From: a virus
DNA: 38,412 nucleotides
IMG/VR virus record: IMGVR_UViG_3300025000_000239
Span: 1-38,412 of that record
Direction: 5' to 3' (one strand)
A model generated the notes under the pieces. That model had not been told where the DNA came from and searched no databases. It saw only the letters and a list, made by a program, of their open reading frames with translations. Both the position numbers and the translations under genes were made by a program. Positions 1 through 38,412 of this stretch are shown in pieces. The stretch's first letter is position 1. The number at the start of each line of letters is the position of its first letter.

Positions 1-2
1 CC

Positions 3-788
3 CCCCCCCGCCGTGAAAACAGTACCTTTGTGCTCAGCGGCTTGTTGCACTGCCCGCGCTGCGGCTCCCTGATGAACGGCATGAGCGTGCGCTCCCGCAA
101 GTCCGGACTTTTCGAGTATTACCACTGCAGCAACGCCAACAGCAGGCTCGAATGCGACGCCAAACGCATCCCCAAAGCCACCGTCGAAAACGCCATCATC
201 GAGAAGATCCTCGAATATGTACTGGATCCGCGCGTCATCCACGAACGCGATAAAGAGCTGGCGCTTTCTCAGACGGATAATGTCGAAACAGTGAAAAAGG
301 AAATTGAGCGCGTGATCACCAGGATCAAGAACAACGACCGCAAACGCGCCAACCTGGCCAACAGGATCGCTGAGGCGAATAGTCCCCCTGCCTCATTGAT
401 GGACCTGCTTGGGGATCTTGAAAAAGAGAAGATCGAGCTGCAGCAACAACTGGCACGAATGCGCTCGATCCAGAACAAGGAGACTGTGTTCATTCGTGAA
501 CCCGCGGATATTGAAAAGTTATCCAGGCAATTCCAGCGTATATTGACCTCCGATGACCTCGAGAAACGCAGATCCGCCGTTCGCCAGATCGTCAACCGCG
601 TGGCCGCTGAGCGTGATGGCAAATTCGTGCGCGGAATTGTGAGCTTCTATAATCCTACCGATAAAAAGGGTGGATTTATGCCTATGGAGCGAAGTACCGT
701 GGAGGCACCTTACCATAGGCATAAAACTTACACCTTCGAGTTCTGTGTCAAAATCAAACAAAAGAGCCGCTCTTCAGCGGCTCTTTAA
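3..788 (+). CDS. int: Large serine recombinase (integrase), C-terminal part; continues from 37426-38412 across the circle join
   Basis: This is the 3' part of the phage integrase. Its first codons duplicate the window end, so the protein reads on from 37426 with a total of about 547 residues. The zinc beta-ribbon is visible as HCPRCG, then YYHCSN and ECDAK (Cys 303, 306, 328 and 337 of the joined protein). A long charged coiled coil follows at about 375-450, the expected order for large serine recombinases that integrate phage DNA at att sites without accessory factors. The last 11 codons form the arm of a terminator hairpin. A perfect inverted repeat that may be attP lies at 675-725, within residues about 511-527. 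The C-runs at bases 1-5 differ from the other copy and are probably contig-end noise. Family assignment is firm; the attP role is inference. Confidence 0.93.
   Translation, partial: PPRRENSTFVLSGLLHCPRCGSLMNGMSVRSRKSGLFEYYHCSNANSRLECDAKRIPKATVENAIIEKILEYVLDPRVIHERDKELALSQTDNVETVKKEIERVITRIKNNDRKRANLANRIAEANSPPASLMDLLGDLEKEKIELQQQLARMRSIQNKETVFIREPADIEKLSRQFQRILTSDDLEKRRSAVRQIVNRVAAERDGKFVRGIVSFYNPTDKKGGFMPMERSTVEAPYHRHKTYTFEFCVKIKQKSRSSAAL
6..131. repeat. Terminal direct repeat, left copy (circular overlap)
   Basis: These bases are identical to 38287-38412 (126 bp), and the serine recombinase frame is preserved across the overlap. This is the usual mark of a circular or circularly permuted genome assembled as a linear contig. 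Removing one copy gives about 38286 bp. Bases 1-5 are all C and do not match the other copy. Confidence 0.95.
675..725. repeat. Perfect 13-bp inverted repeat with 25-bp spacer; candidate attP
   Basis: TTTATGCCTATGG (675-687) is the exact reverse complement of 713-725. The element spans 51 bp and is centred on base 700. Large serine recombinases use attP sites of about 50 bp in which outer inverted motifs, bound by the zinc-ribbon domain, lie roughly 13-25 bp from the crossover dinucleotide. The arms here sit exactly in that range, and the element lies next to the end of the integrase gene. An RNA hairpin without an att role is the main alternative. Confidence 0.5.
761..786. terminator. Bidirectional intrinsic terminator between integrase and lysin
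   Basis: An 11-bp perfect stem (AAAGAGCCGCT / AGCGGCTCTTT) has a CTTC loop. It lies between convergent genes and overlaps the integrase stop codon. Read on the minus strand it is followed by a T-rich tail (TTTTGTTTGATTTT), which fits the end of the late transcript. On the plus strand the stem itself ends in CTCTTTAATT. Confidence 0.85.
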
Positions 789-805
789 TTACACCTGACC
801 TCACT

Positions 806-2359
806 TTAATGCAAATCCGGATGAGCCTGCCATAGTTTTTCAAGCTTCTGCTGATCGGTAACCACAACGCCGCTGAAACTGTACGTGCAAACATGATAGA
901 TTTTCTTGAGCGGGTCGCCGTACAGCTCCTCAAACCGCACAAGCTGACCGTTCCTTGGGTCAATGATGATATAGGAACCGCCCTCTTTCCCTACGACAAT
1001 CACCCAATGCTGCTCAATATACGGAGTCGACGGCACATAATCCACATTGATAATTACGGGTACACCTTTCAGAAGTGTTTCGTCGATCTTGTCCAACTGC
1101 GCGCCAACATACCTGTTTGTGAACTTAAGCCGAGGATAAAGCCGCTCCAGCGAATCCCACACGAACAGGTTGACGCTGGCATAGCCCGCGTTATTTTTCA
1201 ACCAGGTATTCAGCCTGGCAGGATCTGTATCGAATCCGAGATATTTCAGCATCATTGAAGCACAGGTGATCAGGCAGCCATATCCGCCAATGGTACTGGT
1301 GCTGGTGCCAAGTTGGATATTTGCCCAACGCGGATCCTTCTGCGAAAACGGCTCAACCTTCAGCACGTTGGTCATATCAATGGGATCCGGCACTACCAGT
1401 GGAATGCGCTCGATGTACACCCCCGTTCCCTCACGCTCGGCAACCCATTTTCCCGTCCCGATCCGCAGCCAGTCTCCGCTGACCTCGTAAACGGGCAGAA
1501 TGTTTCCATAATAAACGTCGCCAATATCTGTGAAGGTTTTGCCTGCCCCGCTTCGAATGTTGATTTTCTGAACAATTACCTTTGCCTGGAATAACATTTT
1601 TTCCTCCGCTTGAACTGGTGCCTGCCCGCTTGCGAATAGATCAAAGTCCGCCTTCGACTTCATCCAGATGTTCAGATCCAGCGCCTTTGATGCAACCCCA
1701 TAACTCAAGCCGTCACCCGTGCCGTTGCCGTCTATGTCGCCATGGCTGGCATACTGCCAGATGTAGGGCGCTTTCCAGCCCTTGCTTATGACCGAATCGA
1801 TCACCTTTTGGAGAGTTACGATCTCGGTGTACCAGGCAACCCACAGCGGACGGTCCCGGAATCTCACTGAAAATTGATCGAGTAATCCGAGCGAACAATA
1901 AGCGCCGTTCCTTTTACCAGTTAGGAAGTCGAGCTCCGCAAAGAACCCGTCCATTATTTCTTCAACCCTCGCCCAGCAGGTGGTGATGGCTGGGGAGTAG
2001 GATGTGCCCCCGCTTTCAATGTCCAGGAAAGCAATTACGTTATCATTATCGGTTTTCGTCAGATCGTATACTTTCCGCGCCTGCACGCGACCCCATTCCT
2101 CATTACTCATGCCAAATACCGCGGAGCTCGGGTTGTACCAGTTGGAGTAATAATCCAGGTAGTGATATGCGAATCTCAATGCCCGACCCTTTAGCCCGTC
2201 CCAATTCCTCACAAAGCGATAATCCGGAGTTTTGCCATAGCTCGACCTGATCCCAAAGAAATCAGATTGTGTATCATCCAGCGCGTCATAATTCACCAGG
2301 CCCTGGAACTGGCTGATATCTATCCCATTGATCGGATAATCTGCAAATTTCATTCCCAT
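806..2359 (-). CDS. Modular endolysin: GH25 muramidase, SH3 domain, C39-like peptidase
   Basis: This 517-residue cell-wall lysin appears to carry two catalytic domains. Residues 1-240 look like glycoside hydrolase family 25, with GIDISQFQG near the start (Asp14), the FLDIE acid pair (Asp113, Glu115) and WQYASHGDIDGNG. Residues 255-318 form an SH3-like binding module (INIRSGAG, VYEVSGDWLRI). Residues 335-500 resemble a C39-like cysteine peptidase, with QKDPRWANIQLG, GYGCLITCASMM (Cys362), EQHWVIVVG (His451) and IIIDPRNG (Asp467). No signal peptide is visible, so release needs a holin. It is the last gene of the late operon. AAAGG, supplied by the upstream gene end, lies about 8 nt before the chosen ATG. 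A Met two codons later is an alternative start. Confidence 0.9.
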   Translation of the reverse strand: MGMKFADYPINGIDISQFQGLVNYDALDDTQSDFFGIRSSYGKTPDYRFVRNWDGLKGRALRFAYHYLDYYSNWYNPSSAVFGMSNEEWGRVQARKVYDLTKTDNDNVIAFLDIESGGTSYSPAITTCWARVEEIMDGFFAELDFLTGKRNGAYCSLGLLDQFSVRFRDRPLWVAWYTEIVTLQKVIDSVISKGWKAPYIWQYASHGDIDGNGTGDGLSYGVASKALDLNIWMKSKADFDLFASGQAPVQAEEKMLFQAKVIVQKINIRSGAGKTFTDIGDVYYGNILPVYEVSGDWLRIGTGKWVAEREGTGVYIERIPLVVPDPIDMTNVLKVEPFSQKDPRWANIQLGTSTSTIGGYGCLITCASMMLKYLGFDTDPARLNTWLKNNAGYASVNLFVWDSLERLYPRLKFTNRYVGAQLDKIDETLLKGVPVIINVDYVPSTPYIEQHWVIVVGKEGGSYIIIDPRNGQLVRFEELYGDPLKKIYHVCTYSFSGVVVTDQQKLEKLWQAHPDLH

Positions 2360-2360
2360 T

Positions 2361-3383
2361 TCATTTTCCTTTCAGTTTCAAATAGTCTTTCATGGCGTCC
2401 AGCTCTTTCCACTCGCGGTCCTTGCTGGTGAGATCGTTGTAGATCTTATACATCTCACTCGATTTCCATCCCATCAGCTCAACGATCAGATCACTCGGCA
2501 GCCCCATCCGGGTGAGAAACGTCACCGTGTAATGTCTGAAGGCGTGTGCATACAAATTCACACCTAAAAACGCTTCCCATTCCGGGATCCAGTTCCGAAT
2601 TGTCGATGTGTTTGCTGGTACACCATCGTGCCTGATGAACAGGTAGTTGTGCAATTGTCCAGTTTGGCGCAGGATCTCCTCCCGCTCGGCCATCCACGCC
2701 GTGTAATACTTCTCGAATATTGACTTGATGATGTATTTGTATTTCAGCGCGCCGCTTTTTGTCCTGCCTTTAGTCTTGATCATTTCGGTGGTCTCGATAA
2801 AAACGCCGGAGTAAACCAGGTTATTCATGTCGATGATATCCGTCCGGAACCGGATCAGCTCACTGGCTCTCGCGCCGCTTGCAACAGCCAGCGCCACCAG
2901 GCAGGCTTCCTGGTTTCGATTAGTGTCTACCAGGTGCTGCAGTAATTGGTTCACTTGGTTCTCCGAGAGGATCGTCTTCTCCCTGACAGCACTCAACGGC
3001 ATGGTATCAATGACCTTCAGTATCGCATTCCGAAAAGAGGGATACATATCATCCAGGTACTTCTCGATGAAATTACTCATGGAAGAGAGGCAGGACCGCA
3101 TCCGGTTGAACCTGGCGGAATTCCACTGCAGATTATTCACGCAAAAATTGAAATACTCAGCGAATTCCAGCTTGCGGATATCCACGAAGAACTTATTCTC
3201 CAGGTGATCCAGCACATACACAAAGAAAATGTTTAGATCTGACCGGTATCCATCCACGGTTCCTGTTGCGGACCTGATATCCTTTTCACGCAAAAAACTT
3301 TCCATCAAGCTGATATTCTGCGGATTGATCCTCGCCATTTTTTCCGGAGTCGTGGTCACATTTCGGATCGTTGCTCTGCTCAT
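2361..3383 (-). CDS. Tyrosine site-specific recombinase (phage integrase family)
   Basis: This 340-residue protein has the full-length fold of lambda-integrase-type enzymes: a SAM-like N-terminal domain (about 25-120) and a catalytic domain. The catalytic set reads Arg172 (SGARASELIRF), a Lys near 205-209, His280-x-x-Arg283 (HAFRHY), Trp306 in the usual third His position (MGWKSSE) and the nucleophile Tyr315 nine residues later. Trp at that position occurs in active members of the family. The gene lies within the late operon between the receptor-binding-like genes and the lysin, almost without gaps (21 bp and 1 bp). This is an odd place for an integrase. A role in tail-cassette rearrangement is possible but not shown. 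AAGGG precedes the ATG. Confidence 0.92.
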   Translation of the reverse strand: MSRATIRNVTTTPEKMARINPQNISLMESFLREKDIRSATGTVDGYRSDLNIFFVYVLDHLENKFFVDIRKLEFAEYFNFCVNNLQWNSARFNRMRSCLSSMSNFIEKYLDDMYPSFRNAILKVIDTMPLSAVREKTILSENQVNQLLQHLVDTNRNQEACLVALAVASGARASELIRFRTDIIDMNNLVYSGVFIETTEMIKTKGRTKSGALKYKYIIKSIFEKYYTAWMAEREEILRQTGQLHNYLFIRHDGVPANTSTIRNWIPEWEAFLGVNLYAHAFRHYTVTFLTRMGLPSDLIVELMGWKSSEMYKIYNDLTSKDREWKELDAMKDYLKLKGK

Positions 3384-3404
3384 TTTCCCTTTTTAATGAC
3401 TATT

Positions 3405-4262
3405 TTATGGGGTATACCAAATACCCTCATTACCAGCACTCAGAATAAATTTCCCATTGTAACTATGCCTAGAAATGTATTTATGAGTATCTGTTCCTGT
3501 ATAAAGTTGCGCCCAGACAGACCCATCATATACAAAAAAGCTTGTTGTCGCCTCGTGTTCATTTGAGCAACCAAAAAACACCTTGTCGCCGCTTTCACCA
3601 GCACAATAAATCGGATTATCTGCTCCAGCTGGAAGGTCAAAAATCTCCTCCAGTGTTATTGACACACCACCATCATCTTGGAAACGGTAAATCTTGTTGT
3701 TTCCTGGCGTGGTATCTGTGCCAACATAGATGTATCCGTGATTAAATGCAAAGGCGATTAGTTGAGGCCCACCAGTAAGGACTACCGCCCACGTTTCTCC
3801 TGCGTCCTTTGAGCGTATAATAGCGTCTGCGGTTGGGTCGCCTAGTGTGGCATAAATCCAGCCTGTAGCGGGGTCTACACGTAAATCGTGGATGTGGTCT
3901 TGAGAGCCCACGCCTAAGTCGGCAGAGAATTTTTCAACCCACGTAACACCGTTGTCGCTACTCTTCCAAATTCTAGACTTTCCGGCATTTAACCTTGAGT
4001 ACTCACCAGCATAAATATTTCCAGATAAATCCTCGTCCATACCCCAAATACAAGTGTTTTCGTCCATTTCAAGTACACGTTGACCAGTCAAAACATCGTA
4101 AATACCAGGGGCAGTACAAAATGCAGACGCAAACACCTTTCCACTGGCAGTACAAAATATGCGGTGAATTACCACTGCGCCATCAAACGTCATAGCTATT
4201 GTCCAAAAAGTACCGTCTTCTGACTTAATCACATTACCATCTCTACCGCAATAAATTGTCAT
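3405..4262 (-). CDS. BNR/Asp-box beta-propeller protein, probable receptor-binding tail protein
   Basis: This 285-residue protein has sialidase-type Asp boxes: SSDNGVTW at 101-108, SKDAGETW at 151-158 and a weaker SEDGTFW at 14-20. They are spaced like blades of a beta-propeller (the BNR and plant PSII-stability-factor folds). No signal peptide or membrane segment is seen. It sits downstream of tail tip genes in the late operon, where phages keep host-recognition genes, so a role as the distal sugar- or protein-binding part of the tail is inferred. By eye its base composition is clearly more AT-rich than the tail genes before it, suggesting separate acquisition. Its ATG overlaps, as ATGA, the end of a shifted reading frame from the gene upstream. 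Confidence 0.65.
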   Translation of the reverse strand: MTIYCGRDGNVIKSEDGTFWTIAMTFDGAVVIHRIFCTASGKVFASAFCTAPGIYDVLTGQRVLEMDENTCIWGMDEDLSGNIYAGEYSRLNAGKSRIWKSSDNGVTWVEKFSADLGVGSQDHIHDLRVDPATGWIYATLGDPTADAIIRSKDAGETWAVVLTGGPQLIAFAFNHGYIYVGTDTTPGNNKIYRFQDDGGVSITLEEIFDLPAGADNPIYCAGESGDKVFFGCSNEHEATTSFFVYDGSVWAQLYTGTDTHKYISRHSYNGKFILSAGNEGIWYTP

Positions 4263-4308
4263 GGTGTCACATCCGATGCTCCTACAGGGAAGGCGAGAAG
4301 GCCGCCGC

Positions 4309-4974
4309 CTAAGTAGGGTTTATGGATTCCATCACTCTTGGCATATATGCAGTAATGTCAGTATTGTAAAACGCAATGTGGCTAATACTCCCAGCAAAGA
4401 AATTCACCGTACCTGGAGTTCCCAGATAGTGCATACACCCGATATAAATACTTCTACCGCTGCCAGCTGCCGCGGTAATTGTTCCAGCCTCCTGCATACT
4501 ATTCCTAAAGGCATTTGCCCCGGCTATTCCTAATGTGCCAGAAAGCAATTTTGGCGTTTTCGCTAAGCCAGTATTGCCCCCATTGATATAAGTAACCGCA
4601 TTACCAGCGTTGTCCGGTATAATAAAAAACCCATAGCCACCATCGTAACTACCAAATGGTCTACCGTTGTTTGTCATACTGGCAAATTTAATAACCGCAC
4701 TCCAACTTTGTGCAGCTCCGTTGGTTATTCCTGTAACTAAGTAGTTTGCGATTCCATCAAACGTCCATCCTACAGCCGCATCAAACGCTGGTGGACTTGG
4801 CGCTGTTAGGTCATAAGTACCAGGGTTTGCAATATTGATATAACTCGCAGCTATATCTATCGCTCCAATAGGCTTATACGCAGCGACACAATTGGCAGCA
4901 GGAACTCCACCAGCCAAATACCACGGAATCGCCTTCTTCCCCGCAATCTGCGTTACAAATCGTCTAATGTCCAT
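4309..4974 (-). CDS. LamG/concanavalin-like tail protein; 3' end may be frameshifted
   Basis: This 221-residue protein resembles a laminin-G/concanavalin A-like jelly roll: GWTFDGIANYLVTG near the middle, then WSAVIKF, and GSISHIAFYNTDIT near the end. These are the beta strands typical of LamG domains in phage tail and adhesion proteins. It ends at TAG (4309-4311). The -1 frame stays open from the last dozen codons through PYLGGGLLAFPVGASDVTP to a TGA at 4259-4261 that overlaps the ATG of the next gene. The real product may therefore be about 17 residues longer, through an indel or ribosomal slippage at A AAC CCT (4315-4321). GAGG precedes the chosen ATG. It is AT-rich like its downstream neighbour. 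A receptor-binding role is inferred. Confidence 0.62.
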   Translation of the reverse strand: MDIRRFVTQIAGKKAIPWYLAGGVPAANCVAAYKPIGAIDIAASYINIANPGTYDLTAPSPPAFDAAVGWTFDGIANYLVTGITNGAAQSWSAVIKFASMTNNGRPFGSYDGGYGFFIIPDNAGNAVTYINGGNTGLAKTPKLLSGTLGIAGANAFRNSMQEAGTITAAAGSGRSIYIGCMHYLGTPGTVNFFAGSISHIAFYNTDITAYMPRVMESINPT

Positions 4975-5022
4975 ACGCCCTCACGCACACTTCATCGGTA
5001 TAAAATTCTAATTTCCCGTTCA

Positions 5023-5310
5023 TCAGACCTTCACGGCGCGGATCTTATTCCCGTTCACATCCGCATCAAAATCCAGCGAGCTCAGGCTCTCAACTGCCAC
5101 CACCATTACCTCCCCAACATTCAGCGGAAACCCCTTGGTGGCCTTGGTCTCCCCATGAAACATGAACCACACCGTATCCGTGTTATCCGGGTCGCTCTTC
5201 AACATCCATCCGCCCGGATTGGACTTTGCCGGACCCTGTACCGGTGTCCCGGCCGCAGCCACTGTGATCAACTGGGTAAAATCTGCATCAACATTAATTA
5301 GTAAAGCCAT
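5023..5310 (-). CDS. Small tail-region protein of unknown function
   Basis: The 95-residue protein begins MALLINVDADFTQLITV. I chose this start because AGGAGG lies just upstream (about 5315-5321); the frame extends nine codons further up but without a ribosome site. The sequence is beta-rich (GGWMLKSDP, TVWFMFHGETKA, GEVMVVAVESLSSLDF) with no recognised motif. Its position between the tail-tip fibre gene and the LamG protein suggests a small tail accessory or fibre-associated protein. The 75-bp leader contains a TGCCC-AAAAAC-GGGCA hairpin directly before the ribosome site, similar in plan to the leaders at 14054 and 14952. Confidence 0.65.
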   Translation of the reverse strand: MALLINVDADFTQLITVAAAGTPVQGPAKSNPGGWMLKSDPDNTDTVWFMFHGETKATKGFPLNVGEVMVVAVESLSSLDFDADVNGNKIRAVKV

Positions 5311-5385
5311 TTTTTCCTCCTGCCCGTTTTTGGGCATCCAGGCTAGGCACGGCGTGCGTATCCCGGATTCAAAATAGGTTATTTC

Positions 5386-6930
5386 CTACACAATACTCGT
5401 GATCAATCCGTTCGTCACGGTAACGGTCTTGCCATCCACAGTCGTAAAGCTCCCTGTTGCCCCGCCCGGAGGCGCAGCAAACGTGCCATCCGCGCGCAGA
5501 AAATCACTCGTTCCTCCCGGGAATTTCTTCATCAGCCCGTGTTTGCTCGTGCTGGCATCCAGATCCGTGTTGTCATCCGGCGCCGCCATGTCATCCAGTT
5601 TGATCGCGTCCCCCCCGCCACTCTGATGAGTGCTGGCATGTACTGGCAGATCATTCGTGAATTCGATTTGATCATTCGCCAGGCTGTATTTCAACAACTG
5701 CCCGTCACTCTTGGTAAGCGGATTATCCAGCGCAACCCCGTTCAATTTCATCACGGCAGGCGCATTCAGCGTCCCGCCCAGGTCCCCCGCCAGTGGTCTG
5801 GAGCTGTGAGCGGTTGCATCCGCGTCATGCGCATCCACAGCCACATTTCCCTCCGAAGGTGCAGAGCTGGTGCCCCCGCCCAGGCTGCCGTTGGCGATCT
5901 TGCGCATCGCGATCGCGGTTCTCAATTCCTGTTCCAGTTTGATCGAATTCAGCGTGAGTGTCACGTTGGCATACTTTTTATCGGTTTGCCACTCCAGTTC
6001 AGCCCCGCGTACGCGGTAACTGCTTGGCACCGCGCCATCTCCCCAATCCACCCCGATCCAATCCCCAACCTGGTAATCCTCTCCATAACGCGGAGGATTT
6101 GCCCCATCATCCAGCTTGACCGTGATCGAGTGTACCGGGTCCTTCCTGGCTGCCAGCTCCGCGCCTGCCAGTATCAGCGCGCTCCCGGAACTGGGCGCGT
6201 TCCCCGCCTGGAAGAAAGTTTCCCGCCTGCGATAAGTTGTGATCGATGCCGCATCCGTAGCCGTGGTGATCCCCGCCTGGTAGGAAACCAGATACGCATT
6301 TTTCAGCGCCGAGCTTTCACGTGCTTCGCTCAGTTGCTGCGCGTTGAGACCCATCCTCACCACCACGCTGTCGCCTCTATCAATCCCGTTGGCTGTGCCG
6401 TACACGTACAGCACGTAATCCCCGATCACCCAGTCAAACACCAGCCGGAATTCCAGCCCAAGTTCCGAGAATTGCCGCGCCACATCCAGCAGAGACGTTC
6501 CTGTGCTGAGCGTAATTGTGGTCGAATCCGTCCACAGGTCCCCGTTGCTGTCTTCTATGGCCGAGAATTCCGTGCGCATCGCCGGGAAACACCCGCGCGC
6601 CTTGGCTTCTGTGATCAGTGTCAGCAGGATCGCGCCCATCCTCTCCGCGGTGAAGGTACGGCTGGTGTCGGTGGTGGACCACACGATCGCGTCATCCAGT
6701 ACCGCCAGCCCGCCCCTGCCCGATACCTTTTTCCACTGCCCGCTGCGGTCACCGCTGGCGGCAATATCATCCACGATGTTTTCAATAAAGAAACCGCCGC
6801 TTCCTATGGGTGCGCCGCGATACGCCATCTTGATCAGGCGCCCGCTGGTGAGCTCAACCGCATCCGGATCATTCAAATTGATGCTGATCTCCCCGGTATC
6901 CGGTTCATTCATAACCATGCTGAAACGCAT
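5386..6930 (-). CDS. Tail tip/hub protein (ReqiPepy6 gp37-like) with fibre-like C-terminus
   Basis: This 514-residue protein starts MRFSMVMNEPDTGEISINL and has WKKVSGRGGLAVLDDAIVW and an LLDVARQFSELGLEFRL region, which match the Siphovirus ReqiPepy6 gp37-like tail family. That family corresponds in place to the baseplate hub or tail-associated lysin position. After about residue 345 it changes to low-complexity fibre sequence (HDADATAHSSRPLAGDL, HASTHQSGGGDAI, FLRADGTFAAPPGG), typical of phage fibre stalks. It probably links the tail tip to the receptor-binding proteins encoded next. Its ATG overlaps the previous stop by one base (TAATG). Family assignment is by motif resemblance only. Confidence 0.75.
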   Translation of the reverse strand: MRFSMVMNEPDTGEISINLNDPDAVELTSGRLIKMAYRGAPIGSGGFFIENIVDDIAASGDRSGQWKKVSGRGGLAVLDDAIVWSTTDTSRTFTAERMGAILLTLITEAKARGCFPAMRTEFSAIEDSNGDLWTDSTTITLSTGTSLLDVARQFSELGLEFRLVFDWVIGDYVLYVYGTANGIDRGDSVVVRMGLNAQQLSEARESSALKNAYLVSYQAGITTATDAASITTYRRRETFFQAGNAPSSGSALILAGAELAARKDPVHSITVKLDDGANPPRYGEDYQVGDWIGVDWGDGAVPSSYRVRGAELEWQTDKKYANVTLTLNSIKLEQELRTAIAMRKIANGSLGGGTSSAPSEGNVAVDAHDADATAHSSRPLAGDLGGTLNAPAVMKLNGVALDNPLTKSDGQLLKYSLANDQIEFTNDLPVHASTHQSGGGDAIKLDDMAAPDDNTDLDASTSKHGLMKKFPGGTSDFLRADGTFAAPPGGATGSFTTVDGKTVTVTNGLITSIV

Positions 6931-7211
6931 TATTTTCCCCTCAGCACACGCAGGATATCGATTAAGTTATTTTCGATTAGCTGGATCTCGATCGGGTCAT
7001 CCGGTAAGCCTCTCAAAGCCACCGCCAGGTAGGCATACAGCGCCCGTGCCAGCAGGATGGAGTACACGCCCACGTTCCATACCGCGTGCAGCCCCCGCCC
7101 TGCATAAGCCGTAAACACGCCCACATTCCAAACGGCGTGCACCGCCCTGGCGTCAACTGAAGTCGCGCCGGATCCGGTATTCCAAACTGCGTAAAGCGCC
7201 CGGTCGCCCAT
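6930..7211 (-). CDS. Small repeat-containing tail protein
   Basis: This 93-residue protein contains three copies of a short motif, ALYAVWNTG, AVHAVWNVG and GLHAVWNVG, then a degenerate ALYAYLAVA. These are 16-20 residues apart and are followed by a helical tail (IQLIENNLIDILRVL). The ATG at 7211 overlaps the previous stop (TAATG) with TAGGAG about 10 nt upstream. A GTG three codons earlier is possible but has almost no spacing to that site. I do not recognise the family. Lying between two tail-tip genes and strictly co-transcribed, it is probably a minor tail component. Confidence 0.65.
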   Translation of the reverse strand: MGDRALYAVWNTGSGATSVDARAVHAVWNVGVFTAYAGRGLHAVWNVGVYSILLARALYAYLAVALRGLPDDPIEIQLIENNLIDILRVLRGK

Positions 7212-8086
7212 TATGTCCACGCTCCTACTACGGCCTTGATCGGTGCGCGCATTGGTCCCAGCGGCGTTGGCGGCGCCAGCGTTTCACACTTCACATAAAT
7301 GATCGAGCTGGATGTAGCCGGTGCCAGGCTGGCAAATGTTTTTGAAGTTGTCCACGGTCCGCCCACTGCATCCGAAACCCGGATGTTATCCACTGGATCC
7401 ACCACCGTCACCACCAGGTTGCTGGCGGTCAGTGTCGCGCTGCTATTGCGCACTTTGATCTGGCGTATCACGCTCGTACCTGCCGGGCGGTCGCCAAAAT
7501 CCAATGGTGAAGAAAATTCTGCATCCGCGTCCTCGGCATCCAAAAAGAGAATGTCATTCGGGGTCTGCCCTGCGGTTTTATGACCATAAATGTGCAGCAC
7601 ACACAGCCCATCAGAATAAAACCCGCTGCCCGTTATATTGGCGGCAAATCGGATCGCTTTTACCCCGGCCAATCCCGTGAACGTTTTAAGTCCCTTGCGC
7701 CAATCATCCAGCAGCAAAGTGTTTGGCGGATACCCGGCGGTCATCGTGGCGTCCACCCAGGTGCCGTCCACCCCATTGGTTGTGTCCGCACTCCCCTGTA
7801 AATTAGTCATGGACTGCGCTTGTATGGCTCCGCTGGTTGCGATCGATTGCAGGACGCTGAAAATTGCGCTGATATCACGCAGTTCGGGGAAGAACACCAC
7901 CACATTTCCGGGGTAGTTGAGTACGGAGCTTCCCCAGTTCACCGCTGTAAAATTTATATCGTTGATCTCCAGCATCTCCGCTGCGGAGAACGTCTTGAGC
8001 ACCCCTAATGTTGTCGACATGAAAACCACCACAGATCCATCAATGTGGTAGGGTATCGCTCGGTCTGGTATCGCTGAATATGGCAT
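7211..8086 (-). CDS. Minor tail protein, unknown family
   Basis: This 291-residue beta-rich protein has no membrane segment or enzyme motif. The N-terminal half resembles a globular structural domain (VVFFPELRDISAIFSVLQSIATSGAI). The C-terminal half has an Ig-like look (FGDRPAGTSVIRQIKVRNSSATLTASNLVVTV), the strand pattern of abnormal-spindle or immunoglobulin-type domains found in tail proteins. It follows the distal tail gene and precedes the hub, so it is probably a tail-tip or tube-decorating protein. GAGAGGT stands 5 nt before the ATG. Confidence 0.7.
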   Translation of the reverse strand: MPYSAIPDRAIPYHIDGSVVVFMSTTLGVLKTFSAAEMLEINDINFTAVNWGSSVLNYPGNVVVFFPELRDISAIFSVLQSIATSGAIQAQSMTNLQGSADTTNGVDGTWVDATMTAGYPPNTLLLDDWRKGLKTFTGLAGVKAIRFAANITGSGFYSDGLCVLHIYGHKTAGQTPNDILFLDAEDADAEFSSPLDFGDRPAGTSVIRQIKVRNSSATLTASNLVVTVVDPVDNIRVSDAVGGPWTTSKTFASLAPATSSSIIYVKCETLAPPTPLGPMRAPIKAVVGAWT

Positions 8087-8100
8087 AACTTACCTCTCTC

Positions 8101-8868
8101 TTACAACCACGGCGGATAAAACTGAATCCTTACCGATCCGCCTAACGTATTTGATTCCACCTTCAAACTGTTCACACCCGGCTCCAGCTTGAAGAAATAA
8201 GCGTCACCGGCATGCACCAGCTTGTTGAGATAATTCGTAGCTCCCTGCACGCACGTGAACAAACCGGAATCGATGACCACCTCAACCGTATTCGCAATCG
8301 CGTCATTGAATCCCACGTACACGCCATTGGTAAGGTTGGTCAATTTCGGGTAATCCAGTGCACCGATAAACGTCACGATCGCCGCGCGCTCTGCAGCGTT
8401 CCCCAAATTGGTGAGGTTATAAAGTGTCGGGCTCGCGCTGATCACCTGCGTATCACTCGTCTGGATGGTGGACCTGAAGAAGATCTCTGCCAGCACGAAA
8501 TCCACCGTCATCTTGGCGGAAATGGGGCTGGTAAGCTTCACATCGAATTTCATCACCTCAGCCAGTGCCCGCCGTACACTTGAATCCTCCAGCGTGCGCT
8601 GTAAATATTGTCTCGAACGTTTGCCGAATAATAATTTCAACGCATCCAGCTTCGTTTCAAAATCGCGGATGCTCGTGCCCTGCAGCGCCATCCCCAGCGT
8701 CACCATGCGTTGGTCAAAGTCCTTTATCAGGTCATATTTGCCCTCGCGCATGGGGATATCTGCATTGCTGCCCTTCACAGGCGGCAGATCCAGCGCGCTC
8801 GAAATATCGGTCACGTTGGTCGCGCCCGCCAGGTTGAACCAGGTACCGCCAAAACCCCACAGATCCAT
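8101..8868 (-). CDS. Distal tail protein (Dit-like)
   Basis: This 255-residue protein is encoded directly after the tape measure gene, where siphoviruses encode Dit, the hexameric ring joining tail tube and tail tip. The N-terminal half (GSNADIPMREGKYDLIKDFDQRMVTLGMAL and LDALKLLFGKRSRQYLQRTLEDS) resembles the belt domain of siphovirus tail-component proteins. The C-terminal half is a beta domain ending VRIQFYPPWL. Length is usual for Dit. GGAG precedes the ATG, which overlaps the tape measure stop by one base. Confidence 0.75.
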   Translation of the reverse strand: MDLWGFGGTWFNLAGATNVTDISSALDLPPVKGSNADIPMREGKYDLIKDFDQRMVTLGMALQGTSIRDFETKLDALKLLFGKRSRQYLQRTLEDSSVRRALAEVMKFDVKLTSPISAKMTVDFVLAEIFFRSTIQTSDTQVISASPTLYNLTNLGNAAERAAIVTFIGALDYPKLTNLTNGVYVGFNDAIANTVEVVIDSGLFTCVQGATNYLNKLVHAGDAYFFKLEPGVNSLKVESNTLGGSVRIQFYPPWL

Positions 8869-10361
8869 TACACAACTCCCAAATACTGCAGCCGGTTCAT
8901 GCTGCGTTTCACGCTCGCATCCGAATTCTCACCGATCGGATTATTCACGTGGATGGTGATGTTCTTGCTCGAGCTGCCGCCTGCGCCCGCTCCGCCCATA
9001 CCAGATGCCGAAGCCATGCCCGGCAGAGAATTATTACTCAGCTCGTTCATCGCACCGGATACCCCGCGCAGTCCATTTTCCCAGGGGGTCGGGCTGCCTG
9101 GCGTCATCCAATCTGGCAGCTTGATAGTCATCAGTTTTTCCGCCAATTTCTTGAGCCAATCCCAAACAGCCATAATGGCGTTTTTCACGTCGATGAACGG
9201 TTTCAATAAAACCTTTCCAACAAAACTGGCCACGGCTTTGATCGCTGGAATGAATTTATTGTTCCAAAAATTTACAATGCCTTCGATCACGTTCGCTGTG
9301 ATATCCCGGATCCCAAACCAGTTGTTTTTCCATGCCGAGAAGAGAAGAGCAATTACTGCGATCACAGCCGCGACAATTGCAATGATCGGCAATATCGGGA
9401 CGATTACCGCACCGATCGCTGCCGCTGCTGGACCAGCCAGGAAAGCCATCAAGCCCCCTACCACCTTCATCACCGTGCCGATGATTGTGATCACAGGCCC
9501 GATGGCTGCCGCGATTCCCCCAATGACCAGGACGGCCTTCTGTCCTCCTGGGCTCATGCCGGAGAACTTATCCACCAGTTTTGATATCGCAGTGACCACT
9601 TTCAAAGCCAGTGGCAACAACTGCACTCCGAGTTCGGAAGACACATTGGCCAGTTCCGCTTTCATGATTCTTTGTGAATTCGCCAGCCCATCCGAGGTGC
9701 GCGCGAAATCTCCCTGTGCCAGCGTGGTTTGTGAAAGGATCAGCGCATAAGTTGCCTGGGCTTTTGTGTTGGCGTCAAGCTCGCTTGCCTCGGAGATCAA
9801 CCCCATCTCGAGCGCTTTTTCAGCGATCAATGCCTGGTTGATGTTGATCCCGAGTTTTTTCAACGGCTCGGTTTCTCCGGTCAATCCTGCCCTGAGTGAA
9901 TCCAGCACAGTGGATGGATCCATGTTGTTGAAGGATGCCAGGTCGCCCGCCAGCCCCACTAACCCCATCGACATATCAGCGGATTTTTCTTCCGACATAT
10001 CCAGCGCCCGGAATAGATTGCCGTAAATACCGGCCGCCGCCAGTGCTTCGTTCTTGCTCATGCCAAACGCTTGTGCAGAAGTGTCTCCGAATGCCAGTAT
10101 TTTTTCCGACTGGCTTCCGAAAACGATTCCAATTTTTGATACCGTCTCACTGAGATCGGAGGCATTGTTGATCATGTCGTTGGCAATTAGCGCTAAAGGC
10201 GCACTGATTGCTGCAGTCGCGATCGCGCCTGTTTTTTGCAATGAGCCGCCAACATCACTGAGTGTTTTGCCAACCGCAGACTTGGCAGTCTTTACATCCT
10301 GATCCAGTTTTGTTGAATCACCAACCAGGTGGAGTACTGCCTCGCCTAAACTAATACCCAT
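8868..10361 (-). CDS. Tail tape measure protein
   Basis: This 497-residue protein sets tail length and is expelled with the DNA. The N-terminal third is helical with Gly/Ala-rich segments (VGKTLSDVGGSLQKTGAIATAAISAPL, LAALAG-type repeats), matching the phage tail tape measure domain (NNASDLSETVSKIGIVFG, LGININQALIAEKALEMGL). The middle holds long hydrophobic stretches (about 270-345) usual for these proteins. At 0.15 nm per residue the tail would be about 75 nm, which is short. The ATG overlaps the tail chaperone frame by 11 bp and has GGAG 6 nt upstream. No lytic transglycosylase or peptidase domain is visible. Confidence 0.93.
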   Translation of the reverse strand: MGISLGEAVLHLVGDSTKLDQDVKTAKSAVGKTLSDVGGSLQKTGAIATAAISAPLALIANDMINNASDLSETVSKIGIVFGSQSEKILAFGDTSAQAFGMSKNEALAAAGIYGNLFRALDMSEEKSADMSMGLVGLAGDLASFNNMDPSTVLDSLRAGLTGETEPLKKLGININQALIAEKALEMGLISEASELDANTKAQATYALILSQTTLAQGDFARTSDGLANSQRIMKAELANVSSELGVQLLPLALKVVTAISKLVDKFSGMSPGGQKAVLVIGGIAAAIGPVITIIGTVMKVVGGLMAFLAGPAAAAIGAVIVPILPIIAIVAAVIAVIALLFSAWKNNWFGIRDITANVIEGIVNFWNNKFIPAIKAVASFVGKVLLKPFIDVKNAIMAVWDWLKKLAEKLMTIKLPDWMTPGSPTPWENGLRGVSGAMNELSNNSLPGMASASGMGGAGAGGSSSKNITIHVNNPIGENSDASVKRSMNRLQYLGVV

Positions 10362-10629
10362 GTTCCACTCCGATTCCCATTATTTTCAGCATTCCCGGTG
10401 TAGCCGCTTCCGCAGTTACCTCTGCCCCGAACGCCATCTCAGCCCAAATTTCCAGCAATCTGTCGTTCTTATCGCTGTAAGGAACCACTGCTCCCTCTCC
10501 AGCTACCATTTTCCAAACCGCCAGCACCCGTGGAATGCGCTCGATATAACTTTGGATGGCTGCGATGGGCATAACGTTGATATCTGTCCAGCCCAATCCG
10601 TAGACCGAGCTTAACAGCGCATACGTCAT
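10351..10629 (-). CDS. Tail assembly chaperone, second frame (gpT-like), probably made by -1 frameshift
   Basis: This 92-codon frame lies between the gpG-like gene and the tape measure gene, the conserved place of the lambda T frame. Its own ATG overlaps the gpG stop (ATGA) but has no proper ribosome site (only CTGGGGC directly in front). A slippery A AAA AAC sits 12 nt before it in the right frame, so the main product is probably a G-T fusion entered by -1 frameshifting with junction VKKPDWGM. The sequence (YIERIPRVLAVWKMV, LLEIWAEMAFG) has no further motif. The role is known from the family: binding tape measure protein and tail tube subunits during assembly. Confidence 0.75.
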   Translation of the reverse strand: MTYALLSSVYGLGWTDINVMPIAAIQSYIERIPRVLAVWKMVAGEGAVVPYSDKNDRLLEIWAEMAFGAEVTAEAATPGMLKIMGIGVEHGY

Positions 10630-10985
10630 GCCCCAGTCTGGTTTTTTACAGCCGTCTTACCCTTTTCCAATTTATCCTGGAGCGCTTCTTCAGTGTAGAA
10701 CTCCAGGATCTTGACCTTCCAGCCAAACGGCATCTCCAGCTCGCTCAACCTGTGGTTCAGGGTTTCAATGATCTCGGTCATCATCCCATCCAGCACGGTT
10801 GGATCCGTGGTGGCATCCAGATGATTCTTGGTCCACTGTTCAAAGAGTTTGGCGAATTTTTGGTACTGTACTGGTGAAAACCCTTCCGGGCGCAATAACT
10901 CGTAAGTTGCCCCTTTCACCAGTATCTTGACCGGTTTGGCGGTCCCGAACAGCTCGTCCAGGTTTAGGGTGTCAGTGGGGCTCAT
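10626..10985 (-). CDS. Tail assembly chaperone, first frame (gpG-like)
   Basis: This 119-residue, mostly helical acidic protein (FSPVQYQKFAKLFEQWTKNHLD, MMTEIIETLNHRLSELEMPFGWKVKILEFY) is encoded between the tail tube and tape measure genes. Its N-terminus (VKILVKGATYELLRPEGFS) resembles tail assembly chaperones of Gram-positive-type siphoviruses. The 3' end carries the slippery site described at 10641-10647. It overlaps the major tail gene by 4 bp (ATGA), so it is translationally coupled. Function is assigned by position, frameshift signal and composition. Confidence 0.8.
   Translation of the reverse strand: MSPTDTLNLDELFGTAKPVKILVKGATYELLRPEGFSPVQYQKFAKLFEQWTKNHLDATTDPTVLDGMMTEIIETLNHRLSELEMPFGWKVKILEFYTEEALQDKLEKGKTAVKNQTGA
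10641..10647 (-). promoter_or_regulatory. Slippery heptamer A AAA AAC for -1 ribosomal frameshift
   Basis: Reading the minus strand in the gpG frame, codons are GTA AAA AAC, giving the canonical X XXY YYZ heptamer A AAA AAC. The gpG stop follows 4 codons later. The -1 frame is open from the heptamer through CCA GAC TGG GGC ATG into the second chaperone frame. Frame and distance match the conserved tail-chaperone frameshift of long-tailed phages. Confidence 0.8.
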
Positions 10986-11572
10986 GGAAGAGCCGCCGCA
11001 TCCTGCATTACCAGTTTGCCGAACTTTTCAGCCTCAACGGTTGCATCCGGATCCACCAGCGCTTCAAAGGCTGCCTTGATCGTGGCGTTCTTGCCGCCCT
11101 TCTCGTGCTTCATTTCGGTGTCATCGTCAAAATAGCACATTGGCACCTGGTACTGTGAGGGATAGTTCCCGTAAGCGGATGTTCCGCGGAACAACAGCGC
11201 GAATGTCTTCACAAACCCGCCGCTGTACAGCCCCACCGAGCGTATGCCCGCAACGCCGCTGGCTGCCGGGGTATCCGTAACGGTGTTGCCCAGGTAATCC
11301 GCCAAGTTCTCCAGGGTCAATTCTGCCAGTTGAGTCTCGATCGTTAGACCTTCATCAGCACGGGCAGCTTTCACCGCCCCGGTCTCCTGGTCAACGGTCA
11401 CTTTCTCGATCTTCGAGGACTTTTTCACCGTCACACCTTCTTGCGTGTAACCCAGCGCGCGCCACGCCACCGCTGGTGTAGCATCGATCAGCGGGAAGGT
11501 GGTCCCGACAGGGGCAATATACAGATCACCCACACCGGTCAGAATTTCATAAGGTTTTGCATTTGCTACCAT
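10982..11572 (-). CDS. Major tail (tube) protein
   Basis: This 196-residue beta-rich protein begins MVANAKPYEILTGVGDLYIAPVGTTFP and includes WRALGYTQEGVTVKKSSKIEKVTVDQE, a pattern typical of siphovirus major tail proteins (lambda V/phi29-type tube fold). It lies directly before the chaperone pair and tape measure gene. TAGGAAAA lies just before the ATG. The upstream gap (11573-11711) holds a small CCCC-GATT-GGGG hairpin and two tandem copies of the dispersed repeat, so the transcript leader is unusual for such a strongly expressed gene. Confidence 0.85.
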   Translation of the reverse strand: MVANAKPYEILTGVGDLYIAPVGTTFPLIDATPAVAWRALGYTQEGVTVKKSSKIEKVTVDQETGAVKAARADEGLTIETQLAELTLENLADYLGNTVTDTPAASGVAGIRSVGLYSGGFVKTFALLFRGTSAYGNYPSQYQVPMCYFDDDTEMKHEKGGKNATIKAAFEALVDPDATVEAEKFGKLVMQDAAALP

Positions 11573-11613
11573 TGTTTTCCTATTCTCCCCAATCGGGGCT
11601 TTTGTAAAAAGTT

Positions 11614-11698
11614 ACTTGTCATTGCGAGGATGTTCTTCCGAAGCAATCCCCAACATACTTGTCATTGCGAGGATGTTCTTCCGAAGCAATCCCCAACA
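11614..11698. repeat. Dispersed repeat, two tandem copies (43-bp period)
   Basis: Two near-identical units begin ACTTGTCATTGCGAGGATG and end GAAGCAATCCCCAACA, at 11614-11656 and 11657-11698. ATTGC and GCAAT at the ends make each unit an imperfect inverted repeat. Related copies occur at 22290, 23333 and 24454, all in the same orientation relative to the minus-strand operon. Similar GTCATTGCGAGG...GAAGCAATC sequences are common intergenic repeats of bacterial chromosomes including Chloroflexota. Confidence 0.9.
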
Positions 11699-11711
11699 AA
11701 CTTAAAATTGA

Positions 11712-12134
11712 TTACAAAACAGCACTTTCCGCGATCTCCGCCTCGAAGAACATCAAAGCGAAGTCCATTGAGATGTCCATATCCATCAGCACGGATGGAC
11801 CCGAAGCCTGCACCAGGTAATACAGCAGCGCCGTATTGGCTCCCACCACCACGGGTTCCCGGTCAATCGACCTCGAAAGCGTGATCAGTTCACCCAGCAC
11901 CTGCAGCGCATAGAACGAGTTTTCTGCATAACAGCGCACTTCCAGCCGCACAGCCTGTACCGGCAGGTCGATCTCCGGAGATCCGCCGTCCAGCCTCACC
12001 ACGATCCCGCGCGTGCCAGCGTCCCAGGTGTCACCGTAACGGGATTTCTCCGCGATCTGAGTCACGCTCAAACCAGCACCTTTCAGGTACTGGATCACGG
12101 TTGCCAGGGGATCAATTACCGCTGTGATCGTCAT
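11712..12134 (-). CDS. Tail terminator / neck protein
   Basis: This 140-residue protein starts with MTITAVIDPLATVIQYLKGAG. It has a strand-helix layout (GIVVRLDGGSPEIDLPVQAVRLEVRCYAENSFYALQVLGELI) matching tail terminator or DUF3168-like proteins that cap the tail tube at the neck. It is encoded just before the major tail protein, the conserved place. It overlaps the HK97 gp10-like gene by 4 bp. The family call rests on order and secondary-structure pattern. Confidence 0.7.
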   Translation of the reverse strand: MTITAVIDPLATVIQYLKGAGLSVTQIAEKSRYGDTWDAGTRGIVVRLDGGSPEIDLPVQAVRLEVRCYAENSFYALQVLGELITLSRSIDREPVVVGANTALLYYLVQASGPSVLMDMDISMDFALMFFEAEIAESAVL

Positions 12135-12553
12135 TCCTTCACCTGGTGCCTTGCGATGATGGTGTCAAGTTTTCCCTTCGCTCTTTCCACGCCGTTGGTC
12201 AGGTAGTGATATCCGGGGAATTTGCCCCAGCCTTGATGAATTCTCATTGAGTAAACCAGGCCGCTGCCCAGCGCTGCAATGACTCTGTGCCCATCTTTTT
12301 TGGGCATAATTTCCCTGCCGCCTCTTTCAGGAGAGGATCCGCTGGGTGCAACGTTGTCCCCGCCAAAGTTGTAATCCGCGTCATCCGCGTGGATCGAGCG
12401 CCGTAAGGTTCCGGTTTCCACGCCGTGCCCTTTGCTGAGCTCCTTTTTGGATTCACCCTCGGCTATCAGCGCAAACTCGGCCATGATCTCCTTCGCTTGC
12501 TCCTCACAGAGTTGGACCACCTCCTCGCCGCGCCACTTAAGGTCAAAAGTCAC
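12131..12553 (-). CDS. HK97 gp10-like head-tail joining protein
   Basis: This 140-residue protein has the gp10-like pattern: an N-terminal helix (EEVVQLCEEQAKEIMAEFALIAEGESKKEL), then the GTLRRSIHADDA segment, a YSMRIHQGWG segment and a C-terminal helix (LTNGVERAKGKLDTIIARHQ). Proteins of this family work at the head-tail interface. It overlaps both neighbours by 4 bp within the connector block. Confidence 0.8.
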   Translation of the reverse strand: MTFDLKWRGEEVVQLCEEQAKEIMAEFALIAEGESKKELSKGHGVETGTLRRSIHADDADYNFGGDNVAPSGSSPERGGREIMPKKDGHRVIAALGSGLVYSMRIHQGWGKFPGYHYLTNGVERAKGKLDTIIARHQVKE

Positions 12554-12906
12554 GATACACGCTCCAGATCCAGTGACAAATGGCGCAGCACTGGCCCGCG
12601 CCGTGCGATCGCATTCTTGATCACAAACGCATCGGTCAAAACCGTGCCATCCTCAAAAGTCACAGATTTCACCCTGTCCCGCTCCTGGATCACCGTGCCG
12701 CCGGGCATCAACAGCTTGTAAACCGTCACCGCTGTTCTGCCCGCTCTTTCGGTCAAAATGCGCTCCGTCTTTTCAACCAGGCGGCACATACCCGTGTAGA
12801 TCAACTCAGGGACCTGGTTCACCGGCGCATTGCCGTGCAGGTCCTCTCCGGAAGTCGGATCACGTTCGATCACACAGGTATGGATCATCTGGCTGTCGAA
12901 GCTCAT
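12550..12906 (-). CDS. Head closure / head-tail adaptor
   Basis: This 118-residue beta-barrel-like protein begins with MIHTCVIERDPTSGEDLHG and includes YTGMCRLVEKTERILTERAGRTAVTVYKLLMPGGTVIQERDRV. This is the layout of SPP1 gp16/HK97 gp9-type head closure proteins (short N-terminal strand, conserved Cys/Arg strand, GxxVxxxD turn). It lies in the usual order connector, closure, gp10, terminator. It overlaps both neighbours by 4 bp. Confidence 0.75.
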   Translation of the reverse strand: MSFDSQMIHTCVIERDPTSGEDLHGNAPVNQVPELIYTGMCRLVEKTERILTERAGRTAVTVYKLLMPGGTVIQERDRVKSVTFEDGTVLTDAFVIKNAIARRGPVLRHLSLDLERVS

Positions 12907-13238
12907 AACCTGAAGGCTCCGATCGTCACACTCGCAACAGCCGAGAAGGTGACTTTGATCGTCCCATCCGGCTGGTTGTAGGTGTCAGGCGGGAAAGGCC
13001 CGATGAGCTTGTCACCCGTGGTGGCAGGGATGACCACTGCCAGGTCGCCGATTGCCAGACCGTCCACAGTTCCCGGTGTCTCAATGGTCACCGTGATTGG
13101 CGAAGCATCGGCATTCTTGACCCGCAGGAACGTGCGCCCGTCATTGGGCACATAGGATCCATCCGCATTGGCCGCAGCCAGTGCCTGGCTCAACCCGGTT
13201 CGAACAATTTGTTGCACAGCTAAGGTAGTCAAACTCAT
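12903..13238 (-). CDS. Small structural protein of the connector block
   Basis: This 111-residue protein contains FLRVKNADASPITVTIETPG and VVIPATTGDKLIGPFPPDTYNQPDGTIKVTFSAVASVTIGAFRL. This beta-sandwich pattern recurs in unnamed phage proteins encoded between the head-tail connector and head closure genes. It may decorate the head or neck. GGAGG stands 5 nt before the ATG, and the preceding stop overlaps the start region. I do not recognise a named family. Confidence 0.7.
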   Translation of the reverse strand: MSLTTLAVQQIVRTGLSQALAAANADGSYVPNDGRTFLRVKNADASPITVTIETPGTVDGLAIGDLAVVIPATTGDKLIGPFPPDTYNQPDGTIKVTFSAVASVTIGAFRL

Positions 13239-13748
13239 TTAAACCTCCACAAAACATAAATTTTTCAGTTCGCGCTTGATCGCTTTATCCCAATCCGGCG
13301 CGTTGAAACTGTATTCACCCGCAACACTCTCGCTGACCATTGCCGTGCGTTCCGCGTGCAGGCGTACCAGTTCAATAGTTGCCTGTTTGCGCTCTTCGCG
13401 TTGATCGACTGGTTTGTAAACCACAACGCACACATCCCCAAACGTCTCACCCTCAGGCAGGCGTTCAACCATTCCGCTTTTTCCCCACTCCCGGTAATCG
13501 TCCGCGTCCATTACAGAGTCATCCTCCGTGATGGAAACGATGGTCGAGAAAGGCACCTTCATGAAAATATGCTCGCCTTTCCCCTCGACGGTTTCAGTGA
13601 TGGTTACGGTATTGGCATCCACCTGATAGGCTCCGATCCGGTTTTCGATGATCGTTTCGATGCGGTCGATCAGAGCTTGTAAGTTGGCATCCGATAACCG
13701 CGTGGTTACCAGTGCCTGGCATTCGTCAATGGTCAGCAAGGAAGTCAT
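13239..13748 (-). CDS. Head-tail connector (gp6/gp15-like)
   Basis: This 169-residue protein has an N-terminal helical part (SLLTIDECQALVTTRLSDANLQALIDRIETIIENRIGAY), a beta hairpin region (HIFMKVPFSTIVSITEDD) and a C-terminal helix rich in charged residues. This is the organisation of HK97 gp6 / SPP1 gp15 adaptors that bind the portal. It begins directly after the previous stop (TAAATG). Position after the capsid genes agrees. Confidence 0.78.
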   Translation of the reverse strand: MTSLLTIDECQALVTTRLSDANLQALIDRIETIIENRIGAYQVDANTVTITETVEGKGEHIFMKVPFSTIVSITEDDSVMDADDYREWGKSGMVERLPEGETFGDVCVVVYKPVDQREERKQATIELVRLHAERTAMVSESVAGEYSFNAPDWDKAIKRELKNLCFVEV

Positions 13749-14048
13749 TTATTCGTCCGTATCTTCCTCATCAAGAGGAGGAAAAGGTTCAGGAACCTCT
13801 TTATTCTTTCCAGCCTTGACCGATTTATCCTCGGATGGTTTTTGAGCCTTATCTTCGGTCGGTTTCAAGGATTTATCCTCGGAGGGTTTTTGAGCCTTAT
13901 CTTCGGTCGGTTTCAAGGATTTTTCCACACTGGGCTTGCTCTCCAGCTCGTCGCCAGCAGCGGCGACCAATTCCCATCCGCGCGGATCTCCATCCTCGTA
14001 CAACTTGCCGTTTTTACCGCGCCAGATCCTTCGATCACATTTCCACAT
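13749..14048 (-). CDS. Small charged protein with tandem 16-residue repeat
   Basis: This 99-residue protein has an N-terminal compact part with WKCDRRIWRGKNGKLYEDGDPRGWELVAAAGDEL. After it comes a Lys/Glu/Pro/Ser-rich tail containing two exact copies of KSLKPTEDKAQKPSED and a partial third. The tail is probably unfolded. Encoded between the putative decoration protein and the connector, it may be a head-associated protein. AGGAGG is placed 5 nt before the ATG, behind the hairpin leader at 14054. I do not recognise the family. Confidence 0.68.
   Translation of the reverse strand: MWKCDRRIWRGKNGKLYEDGDPRGWELVAAAGDELESKPSVEKSLKPTEDKAQKPSEDKSLKPTEDKAQKPSEDKSVKAGKNKEVPEPFPPLDEEDTDE
13822..13917. 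repeat. 48-bp tandem repeat, two units, coding
   Basis: Units 13822-13869 and 13870-13917 differ by one base (GGATGG against GGAGGG) and encode the repeated 16 residues in the tail of the 13749 gene. The low divergence implies recent duplication or active slippage. Confidence 0.9.
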
Positions 14049-14053
14049 AATTA

Positions 14054-14120
14054 CCTCCTGAGCGTTCTTTGCGAATCCTGCATGCCCGCGTTAGCGGACA
14101 TGCAAGGATTCATTAATTGA
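14054..14120 (-). promoter_or_regulatory. Structured leader A: long hairpin directly before ribosome site
   Basis: On the minus strand GAATCC, TGCATGTCCGC, a TAAC loop, GCGGGCATGCA and GGATTC form a stem of about 17 bp (14073-14111), then a spacer (CGCAAAGAACG) and AGGAGG of the 13749 gene. It is clearly related to leader B at 14952. The stem arms differ but still pair, including a G-U at the same place. A U-run is absent, so this is not a simple terminator. Confidence 0.75.
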
Positions 14121-14945
14121 CTAAGTCCCGATCGCGATCCAGTTCACCTTGATGCCAGCGAACCCGGTTGCAGCGATTGGCGTGGTAAGGGTGGCATCCG
14201 TCGGCTGCCAGCCCTTCACGTACACAGATCCGGCTGCAGGAGCTCCAGCTTGATTGCCGATGGACGTTGTTACCCGGTCAAAGGTTAAGATTGGATCGCT
14301 TTCCATCGCTGCCACCACTGAAACAACAGTTGCCAGTCCAGTGACCACAGTTTCAGATGCCGAAAGCATCGTGTGCACACCGCGCGCGACCTTGTACCCG
14401 GCGGCGACGCCGCTGATCAACGCGTTCACGATCGTAGGCGTCAAAGTGATCCCAGCCAGGATTTTTGTCCAGGTTGGAGCTTCCGCCGTGCCCATGTTCA
14501 CATAAAGGATTTTGTTGGTGGTATCCAACAACAATGCACCTGGCAGCGCGCCCAGGGCTGTGGCCTCAACACCTGCCACAGATTCGGCTACAACCATCGT
14601 CACCGCAGCTAATCCAGCATCGAGCAGTGCACTGTTAACCACAGTGATCAGCGCCTGCGCACGTTTCGCAACATTCGCACCGCTGAAGACCACCGTGTAC
14701 ACGCCGGCGCCCAGCGCTACAGCCACACCCCCCGCACCAATGGACGGGAGGGCGTTCAATGCAGTTTGCAGGTTTGCCGCCGAAATGTCCCACGCCAGCA
14801 CCGCAGTCGTGTATCCCTCAAATTTCAGATACCAGGTGCCGCTTGCTGGAGCTGCATCCGGCGTGATCGTCTGTTCCTCGTTCGTTCCTGCAACTGGCGC
14901 GCCTGCGTTCTGATAAATTGCCAACGCACCTTCAATTTGACCCAT
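14121..14945 (-). CDS. Probable head decoration or capsid-associated protein
   Basis: This 274-residue protein follows the major capsid gene. Residues about 35-100 (GTWYLKFEGYTTAVLAWD, LQTALNALPSIGAGGVAVA, YTVVFSGANVA) match a beta-sandwich module found repeatedly in phage structural proteins. The C-terminal half (ILTFDRVTTSIGNQAGAPAAGSVYVKGWQPTDA) looks like a trimeric decoration or capsid-binding domain. No membrane segment is visible. GGAGG lies 6 nt before the ATG behind leader B. Function is inferred from place and composition. Confidence 0.65.
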   Translation of the reverse strand: MGQIEGALAIYQNAGAPVAGTNEEQTITPDAAPASGTWYLKFEGYTTAVLAWDISAANLQTALNALPSIGAGGVAVALGAGVYTVVFSGANVAKRAQALITVVNSALLDAGLAAVTMVVAESVAGVEATALGALPGALLLDTTNKILYVNMGTAEAPTWTKILAGITLTPTIVNALISGVAAGYKVARGVHTMLSASETVVTGLATVVSVVAAMESDPILTFDRVTTSIGNQAGAPAAGSVYVKGWQPTDATLTTPIAATGFAGIKVNWIAIGT

Positions 14946-14951
14946 ATAACA

Positions 14952-15028
14952 CCTCCGAACGATCTTTGTGAGTCCTGCTCACGCCCTTTTGGACGTGAGC
15001 ATGGATTCATTGATTGATTTATTCCGGC
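14952..15028 (-). promoter_or_regulatory. Structured leader B, paralogue of leader A
   Basis: On the minus strand GAATCC, GCTCACGTCC, an AAAA loop, GGGCGTGAGC and GGACTC fold into a hairpin (14970-15008), followed by ACAAAG, CGTTC and GGAGG of the 14121 gene. Both leaders start with TCAAT(T/C)AATGAATCC just after the previous stop codon. Arms of A and B differ at most stem positions yet both are paired, which is covariation. Confidence 0.78.
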
Positions 15029-16258
15029 CTAGATCCCGGTCACCGTGCAGATACCTTTCGGGCGGTAAACCACGAACGCCACCCGCTTGGTTGCCCGGAT
15101 CGCCAGCTGACCCTTGATGAAATAGTCACTGTGCGAATTCGAGATCTGGATGCTGATCTGTTTCTTGGTGAAGACCTGCATGGCCGCATCGAACGCTGCC
15201 ACGATCGCGGAATTCTCGGTCATGCTTGTGGATTGAACCACCGGCAAACCCCAGATCCGTTCCGGACCGGCTTCAGCCGGGCTGCCCCAGATGTAAATGC
15301 CGTCCACTGTGCGCAGTAAGCGCACTGCCTGCCAGTCGTTCGGGTGCATCACGATCCCGCTCGCTGCCAGCCAGGCGTTGACACGAACCAGCGTCATAGC
15401 CTTGTAAATCGCGTCGGGAACAGGATCAGCGCCCTTGGCTTGGGTCTGGATGCCAACCACGTTCAGTATACCGCGCAGGTTCGGAGCGTTTCCATCGCCG
15501 CCGATCAACTGGGTTTCTTCGCGCATCCGGATGAAATAATTCAAGCGGTTGTCGATGACCGACTGCATCATCGGTGCATCTTCCAGCGCGATCTCGGTGA
15601 CCGGCAGGAAGGTGCGGATATCGCGCACTGAGCTGGATTTCTCGGTGAAAGCCAGTGTCGATTCAGGTGCATCGCTCTTTTCCGATGTTTCGGCTGCCGC
15701 GTTGGTGCTGGTTGTTTCTTCCATGTACACAACCGCGTTTTGGTCGGTCTGTCCGCCCGGGATCAGGTCAACCACCATCGGTCGCTCAGCGGCAAAATCC
15801 ACGATCTTGCCCATGCGCACAGCCTGGGGGGCATAACCGGTTGCGGAATCGAACACGGCTTTGCGCTCGCCAAGACCCTTGGCTTCAAGCTCAGACACAG
15901 GTCCGTTGCCGGATCCCTTGACGTATTCGGTGAACGCCTTGCTTTCAACAACGCGCTGACCGAAGGATTTTTCTTCCTCCTGCTCACTAGAAAGTTTCCC
16001 GTCCTTGCTCCGTTGCCAGTCCATGCCTTTGACTTGTTCGCCGGATTCGATCTCGCGGCGGTTTTTCTCGTCCATGGCTGCCAGGGATTTCAGCTCATCG
16101 ACTTCCTTGCCCAGATCAGCCAGCTCAAGGTTGCGGGCTTTCAGATCGGCGGCAACAGTCGCGTCCATATCCATATTTGGATATTTGACGAAGATTTCGT
16201 GCATTTCCTTTTGCTTTAGTTCCAGTACACCTTGCTTTTCTTGCAGTTTAGTAGGCAT
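15029..16258 (-). CDS. HK97-fold major capsid protein
   Basis: This 409-residue protein has an N-terminal coiled-coil delta (scaffold) domain at about 1-100 (LQEKQGVLELKQKEMHEIF, LELADLGKEVDELKSL). The capsid domain contains MVVDLIPGG, FTEKSSSVRDIRTFLPVTEIALED, FIRMREETQLIGGDG, RGILN, WQAVRLLRTVDGIYIWG and WGLPVVQST, all characteristic of HK97-type capsids. The upstream protease should remove the delta domain during maturation. The ATG follows the protease stop by one base, with GGAGAGG about 9 nt upstream. Confidence 0.95.
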   Translation of the reverse strand: MPTKLQEKQGVLELKQKEMHEIFVKYPNMDMDATVAADLKARNLELADLGKEVDELKSLAAMDEKNRREIESGEQVKGMDWQRSKDGKLSSEQEEEKSFGQRVVESKAFTEYVKGSGNGPVSELEAKGLGERKAVFDSATGYAPQAVRMGKIVDFAAERPMVVDLIPGGQTDQNAVVYMEETTSTNAAAETSEKSDAPESTLAFTEKSSSVRDIRTFLPVTEIALEDAPMMQSVIDNRLNYFIRMREETQLIGGDGNAPNLRGILNVVGIQTQAKGADPVPDAIYKAMTLVRVNAWLAASGIVMHPNDWQAVRLLRTVDGIYIWGSPAEAGPERIWGLPVVQSTSMTENSAIVAAFDAAMQVFTKKQISIQISNSHSDYFIKGQLAIRATKRVAFVVYRPKGICTVTGI

Positions 16259-16259
16259 T

Positions 16260-17003
16260 TCAGTTACCCTCTCCCACGCCGTTCTGGCGCGCTTCGAATG
16301 CTATGAATTTATTGAATTCCAATTGCGCCGCAGCCTTGGATTCATCCCCATCAATAATGGATTCCTCCAGCGCGTCCGCTCCAGTACGGAGATCTGTTGC
16401 CAGTTTCTTGATCTCCTCAACACGTTCTTCACTGATCTCACGGCCTTGCTCTTTCCGCAGCCCCTTGAGTGAGCGCACGCGCTCCCCCAGCGAGTCCACA
16501 GCTTCGACCACAGCCTTTACTTGAGTCTCAAGGGATTGTCGCCCCTTGAGCATCAGCGTCCTCGTTCCAATACCGGCACCTTTCAGCACCGGAGAAACTT
16601 CGTAAACTTCCGTCTCGATCAAGTGGCGGATCCTGCGCTCTTCCTGATCTTCCCAGGAAGCCTTGACCGTGTGGAATCCCCAACTCCATTCCTGCAGGTT
16701 CCCCATCGCCTTGACGGTCTTGTAAGCCTCTTGACCGTCAATGGTTTCCATGAAGAAGGATCCATTGAAAACAGCCTCAGTCTGGGAGACTTCGATGAAA
16801 CCTTTTCCAACAGGTCGCGTCCAGTCATGGCTCCACACAACAGCCACTTCCTGCCCGTTCTTGAACGCGCTCGGCTCAACAATGTCATAATCTTTGTCGA
16901 TCACCCCAAAGGTTGCGATCGACGCGCTCAACTTGCCGGTTTCATCCACTTTGAACTGGATGCTCTTTGACTCGTATTCTGGATTTTCCTTAATTTTTGG
17001 CAT
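16260..17003 (-). CDS. Prohead maturation protease (HK97 family)
   Basis: This 247-residue serine protease has catalytic His59 in VVWSHDWTRPVGKG and Ser107 in LQEWSWGFH. EVYEVSPVLKGAGIGTRTL follows, the hallmark of phage prohead proteases (peptidase U35/S78 type). The usual family length is about 160-180 residues. The extra 90 C-terminal residues are a charged helix (TQVKAVVEAVDSLGERVRSL...), perhaps a scaffold-like extension. AGGAG precedes the ATG. It sits between portal and capsid genes as expected. Confidence 0.92.
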   Translation of the reverse strand: MPKIKENPEYESKSIQFKVDETGKLSASIATFGVIDKDYDIVEPSAFKNGQEVAVVWSHDWTRPVGKGFIEVSQTEAVFNGSFFMETIDGQEAYKTVKAMGNLQEWSWGFHTVKASWEDQEERRIRHLIETEVYEVSPVLKGAGIGTRTLMLKGRQSLETQVKAVVEAVDSLGERVRSLKGLRKEQGREISEERVEEIKKLATDLRTGADALEESIIDGDESKAAAQLEFNKFIAFEARQNGVGEGN

Positions 17004-17005
17004 AC

Positions 17006-19081
17006 TTAGCTCCTGTCTGGCGTTACATCTTCAAATATGGGATAGTGGCTCCTGGTGCAATTCGGGTGTTCCAATAGATTTGAATCAAGATATTCAATGG
17101 CCCACACCTGGCCGTTGGCGATCTTGCACTCATCGTCATCATCGTCATCGCCGTTATCCAGGATCCCAACAATCTTCACGCCGTTGGCTTTGTATCTTTC
17201 CGAAGCCACTGAATTTTGCGCATTCCCCAGTTCCGTCCTGGCAATCGTGGTTGACCGGTTCTGGTAAGTCTCTTTCACAATGGATTGAAGTCCTGCCTGG
17301 TTTTCGTCGCCCTTCACCAGTTGCTGGATAGACCATCCGTTCTCATTGCCGTATTTCAAAGCCTCTTGCAAAGCGCTGCGGGTGGTCGCCGTGATGTCTT
17401 TGATGTCCCCGCCCGCCTTTGAGAGCATCGCCGTCACCGCCGGATCGGTTAACTCAAAATCAACCGTCACACCCAAAGAAAGATTCATCGTTTCCCAGCT
17501 CGCCTGGGCAATTGCCACAAACCACCGCTTAAGCAGTTTCCCCAAATCCTCTTCATCCTTCGGAGTCAGCAGATCATCCACACCAGGCAGGTCGTCTTTG
17601 CGCTCTGCCATCCCTTGCAATGATTTCCCCGCCCGGCTGACCACCCGGTCAGACAAGCTCGAGAAATACGCATCCATATCCTTGGCCATGTTCGGCCACA
17701 TCGACCTGCGGATCCGCTGCAGTGCCCGGCCGTACACAGATCCTTTAGCTTTGATCTCTTTTAGTTCTTCCTCTTTTGTGCCTTTCGTGCTTTTCGTGGT
17801 TAATGATTTAATGGGTTCCGTTGTAGGGGCAACCGGCGGTTGCCCTTGCTCTCCCGGCTTTTCCCAGGAGTACAGCATGCTCGTCTTATAAACTTCATCC
17901 TCGGGTTTTACTTTCAACCCAACGGAACGCTTGAACTCCGCTCGCGTGATCACACCCTTATCCACTGCGTTGAGCAGCCTTGTCCACATCTCGTTCACGT
18001 TCTCGGCCAGCGCTTTTACCTGGTCCAGGTTGAACCGCAGCTGATACCCCCCGCCGAATTCATCCGATAAAGCCATGGTCATTTCCGAAGAGAAAGCCCG
18101 CCACAGCGCCACTAAGGTGGTCTCGGTAAAGCTTTTTCTGGCCATGCCGTCGCCGTAATCGCTCCGCTTCAATCCCACGTACAGCCCCGCGATTGTCGCA
18201 GGTACGCCGAATGCCGCGCAGATCCGGCTCTCCGGAATGTTTTTCAAATTGGATAGATCCAGCTCCTGCATATTCATGCCCAGCTTCTGGATCGTCATTC
18301 CCGCCTGCATAAAACCTGGTACTCCTCGGTTTTCTCCACCGTAACGCTTTATCCATTGTTTTTGCAGGCGCTTGACCGTCGCATCATCCAGTTCATCACC
18401 ATCAGGTAATGTGACGGCAAATGGCGGGATGGCATTGTTTTTGAACATCGCGTACGTATACCGCGAGGACTCTGTATCGCTGGTTACATCCCGGCTCGCG
18501 AATTCGATTGCCCCGATGCCCTTCCACGGTTGTTCCGGATCGATCATCCACTTCCACTGGAACACATCTTTTTTTGACAGCGGTATTTTTCGTCCATCAC
18601 CAACATCGAATAAATAACCGGATACCAGTCCCTCTTTACTGTTATGCCCTGGCACTATCGAGACCTGTCCGTCATGCCACGGCCACAAGCGCACCACTCG
18701 ACCTGCCTGGTTGCGTTCCTTCCAGATGTACACGTTCCCGCCGCAGGGAGCGTACGTGATTACAAATTGCATGAACTCGGCTTCCCCCATATCCGGGTTT
18801 GGCTGCCTGATTAACTTTTGCAGCGCATCTGTCGACCCTGCAGGTTGTTCCCCGTCTGCGGTGTCCTTGTACGCAATCAGTTGTGGTTCAGGGAATGACA
18901 TTGCCAGCGCTCTTACGCAGGCAGAAACCGCCGAGCTGGCCTTGTAACCCTGCCGGATCAGCGTCCAGAAGTCCGTATCCATCCAGCTTGTTTTGATAAA
19001 ATCTTGGATGAAAGAAATAGCCTGTCCGGCTTTGATTACACTGCTGGCAGCCCAGGATTTGATTTGATCGAATAATTTCAC
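17006..19081 (-). CDS. Portal protein fused to MuF-like minor head domain
   Basis: This 691-residue protein combines two normally separate phage proteins. Residues 1-400 are an HK97-type portal (WTLIRQGYKASSAVSACVRALA, VYIWKERNQAGRVVRLWPW, LSNLKNIPESRICAAFGVP, TLVALWRAFSSEM). Residues about 480-690 are a phage Mu F/SPP1 gp7-like domain with RSTTIARTELGNAQN, CKIANGQVW and HPNCTRSHYPIF. The linker (about 405-440) is translated from two dispersed-repeat-like sequences. Portal subunits form the DNA entry ring; MuF proteins enter the head and may leave with DNA. GTG start overlapping the terminase stop (GTGA), TGGAGG about 10 nt upstream. Confidence 0.93.
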   Translation of the reverse strand: MKLFDQIKSWAASSVIKAGQAISFIQDFIKTSWMDTDFWTLIRQGYKASSAVSACVRALAMSFPEPQLIAYKDTADGEQPAGSTDALQKLIRQPNPDMGEAEFMQFVITYAPCGGNVYIWKERNQAGRVVRLWPWHDGQVSIVPGHNSKEGLVSGYLFDVGDGRKIPLSKKDVFQWKWMIDPEQPWKGIGAIEFASRDVTSDTESSRYTYAMFKNNAIPPFAVTLPDGDELDDATVKRLQKQWIKRYGGENRGVPGFMQAGMTIQKLGMNMQELDLSNLKNIPESRICAAFGVPATIAGLYVGLKRSDYGDGMARKSFTETTLVALWRAFSSEMTMALSDEFGGGYQLRFNLDQVKALAENVNEMWTRLLNAVDKGVITRAEFKRSVGLKVKPEDEVYKTSMLYSWEKPGEQGQPPVAPTTEPIKSLTTKSTKGTKEEELKEIKAKGSVYGRALQRIRRSMWPNMAKDMDAYFSSLSDRVVSRAGKSLQGMAERKDDLPGVDDLLTPKDEEDLGKLLKRWFVAIAQASWETMNLSLGVTVDFELTDPAVTAMLSKAGGDIKDITATTRSALQEALKYGNENGWSIQQLVKGDENQAGLQSIVKETYQNRSTTIARTELGNAQNSVASERYKANGVKIVGILDNGDDDDDDECKIANGQVWAIEYLDSNLLEHPNCTRSHYPIFEDVTPDRS
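17774..17845. repeat. Host-type repeats inside the portal-MuF linker
   Basis: Bases 17827-17845 form a perfect palindromic repeat (GGGCAACCG, one base, CGGTTGCCC). Bases 17774-17806 are a TTTTGTGCCTTTCGTG...CGTGGTTAA repeat of CACGAA type. Both resemble intergenic repeats scattered in many bacterial chromosomes. Here both are translated in frame, as GQPPVAPTT and TTKSTKGTKE. Confidence 0.75.
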
Positions 19082-20658
19082 CAGATTTTAGCCTCCAGGT
19101 GTTTCTTCTTTGCGAGTTCCGCGATCATATAAGGTCCACCGCTCGCAGAGTCCACAATATCGTCGTGCTGGCTGTAAGGAAATTCCATCAATTGCCTCTT
19201 TACATCCAGATGATTTGACCCCTTTACCAACTTGAAATGCCCTTCTTTCGCCCGGAGACTCAGGTTAGTTGCCCGGTCCATCTTCGATCCTTCCGGAACC
19301 GGGAAAGTGATCATTTTGACCATTGCCAATTCAGGATCATTCCAAAAATTTTGGAATGCCAGGGTCTGAAAAGCCACATCTTCAATCCCCCATGTAACTT
19401 TTTTGTTGTCTGGCAGTAGCATATTCATCTTCAACAGCTTCAAGAACTTATTCAATTCACGCACGCGCAGCAGATCACGCCCAACAATATCCCCGTCAGG
19501 AGTCAATGTCTCGATCAGCGACGCATTGAAATCACTTCTCTTGTTACGGCCTAGCGCCACATCGATGTAACTGACCCACTCCCAATTCCAATCAACTTCG
19601 TTGCGATCAATTTCAAGGATGTCCTTGTCGTCAAACAATCCACCGGTAAAGGGTCTTGGCAACTGTTGATAGACGCTCGCAAACGTATAAGGGCTTTTTG
19701 CCTCAACAGTCGTTTTGACTTTCTCAATATATTTCTGGCTATAACGCCACGGCCATAACACCTGGCCTGGTGTGCGTTTCAACGGATCCCCTTCCGACTT
19801 CAAAGGCAGATACACCCCCTGAGAAAGATTCCTTTTATACTCTTCCTCAGTTTCCGGATATTGGTCTTCTTCAAGTGCCATCGCCGGGAGGTAGATAACC
19901 TTCCATTGGTCAATATTTGGATCCTCGTTCGCCATCCTTTGCAATATTTGTCCGATTAGGTCGTTAGGATCCCACCGTGTGTGGTCGATAATGCACGCCC
20001 CACCTTCGCTCAAACGGGGAATTGCCACAGAGTCAAACCAGTTTTCCAATTTTTTCTGATGGATCTCTGACCGACCCTCATCGATATCTTGAGTTGGATC
20101 ATCAACGATCAATAGATCCAGTGGATTGCCCGATAGACCACCGCTGATACCCCGACTCAAGCAGCCACCTTCAAATGGAGCTTTCAATTGCCAATCACTC
20201 TTGGATGCGGAGTCATCAGATAGCATCACTGGTTCGTCGTTAGTGGAATATGTGCCGAATAAGTTCCGAAAAGCCTCACTCTGCACATAATCCCTTACCG
20301 CAGCCGAGTGTTTGTCCGCCAGATTCGCGCCATAAGACACAATACCCACATGTGTATTTGGATTCCGGCCTATCACCCAACTTGGGAAGATCCTCGCGAT
20401 ATCGGTCGATTTCCCATGCTGGGGTGGTAATTCAACGATCAGCCTGCCATTCCCTTGTTTTCCCCCGGTGCTAATGTATAGCTCGATCTGTTCGAGTTCG
20501 AAAGCTAAGACGGCATGGTGTCGGCCATCCTTAAATTTTGGATTGATATAATGTCGGTAATATTTGTAACGGGTTTTCGCTAATTCACGAAAATCCCGTT
20601 CTTCCTTGGCTTGTTCAGGAGTCAATTCCTTGTTCCTATAAGGAAGAGTGCCCATCAT
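19078..20658 (-). CDS. terL: Terminase large subunit
   Basis: This 526-residue packaging motor has Walker A PPQHGKS (78-84) and Walker B DLLIVDDP (Asp186, Asp187), with HTRWDPNDL after it (C-motif region). The RNase H-type nuclease domain shows acidic residues in WVSYIDVALG (Asp366), WGIEDVA (Glu426) and SQHDDIVDS (Asp499-503). Length is usual. GGAGG lies before the ATG-ATG start, and the gene overlaps the small subunit gene by 23 bp. Together with the small subunit it cuts and pumps phage DNA into the head through the portal encoded next. Confidence 0.95.
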   Translation of the reverse strand: MMGTLPYRNKELTPEQAKEERDFRELAKTRYKYYRHYINPKFKDGRHHAVLAFELEQIELYISTGGKQGNGRLIVELPPQHGKSTDIARIFPSWVIGRNPNTHVGIVSYGANLADKHSAAVRDYVQSEAFRNLFGTYSTNDEPVMLSDDSASKSDWQLKAPFEGGCLSRGISGGLSGNPLDLLIVDDPTQDIDEGRSEIHQKKLENWFDSVAIPRLSEGGACIIDHTRWDPNDLIGQILQRMANEDPNIDQWKVIYLPAMALEEDQYPETEEEYKRNLSQGVYLPLKSEGDPLKRTPGQVLWPWRYSQKYIEKVKTTVEAKSPYTFASVYQQLPRPFTGGLFDDKDILEIDRNEVDWNWEWVSYIDVALGRNKRSDFNASLIETLTPDGDIVGRDLLRVRELNKFLKLLKMNMLLPDNKKVTWGIEDVAFQTLAFQNFWNDPELAMVKMITFPVPEGSKMDRATNLSLRAKEGHFKLVKGSNHLDVKRQLMEFPYSQHDDIVDSASGGPYMIAELAKKKHLEAKIW

Positions 20659-21367
20659 CGCCCTCCTCCTCGTTGTTCAGCCCAAGCTTCTTGTCCAGCG
20701 CTGCAGCAGCCCTGTCAAGCTCCTCAGCCGTATAATCCCTGGCATTGGTCTTTGGGCGCTCAATATCTACCCTCTGATGCGGCACATAATCCGTGGTCAT
20801 CACAAAAAATGTCTTGCGATCTTGAGCGTTATGAAAACTCGGATCTGCAGCACTCTCAGCCAGCGCTTCAAAAGCATCCCGCCGGTGATCCATCAGCGGC
20901 GCCGCCTGCATCAGTCCGATCGTTTCATCGATCGCCGGATTCTTGCGTCTCCACGTGGAGATCTGCCGATCAGAAGTCAATCCCAAAATGGTGGTCGAAA
21001 GCTCTTCCTGCGTGCGTGGATAGCGTCCTGCCTTCGGGGAACTTGCCCACGCAATATAAGCTGCCACCCGCCACGGCCAGCCGTAATCCTGCAGGCGGTA
21101 ATATTCATCCGCCCAACCGATAACGTTCTTAACATCAACACGGCTTCCGCCCAAATCTGCACGCAGCACATCAAACTCGACCCGTGCTTTTTCAAGCGTG
21201 GTCTGATACTTGATCAAGCGCTCTTTGAGTGCCAGGCGTGCCGTTTCGCTCCTGCGTGCGGCTTCTTCCGGAGAAATAGCAATATCGCCATCGACCTCTT
21301 CAAGATCAAGGTCAAGCGCCAGTTGGCTCAGGTTTTCTCCGGATAGTTTTTTGGGATTGATCGCCAT
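20636..21367 (-). CDS. terS: Probable terminase small subunit
   Basis: This 243-residue protein precedes the large subunit gene and overlaps it. Its centre holds a helix-turn-helix-like stretch (RTQEELSTTILGLTSDRQISTWRRKNPAIDETI), similar to small terminase and phBC6A51-type DNA-packaging proteins (LSxxQxxxWRKxP). An Ala/Glu/Arg-rich helix lies before it (EEAARRSETARLALKERLIKYQTTLEKARVEF), suitable for oligomer formation. An acidic C-terminus follows (LGLNNEEEGDDG). TAGGAA precedes the ATG. It is expected to recognise the packaging start site. Confidence 0.78.
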   Translation of the reverse strand: MAINPKKLSGENLSQLALDLDLEEVDGDIAISPEEAARRSETARLALKERLIKYQTTLEKARVEFDVLRADLGGSRVDVKNVIGWADEYYRLQDYGWPWRVAAYIAWASSPKAGRYPRTQEELSTTILGLTSDRQISTWRRKNPAIDETIGLMQAAPLMDHRRDAFEALAESAADPSFHNAQDRKTFFVMTTDYVPHQRVDIERPKTNARDYTAEELDRAAAALDKKLGLNNEEEGDDGHSSL

Positions 21368-21370
21368 TTC

Positions 21371-21832
21371 CTAACCTTTCAGAATTCCCGGATCTGGTTT
21401 TTCGTCACTTTTTTTTGCTTCTTCCCAGGGCACCCAGTCATCAGGGCTCCAGCATGGGTCATGTCCCAGATCCACCACCTGTTTGACCAATACCTGGATG
21501 CCTCCCATCAAATACATGATTCGCTTGGCATACTTGCTCAGCATTTGCTGCAGATTGTCAATCCTTCGATTGGTTTCGGTTTGATAATCCTCGAGGAGTT
21601 TTTTGTACTGATCGATAACATCGCCGCTGGATTCAACCAGGCTGCCAGCTGCACCAGATGGGATCTCTTGCCTCGTTTTGGCATCAAGATTATTTGCCTG
21701 GGATTCAATGTTCTTTGCCTCAGCCTTAGCCTTATGCCTGTTTACCAGAACGGTGATCAAACCGCTGAGTCCTCCTATCGCTAGGAGGACTTCGGCGATC
21801 ACTTTTACGATAGCTGCGGTGGATTCATTCAT
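21371..21832 (-). CDS. Membrane-anchored coiled-coil protein, holin/lysis accessory candidate
   Basis: This 153-residue protein has one N-terminal membrane helix (about 7-30, VKVIAEVLLAIGGLSGLITVLV). A basic stop-transfer (NRHKAKAEAK) and a long amphipathic coiled coil (DVIDQYKKLLEDYQTETNRRIDNLQQMLSKYAKRIM) follow. The C-terminal WSPDDWVPWEEAK tail is polar. Layout resembles small phage holin-like or spanin-like proteins, but no conserved family motif is seen. It is the second gene of the late operon, behind a four-helix membrane protein, and far from the lysin. Ribosome site weak. Confidence 0.6.
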   Translation of the reverse strand: MNESTAAIVKVIAEVLLAIGGLSGLITVLVNRHKAKAEAKNIESQANNLDAKTRQEIPSGAAGSLVESSGDVIDQYKKLLEDYQTETNRRIDNLQQMLSKYAKRIMYLMGGIQVLVKQVVDLGHDPCWSPDDWVPWEEAKKSDEKPDPGILKG

Positions 21833-21836
21833 GAGG

Positions 21837-22271
21837 TCAATCCACAGCGTCGCGGTTTACCTTCGCAAGTCTCACATCCATTGGCGGCGAGCTGACCTTA
21901 TATGTCAGTTGGTTACCGCCTGCAGCCAGGAATACATAGACCAGCAAAGTCTTCAAGCCAACCTGGTTGCATACCACGCCTTCTATAGGAAGCCATTTGG
22001 TACAGGTCCCCAGGAAGATAAACACAGCCAGGAGAACCACCAGGACAAGGTTGACATAGAGTTTATGCTCAGAGGGAAGCCCCGCGAATTGTGCACGCAA
22101 TCCGGGGATAAACATGAACATGGCCGAAAGGATGGCTGCCGAAAGAGTGATCAGCACCTCTGAGTCCATTTTCCAGCCAGGCGGCAAGAGTTCATTGATT
22201 GCCAGTAATGCGAATAACGCAATCACCAGCAATACCAGGCCAATAACGAACCATTTCAAGAAACTTTTCAT
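21837..22271 (-). CDS. Polytopic membrane protein, holin candidate
   Basis: This 144-residue protein begins MKSFLKWFVIGLVLLVIALF. Membrane segments are visible at about 4-26, 38-58, 71-91 and, weaker, 106-120. A basic tail (MDVRLAKVNRDAVD) follows. Size and helix count would suit a holin, though these are usually encoded beside the lysin, which here is 20 kb away in transcription order. It is the first gene of the late operon. AAAGGAG stands 5 nt before the ATG, and this start avoids translating the dispersed repeat upstream. Confidence 0.6.
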   Translation of the reverse strand: MKSFLKWFVIGLVLLVIALFALLAINELLPPGWKMDSEVLITLSAAILSAMFMFIPGLRAQFAGLPSEHKLYVNLVLVVLLAVFIFLGTCTKWLPIEGVVCNQVGLKTLLVYVFLAAGGNQLTYKVSSPPMDVRLAKVNRDAVD

Positions 22272-22289
22272 ACTTACTCCTTTCTGACT

Positions 22290-22325
22290 GTCATTGCGAG
22301 GACGCTCTTCCGAAGCAATCCCCAA
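22290..22325. repeat. Dispersed repeat copy in the late-operon leader
   Basis: TGTCATTGCGAGGACGC...CGAAGCAATCCCCAA matches the copies at 11614-11698 at nearly all positions. It lies between the terminator at 22360 and the first late gene, same orientation as all other copies. Confidence 0.9.
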
Positions 22326-22359
22326 TTGGTTTTTCCGGTTGAGTGGTTAAAACAGAAAA

Positions 22360-22394
22360 GCGCCCTCCTTAGGCAAAAAGCCTAAGGAAGGCGC
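22360..22394 (-). terminator. Strong intrinsic terminator in the late leader / end of early operon
   Basis: A 15-bp stem with one mismatch (GCGCCTTCCTTAGGC / GCCTAAGGAGGGCGC) has a TTTTT loop. On the minus strand it is followed by TTTTCTGTTTT. It lies about 40 nt downstream of the promoter at 22441-22469, so it ends early transcription and also blocks the late promoter unless antitermination occurs. Confidence 0.88.
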
Positions 22395-22440
22395 TCGTCT
22401 CTTCCGGTGGTCAGATAAGAAACCTCCGACCTGCTCTTAT

Positions 22441-22469
22441 ATTATAGCACGTTAATTCTACCTTTTCAA
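22441..22469 (-). promoter_or_regulatory. Candidate late promoter (sigma70-type)
   Basis: Minus-strand TTGAAA (22469-22464), 17 bp spacer and a perfect TATAAT (22446-22441). The -35 box lies within the last codons of the 22458 gene. Transcription would begin near 22434 and read through the leader terminator into the late genes. Confidence 0.75.
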
Positions 22470-22919
22470 TAGTGAATTTCGCCAATGTGCCCAGAATCTT
22501 ATCGTTCCTAATCTTGCCAATGTGTAAGCCATGTCATCATCCCATTTACCTGATAGCGGATTTGGCTTTGGTTTCCTGAAAATCGCGACCTTACCCGATT
22601 GAGAAACAAGAAATATACCAGCTCGTTCTGGTACTAACTCCACACACCGTGCCAGTTTTTCTGGCATTGCAAACCACAGCCAGCGAATAGCTATAGAGTT
22701 GTGATTGTGGGGTTTTTGTCCGTCCCTTTTGAGATCAGCCCTTGATATCTTTATCTCAATCTCGGATGCGTATCGGCTTCTATGATTCAGTGCGCATAAA
22801 TCCAATTCGTAAGGGAACATTCCCCACGAAACATTAGGGACAATCACATAATTTCTACTGCCAAAATGCAATGATATTGCATACTCAATTCCATAGGTTT
22901 TTTCATAATCTATGCTCAT
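22458..22919 (-). CDS. MmcB-like PD-(D/E)XK nuclease family protein
   Basis: This 153-residue protein has the signature ELDLCALNHRSRYASEIEIKISRADLKRD. The acidic ELD and EIEIK form a PD-(D/E)XK-type active site, and the SRADxxRDxxK run is typical of MmcB-related DNA repair proteins. LWFAMPEKLA and GIFLVSQSGKVAIFRKPKPNP follow, also as in that group. In phages such proteins may process DNA ends or recombination intermediates. It is the last early gene, coupled by ATGA overlap to the previous gene, and its 3' end contains the -35 box of the late promoter. Confidence 0.62.
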   Translation of the reverse strand: MSIDYEKTYGIEYAISLHFGSRNYVIVPNVSWGMFPYELDLCALNHRSRYASEIEIKISRADLKRDGQKPHNHNSIAIRWLWFAMPEKLARCVELVPERAGIFLVSQSGKVAIFRKPKPNPLSGKWDDDMAYTLARLGTIRFWAHWRNSLLKR

Positions 22920-23338
22920 TCCTTCACCCCATACTGTTCCAATAATTGCCGGTGTGCTTCCTTCACCTCATTCCTTTTATCCACAAGGACCGCATCCGTG
23001 ATCCCATCATAATAGTCTTTCTTCCTGCCTAATTCGTCCTGGATGAACTGATCAGCAAATAACGGATACTTCTCTTCCATTCTTCGCGCCAGCCTCTTCT
23101 GCCTGATGGACTTCAGCACCTCCCGGCTCATTTCCCTTGGGAACTCCGTGATCGCCCGTACCGAATGACTGTACCCATCCCCTGGCTTCCACACCTCCTC
23201 TATCTCCATTGGGCATTGCCTGCACCCTTCCACGTTTGCCGGGACGAACACTTCTACCAGCACCTGCTTTCCATCAGGAGGATTAGTATATGGGCTGTGC
23301 CATTCTAACCTGTGAAGAAAACCCAAAACTTTTGTCAT
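22916..23338 (-). CDS. Unknown early phage protein
   Basis: This 140-residue charged protein has a CRQCP pair near residue 40 and a basic helix (REVLKSIRQKRLARRMEEKYP). The N-terminal half resembles a small beta domain (KQVLVEVFVPANVEG). I do not recognise the family. Its ATG overlaps the stop of the preceding gene (ATGA), and the overlap lies inside a dispersed repeat copy, so the start codon is supplied by that repeat. Confidence 0.65.
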   Translation of the reverse strand: MTKVLGFLHRLEWHSPYTNPPDGKQVLVEVFVPANVEGCRQCPMEIEEVWKPGDGYSHSVRAITEFPREMSREVLKSIRQKRLARRMEEKYPLFADQFIQDELGRKKDYYDGITDAVLVDKRNEVKEAHRQLLEQYGVKE

Positions 23339-23373
23339 GTCTGAGCGTTCTCTGCCGAAGCAATCTCCAACTT
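23333..23373. repeat. Dispersed repeat copy forming a stop/start junction
   Basis: A diverged copy (GTCATGTCTGAGCG...GCCGAAGCAATCTCCAAC). Read on the minus strand it encodes the end of one protein (LEIASAENAQT) and its ATGA gives the start of the next. Confidence 0.8.
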
Positions 23374-23637
23374 CTTTTCAACCGGTTTATACCTCGCCAT
23401 CAACCGCTCATACGCCGCCTGGTTCGGTGCCCAGGTACGCATCTTCTCGCAAATATCACAACGGATATCGATCGCGCTCTCGATCACCGCGATAATATCC
23501 ACTTGCGCCGGATCCTGCGTTTCGGTATCAATTGCATGCCTGTACAGCATCAACCGGCTTGAATGCTTTCCTGTTTGCTGCACGATCCCCAGCCCATGCC
23601 CTTGCGAACATCGCCATACCTGAATGTTCTCAGCCAT
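23335..23637 (-). CDS. Small zinc-ribbon-like early protein
   Basis: This 100-residue protein starts MAENIQVWRCSQGHGLGIVQ; Cys and His here with a later CDICEKMRTW may bind one zinc ion. I chose the ATG overlapping the stop of the preceding gene (AATGGCTGA); a GTG three codons upstream is possible. Its last residues (LEIASAENAQT) come from a dispersed repeat. Function unknown; place in the early operon suggests a DNA- or RNA-associated role, without direct support. Confidence 0.62.
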   Translation of the reverse strand: MAENIQVWRCSQGHGLGIVQQTGKHSSRLMLYRHAIDTETQDPAQVDIIAVIESAIDIRCDICEKMRTWAPNQAAYERLMARYKPVEKKLEIASAENAQT

Positions 23638-23914
23638 TTTGGCCACTCTCTTTCTCGGTTTTCTCCTTAAGCCAAAGATAAAACCCTACCTGGCTATCAC
23701 CCAAAGGAGCGCCTTCCGCCAGGTACACCTCATAAAGCTGTTTGTTGATTTTTTTGACAACCTCCATTACTTCGGTTAAGAGAGCTTCCGCACACAGTGA
23801 AACCTTCACGATTGCACTTGTCACTTCCACGGTGATCGCGCCAAGCGTTGTGGCTAATTTCTTGATATCTTCCTCAGGAATTTCCTGATTGATGTGCAGC
23901 TTACTTTCACCCAT
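23630..23914 (-). CDS. Unknown helical early protein
   Basis: This 94-residue protein is mainly helical (IPEEDIKKLATTLGAITVEVTSAIVKVSLCAEALLTEVMEVVKKINKQLYEVYL), with a short C-terminal FYLWLKEKTEK. No motif or membrane segment is convincing. It overlaps both neighbours by a few bases in the early operon and is probably co-translated with them. Confidence 0.6.
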   Translation of the reverse strand: MGESKLHINQEIPEEDIKKLATTLGAITVEVTSAIVKVSLCAEALLTEVMEVVKKINKQLYEVYLAEGAPLGDSQVGFYLWLKEKTEKESGQNG

Positions 23915-24458
23915 TGACGCCTACTTTCCGGCAAACATATTTGCCATCCCTGAATTCGATCTCAGCCTCGATCAGCTCGATCCCCACGCACACATATCTT
24001 TCGGGAACCCAGCCCGCCATCCTCAACGTAACTGGTTTCGTGGGAGGATCATTCGAGAACCCTTCGATCTCGTAAGACTCCGGCGCGTCCTTTGGCAGCT
24101 CACTCACCCAGCACCTCGTCGGATACTCACCCGTCCGCAGCTTGTACAGGCTGGCCGCCATTTCGATTGCCTCGCTCATGCGTTCTTTAGGCGCGATCCA
24201 CCACAGCACACCATATCTCAGGGGGCACCCTTGAAATTCCACCATCTCCCTGGCGTTCCAGGTGATCAGCTCATGGTGCATGTTCAAACCCTCTTCGAAC
24301 CGGCGGTAGATCACCACCGATTGCCTGGCTTCACCCGGAACCAGCTCAAACCACGGGTATACATTCACCGCACGCCCGTACCGGATGATATCCAGCGTCC
24401 GCAGTCCCAGCCGCGAGATCGAATTCTCAACCAGCGTCTCTTCCTGATTCTCTGTCAT
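23907..24458 (-). CDS. Unknown early phage protein, repeat-derived start
   Basis: The 183-residue protein begins MTENQEETLVENSISRLGLRTLDIIRYG. The open frame extends 47 codons upstream, but that part translates the dispersed repeat and the previous gene in another frame. I therefore start at the ATG overlapping the previous stop (ATGA, 24455-24458). Motifs seen are only short (VYPWFELVPGEARQSVVIYRRFEEGL, GCPLRYGVLWWIAPKE). I do not recognise the family. The ribosome site is weak, so translation is probably coupled. Confidence 0.62.
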   Translation of the reverse strand: MTENQEETLVENSISRLGLRTLDIIRYGRAVNVYPWFELVPGEARQSVVIYRRFEEGLNMHHELITWNAREMVEFQGCPLRYGVLWWIAPKERMSEAIEMAASLYKLRTGEYPTRCWVSELPKDAPESYEIEGFSNDPPTKPVTLRMAGWVPERYVCVGIELIEAEIEFRDGKYVCRKVGVNG

Positions 24459-24491
24459 TGCGAGGCGCTCACTGCCGAAGCAATCTCCAAC
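24454..24491. repeat. Dispersed repeat copy forming a stop/start junction
   Basis: GTCATTGCGAGGCGC...GCCGAAGCAATCTCCAAC. On the minus strand it encodes the end of the 24455 gene (LLEIASAVSASQ), and its CAATGAC provides both the TGA of that gene and the ATG of the next. Confidence 0.88.
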
Positions 24492-24778
24492 AAACTGATA
24501 GGCGTACGGCCGTACGCCCGCTCTTGATTTAGAACCATTGGCCAACCCACAATGACCAGATCCTTCAGATACCACCAGCCCGTCTTTCCATCCGGCCACT
24601 CGACCAACCCCAGCCGATTATCGCAATCGATCCTGATCAGCTTCCCATCGTGCAGCCGCGGACGGTCAACGCAGTCCACCACATCCCCAGGATTGAAATT
24701 CTCTTTCGGCCGCATATCCTCCAGCTTCAAGTTGGTGAGGAAGAAAGAGCTCGGAACAAAGTAAGTATGCTTGCCCAT
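24455..24778 (-). CDS. Small early protein with KOW/SH3-like middle
   Basis: This 107-residue protein contains NFNPGDVVDCVDRPRLHDGKLIRIDCDNRLGLVEWPDGKTGWWYLKDL, a beta-barrel pattern similar to small SH3 or KOW-type modules. The last 12 residues come from the dispersed repeat. It touches the previous gene by one base and the next by four. Function unknown. Confidence 0.62.
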   Translation of the reverse strand: MGKHTYFVPSSFFLTNLKLEDMRPKENFNPGDVVDCVDRPRLHDGKLIRIDCDNRLGLVEWPDGKTGWWYLKDLVIVGWPMVLNQERAYGRTPISLLEIASAVSASQ

Positions 24779-25275
24779 TACTCACCTCCAATGTTCACAA
24801 TCCGGTAAACCTTTCCGGAATTATCAACCACGGCTATTTCATCATCCGACATATCCTCATTCGTTTTTACAGGTATGCCAAACAAGGTTTCGTCAGTAAC
24901 GTGAAATTGTGTATTCTGGACAGTACGTAAAGGAACGGTCCGCCTGATCTTATTCTTGAGTGCAGAACTCATGACAAGCTTATAGGGATTGAACAATGCA
25001 AAGAGATCCCGTTGTAAATTTCCAAACCCGCTTAGCTTCTCTTCCTCACAGGTGATAACTGGTTTGATTACGATATCTTCTTCCAGCCATTCGCCCTGTT
25101 TTACAAAATAAAAAATCACTGATCTACCGTCAGGATTTTGGGGTATTGCCCCTTGCACCATTGAGAGTCCTTTTGGAAGTCCAAGATTTACCCGGTAACC
25201 TCTCTTTGTCCCTGTAGTAAAGAAATCCATGAATAATTCAGCGGCAATTTCGATAATGTAATACCCTCTCATCAT
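24778..25275 (-). CDS. Unknown early phage protein
   Basis: This 165-residue protein has no recognised motif. Strands alternate with charged turns (GYRVNLGLPKGLSMVQGAIPQNPDGRSVIFYFV, IVIKPVITCEEEKLSGFG). It ends with DDEIAVVDNSGKVYRIVNIGGE. Two ATG codons in a row follow GGAGGTGA; the first overlaps the previous stop (ATGA). By eye it is somewhat more AT-rich than the genes after it. Confidence 0.6.
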   Translation of the reverse strand: MMRGYYIIEIAAELFMDFFTTGTKRGYRVNLGLPKGLSMVQGAIPQNPDGRSVIFYFVKQGEWLEEDIVIKPVITCEEEKLSGFGNLQRDLFALFNPYKLVMSSALKNKIRRTVPLRTVQNTQFHVTDETLFGIPVKTNEDMSDDEIAVVDNSGKVYRIVNIGGE

Positions 25276-25535
25276 TCACCTCCAGAAACCGTGTTAGTTG
25301 GATCTTCGTGCCCAAAGCATCCTTTTCCGGAATAATCAAAGTTGTCACAAGTCCCGAGAGGAATAACCTTGTGCCCCTCTGATAATTCTTTCCGTAATTC
25401 AGCCCTGGCTTCTTTGCAGGTAAGGACTCTTCCGTTATCGTCTTCAAAAACATTTTTCCAATCCCGCTGGAAGTCTTGAGAAGACATACACAACAGGTGT
25501 TCGACATTCACCCTCATGTGAAAAGACCGGCTCAT
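25272..25535 (-). CDS. Small early protein
   Basis: The 87-residue protein begins MSRSFHMRVNVEHLLCMSSQDFQRDW. I chose this ATG because AAGGAG lies 6 nt before it; two earlier ATGs in frame lie in or before that site. The end has CDNFDYSGKGCFGHEDP, with two Cys and one His that could bind metal. Downstream it overlaps the next gene by 4 bp. Family unknown. Confidence 0.6.
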   Translation of the reverse strand: MSRSFHMRVNVEHLLCMSSQDFQRDWKNVFEDDNGRVLTCKEARAELRKELSEGHKVIPLGTCDNFDYSGKGCFGHEDPTNTVSGGE

Positions 25536-25606
25536 ATTCATCTCCTTGTACTCTTTATGGTTATCATCCAACGACCTGCCTTATTAGTCATTCTGTTGCC
25601 CCTTAC

Positions 25607-25695
25607 GGTATCCCCGTGTTTTCATTGACGGTATCCCCGTGTCACTTTGCGCAGGTATCCCCGCAAAACACACACCGCCACCCGAGGGTATCCAC
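25607..25695. repeat. Iteron cluster GGTATCCCC, four copies
   Basis: GGTATCCCC occurs at 25607, 25630 and 25654, with a variant GGTATCCAC at 25687; start-to-start distances are 23, 24 and 33 bp. Two copies share a longer ACGGTATCCCCGTG context. The fourth reads GTATCCACA, one base from a DnaA-box consensus. The cluster lies directly downstream of the RHH-ParA-ParB genes, where partition operators or centromeres are often placed. Confidence 0.75.
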
Positions 25696-25711
25696 ACACG
25701 CGGGATTTTCA

Positions 25712-26083
25712 TTATTCCGGCAACTCGATCACATACTCGAATTTCGGATTCTTTCCTGCAGGCACCCGGTACCTCCGGACATCAATTTGATAGCCGTTCT
25801 TTTCTGCCTGAAGAAACATCCAGATGGCCAGCTTCGCAATCTGGCTTGCCGAGGTACCATACTCCGCCGCCACTTTCTTGACCTCCTCGATCATCTCTTC
25901 CGGGAGGTCATACAGAGCGCGCTGCCCTTTGCGAGCTTCACCCTTCGCCTTTTCGCGCAGACGCCGCTTGCGTTCCTCGCGAGGAAGAGATCTCTCTCCC
26001 TGCCGCTTGCTCCCGCTCCCCAGCGCTGCCTGCACTGCCGGATCGAGACTTCCATCCAAAAAACCTTCATTGTTTTTGTTCAT
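25712..26083 (-). CDS. Ribbon-helix-helix DNA-binding protein of the partition set
   Basis: The 123-residue protein has a basic unstructured N-terminal half (PREERKRRLREKAKGEARKGQ). A ribbon-helix-helix unit follows: RALYDLPEEMIEEVKKVAAEYGTSASQIAKLAIWMFLQAEK. Such domains form dimers that bind short repeated operators. It follows parA directly and stands beside the GGTATCCCC iterons, so it may be the partition-site binder or autorepressor. The ATG at 26083 is chosen; a GTG at 26104, right after the parA stop, is an alternative. No strong ribosome site is visible for either. Confidence 0.7.
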   Translation of the reverse strand: MNKNNEGFLDGSLDPAVQAALGSGSKRQGERSLPREERKRRLREKAKGEARKGQRALYDLPEEMIEEVKKVAAEYGTSASQIAKLAIWMFLQAEKNGYQIDVRRYRVPAGKNPKFEYVIELPE

Positions 26084-26104
26084 TAGATTCTCAATTCTCA
26101 GCAC

Positions 26105-26848
26105 TTATATGATTTTCAAAAGCTTTTCCAAACACTCCGCATACCCCACCAGCGCCCGCGGATGCCCTTCCAGCTCCCACAGCGTCTTCCCGACCCGGTT
26201 TGCCACCCTGCAGTTCGTATCCTGCGCCACCGGTGGCCACACAAATGATCCGTACGTCGCAGCCAGATTCTCAAGCTGCGCCTGGCTCTCATTCGTCACC
26301 TTGTCATAAAACGTCGGGATGATCCCTGCTAGCTTGCACCTTGACCGCGTTGCCCGCTGCACCGAATCCAGCGATCGCAGCATCTCGATCACACCCTTGA
26401 TCGCGAATTGATCCAGCTTCGTTGGAATGATCAGCAGATCCGCAGCCACCAGTGCCGCCGTGTGCAGAATATCCACGCTTGGCGGGCAGTCCAGGATCAC
26501 CAGGTCAAACGCATATCCCTGCAGCGCATTGCTGATGACCATTTCCCTGAAATCCATCCCGGAAACAGCCACCTTCAACTGCGCCGTGGTCTTATTGGAC
26601 CGGATCACGCTCATTCGTTCTCTTCCGGTGGCAGGCACAGCCACTTTACCGATGGATGCGCCATTGATCAACCAGGAATACAGCTCCGAACCATCATCCA
26701 TACCCAGGGCATCCGCCACATTCCCCTGCGTATCCAGGTCCACCACCAGCACGCTCATCCCCCTGATCGCCGCCCCATGTGCCAGGTTCACCGCCGTAGT
26801 GGTCTTCCCCACCCCGCCTTTTTGATTTGCCACTGTGATAATGGTCAT
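26105..26848 (-). CDS. parA: ParA-family partition ATPase
   Basis: This 247-residue protein has the deviant Walker A motif KGGVGKTT (10-17), VVDLDTQGN (Walker A' region) and FDLVILDCPPS (Walker B), diagnostic of ParA/Soj/MinD-like ATPases. It lacks the N-terminal HTH of type Ia ParA, so it is of the short (Ib/chromosomal) size. The start is set by AAGGAGG a few bases before this ATG; the frame extends nine codons further up. It follows parB with a gap of about 23 bp. ParA works on nucleoid DNA to position plasmids or phage replicons. Confidence 0.93.
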   Translation of the reverse strand: MTIITVANQKGGVGKTTTAVNLAHGAAIRGMSVLVVDLDTQGNVADALGMDDGSELYSWLINGASIGKVAVPATGRERMSVIRSNKTTAQLKVAVSGMDFREMVISNALQGYAFDLVILDCPPSVDILHTAALVAADLLIIPTKLDQFAIKGVIEMLRSLDSVQRATRSRCKLAGIIPTFYDKVTNESQAQLENLAATYGSFVWPPVAQDTNCRVANRVGKTLWELEGHPRALVGYAECLEKLLKII

Positions 26849-26871
26849 CTTTCCTCCTTGTACCATGATGT

Positions 26872-27798
26872 TCATTGCTCGCTCCCTTGTGGGATTTCTT
26901 TTACGATGTACCTTGCCATATCAACGGCAGGGCAATCGCGACACATACTGGCGCTAGATGATGCGTATAAATTACACGCCTTACAGGTTTTTTCGCCGAC
27001 ATCCAAAAGAAAAATCCAACTATCTGGCAATTCACTGTTCTTGATCAGGTTAGTAAGGCTTGTGTGAAGCGCGTTTTTTGGATCGGATTGAGTTTCGTCA
27101 AGCAATTTTTCTAGTCGTGGTTTAACGTTAACAATGTCTTCGCGGCGCAATAATTTTTTACATATTACTTCTGCATCGTGCTGTGTAGCGCCCATTTCGG
27201 CAAGTTTATTGGCTGCTTTTATACGTACCGAACTTGGCAATTTCTTAAGCGCATAATATACGCGCATATCCAAGTTCAGTTTGTGTTTGGCATATAAATC
27301 TTGTATCTCTGGTTCGAACTTCAAAAGGAATAATCTGTTCTCAATTACAGTCCTTCCTTTACCAGCTATGTTTGCAATTTCTTGATGGCTAAAACCCTGG
27401 GCATTAAGTTTCGAATATGCGATTGCTTCGTCAATAGGGGAAAGGTCTTCCCTTTGTACATTCGCAATCAAAGACAATAACAGTTTTGATTTTTCCTCTA
27501 TACCATTTGCTGGTATGATGTGGGCCGGGACAATATCAATTCCTGCCAGAATACTTGCGCGCAGCCTTCTTTCGCCATCCACAAGATGATAAATTTCTTT
27601 GCCCTCTCTGGCATAGGGACCAATTACTACGATAGGATTCAATACACCGTACTTTCGAATTGATTCAGAAAGGCTATCCAAACTCGTTCGATCAAAAGAT
27701 TTGCGGCTTTGATTGGAGTTTCTCTCAATTCGATTTACTGGTATCTCCGCAAAGCTCTTGCCTAGGTTTATCCTCCAGCAGAAACCAACCTCTTTCAT
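26872..27798 (-). CDS. parB: ParB-like partition protein with C-terminal Cys4 motif
   Basis: This 308-residue protein has the ParB/Spo0J nuclease-like CTPase domain: IPVNRIERNSNQSRKSFD, YHLVDGERRLRAS (GERR box) and NVQREDLSPIDEA. An HTH follows (FSHQEIANIAGKGRTVIENRL). Residues about 272-289 hold CKAC and CRDC, a possible zinc site not usual in ParB, where a dimer helix would be expected. GGAGG is placed 6 nt before the ATG. By eye its composition is more AT-rich than that of parA. It precedes parA, the reverse of the common parA-parB order. Confidence 0.92.
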   Translation of the reverse strand: MKEVGFCWRINLGKSFAEIPVNRIERNSNQSRKSFDRTSLDSLSESIRKYGVLNPIVVIGPYAREGKEIYHLVDGERRLRASILAGIDIVPAHIIPANGIEEKSKLLLSLIANVQREDLSPIDEAIAYSKLNAQGFSHQEIANIAGKGRTVIENRLFLLKFEPEIQDLYAKHKLNLDMRVYYALKKLPSSVRIKAANKLAEMGATQHDAEVICKKLLRREDIVNVKPRLEKLLDETQSDPKNALHTSLTNLIKNSELPDSWIFLLDVGEKTCKACNLYASSSASMCRDCPAVDMARYIVKEIPQGSEQ

Positions 27799-28186
27799 CA
27801 AAAGCCTCCATTCAAGATTTGATTCCCTTGGTGAACTTCAGTGCACTTAGCCATTTTCAAAGTACACTGGCCAGTCGTTTTAAGTAGAAAACCGTAGAGA
27901 TTGCAGGGCAAAAATTGCCCTCGGAAATCATATAATTCACTGATATACATAAATACATAACTTTTAACTACTTTTATTAAGTTATTTAGCATTCTTGTTC
28001 TATAAAAGGATGATTTTCCGGACCCAAAATTGGCAAAAAACACCCGGTGTACTTTGGTGTACATTGTGAACATAGGTTGGTGAACAATCTTTGCATTGCA
28101 TTTCTCCCGATTTTTAAAACTGCAAAACAAAGTAGCAGCCCCGGAGTAAGTACACAAAGTACACTGAAGTACACTGAAATCGGAAT
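27799..28186. other. 388-bp non-coding region with decamer repeats and AT-rich core; candidate origin or centromere
   Basis: Copies of AAGTACACTG or close variants lie in three clusters. On the left, two minus-oriented tandem variants (27830-27849) and one plus-oriented copy (27860-27869). In the middle, two minus-oriented tandem copies (28046-28065). On the right, three plus-oriented tandem copies starting at 28148, 28157 and 28167. Tandem copies are 9-10 bp apart, one DNA turn. Between left and middle clusters, 27930-28015 is very AT-rich. The region separates the primase-helicase gene from parB. One weak open frame crosses it but has no ribosome site or family features. Confidence 0.72.
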
Positions 28187-31138
28187 TCACTGCGGGATCT
28201 CCAGCTGCATATCCTTTGGTTTGCCGGGCAGCGGCCCAAAATCAACCGGGTCAATGCCATATTGCCGCGCAAGCTCGAAAATGCGGTCTTGGTCGTAATA
28301 GAACGCGATGCCATCGTGAGACCGTTTTGCTGATTTCATTTGCATATCTTCCCGTATGATCCGGCCAATTTTATGAGGGTACAGATGGTTTCTGTCCGGT
28401 TTTTGATCCTCGTCTGTTGTTGGTTTATCTTCATCCACTGAGTACATGGAATCGATAATTTCATTCGCAATTTTTGTAGCGTCCCCAACTAATATCTTTT
28501 CTTTTCCGTCTGAATCTTTCTTTACCATCCGTTTATTTAGATCAGGGTATTGGTATATTTTCAGAATGGCTTCGATGATCCTGGCAATAATGGTTTGATT
28601 CCTGGTCTGCGCCATCTCGAGATAATATTCACGCATGAATCCTTTGATTTCACTCCGCAGTGATTCATCATCCTGAGCAACCATCATCAATGCGCCGGTA
28701 ATTTGGTTCAACCTGGCAGAAATATCCAGCTCGTAATAACTCTTGTCGATCCTGATCTCCGGCTGCCAATGATGCAGGCGCCAATGCACCATCATGTTCC
28801 TGATGTTCAACGCCCGTTGATGTGTTTCTTCGGTGACTTCCAGGTCGATATTACGCGCGATCAATTCTCGCATTCCCCTCTCTTGAATTTTGAAGGTGAT
28901 AGCCCTGTTCCCAACGGCGTCATCCTTGAAATCTTTCCTCATGCCGATCATCTTCGGGCAGTACGTCGGGTACATCCGGCTTTTGTATGTCTTTTTCCCG
29001 TTCTCGTCGATCACTTCTTCAGATCTCCAGATGGGATGCCCCTTCATGGAGCCAAAATTCAGGAACTTGACAATTTCATTCGATGCGTCGCTTTTTTCAA
29101 TATCCCCCTCGTCAAAAAGAACCGTTGGATGAAACAGATCTACGCTTCTAAACAAGGTGGATACCGTATCGGCACCACCAGCCATCAGCATACGGTAAGA
29201 CACCAGTCCAACCCGGTAAAGCAATTCAGATTTACCAGCTCCGGAAGCTCCCATGGCTCTTAAGTAAGGCAATGCGTTAAAACAGTCATAAAGCCAGGTC
29301 ACTAACACCCAATAGCTGATGATTTTACCCATCAGCTCATTTGAGAGGATATAAACACTGTTGATATAGTTTTCGATATACCCGGCCAGCTCTCCAGCCG
29401 TTTTCAGATCCCCGACTTCGCTTGGGAAAAAAATACCCCGCTCTCTGAATGTTTCTTCCGGAGGATACGGCCTATATTTGATTCCATCGATTGTGACCGA
29501 ATCCCCGCCGTGGACCTTCCCGCTGAGATCTCGCCAGGCTAATTTTGACTGATGTTTTGGTCGATCATAGAGATATTCCAGGAGATATCCACCGATTAGT
29601 CCCCCGAGGGTGAATTGCACGACGTCGCCTTCGTTGTCTTTTTTCTTGGCCTGGTCCAGAATGGTTTTCACCATCCGGGTGAGCTCCCGTTGATCCAACT
29701 GGAGATACTTTGCCAATGTTTTCTGGTATTGCGCCCGTTCAACCTCTTTCATAACCGCTATCGTATTCAATGCCTGGCGGATGGCTTCATCCCTGCCCGC
29801 GCCTTCTTGTTTTCCAGCCCATTTTGAGATCTCCTCAACAAAGGTCGGACTGGTATTCAAATTTACATTCACTTCTTTGAGAAGAACTTCCGGAGAGATC
29901 TCTTTTTGGTTGGCCGCTCGTAAAAGATCGTTTGCATCCTTAATATCGCGATCGTTCCCGTCCGCATCCTTCATGGAGGTGATTCCAGCCACCCCGCGCC
30001 ACCTGACAATACGCGTCATTGGACCCAGCAGTTTGGCAACTTTTAGCGCATTTAATGTTCCAGGAGCATCTTGTGCCAGGTCGAACCGGCTCGTTTTGTC
30101 CAGGTCAAATGTCAGCGACCCAGCTTTATCAGCATCCAGCCCAAGGAAAAACACATTTTCACGCCCTTGTTTTGCTGCACCAATTTTTCTTAATAATTGA
30201 TCATTGGCTGCAACCCCATTTAAGGCGGATCCAGGTATATCCCATTGGTCCAGCGTGATAGCATCAGCCGGGCCTTCAACCACTACACAAATATCTTCTT
30301 CAGGTGACCATTTAGAATTTAGGAAGATTCGCTTTTCACCTACCAGCACGGATGGTGGGTTATATTTTGCGGGCAAATTATCTTCAACGATCCCCCGTAA
30401 GTTGAAATAGACTGTTCGAGCACCTTCAAGGAATGGATATACAATTCGATTCCATCCCACCACTCCGTGGATGTAGCCTTTCTCGATCCATCCATCGAGT
30501 GTCTTTTGGTGATCCGGGTTTTCTTGTAGGTTATGGTCCCTGATCCATTGCGGAACATCCTTGGACAATCCCAGCACAGACACAGCAGCAGGGGACCGCG
30601 AATCGATTCCAAGTTTACCCATCGCGCCCTGGATCTCTTTGCGTAATTTTTCCGTGTTTTCGCGCGCCCCCGTGTACCCAATTCTATTTCTGACAATGGT
30701 TTCATCAGTCCACCCGCGCACTCGACGGCAATAGTCCATAGCAGTAGGATCCGCCAATAATAGTTTGTGAAATACATCACAGGCCACTTCAAGGACATCT
30801 TCCCGTTCCCTCGCAGCATAACGGACCGCAGGATCCTCATTTTTCCAATTCGGGGCGGGCAACCCGGCTCTTGTGCATAAAAACTCCATCGCAGAAGCGA
30901 AGTCACAACCCATGCGCTTCATGACCCAGTTAATAACATCCCCGTGCTCGTCGCCATTAGAAAACCACCAGTACCGTTGATTATGGATATCGATCTTCAG
31001 CCCATGTTGTTCACTGGTCATAACGTTTCTTCCGTGCCCAATAATCGTATACCCGCCAAACTTAGGATCAGCGATCACATCCTCAATTCTGTTCACCTGT
31101 TTTACTTGATCAATTAAATCTTTTATGCTTAGCGTCAA
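28187..31138 (-). CDS. Primase-helicase replication protein
   Basis: This 983-residue protein fuses a DnaG-like primase with a helicase-like ATPase. Residues 15-95 resemble the CHC2 zinc-finger region (GYTIIGHGRNVMTSEQHGLKIDIHNQRYWWFSNGDEHGDVINWVMK), but the zinc Cys residues are lacking. A TOPRIM domain follows with VVVEGPADA (Glu288) and FLGLDADKAG (Asp335, Asp337). The ATPase part has Walker A GASGAGKS (630-637) and Walker B PTVLFDEGD (Asp676, Glu677), similar to P4/DUF927-type plasmid and phage helicases. The start is TTG with GGAGGT 6 nt before it. It probably primes and unwinds at the nearby repeat-rich region. Confidence 0.88.
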   Translation of the reverse strand: MTLSIKDLIDQVKQVNRIEDVIADPKFGGYTIIGHGRNVMTSEQHGLKIDIHNQRYWWFSNGDEHGDVINWVMKRMGCDFASAMEFLCTRAGLPAPNWKNEDPAVRYAAREREDVLEVACDVFHKLLLADPTAMDYCRRVRGWTDETIVRNRIGYTGARENTEKLRKEIQGAMGKLGIDSRSPAAVSVLGLSKDVPQWIRDHNLQENPDHQKTLDGWIEKGYIHGVVGWNRIVYPFLEGARTVYFNLRGIVEDNLPAKYNPPSVLVGEKRIFLNSKWSPEEDICVVVEGPADAITLDQWDIPGSALNGVAANDQLLRKIGAAKQGRENVFFLGLDADKAGSLTFDLDKTSRFDLAQDAPGTLNALKVAKLLGPMTRIVRWRGVAGITSMKDADGNDRDIKDANDLLRAANQKEISPEVLLKEVNVNLNTSPTFVEEISKWAGKQEGAGRDEAIRQALNTIAVMKEVERAQYQKTLAKYLQLDQRELTRMVKTILDQAKKKDNEGDVVQFTLGGLIGGYLLEYLYDRPKHQSKLAWRDLSGKVHGGDSVTIDGIKYRPYPPEETFRERGIFFPSEVGDLKTAGELAGYIENYINSVYILSNELMGKIISYWVLVTWLYDCFNALPYLRAMGASGAGKSELLYRVGLVSYRMLMAGGADTVSTLFRSVDLFHPTVLFDEGDIEKSDASNEIVKFLNFGSMKGHPIWRSEEVIDENGKKTYKSRMYPTYCPKMIGMRKDFKDDAVGNRAITFKIQERGMRELIARNIDLEVTEETHQRALNIRNMMVHWRLHHWQPEIRIDKSYYELDISARLNQITGALMMVAQDDESLRSEIKGFMREYYLEMAQTRNQTIIARIIEAILKIYQYPDLNKRMVKKDSDGKEKILVGDATKIANEIIDSMYSVDEDKPTTDEDQKPDRNHLYPHKIGRIIREDMQMKSAKRSHDGIAFYYDQDRIFELARQYGIDPVDFGPLPGKPKDMQLEIPQ

Positions 31139-31429
31139 TGTGTTACCTCCGGGCTAACCTATTTGAAATTGCTCACAAAATTTGTTGCAGGGGGTGCGGG
31201 TGTCTGCAAAAAAGGGTTTCTGTGCTCCATTTTCGGGTATACCCCTGCGGTCCTGCGTGTTATGCGACATGAATTTGCTGTGATAATTGCCCAAATACCC
31301 GCTCAAATCGCCTTGATCCTGGCTGTTTGTGTCGCATAATCTGTTGTTATGCGACATTTACTTGGTCGACCCAGCCCATACTTTTTGATCACCCACCCAA
31401 ACCCTAGAAAAGAAGATGAATTTGGGAAC
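31139..31429. other. 291-bp non-coding region with repeated ATGTCGCATAACA sites
   Basis: On the minus strand ATGTCGCATAACA occurs at 31357-31345 and 31270-31258. An inverted copy at 31331-31339 makes a perfect GTCGCATAA-N7-TTATGCGAC palindrome (31331-31355). GGGTATACCC at 31235-31244 is a 10-bp palindrome resembling the core of the 25607 iterons. A 67-codon frame here (31154-31357) is only these repeats read through, without ribosome site. Probably a control region before the replication gene. Confidence 0.65.
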
Positions 31430-31660
31430 TTAGAGATTTTTATTACTACTGCTTATCTCACTGACCGCGCGCGCGTGGACATGGGTATCTTGGCATTGAC
31501 CCTCGTACCCGTGTACCCCGGCGCCCCGCTGATGGTTGAGTTGATCCACATCGATGCTCTCGGCATACGCGTACAGAGCTACCAACCCATGCAGCCACAG
31601 CTTACGCTTGGCAGGCGTCATGTCGACATACTCAACCACCAGGTGATTACCGTTGGCCAT
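31430..31660 (-). CDS. Small early protein of unknown function
   Basis: This 76-residue protein begins MANGNHLVVEYVDMTPAKRKLWLHGLVALYAYAESIDVDQL. The first half looks folded (mixed helix); the last 25 residues are polar. Its ATG lies 3 bp after the previous stop, and GGAG is 14 nt upstream, so coupling is likely. No family recognised. Confidence 0.5.
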   Translation of the reverse strand: MANGNHLVVEYVDMTPAKRKLWLHGLVALYAYAESIDVDQLNHQRGAGVHGYEGQCQDTHVHARAVSEISSSNKNL

Positions 31661-31663
31661 GGA

Positions 31664-32284
31664 CTACGAAAGGACTCCGGCTTTCTTCAATTCTTCCTGG
31701 ACAATGTGGCGCACGCCATTGACCAGTACCAGGTCAGGCAGTGGCTCAGAGCCATCAACCGGCTCATACTGAGGTTCCTTGGCCGCCATGGCTTCCCGCT
31801 CTTCATACTCTTTCTGCATGCGCTCATGCTCAGCTTCTATCTTCCCAAGTGCGATGGTTTGTTCAACAGCAAAGGCGAGCGCACGCTCCAGGGCATGATC
31901 CCCTGTGAAGCTTCGATCAGTTTCTTTGCTCATGCCAACAAAGACCGGTTCCGCATAGGGAACTATGAACTCATTCGGCAAACCATCGTCCCCAAAGTGA
32001 ACCGTTATCGGGACCATCGACTTGATCTTGATCTGCCATTGGTAGTAATTGGACACGCTGCCAGGGAAATACTCATTCCCATCCGAGACCCCGGCCGGAG
32101 CGATGAGATACTTGGCAATCTCAACAGGAAGGGCGCACTTGGCCGCGTTATAAAGCCCTTTCCACTGTCGCTCGGCCTTGAACCTTTTCATGTCAACCCT
32201 GGCTTGTTTTTCCATTGCTTCCGTAGCCAGGATGCGCTGACCTTCCTTGATCATGCTTAAGATTCTTGATTCATCCCTGTCCAT
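31664..32284 (-). CDS. Unknown early protein with helical ends
   Basis: The 206-residue protein starts MDRDESRILSMIKEGQRILATEAMEKQARVDMKRFKAERQW. I chose this ATG for the GAGGAAAA before it; the upstream extension reads the 57-residue gene in another frame. A middle beta part (YYQWQIKIKSMVPITVHFGDDGLPNEFIVPYAEPVFVG) and a long acidic helix (ALGKIEAEHERMQKEYEEREAMAAKE) follow. Function unknown; possibly a replication accessory, judging only by place. Confidence 0.65.
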   Translation of the reverse strand: MDRDESRILSMIKEGQRILATEAMEKQARVDMKRFKAERQWKGLYNAAKCALPVEIAKYLIAPAGVSDGNEYFPGSVSNYYQWQIKIKSMVPITVHFGDDGLPNEFIVPYAEPVFVGMSKETDRSFTGDHALERALAFAVEQTIALGKIEAEHERMQKEYEEREAMAAKEPQYEPVDGSEPLPDLVLVNGVRHIVQEELKKAGVLS

Positions 32285-32444
32285 TTTTCCTCTTTTCTCT
32301 TTCTTCTTTCCTTTGGATTGCCGCCGCCTTCCTGCGATCATGGCGGTTCGGCACGTAATACAGCTTTGGCTTTACTTCTTCTTCAACCGGTTCCACATCA
32401 GGATCCGGCGTTACTGCTTTTGCATCCGGAGGTTGATCGCTCAT
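32271..32444 (-). CDS. 57-residue basic protein, overlapping both neighbours
   Basis: A short gene with good signals: GGAGG 7 nt before the ATG, a 4-bp ATGA overlap with the upstream stop (32441-32444) and a 14-bp overlap with the next gene. The product starts MSDQPPDAKAVTPDPDVEPVEEE (acidic, Pro-rich). It ends in an Arg/Lys-rich helix (NRHDRRKAAAIQRKEEREKRK). The basic helix could bind nucleic acid, somewhat like arginine-rich RNA-binding peptides; this is speculation from composition. Confidence 0.65.
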   Translation of the reverse strand: MSDQPPDAKAVTPDPDVEPVEEEVKPKLYYVPNRHDRRKAAAIQRKEEREKRKNGQG

Positions 32445-32647
32445 GCTTTACCCTCCCTGAGGATGGCCACAACGTGGAACTTGCGGCGCTCCTCATCGAA
32501 CCTGTCGACAAAATCGGAGGTGCATTCGATCACTTCCAACCCCTCCCCTTCGAGGAAAGCGGTCAGCTTCTCGGAGAATGCCTCTGTTTTGTCCTGATCA
32601 GCGATGACGCGGATCTGTATGGTGCCTGGTAACGTTCGTCTACCCAT
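32441..32647 (-). CDS. Small early protein
   Basis: The 68-residue protein starts MGRRTLPGTIQIRVIADQDKTEAFSEKLTAFL. I chose this ATG because GGAGG lies 5 nt upstream; the frame extends 15 codons more but into the previous gene. A beta-alpha-beta pattern (TIQIRVIADQD, LTAFLEGEGLEVIECTSDF, KFHVVAIL) suggests a ferredoxin-like fold. Function unknown. Confidence 0.65.
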   Translation of the reverse strand: MGRRTLPGTIQIRVIADQDKTEAFSEKLTAFLEGEGLEVIECTSDFVDRFDEERRKFHVVAILREGKA

Positions 32648-32676
32648 AAATACCTCCATGACGGTAATGTGAATAA

Positions 32677-32961
32677 TTAAGAGAACAACCAATTGATGAA
32701 TTTACTCAACCAACTCTCCGAATCGCGGAATCCGCCAACCAGAGAGGTGATGTGCAAATGTTCCTTACCCCCCTCGCTGCATGCGACCGCTTCGCGGTAC
32801 ATTGGTTCGCCAGTCTCCGTATTGAAGGAAATAAACTCGTTAGGAATCGCAATTACGGGTTTTCCGCAAACCGAGCAATATTTAGGAAGATCTTTTCTAT
32901 ACATGCAGGGCCAATGTGGAATATAGAGCCTTAGCGATTCCTGTTTATTTTTATTCTTCAT
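32677..32961 (-). CDS. Small zinc-ribbon-type protein
   Basis: This 94-residue protein has YCSVCGKPVIAIPNEFISFNTETGEP, in which CSVCGKP is a zinc-knuckle half, with a later Cys and His (ACSEGGKEHLHI) to complete the site. The C-terminus is Trp/Phe-rich (WLSKFINWLF). AAGGAG precedes the ATG. Unknown role in the early operon. Confidence 0.65.
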   Translation of the reverse strand: MKNKNKQESLRLYIPHWPCMYRKDLPKYCSVCGKPVIAIPNEFISFNTETGEPMYREAVACSEGGKEHLHITSLVGGFRDSESWLSKFINWLFS

Positions 32962-33274
32962 GTTTTCTCCTTGGCATTACTGAAAGGTCTAAATAAAAAT
33001 TCCCACCAAACCCCACGGGTATGATGTAAGATATCCTTCCATGAGGCATTATCTTGGGTGGTGCAATTTTCAGGTTTACCTCTGCTTTTTCAACGACAAA
33101 CCTGCGAATTGCTTCCACCAGTTTTTCCGGGCTTTCTGCATCCTCTGTCCAAGGAATGGCAACTAAATCCAGGTCGCGCGACATTGACCCATGAAGGGCA
33201 AGGGCATAACCACAGCGCCATGCAATTCGATCTAGTTTTGCGTAAGCCATTGCATACCAGGGAGCGATCACCAT
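32951..33274 (-). CDS. Nucleotidyltransferase-fold-like phage protein
   Basis: This 107-residue protein contains ALALHGSMSRDLDLVAIPW, matching the GS...D-x-D core of minimal nucleotidyltransferase folds, widespread in small phage proteins. The second half is short (FGGNFYLDLSVMPRRKHEE), so activity is uncertain and no substrate can be named. TAGGAG lies 3-4 nt before the ATG and includes the stop codon of the integrase-like gene upstream. Toxin/antitoxin-like use (MNT type) was considered, but no partner gene is recognised beside it. Confidence 0.6.
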   Translation of the reverse strand: MVIAPWYAMAYAKLDRIAWRCGYALALHGSMSRDLDLVAIPWTEDAESPEKLVEAIRRFVVEKAEVNLKIAPPKIMPHGRISYIIPVGFGGNFYLDLSVMPRRKHEE

Positions 33275-33280
33275 TTACTC

Positions 33281-34198
33281 CTAAATGTTTTCCACTGCCC
33301 GTTCCAGGTCTTCCTGGTGGGGCATGGCATACCTGGCGGTCTGTTCGATCTTGCTGTGACGCGCCAGCTGCTGCGCAATGACCAAATTACCGGTCTGCTG
33401 CAGGATGTTGTAAACGAACGTGTGCCTCAGCATGTGCGGATGGATCTCGATTCCGGCCATACCGCCGATCTCAGCCACCACGCGCTGTACCTGGCGCTCT
33501 GTGATGCCGCCAAATACCATCTCGCCGCTGGAAACCTTCAACCAGTCCACCAAAGCGATCCTCGCCTCACGCCCCAGGGGGACATCCCCGGATTTATTGC
33601 CCTTGCCATCGCGGATCTTCACTTCGCCTTTGCGGTCACTCAGTAGCAGGTCATCAGCTCGCAGCGCGCAAAGTTCACCCACACGCAGACCCGCATACAC
33701 CATCAGCGAGATCATCGCCCGGTTGCGGATGGCCAAAAAACGCTGGTGATCACTGCGGGCGGTATTCGCCGCCTGCTCGACCCTGCGCAGGAGCTTGAGA
33801 TAATCCGATTTGTTGAGGGATTTGGGCGCGCACTTCTGCTTTTCCATCACGGGAACGCCCTGGAAGACGTTGTAGGCCGCCATGCCGTTTTCCAGCGTGA
33901 ATTGGCAGAATAACGCCAGGCTGATGCGGCGGCGGTTCCAGGTGGCAGCGGATACCCGTTCTTCTTCGGTGGAAAAAGTGAAATAATCGTGCAGGTCCTT
34001 CGAGATGATCAGATCCGCGGAGAAGGATTGCCCGGCGTGTGGCTCGAACCAGCGGCTAAATCCGCGCACGTCCGAAAGATATGCGTCAATGGAATTCTGG
34101 CTGTGCCCATGGCCGCGTTTTCCGTGGTTGGCCAGCCAGGTGCTGAATTGGTTCTCTAGGGTAGAGACTGTGGGTTGTGATTCAAAAGTTTGTAACAT
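33281..34198 (-). CDS. XerC/D-type tyrosine recombinase
   Basis: This 305-residue protein has a SAM-like N-terminal domain (about 10-110: LENQFSTWLANHG, SQNSIDAYLSDVRGFSRWF). The catalytic domain is complete: Arg172 (AGLRVGELCALR), Lys199 (DGKGNKSGDVPL), His255-x-x-Arg258 (HPHMLRHTF), His281 and Tyr290 (LARHSKIEQTARYAMP). Spacing His to Tyr is the usual 9. It is most like Xer enzymes, which resolve dimers or use dif-like sites, rather than directional integrases. With a partition set nearby, a resolvase role in keeping the circular genome monomeric is a reasonable inference. AGAGG precedes the ATG. Confidence 0.92.
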   Translation of the reverse strand: MLQTFESQPTVSTLENQFSTWLANHGKRGHGHSQNSIDAYLSDVRGFSRWFEPHAGQSFSADLIISKDLHDYFTFSTEEERVSAATWNRRRISLALFCQFTLENGMAAYNVFQGVPVMEKQKCAPKSLNKSDYLKLLRRVEQAANTARSDHQRFLAIRNRAMISLMVYAGLRVGELCALRADDLLLSDRKGEVKIRDGKGNKSGDVPLGREARIALVDWLKVSSGEMVFGGITERQVQRVVAEIGGMAGIEIHPHMLRHTFVYNILQQTGNLVIAQQLARHSKIEQTARYAMPHQEDLERAVENI

Positions 34199-34272
34199 TT
34201 TGTCCTCTTTTTCAACTTTTTACGATTGGTGATCACCTTGAAAAGGCGCCCTGCCTTGCAGGGAAATTAGTC

Positions 34273-34632
34273 TTAATCAGTAAGGAATTCAGTAGTGTTG
34301 ACACTTTCAATGCCTTCAACCAACTCAGCGGCAGTGGATGTGACAATAATGGCTGTATGAGGATGGTGATTAGTTGCCAACCATTTCATAACTTCCTTTA
34401 TGACTTCTTCAAATGTCTTGTCAATGCAATCCTCGATGGTGGAAATGGTCAACTGCTCGTCTTCGATGAATCTGTCTTCGAGATTATTTCCAGTGACTGT
34501 AAAACCATCCACCGGTCGGTAGAATTTTCCTGTCACAGGATCCATGAAGACAGTGTATTTGTGACCTATCTCGGCGACATAAGAAGTTCGGTTCTCACAA
34601 ACCACTTCTTGTGCTACTAATTTTTTCAACAT
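34273..34632 (-). CDS. Unknown early protein
   Basis: This 119-residue protein starts MLKKLVAQEVVCENRTSYVAEIGHKYTVFMDPVTGKFYRPVDGF. The acidic second half is helical (ISTIEDCIDKTFEEVIKEVMKWLATNHHPHTA). No motif recognised. AAAGGAG lies before the ATG behind two hairpins (34668-34739). A weak CCCTGC-AAG-GCAGGG hairpin (34247-34261) follows the gene. Confidence 0.65.
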   Translation of the reverse strand: MLKKLVAQEVVCENRTSYVAEIGHKYTVFMDPVTGKFYRPVDGFTVTGNNLEDRFIEDEQLTISTIEDCIDKTFEEVIKEVMKWLATNHHPHTAIIVTSTAAELVEGIESVNTTEFLTD

Positions 34633-34667
34633 AGTTTTCTCCTTTCTCCCTCATTATTCCCCTCGGA

Positions 34668-34739
34668 TCCGGACGGGATATGGGAGGGACCAACCCCGTC
34701 CGGAGGCTAATCAGCGGATCGTACTAGGGAAATCCGCTG
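34668..34739 (-). promoter_or_regulatory. Two successive hairpins in a leader
   Basis: Stem 1: TCCGGACGGG / CCCGTCCGGA, 10 bp perfect, 34668-34704. Stem 2: CAGCGGAT / ATCCGCTG, 8 bp perfect, 34712-34739. They separate the 38-residue gene from the 34273 gene. No U-run follows on the minus strand, so mRNA processing, stabilisation or a small RNA are possible; none is shown. Confidence 0.6.
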
Positions 34740-34755
34740 CGTTGCTCAAAAGATG

Positions 34756-34872
34756 TTACGAAACACGGCGCGTCATTGAATGGAGTACCATTCTGACAAT
34801 GCGCCGCGCGTTCCGCCAATGATGATTTTTGACTGCGTGAATATAGGTCTTTTGTGCCACGATCATGTTCAT
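34756..34872 (-). CDS. 38-residue basic peptide gene
   Basis: A small gene with GGAGG 4 nt before its ATG and an ATGA overlap with the stop of the preceding gene. It encodes MNMIVAQKTYIHAVKNHHWR followed by NARRIVRMVLHSMTRRVS, rich in His and Arg. Strong start signals support translation; function unknown. Confidence 0.5.
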   Translation of the reverse strand: MNMIVAQKTYIHAVKNHHWRNARRIVRMVLHSMTRRVS

Positions 34873-35438
34873 TTCGCCTCCTCTACTGATGGACATCTGC
34901 CAAACTGGTAATATTTAATTACCACTTCATCACCATGGCTCGTTCCCGTGTGTGCAAATCCAGAAGGAACAAGAGCCTTAGCAATTGCCTGTTCGATCTG
35001 GTGGATTAGATCGATGTGATATTGATTTCCGTTTGGTATTGTCACGATCAAATGGTCATTCATTTCAACCCCTCTCTTGCTCAGCGCTTTCCGCAGCTCG
35101 GCATTTTTGAAGAGCAATGCGTCTAGCTCCACTCGATACGACGTGGCTTTGGCGTCCCATTCCTCTTCAAGTTTTCTCATTGGGTGTTTTTTGCAGGTTT
35201 TTATGTGTTCACTTACAGCACTTGCCGCTTTATCATCAAGCGGGTATTTTTCTCCGCAATAGGCACAATAAGTGGATGTTTCGAGCTCGTGTATGCGGGA
35301 GCGGAGACGGACAATTTCGTTTCCCGTTTCGCTTGCCATTTGTGCAAGTAGACCACCGCGAACCTTGACATCTTCCGTAAGTTTGATAACCTGTTTGTTC
35401 AATTCCAGCACCTTGTCGCCTTGATAGTCTTTTGGCAT
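34869..35438 (-). CDS. Coiled-coil protein with C2HC zinc finger
   Basis: This 189-residue protein has a helical start (KVLELNKQVIKLTEDVKVRGG, EIVRLRSRIHELE), then a finger CAYCGEKYPLDDKAASAVSEHIKTCKKHP with C-x2-C...H-x3-C spacing. A second coiled coil (RKLEEEWDAKATSYRVELDALLFKNAELRKAL) and a globular end (HLIVTIPNGNQYHIDLIHQIEQAIAKAL) follow. Similar fingers occur in many small phage proteins of the early region. Molecular role unknown. Confidence 0.7.
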   Translation of the reverse strand: MPKDYQGDKVLELNKQVIKLTEDVKVRGGLLAQMASETGNEIVRLRSRIHELETSTYCAYCGEKYPLDDKAASAVSEHIKTCKKHPMRKLEEEWDAKATSYRVELDALLFKNAELRKALSKRGVEMNDHLIVTIPNGNQYHIDLIHQIEQAIAKALVPSGFAHTGTSHGDEVVIKYYQFGRCPSVEEAK

Positions 35439-35439
35439 T

Positions 35440-35706
35440 TCATGCTCCCTGGAATGTATGTTTCATTTGGTGAACTTTTATGCCAAGTTCACCAATCGGG
35501 TCTGTTGCTGCATTTACTTTTTCAAGCGATCGCAGCACCAGGTGCAAATCATGGATGACCTCTGCGGCGATGGTTTCAATTCCTTCTTCGTCATTGACAA
35601 CGTTCATCGTTATTCTTTCAAGTTTTCCGATGTCAACTCTCACAACCTCTGCAGCGTCATCGCGAACGTTCTTACACACGTTTGGCCATAATCTTGGATC
35701 TGTCAT
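35440..35706 (-). CDS. Small early protein
   Basis: The 88-residue protein starts MTDPRLWPNVCKNVRDDAAEVVRVDIGKLERITMNVV. GGAGG lies 9 nt upstream, as part of leader element D, which sets this start over a longer frame. Mostly helical and acidic. It ends one base before the next gene. Family unknown. Confidence 0.62.
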   Translation of the reverse strand: MTDPRLWPNVCKNVRDDAAEVVRVDIGKLERITMNVVNDEEGIETIAAEVIHDLHLVLRSLEKVNAATDPIGELGIKVHQMKHTFQGA

Positions 35707-35942
35707 CTCTTTTCTCCTCCGAACGTCCTTTGTGAGTCCTGTGGACGCGCTGCTTTTTCGCACCCTGCGATATCGGCATGCTTGTGCCGAATGAGCAAGG
35801 GCTGCTACTGATCCGGATCCGACCCGGAATCGTCCTGATTACTCCCCGATGCGTCCTGATTCCACCCGGATTGCGCCGGATGTGCACGCCTCGGGTTGGC
35901 GTGCTACTCTGATTCCATGAAAACAAATTGCCTGATCCACAA
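35707..35942 (-). promoter_or_regulatory. Leader D (related to leaders A and B) and upstream non-coding stretch
   Basis: Bases 35716-35739 match leader B at 22 of 24 positions (minus strand GGACTCACAAAG, two variable bases, CGTTCGGAGG), 20 kb away. The upstream part has a CGGCA/TGCCG stem instead of the long hairpin. Further up are two copies of AATCAGGACG and a GCACGCC-TCGGGTT-GGCGTGC hairpin (35884-35904). A 99-codon frame crossing here is Arg-rich repeat translation without a ribosome site. Confidence 0.6.
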
Positions 35943-36125
35943 TCACGATCCCTGAGCTTCAACTTTCTCAACGTCCTCGGTCTGAATCTTCACAAAGCGA
36001 TCGTGGATGAGCACCTCGACCATGTTTTGCTGTGACCGCATTTCCTTGGCGCGAATTACCTCAAGCTCAGAAATGATCTGCGGTGAGAAAGCCCATGTTT
36101 TTTGTACTGTTTTTGTTCCGCGCAT
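35943..36125 (-). CDS. Small ribbon-helix-helix-like regulator, first early gene (Cro position)
   Basis: This 60-residue protein begins MRGTKTVQKTWAFSPQIISELEVIRAKEMRSQQNMVEVLIHDRFVK. A strand followed by two helices resembles Arc/MetJ-type ribbon-helix-helix domains. GGAGG lies 4 nt before the ATG. It is the first gene behind the strong leftward promoter that faces the repressor gene, the usual place of a Cro-like protein. A role in shutting repressor or early transcription is inferred. Confidence 0.65.
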   Translation of the reverse strand: MRGTKTVQKTWAFSPQIISELEVIRAKEMRSQQNMVEVLIHDRFVKIQTEDVEKVEAQGS

Positions 36126-36150
36126 CTTGCCTCCATACCTTATCTTTATT

Positions 36151-36193
36151 TAATAACCTTTGTTTATTATATACCATTGTTATGAAAAGTCAA
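36151..36193 (-). promoter_or_regulatory. Early lytic promoter with overlapping operator-like inverted repeat
   Basis: Minus-strand TTGACT (36193-36188), 16 bp spacer, TATAAT (36171-36166). An inverted repeat TAATAA-N7-TTATTA (36151-36169) overlaps the -10 box and start region, a likely operator. It drives the whole early minus-strand operon and lies in the 113-bp gap between divergent regulators. Confidence 0.8.
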
Positions 36194-36212
36194 GTGTTTA
36201 TACATAATTAGT

Positions 36213-36229
36213 TTTATATTCGCTATAAT
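36213..36229 (+). promoter_or_regulatory. Repressor promoter -10, probably giving a leaderless mRNA
   Basis: A perfect TATAAT at 36224-36229 lies only 9 bp before the repressor ATG (36239), so the transcript would start within about 0-4 nt of the ATG. No good -35 is seen at 16-18 bp. TTATA-N6-TATAA symmetry overlaps it. A weak promoter needing activation, as for lambda PRM, would fit. Confidence 0.55.
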
Positions 36230-36238
36230 GGGAAGAGA

Positions 36239-36655
36239 ATGACTAAAACAAAAGAACAGATCGGATTGGATTGGTACGAATATATCAACCACGAATATTA
36301 CGCTTTTCGTGGTGAATCAAGAAAGACCATCAGCGATTTTGCTGAATGGTTTGGTCTTCCCCAGGGACAGCTATCTCAATATATGAAAAAGGGAGGGAAA
36401 ATCCCGAGCGGGTTGACGGTTATTAACAAGTTTGTTAAGCGGCTTGGTATAAAAGTCTACGAAGTTTTGGAAATACCCGTTCCTGATAACGGTCTTGACC
36501 GTTTGCCTGAGCCGCTCAGATCCATTTCACGCGAAGTGCGCGAAACCCTGGCAGAATACACCGCCTCCGGCAACGCAGATCCGCCGGATACCGGCGCCAT
36601 CCTGGATGAAATTATGAAAAAGTACGGGTATATCCTCAGTTCAACTGAAGAGTGA
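36239..36655 (+). CDS. Small HTH repressor (CI-like)
   Basis: This 138-residue protein has a helix-turn-helix at about 29-70 (RKTISDFAEWFGLPQGQLSQYMKKGGKIPSGLTVINKFVKRLG), of the XRE/lambda-repressor type. A helical C-terminal part follows without the Ser-Lys peptidase of LexA-like repressors. Placed divergent to the early operon at the switch region, it is the probable lysogeny repressor; SOS self-cleavage is not expected without the peptidase domain. AGAG is too close to the ATG for a normal ribosome site, in line with a leaderless message. Confidence 0.8.
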   Translation: MTKTKEQIGLDWYEYINHEYYAFRGESRKTISDFAEWFGLPQGQLSQYMKKGGKIPSGLTVINKFVKRLGIKVYEVLEIPVPDNGLDRLPEPLRSISREVRETLAEYTASGNADPPDTGAILDEIMKKYGYILSSTEE

Positions 36656-36707
36656 TCCACAGGATTGATATAAATTCTTTTCCCCATCGAAGCTCCATTC
36701 CGGGTTA

Positions 36708-36749
36708 GTGACAATTGGCAAGTGTAATTATAGAACACTATTTCTATAA
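36708..36749 (+). promoter_or_regulatory. Candidate promoter and 22-bp perfect inverted repeat before the Excalibur gene
   Basis: GTGACA (36708-36713), 17 bp spacer and TAGAAC (36731-36736) form a modest promoter. The perfect inverted repeat TTATAGAA-CACTAT-TTCTATAA (36728-36749) covers the -10 box, so a dimeric regulator probably controls the cargo gene and integrase. It could instead be part of an att site, which I consider less likely than 675-725. Confidence 0.5.
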
Positions 36750-36775
36750 AAGCAACTTAATAAAAGGTGGGTATT

Positions 36776-37426
36776 ATGGGCTTTCGATTTCGTAAGTCGG
36801 TCAAGCTTTTTCCCGGAATGCGCCTCAACCTCTCCAAAAAAGGCGTTGGAACCAGTTTAGGCTTCAAGGGTTTTCACGTCTCATCCGGACCATCCGGAAA
36901 GCGCACAACCGCCTCGATCCCTGGCACCGGGATATCGTTTGTCAGCCAATCAGGAAAAAGCACACCGGGAGGAAATTCAATGGAATCTACATCCGCATTT
37001 CAACAGGCACAAACCCCAAAGGTCAAACAACCCCTGTCAACCAGGAAAAAAGTGATCATCTCCCTCGTTATAGGCGTTCCACTTGTGCTTTGCTGCCTCA
37101 TCAGTCTCATTGGAATGTCTACCCCGGAATATAAAGCCACCGCCACCGCAAAGGCTCTTGCCACTGCCCAGGCATACATCCCGACAATAACCGAGACGAA
37201 GCCGCCAACAGCCACCTCCATGCCCTCATTGACCCCCACCATTTTTGAATCCCCCACGCCCTCCCCAACCCCGGAGTGTAACTGCTCAATCGATTACAAC
37301 TGCCCTGATTTTGCGCGCCCGGCCGATGCTCAATTTTGCTTCACTCAATGCGGTGGATCCACGTCATCCAACTGGGCCGGGCTTGATGCCGATGGCGACG
37401 GGTATGCCTGTGAATACAAACCCTAA
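36776..37426 (+). CDS. DUF4236 - transmembrane - Excalibur domain protein (lysogenic cargo)
   Basis: The 216-residue protein begins MGFRFRKSVKLFPGMRLNLS, with KKGVGTSLGFKGFHVSSGPSGKRTT following, a classic DUF4236 domain (1-58). A membrane helix lies at 92-113 (KVIISLVIGVPLVLCCLISL) and a Thr/Pro/Ala-rich linker at 115-166. An Excalibur calcium-binding domain ends the protein (CSIDYNCPDF, then DADGDGYACE at 204-213). Orientation is probably N-in, with the Excalibur part outside. It lies between repressor and integrase in the lysogeny operon, so it should be expressed in lysogens; a surface change or superinfection exclusion role is inferred. AAAGGTG precedes the ATG. Confidence 0.85.
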   Translation: MGFRFRKSVKLFPGMRLNLSKKGVGTSLGFKGFHVSSGPSGKRTTASIPGTGISFVSQSGKSTPGGNSMESTSAFQQAQTPKVKQPLSTRKKVIISLVIGVPLVLCCLISLIGMSTPEYKATATAKALATAQAYIPTITETKPPTATSMPSLTPTIFESPTPSPTPECNCSIDYNCPDFARPADAQFCFTQCGGSTSSNWAGLDADGDGYACEYKP

Positions 37427-38412
37427 TGTCTGAAGCACCCTTCCCCCTCAACTCCCGCGTGGTGGCTTACCTGCGCGATTCTGGTGGCGAGGATCAGGAT
37501 CTCTCCGTTGCCCAGCAGCAGGTCTTCATCCAGGACTGGTGCATCCAAAATAATCTGGTACTCACCACCATCTTTGCCGATGTCGCCACCCCCGGATCCT
37601 CCACGATCGGTCGTGACCAATTTCGCAAGCTCATTGATCATTTCCACAACCCAGACTGCCATGATGCAGGCGTCATCCTCTGGAAGTTTTCCCGCTTCTC
37701 GCGCGATATCGACGATGCCCAATTCTACAGGGCAGATCTGCGCCGCCGCGGCTATACCGTCCACTCCATCCAGGATAACATCCCAGACACCACCGACGGC
37801 CGCATTTACGAAGCCCTCATTGACTGGATGAACAACAAGTTCCTGGAGGATCTTTCGATGGATGTCAAACGCGGTCTTCATCACCTGGTAACCACTTACG
37901 GCGCCCTGCCCGGCACCCCTCCCCGCGGATTCATGCGGGAACCGGTGGCCATCGGTTCCCGCCGCGATGGATCCCCACACACCGCCTGCCGCTGGTCCCC
38001 GGATCCTGAAAAGTGGGATCTCTGCCTGCAAGCCTGGACCATGCGCGCCCGTGGCATTTCTATCCGCCAAATTCACAAGGAATTGCATCTTTTTTCCAGC
38101 ACAAGCTCTTACACGAGCTTCTACACCAACCCCCTCTACCTCGGCGAGCTGCATTATGGGGATTTAGTCATCAAAGACTACACCACGCCCATGGTCACCC
38201 GCGAGATCTGGGATATCGTGCAGGAATTGAACCAGGCCAATTCAGCCGGGCATTCTCCCCTGCACAGGAGGACTAATGACCGCCATCCCCGCCGTGAAAA
38301 CAGTACCTTTGTGCTCAGCGGCTTGTTGCACTGCCCGCGCTGCGGCTCCCTGATGAACGGCATGAGCGTGCGCTCCCGCAAGTCCGGACTTTTCGAGTAT
38401 TACCACTGCAGC
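37426..38412 (+). CDS. int: Large serine recombinase (integrase), N-terminal part
   Basis: The first 329 residues of the integrase, continuing at base 6 of the window. The catalytic domain has VAYLRDSGG (nucleophile Ser19), DLSVAQQQVFI and VILWKFSRFSRDIDDAQFY, the conserved resolvase-fold motifs. The recombinase domain follows (GLHHLVTTYGALPGTPPRGF, YTSFYTNPLYLGELHYGD), then the start of the zinc ribbon (LLHCPRCG). The ATG overlaps the stop of the Excalibur gene by one base (TAATG), so both are made from one message. Large serine integrases join attP to attB alone and need a directionality factor to excise; no such factor is recognised here. Confidence 0.95.
   Translation, partial: MSEAPFPLNSRVVAYLRDSGGEDQDLSVAQQQVFIQDWCIQNNLVLTTIFADVATPGSSTIGRDQFRKLIDHFHNPDCHDAGVILWKFSRFSRDIDDAQFYRADLRRRGYTVHSIQDNIPDTTDGRIYEALIDWMNNKFLEDLSMDVKRGLHHLVTTYGALPGTPPRGFMREPVAIGSRRDGSPHTACRWSPDPEKWDLCLQAWTMRARGISIRQIHKELHLFSSTSSYTSFYTNPLYLGELHYGDLVIKDYTTPMVTREIWDIVQELNQANSAGHSPLHRRTNDRHPRRENSTFVLSGLLHCPRCGSLMNGMSVRSRKSGLFEYYHCS
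38287..38412. repeat. Terminal direct repeat, right copy (circular overlap)
   Basis: Identical to bases 6-131; see the left copy. It lies within the integrase zinc-ribbon coding region. Confidence 0.95.

Follow-up and report, generated by a model that had tools for sequence, protein, structure and literature searches.

The window analysed here, that is the whole 38,412 nt of a viral contig from IMG/VR, carries a perfect inverted repeat inside the 3' end of an integrase gene (int). A preliminary description of this DNA took the repeat for the phage attachment site (attP) and proposed that integration would exchange the C-terminus of the integrase, which raises the question as to whether the repeat is such a site, which enzyme acts on it, what it recombines with and what the exchange could mean for the protein.

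The int gene runs across the ends of the contig. Bases 6-131 are exactly those of 38287-38412, and from this 126-bp terminal overlap we infer that the contig is circular and that int encodes one 547-aa large serine recombinase (LSR) spanning the join, with codons 1-329 at 37426-38412 and codons 330-547 and the stop at 132-788, both on the + strand, the frame continuing at base 132. A short wrong run of C occupies bases 1-5 ahead of the overlap and so a circular genome is classed as linear by IMG/VR. The genome context of int includes portal, capsid, terminase and endolysin-like genes, which are a tailed-phage set. The lack of space around int pointed out in the preliminary description was found again on re-examination, as int and the gene before it overlap at the latter's stop codon and the following gene ends at 806, 17 bp past the int stop (788). 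A hairpin at 761-786 overlaps this stop and is terminator-like on the - strand.

Resolvase (PF00239) and Zn_ribbon_recom (PF13408) domains were found in the window integrase. PF00239 was present in 15/15 integrases of relatives and PF07508 in 14 of the 15, falling below cut-off in the window protein and in that of L002, the closest relative. The LSR alignment has an invariant S19 within a YLRDS motif, which we take to be the catalytic serine. A structure model of the LSR has long helices at 363-444, as expected for the coiled coil of this family, and its best structural matches are the LSR-DNA complexes of Bxb1, phiC31 and Listeria; with a pTM of 0.41 the packing of its domains cannot be trusted. 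Predicted domains, relatives and matches of the modelled fold together identify the window integrase as a large serine recombinase. Among the matches listed for phage isolates no LSR exceeded ~28% identity and none covered 80% of the query.

The geometry given in the preliminary description stands: the arms TTTATGCCTATGG (675-687) and CCATAGGCATAAA (713-725) are 13/13 complementary across a 25-nt spacer, making a 51-bp site at 675-725 centred on base 700. Read on the + strand as part of int the left arm codes FMPM and the right arm HRHK, the site covers codons 511-527 with its centre in codon 519, and the centre lies 88 nt upstream of the end of the stop codon. With its length, outer arms and inverted half-sites the site meets the attP layout of LSRs. 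It is the single inverted repeat in the window with arms of at least 13 and a spacer of 3-60. Markov-simulated windows (n = 100) contained a mean of 0.09 such repeats, with one present in 8/100, and on this count the repeat alone is suggestive and not decisive.

Conservation of the site was looked at in relatives. In L002, whose integrase is 78% identical to that of the window, the repeat survives because both partners of one pair have changed, from C/G to T/A (TTTATGTCTAT/ATAGACATAAA). A scan of IMG/VR with the arms only returned three contigs, those of L002, of L004/L006 (43% integrase identity) and of L005 (32%), and every repeat found lay at an LSR 3' end. The paired change in L002 and the recurrence of the arms in L006 and L005 take the repeat beyond what chance would give. 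A wider protein search for related LSRs gave 58 loci. Among these, about 20 divergent phage LSRs have a site 50-95 nt upstream of the int stop codon, and nearly all share one reading phase. Their arms, which vary together, take forms such as TTTATGYCTAT, CTGTGYCTA or GTTGCCTAT. Ten of these sites score at least 11/13 against a maximum of 10/13 in 65 control stretches, and scores of 9-10/13 are not significant alone since the control maximum is itself 10/13. L007 looks like an attL. L008 and L009, in which the right arm is missing, were considered as attL forms and rejected; the L009 contig has a terminal overlap and L009 is therefore in attP form. L025 has a whole if imperfect attP, its arms scored one base off centre, and no second prophage end was obtained for it.

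In order to see what such sites recombine with, prophage ends were sought in Chloroflexota metagenome-assembled genomes (MAGs) and tRNAs were called with ARAGORN; as all hosts are MAGs, misassembled joins are possible. Both prophage ends were located in G002 (locus L016). Its attL contains CCGTGGAGGCAC and a terminator. In its attR these 12 bp form the 3' end of a complete tRNA-Glu, after which comes the other arm, and when the two ends are rejoined TTGCCTATG and CATAGGCAA flank the core as an inverted repeat. The window core at 697-708 (+ strand) is identical to this 12-bp attL/attR repeat and tRNA-Glu 3' end, so that the shared core near base 700 which the preliminary description had suggested looking for is carried at both ends of the G002 prophage. 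Arms rebuilt from joined ends matched at 11/13 in G006 and were weak in G007 (7/13) and G001 (6/13); half-sites lying on separate prophage ends are thus seen in relatives only, most clearly in G002 and G006.

Further junctions have the same organisation, attL in relatives being a joint between int and the 3' end of a tRNA. By ARAGORN the int 3' end joins a tRNA-Arg in L015 and L017 and a tRNA-Glu in L020 and L021, and in L017 the left arm TTTATGCCTATAG runs directly into the antisense tRNA-Arg to give an integrase ending in CPRRDSNSQP. G372, G254 and G301 have more distant LSRs inside 7-8 kb elements, which are bounded by a whole tRNA-Glu and, on the int side, by a fragment of a tRNA 3' end. 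Elements with a complete tRNA on one side and a tRNA fragment on the other were found altogether in G001, G002, G006, G007, G372, G254 and G301; the window shows the core only. A whole tRNA stands at the int end in L074 (tRNA-Gly) and L082 (tRNA-Ala), and G151 has a whole tRNA-Glu ~7 kb upstream of int, with the join unresolved. In attPs with clear arms the centre of symmetry falls on tRNA position 66, numbered by hand from the T-arm, in either orientation of the core: the window and G002 read CCG-T-GGAGGCAC and L006 reads the reverse complement. Relative to int, the tRNA-Glu core has opposite orientations in attPs of the window type and of the L006 type (7513-7563 in L006), about the same centre base pair.

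Several of these loci have additional features. No attR was found for G004/L018, where the junction sequence around 11519 contains no recognisable tRNA, and the target of L018 may be a protein gene. Contig C46 of G002 has a second tRNA 3' fragment and terminator copy after attL (~23124-23391), perhaps the scar of an earlier integration. At the attR end in contig C33 of G001 (121044-121131) two tRNA-Arg fragments lie 66 bp apart, perhaps reflecting nested integrations.

What these junctions show, for the relatives, is that elements with this LSR use the site to recombine into host tRNA genes, at their 3' ends. The placement of attP within the 3' end of int was in this way borne out by the related Chloroflexota elements, not by the window phage, and the outcomes named beforehand as refuting it did not occur, no mapped junction lying elsewhere and no homologue having an intact 3' end with a phage-type tail in attL. 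As the window and G002 cores are the same, the predicted bacterial site (attB) of the window phage is tRNA-Glu, and we infer its target to be a tRNA-Glu gene in a host of the Chloroflexota (Anaerolineae type). Neither the window phage nor L002 was found integrated, and attB, attL and attR of the window phage are therefore predictions. The tRNA-Glu gene of G002 is present without prophage in related genomes with different sequence following it; no empty site with the exact G002 flanks was found in the relatives. We are highly confident that the phage's own LSR has its attP at 675-725 and a tRNA 3' end as the target, with no recombination having been measured. That the repeat is no attachment site and instead acts at the int 3' end as an RNA hairpin or a repressor operator, as a perfect inverted repeat shortly upstream of a terminator-like hairpin might suggest, is barely credible given that in relatives its halves lie apart, one at each end of the prophage, and that its centre coincides with the tRNA 3' end.

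A second alternative is that the site belongs to a phage tyrosine recombinase and that the adjoining LSR is incidental. The 3' ends of tRNA genes are the usual targets of tyrosine recombinases and the window encodes two, both on the - strand, one at 33281-34198, which in several relatives has a counterpart 2-7 kb away from the LSR, and one at 2361-3383, for which a relative was sought in other records and none found. One tyrosine recombinase lies within a few kb of the LSR in G001, G002, G006, G012, G018 and G019. However, the arms are symmetric at the spacing of LSR sites and sit inside the LSR gene, and no PF00589 match was found in G011 (the record of L002) or within the 7-8 kb tRNA-Glu elements of G372, G254 and G301. 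Their absence from G011 and from the small elements disfavours tyrosine recombinases as the agent; they seem not to be needed for integration at the site and we regard this alternative as very unlikely.

With the phage's own LSR acting at attP, recombination at or adjoining base 700 would join the 5' part of the tRNA to the phage bases after 700, and the phage sequence GGAGGCAC would restore the acceptor strand of the tRNA gene. At the other end int codons 1-519 would be joined to host sequence downstream of the tRNA. A crossover at codon 519 exchanges 28 codons, in line with the 25-30 residues estimated in the preliminary description; such an exchange is shown in the relatives and inferred for the window. 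With int exchanged at this codon the free phage would encode the 547-residue enzyme with its tail and the prophage a tailless form. The tail past attP in the window (TYTFEFCVKIKQKSRSSAAL and the stop, 726-788, + strand) is thus predicted to be exchanged on integration.

The tail has a recognisable pattern. Past the right arm 19 phage-form integrases are hydrophobic at positions 1, 3 and 5 and then have a mostly basic end, with the stop coming 9-22 residues past the arm. No permutation matched this pattern (0/20000), a count that is no clean probability because the sequences share ancestry, at a median identity of only 30%. Ten codons free of stops follow in the int frame in 18/19, as compared with 12/19 in each other frame. 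Phage forms rebuilt from prophages also match the pattern (G002 LFELTLVTKIKKK, G006 YQFTFNIIRKKY, G001 YSLPFTIKLPRKS), and a distant group that includes the G372, G254 and G301 elements has a tail of its own, I/LMVEWSxK or IMIEWSTK. At 7-8 kb these three elements are too small for a phage. An AlphaFold2 model of the L002 integrase places a beta-hairpin at 484-503, a low-confidence linker at 508-526 coinciding with attP and a confident strand at 529-537 encoded past the crossover. Prophage forms of int are without the phage-type tail, and their ends come from whatever host or antisense-tRNA sequence follows. Conserved in the phage form and lost in prophages, the tail looks selected as protein and removed by integration. 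The conserved tail of the phage form and the tRNA 3'-end target are both supported and go beyond the preliminary description, which had not foreseen the latter.

A number of individual tails depart from this picture. In L014 (~7489) and L016 (~11507) a TGA followed by CTGC comes shortly before attP. Frame and conserved tail are unbroken downstream of this TGA, which is possibly a case of stop readthrough or a recent stop. L150 has a run of nine A before attP and its conserved tail (KHSFTATVRKWQKKT) in another frame, due to either a sequencing error or a frameshift. An ssrA-like degron (SSAAL) at the end of the window integrase, of the kind known from integration-dependent immunity, was rejected as it is not conserved, L002 ending in KIKQKSQ.

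Such cases bear on the alternative that survives best, namely that the site is attP and the tail dispensable, its exchange having no effect on the enzyme and its position in int reflecting compact packing only. The TGA codons of L014 and L016, a stop in the spacer of L011 and the broken frame of L150 are what dispensability would allow, as are the arbitrary ends of the prophage forms, and the conserved int domains all precede the crossover so that the tail alone is lost on integration. However, pattern, frame and approximate length are kept across LSRs at a median identity of 30%, the tail can still be read downstream of the stops of L014 and L016 and of the shift in L150, and it is modelled as an ordered strand. 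We consider a dispensable tail a strong contender, only just short of an even call.

The opposing proposal is that int encodes two enzymes, a tailed one for the attP x attB reaction and a tailless lysogen form that is quiet or biased towards attL x attR. As hypotheses only, the tail would serve the free-phage reaction and its loss would quiet or redirect the enzyme in the lysogen. The simplest reading, itself an inference, gives the tail a role in the free-phage reaction, the activity being unmeasured; an effect of the swap on activity or directionality, as the preliminary description had raised, is plausible and not shown, and we offer the two-enzyme proposal tentatively, as possible and somewhat doubtful.

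Exchange of the C-terminus through an attP in the 3' end of an LSR gene is already known, as are rare LSRs with tRNA genes as targets. The serine integrases of ICEs that enter rumA in streptococci have their attachment site in the 3' end of their own gene and exchange C-termini on integration (PMC4701971), as is inferred for the window; in contrast, these are Firmicutes ICEs with a protein gene as target, and the available part of that account describes no conserved form-specific tail. Use of tRNA genes as targets by serine integrases has been called unknown (PMC4383910), mycobacteriophage serine integrases have been said not to use them (PMC9262239), and serine recombinases in tRNA genes have been called rare, the examples being Mycobacterium AICEs in tRNA-Leu and phage phiRSM1 in tRNA-Ser (PMC3218068). 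The latter have the combination of serine recombinase and tRNA target that is predicted for the window, whereas here many Chloroflexota phages and small elements are involved with tRNAs for Glu, Arg, Gly and Ala and the attP sits inside the int reading frame. Mycobacteriophages such as BPs have an integration-dependent immunity with attP in the repressor gene (PMC9262239) and resemble what is predicted for the window, with attP in a regulatory gene, a tRNA attB and a phage protein whose C-terminus is changed; there the repressor is cut and a tyrosine integrase acts, whereas in the window the cut would fall in the gene of the serine integrase, with unmeasured effect. The suicidal archaeal tyrosine integrases of the SSV type likewise contain the attachment site within the integrase gene (PMC8371274) but belong to another enzyme family and have the gene split into inactive parts, whereas the window integrase would lose its last residues only. 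No paper joining Chloroflexota, prophage and serine recombinase was found in the literature searched, most subscription papers being outside its scope, and the form-specific conserved strand and basic tail beyond attP are apparently new.

A broad Chloroflexota group appears to use tRNA genes with serine integrases whose attP lies inside the int frame. As attP carries the tRNA 3' end the likely host target can be read from the phage sequence; with serine integrases such prediction is normally difficult, and this could allow uncultured phages to be tied to hosts. A conserved tail that integration removes is a testable proposal for the control of recombination direction, and if true directionality control would be written into the DNA rearrangement itself, adding to or replacing a directionality factor.
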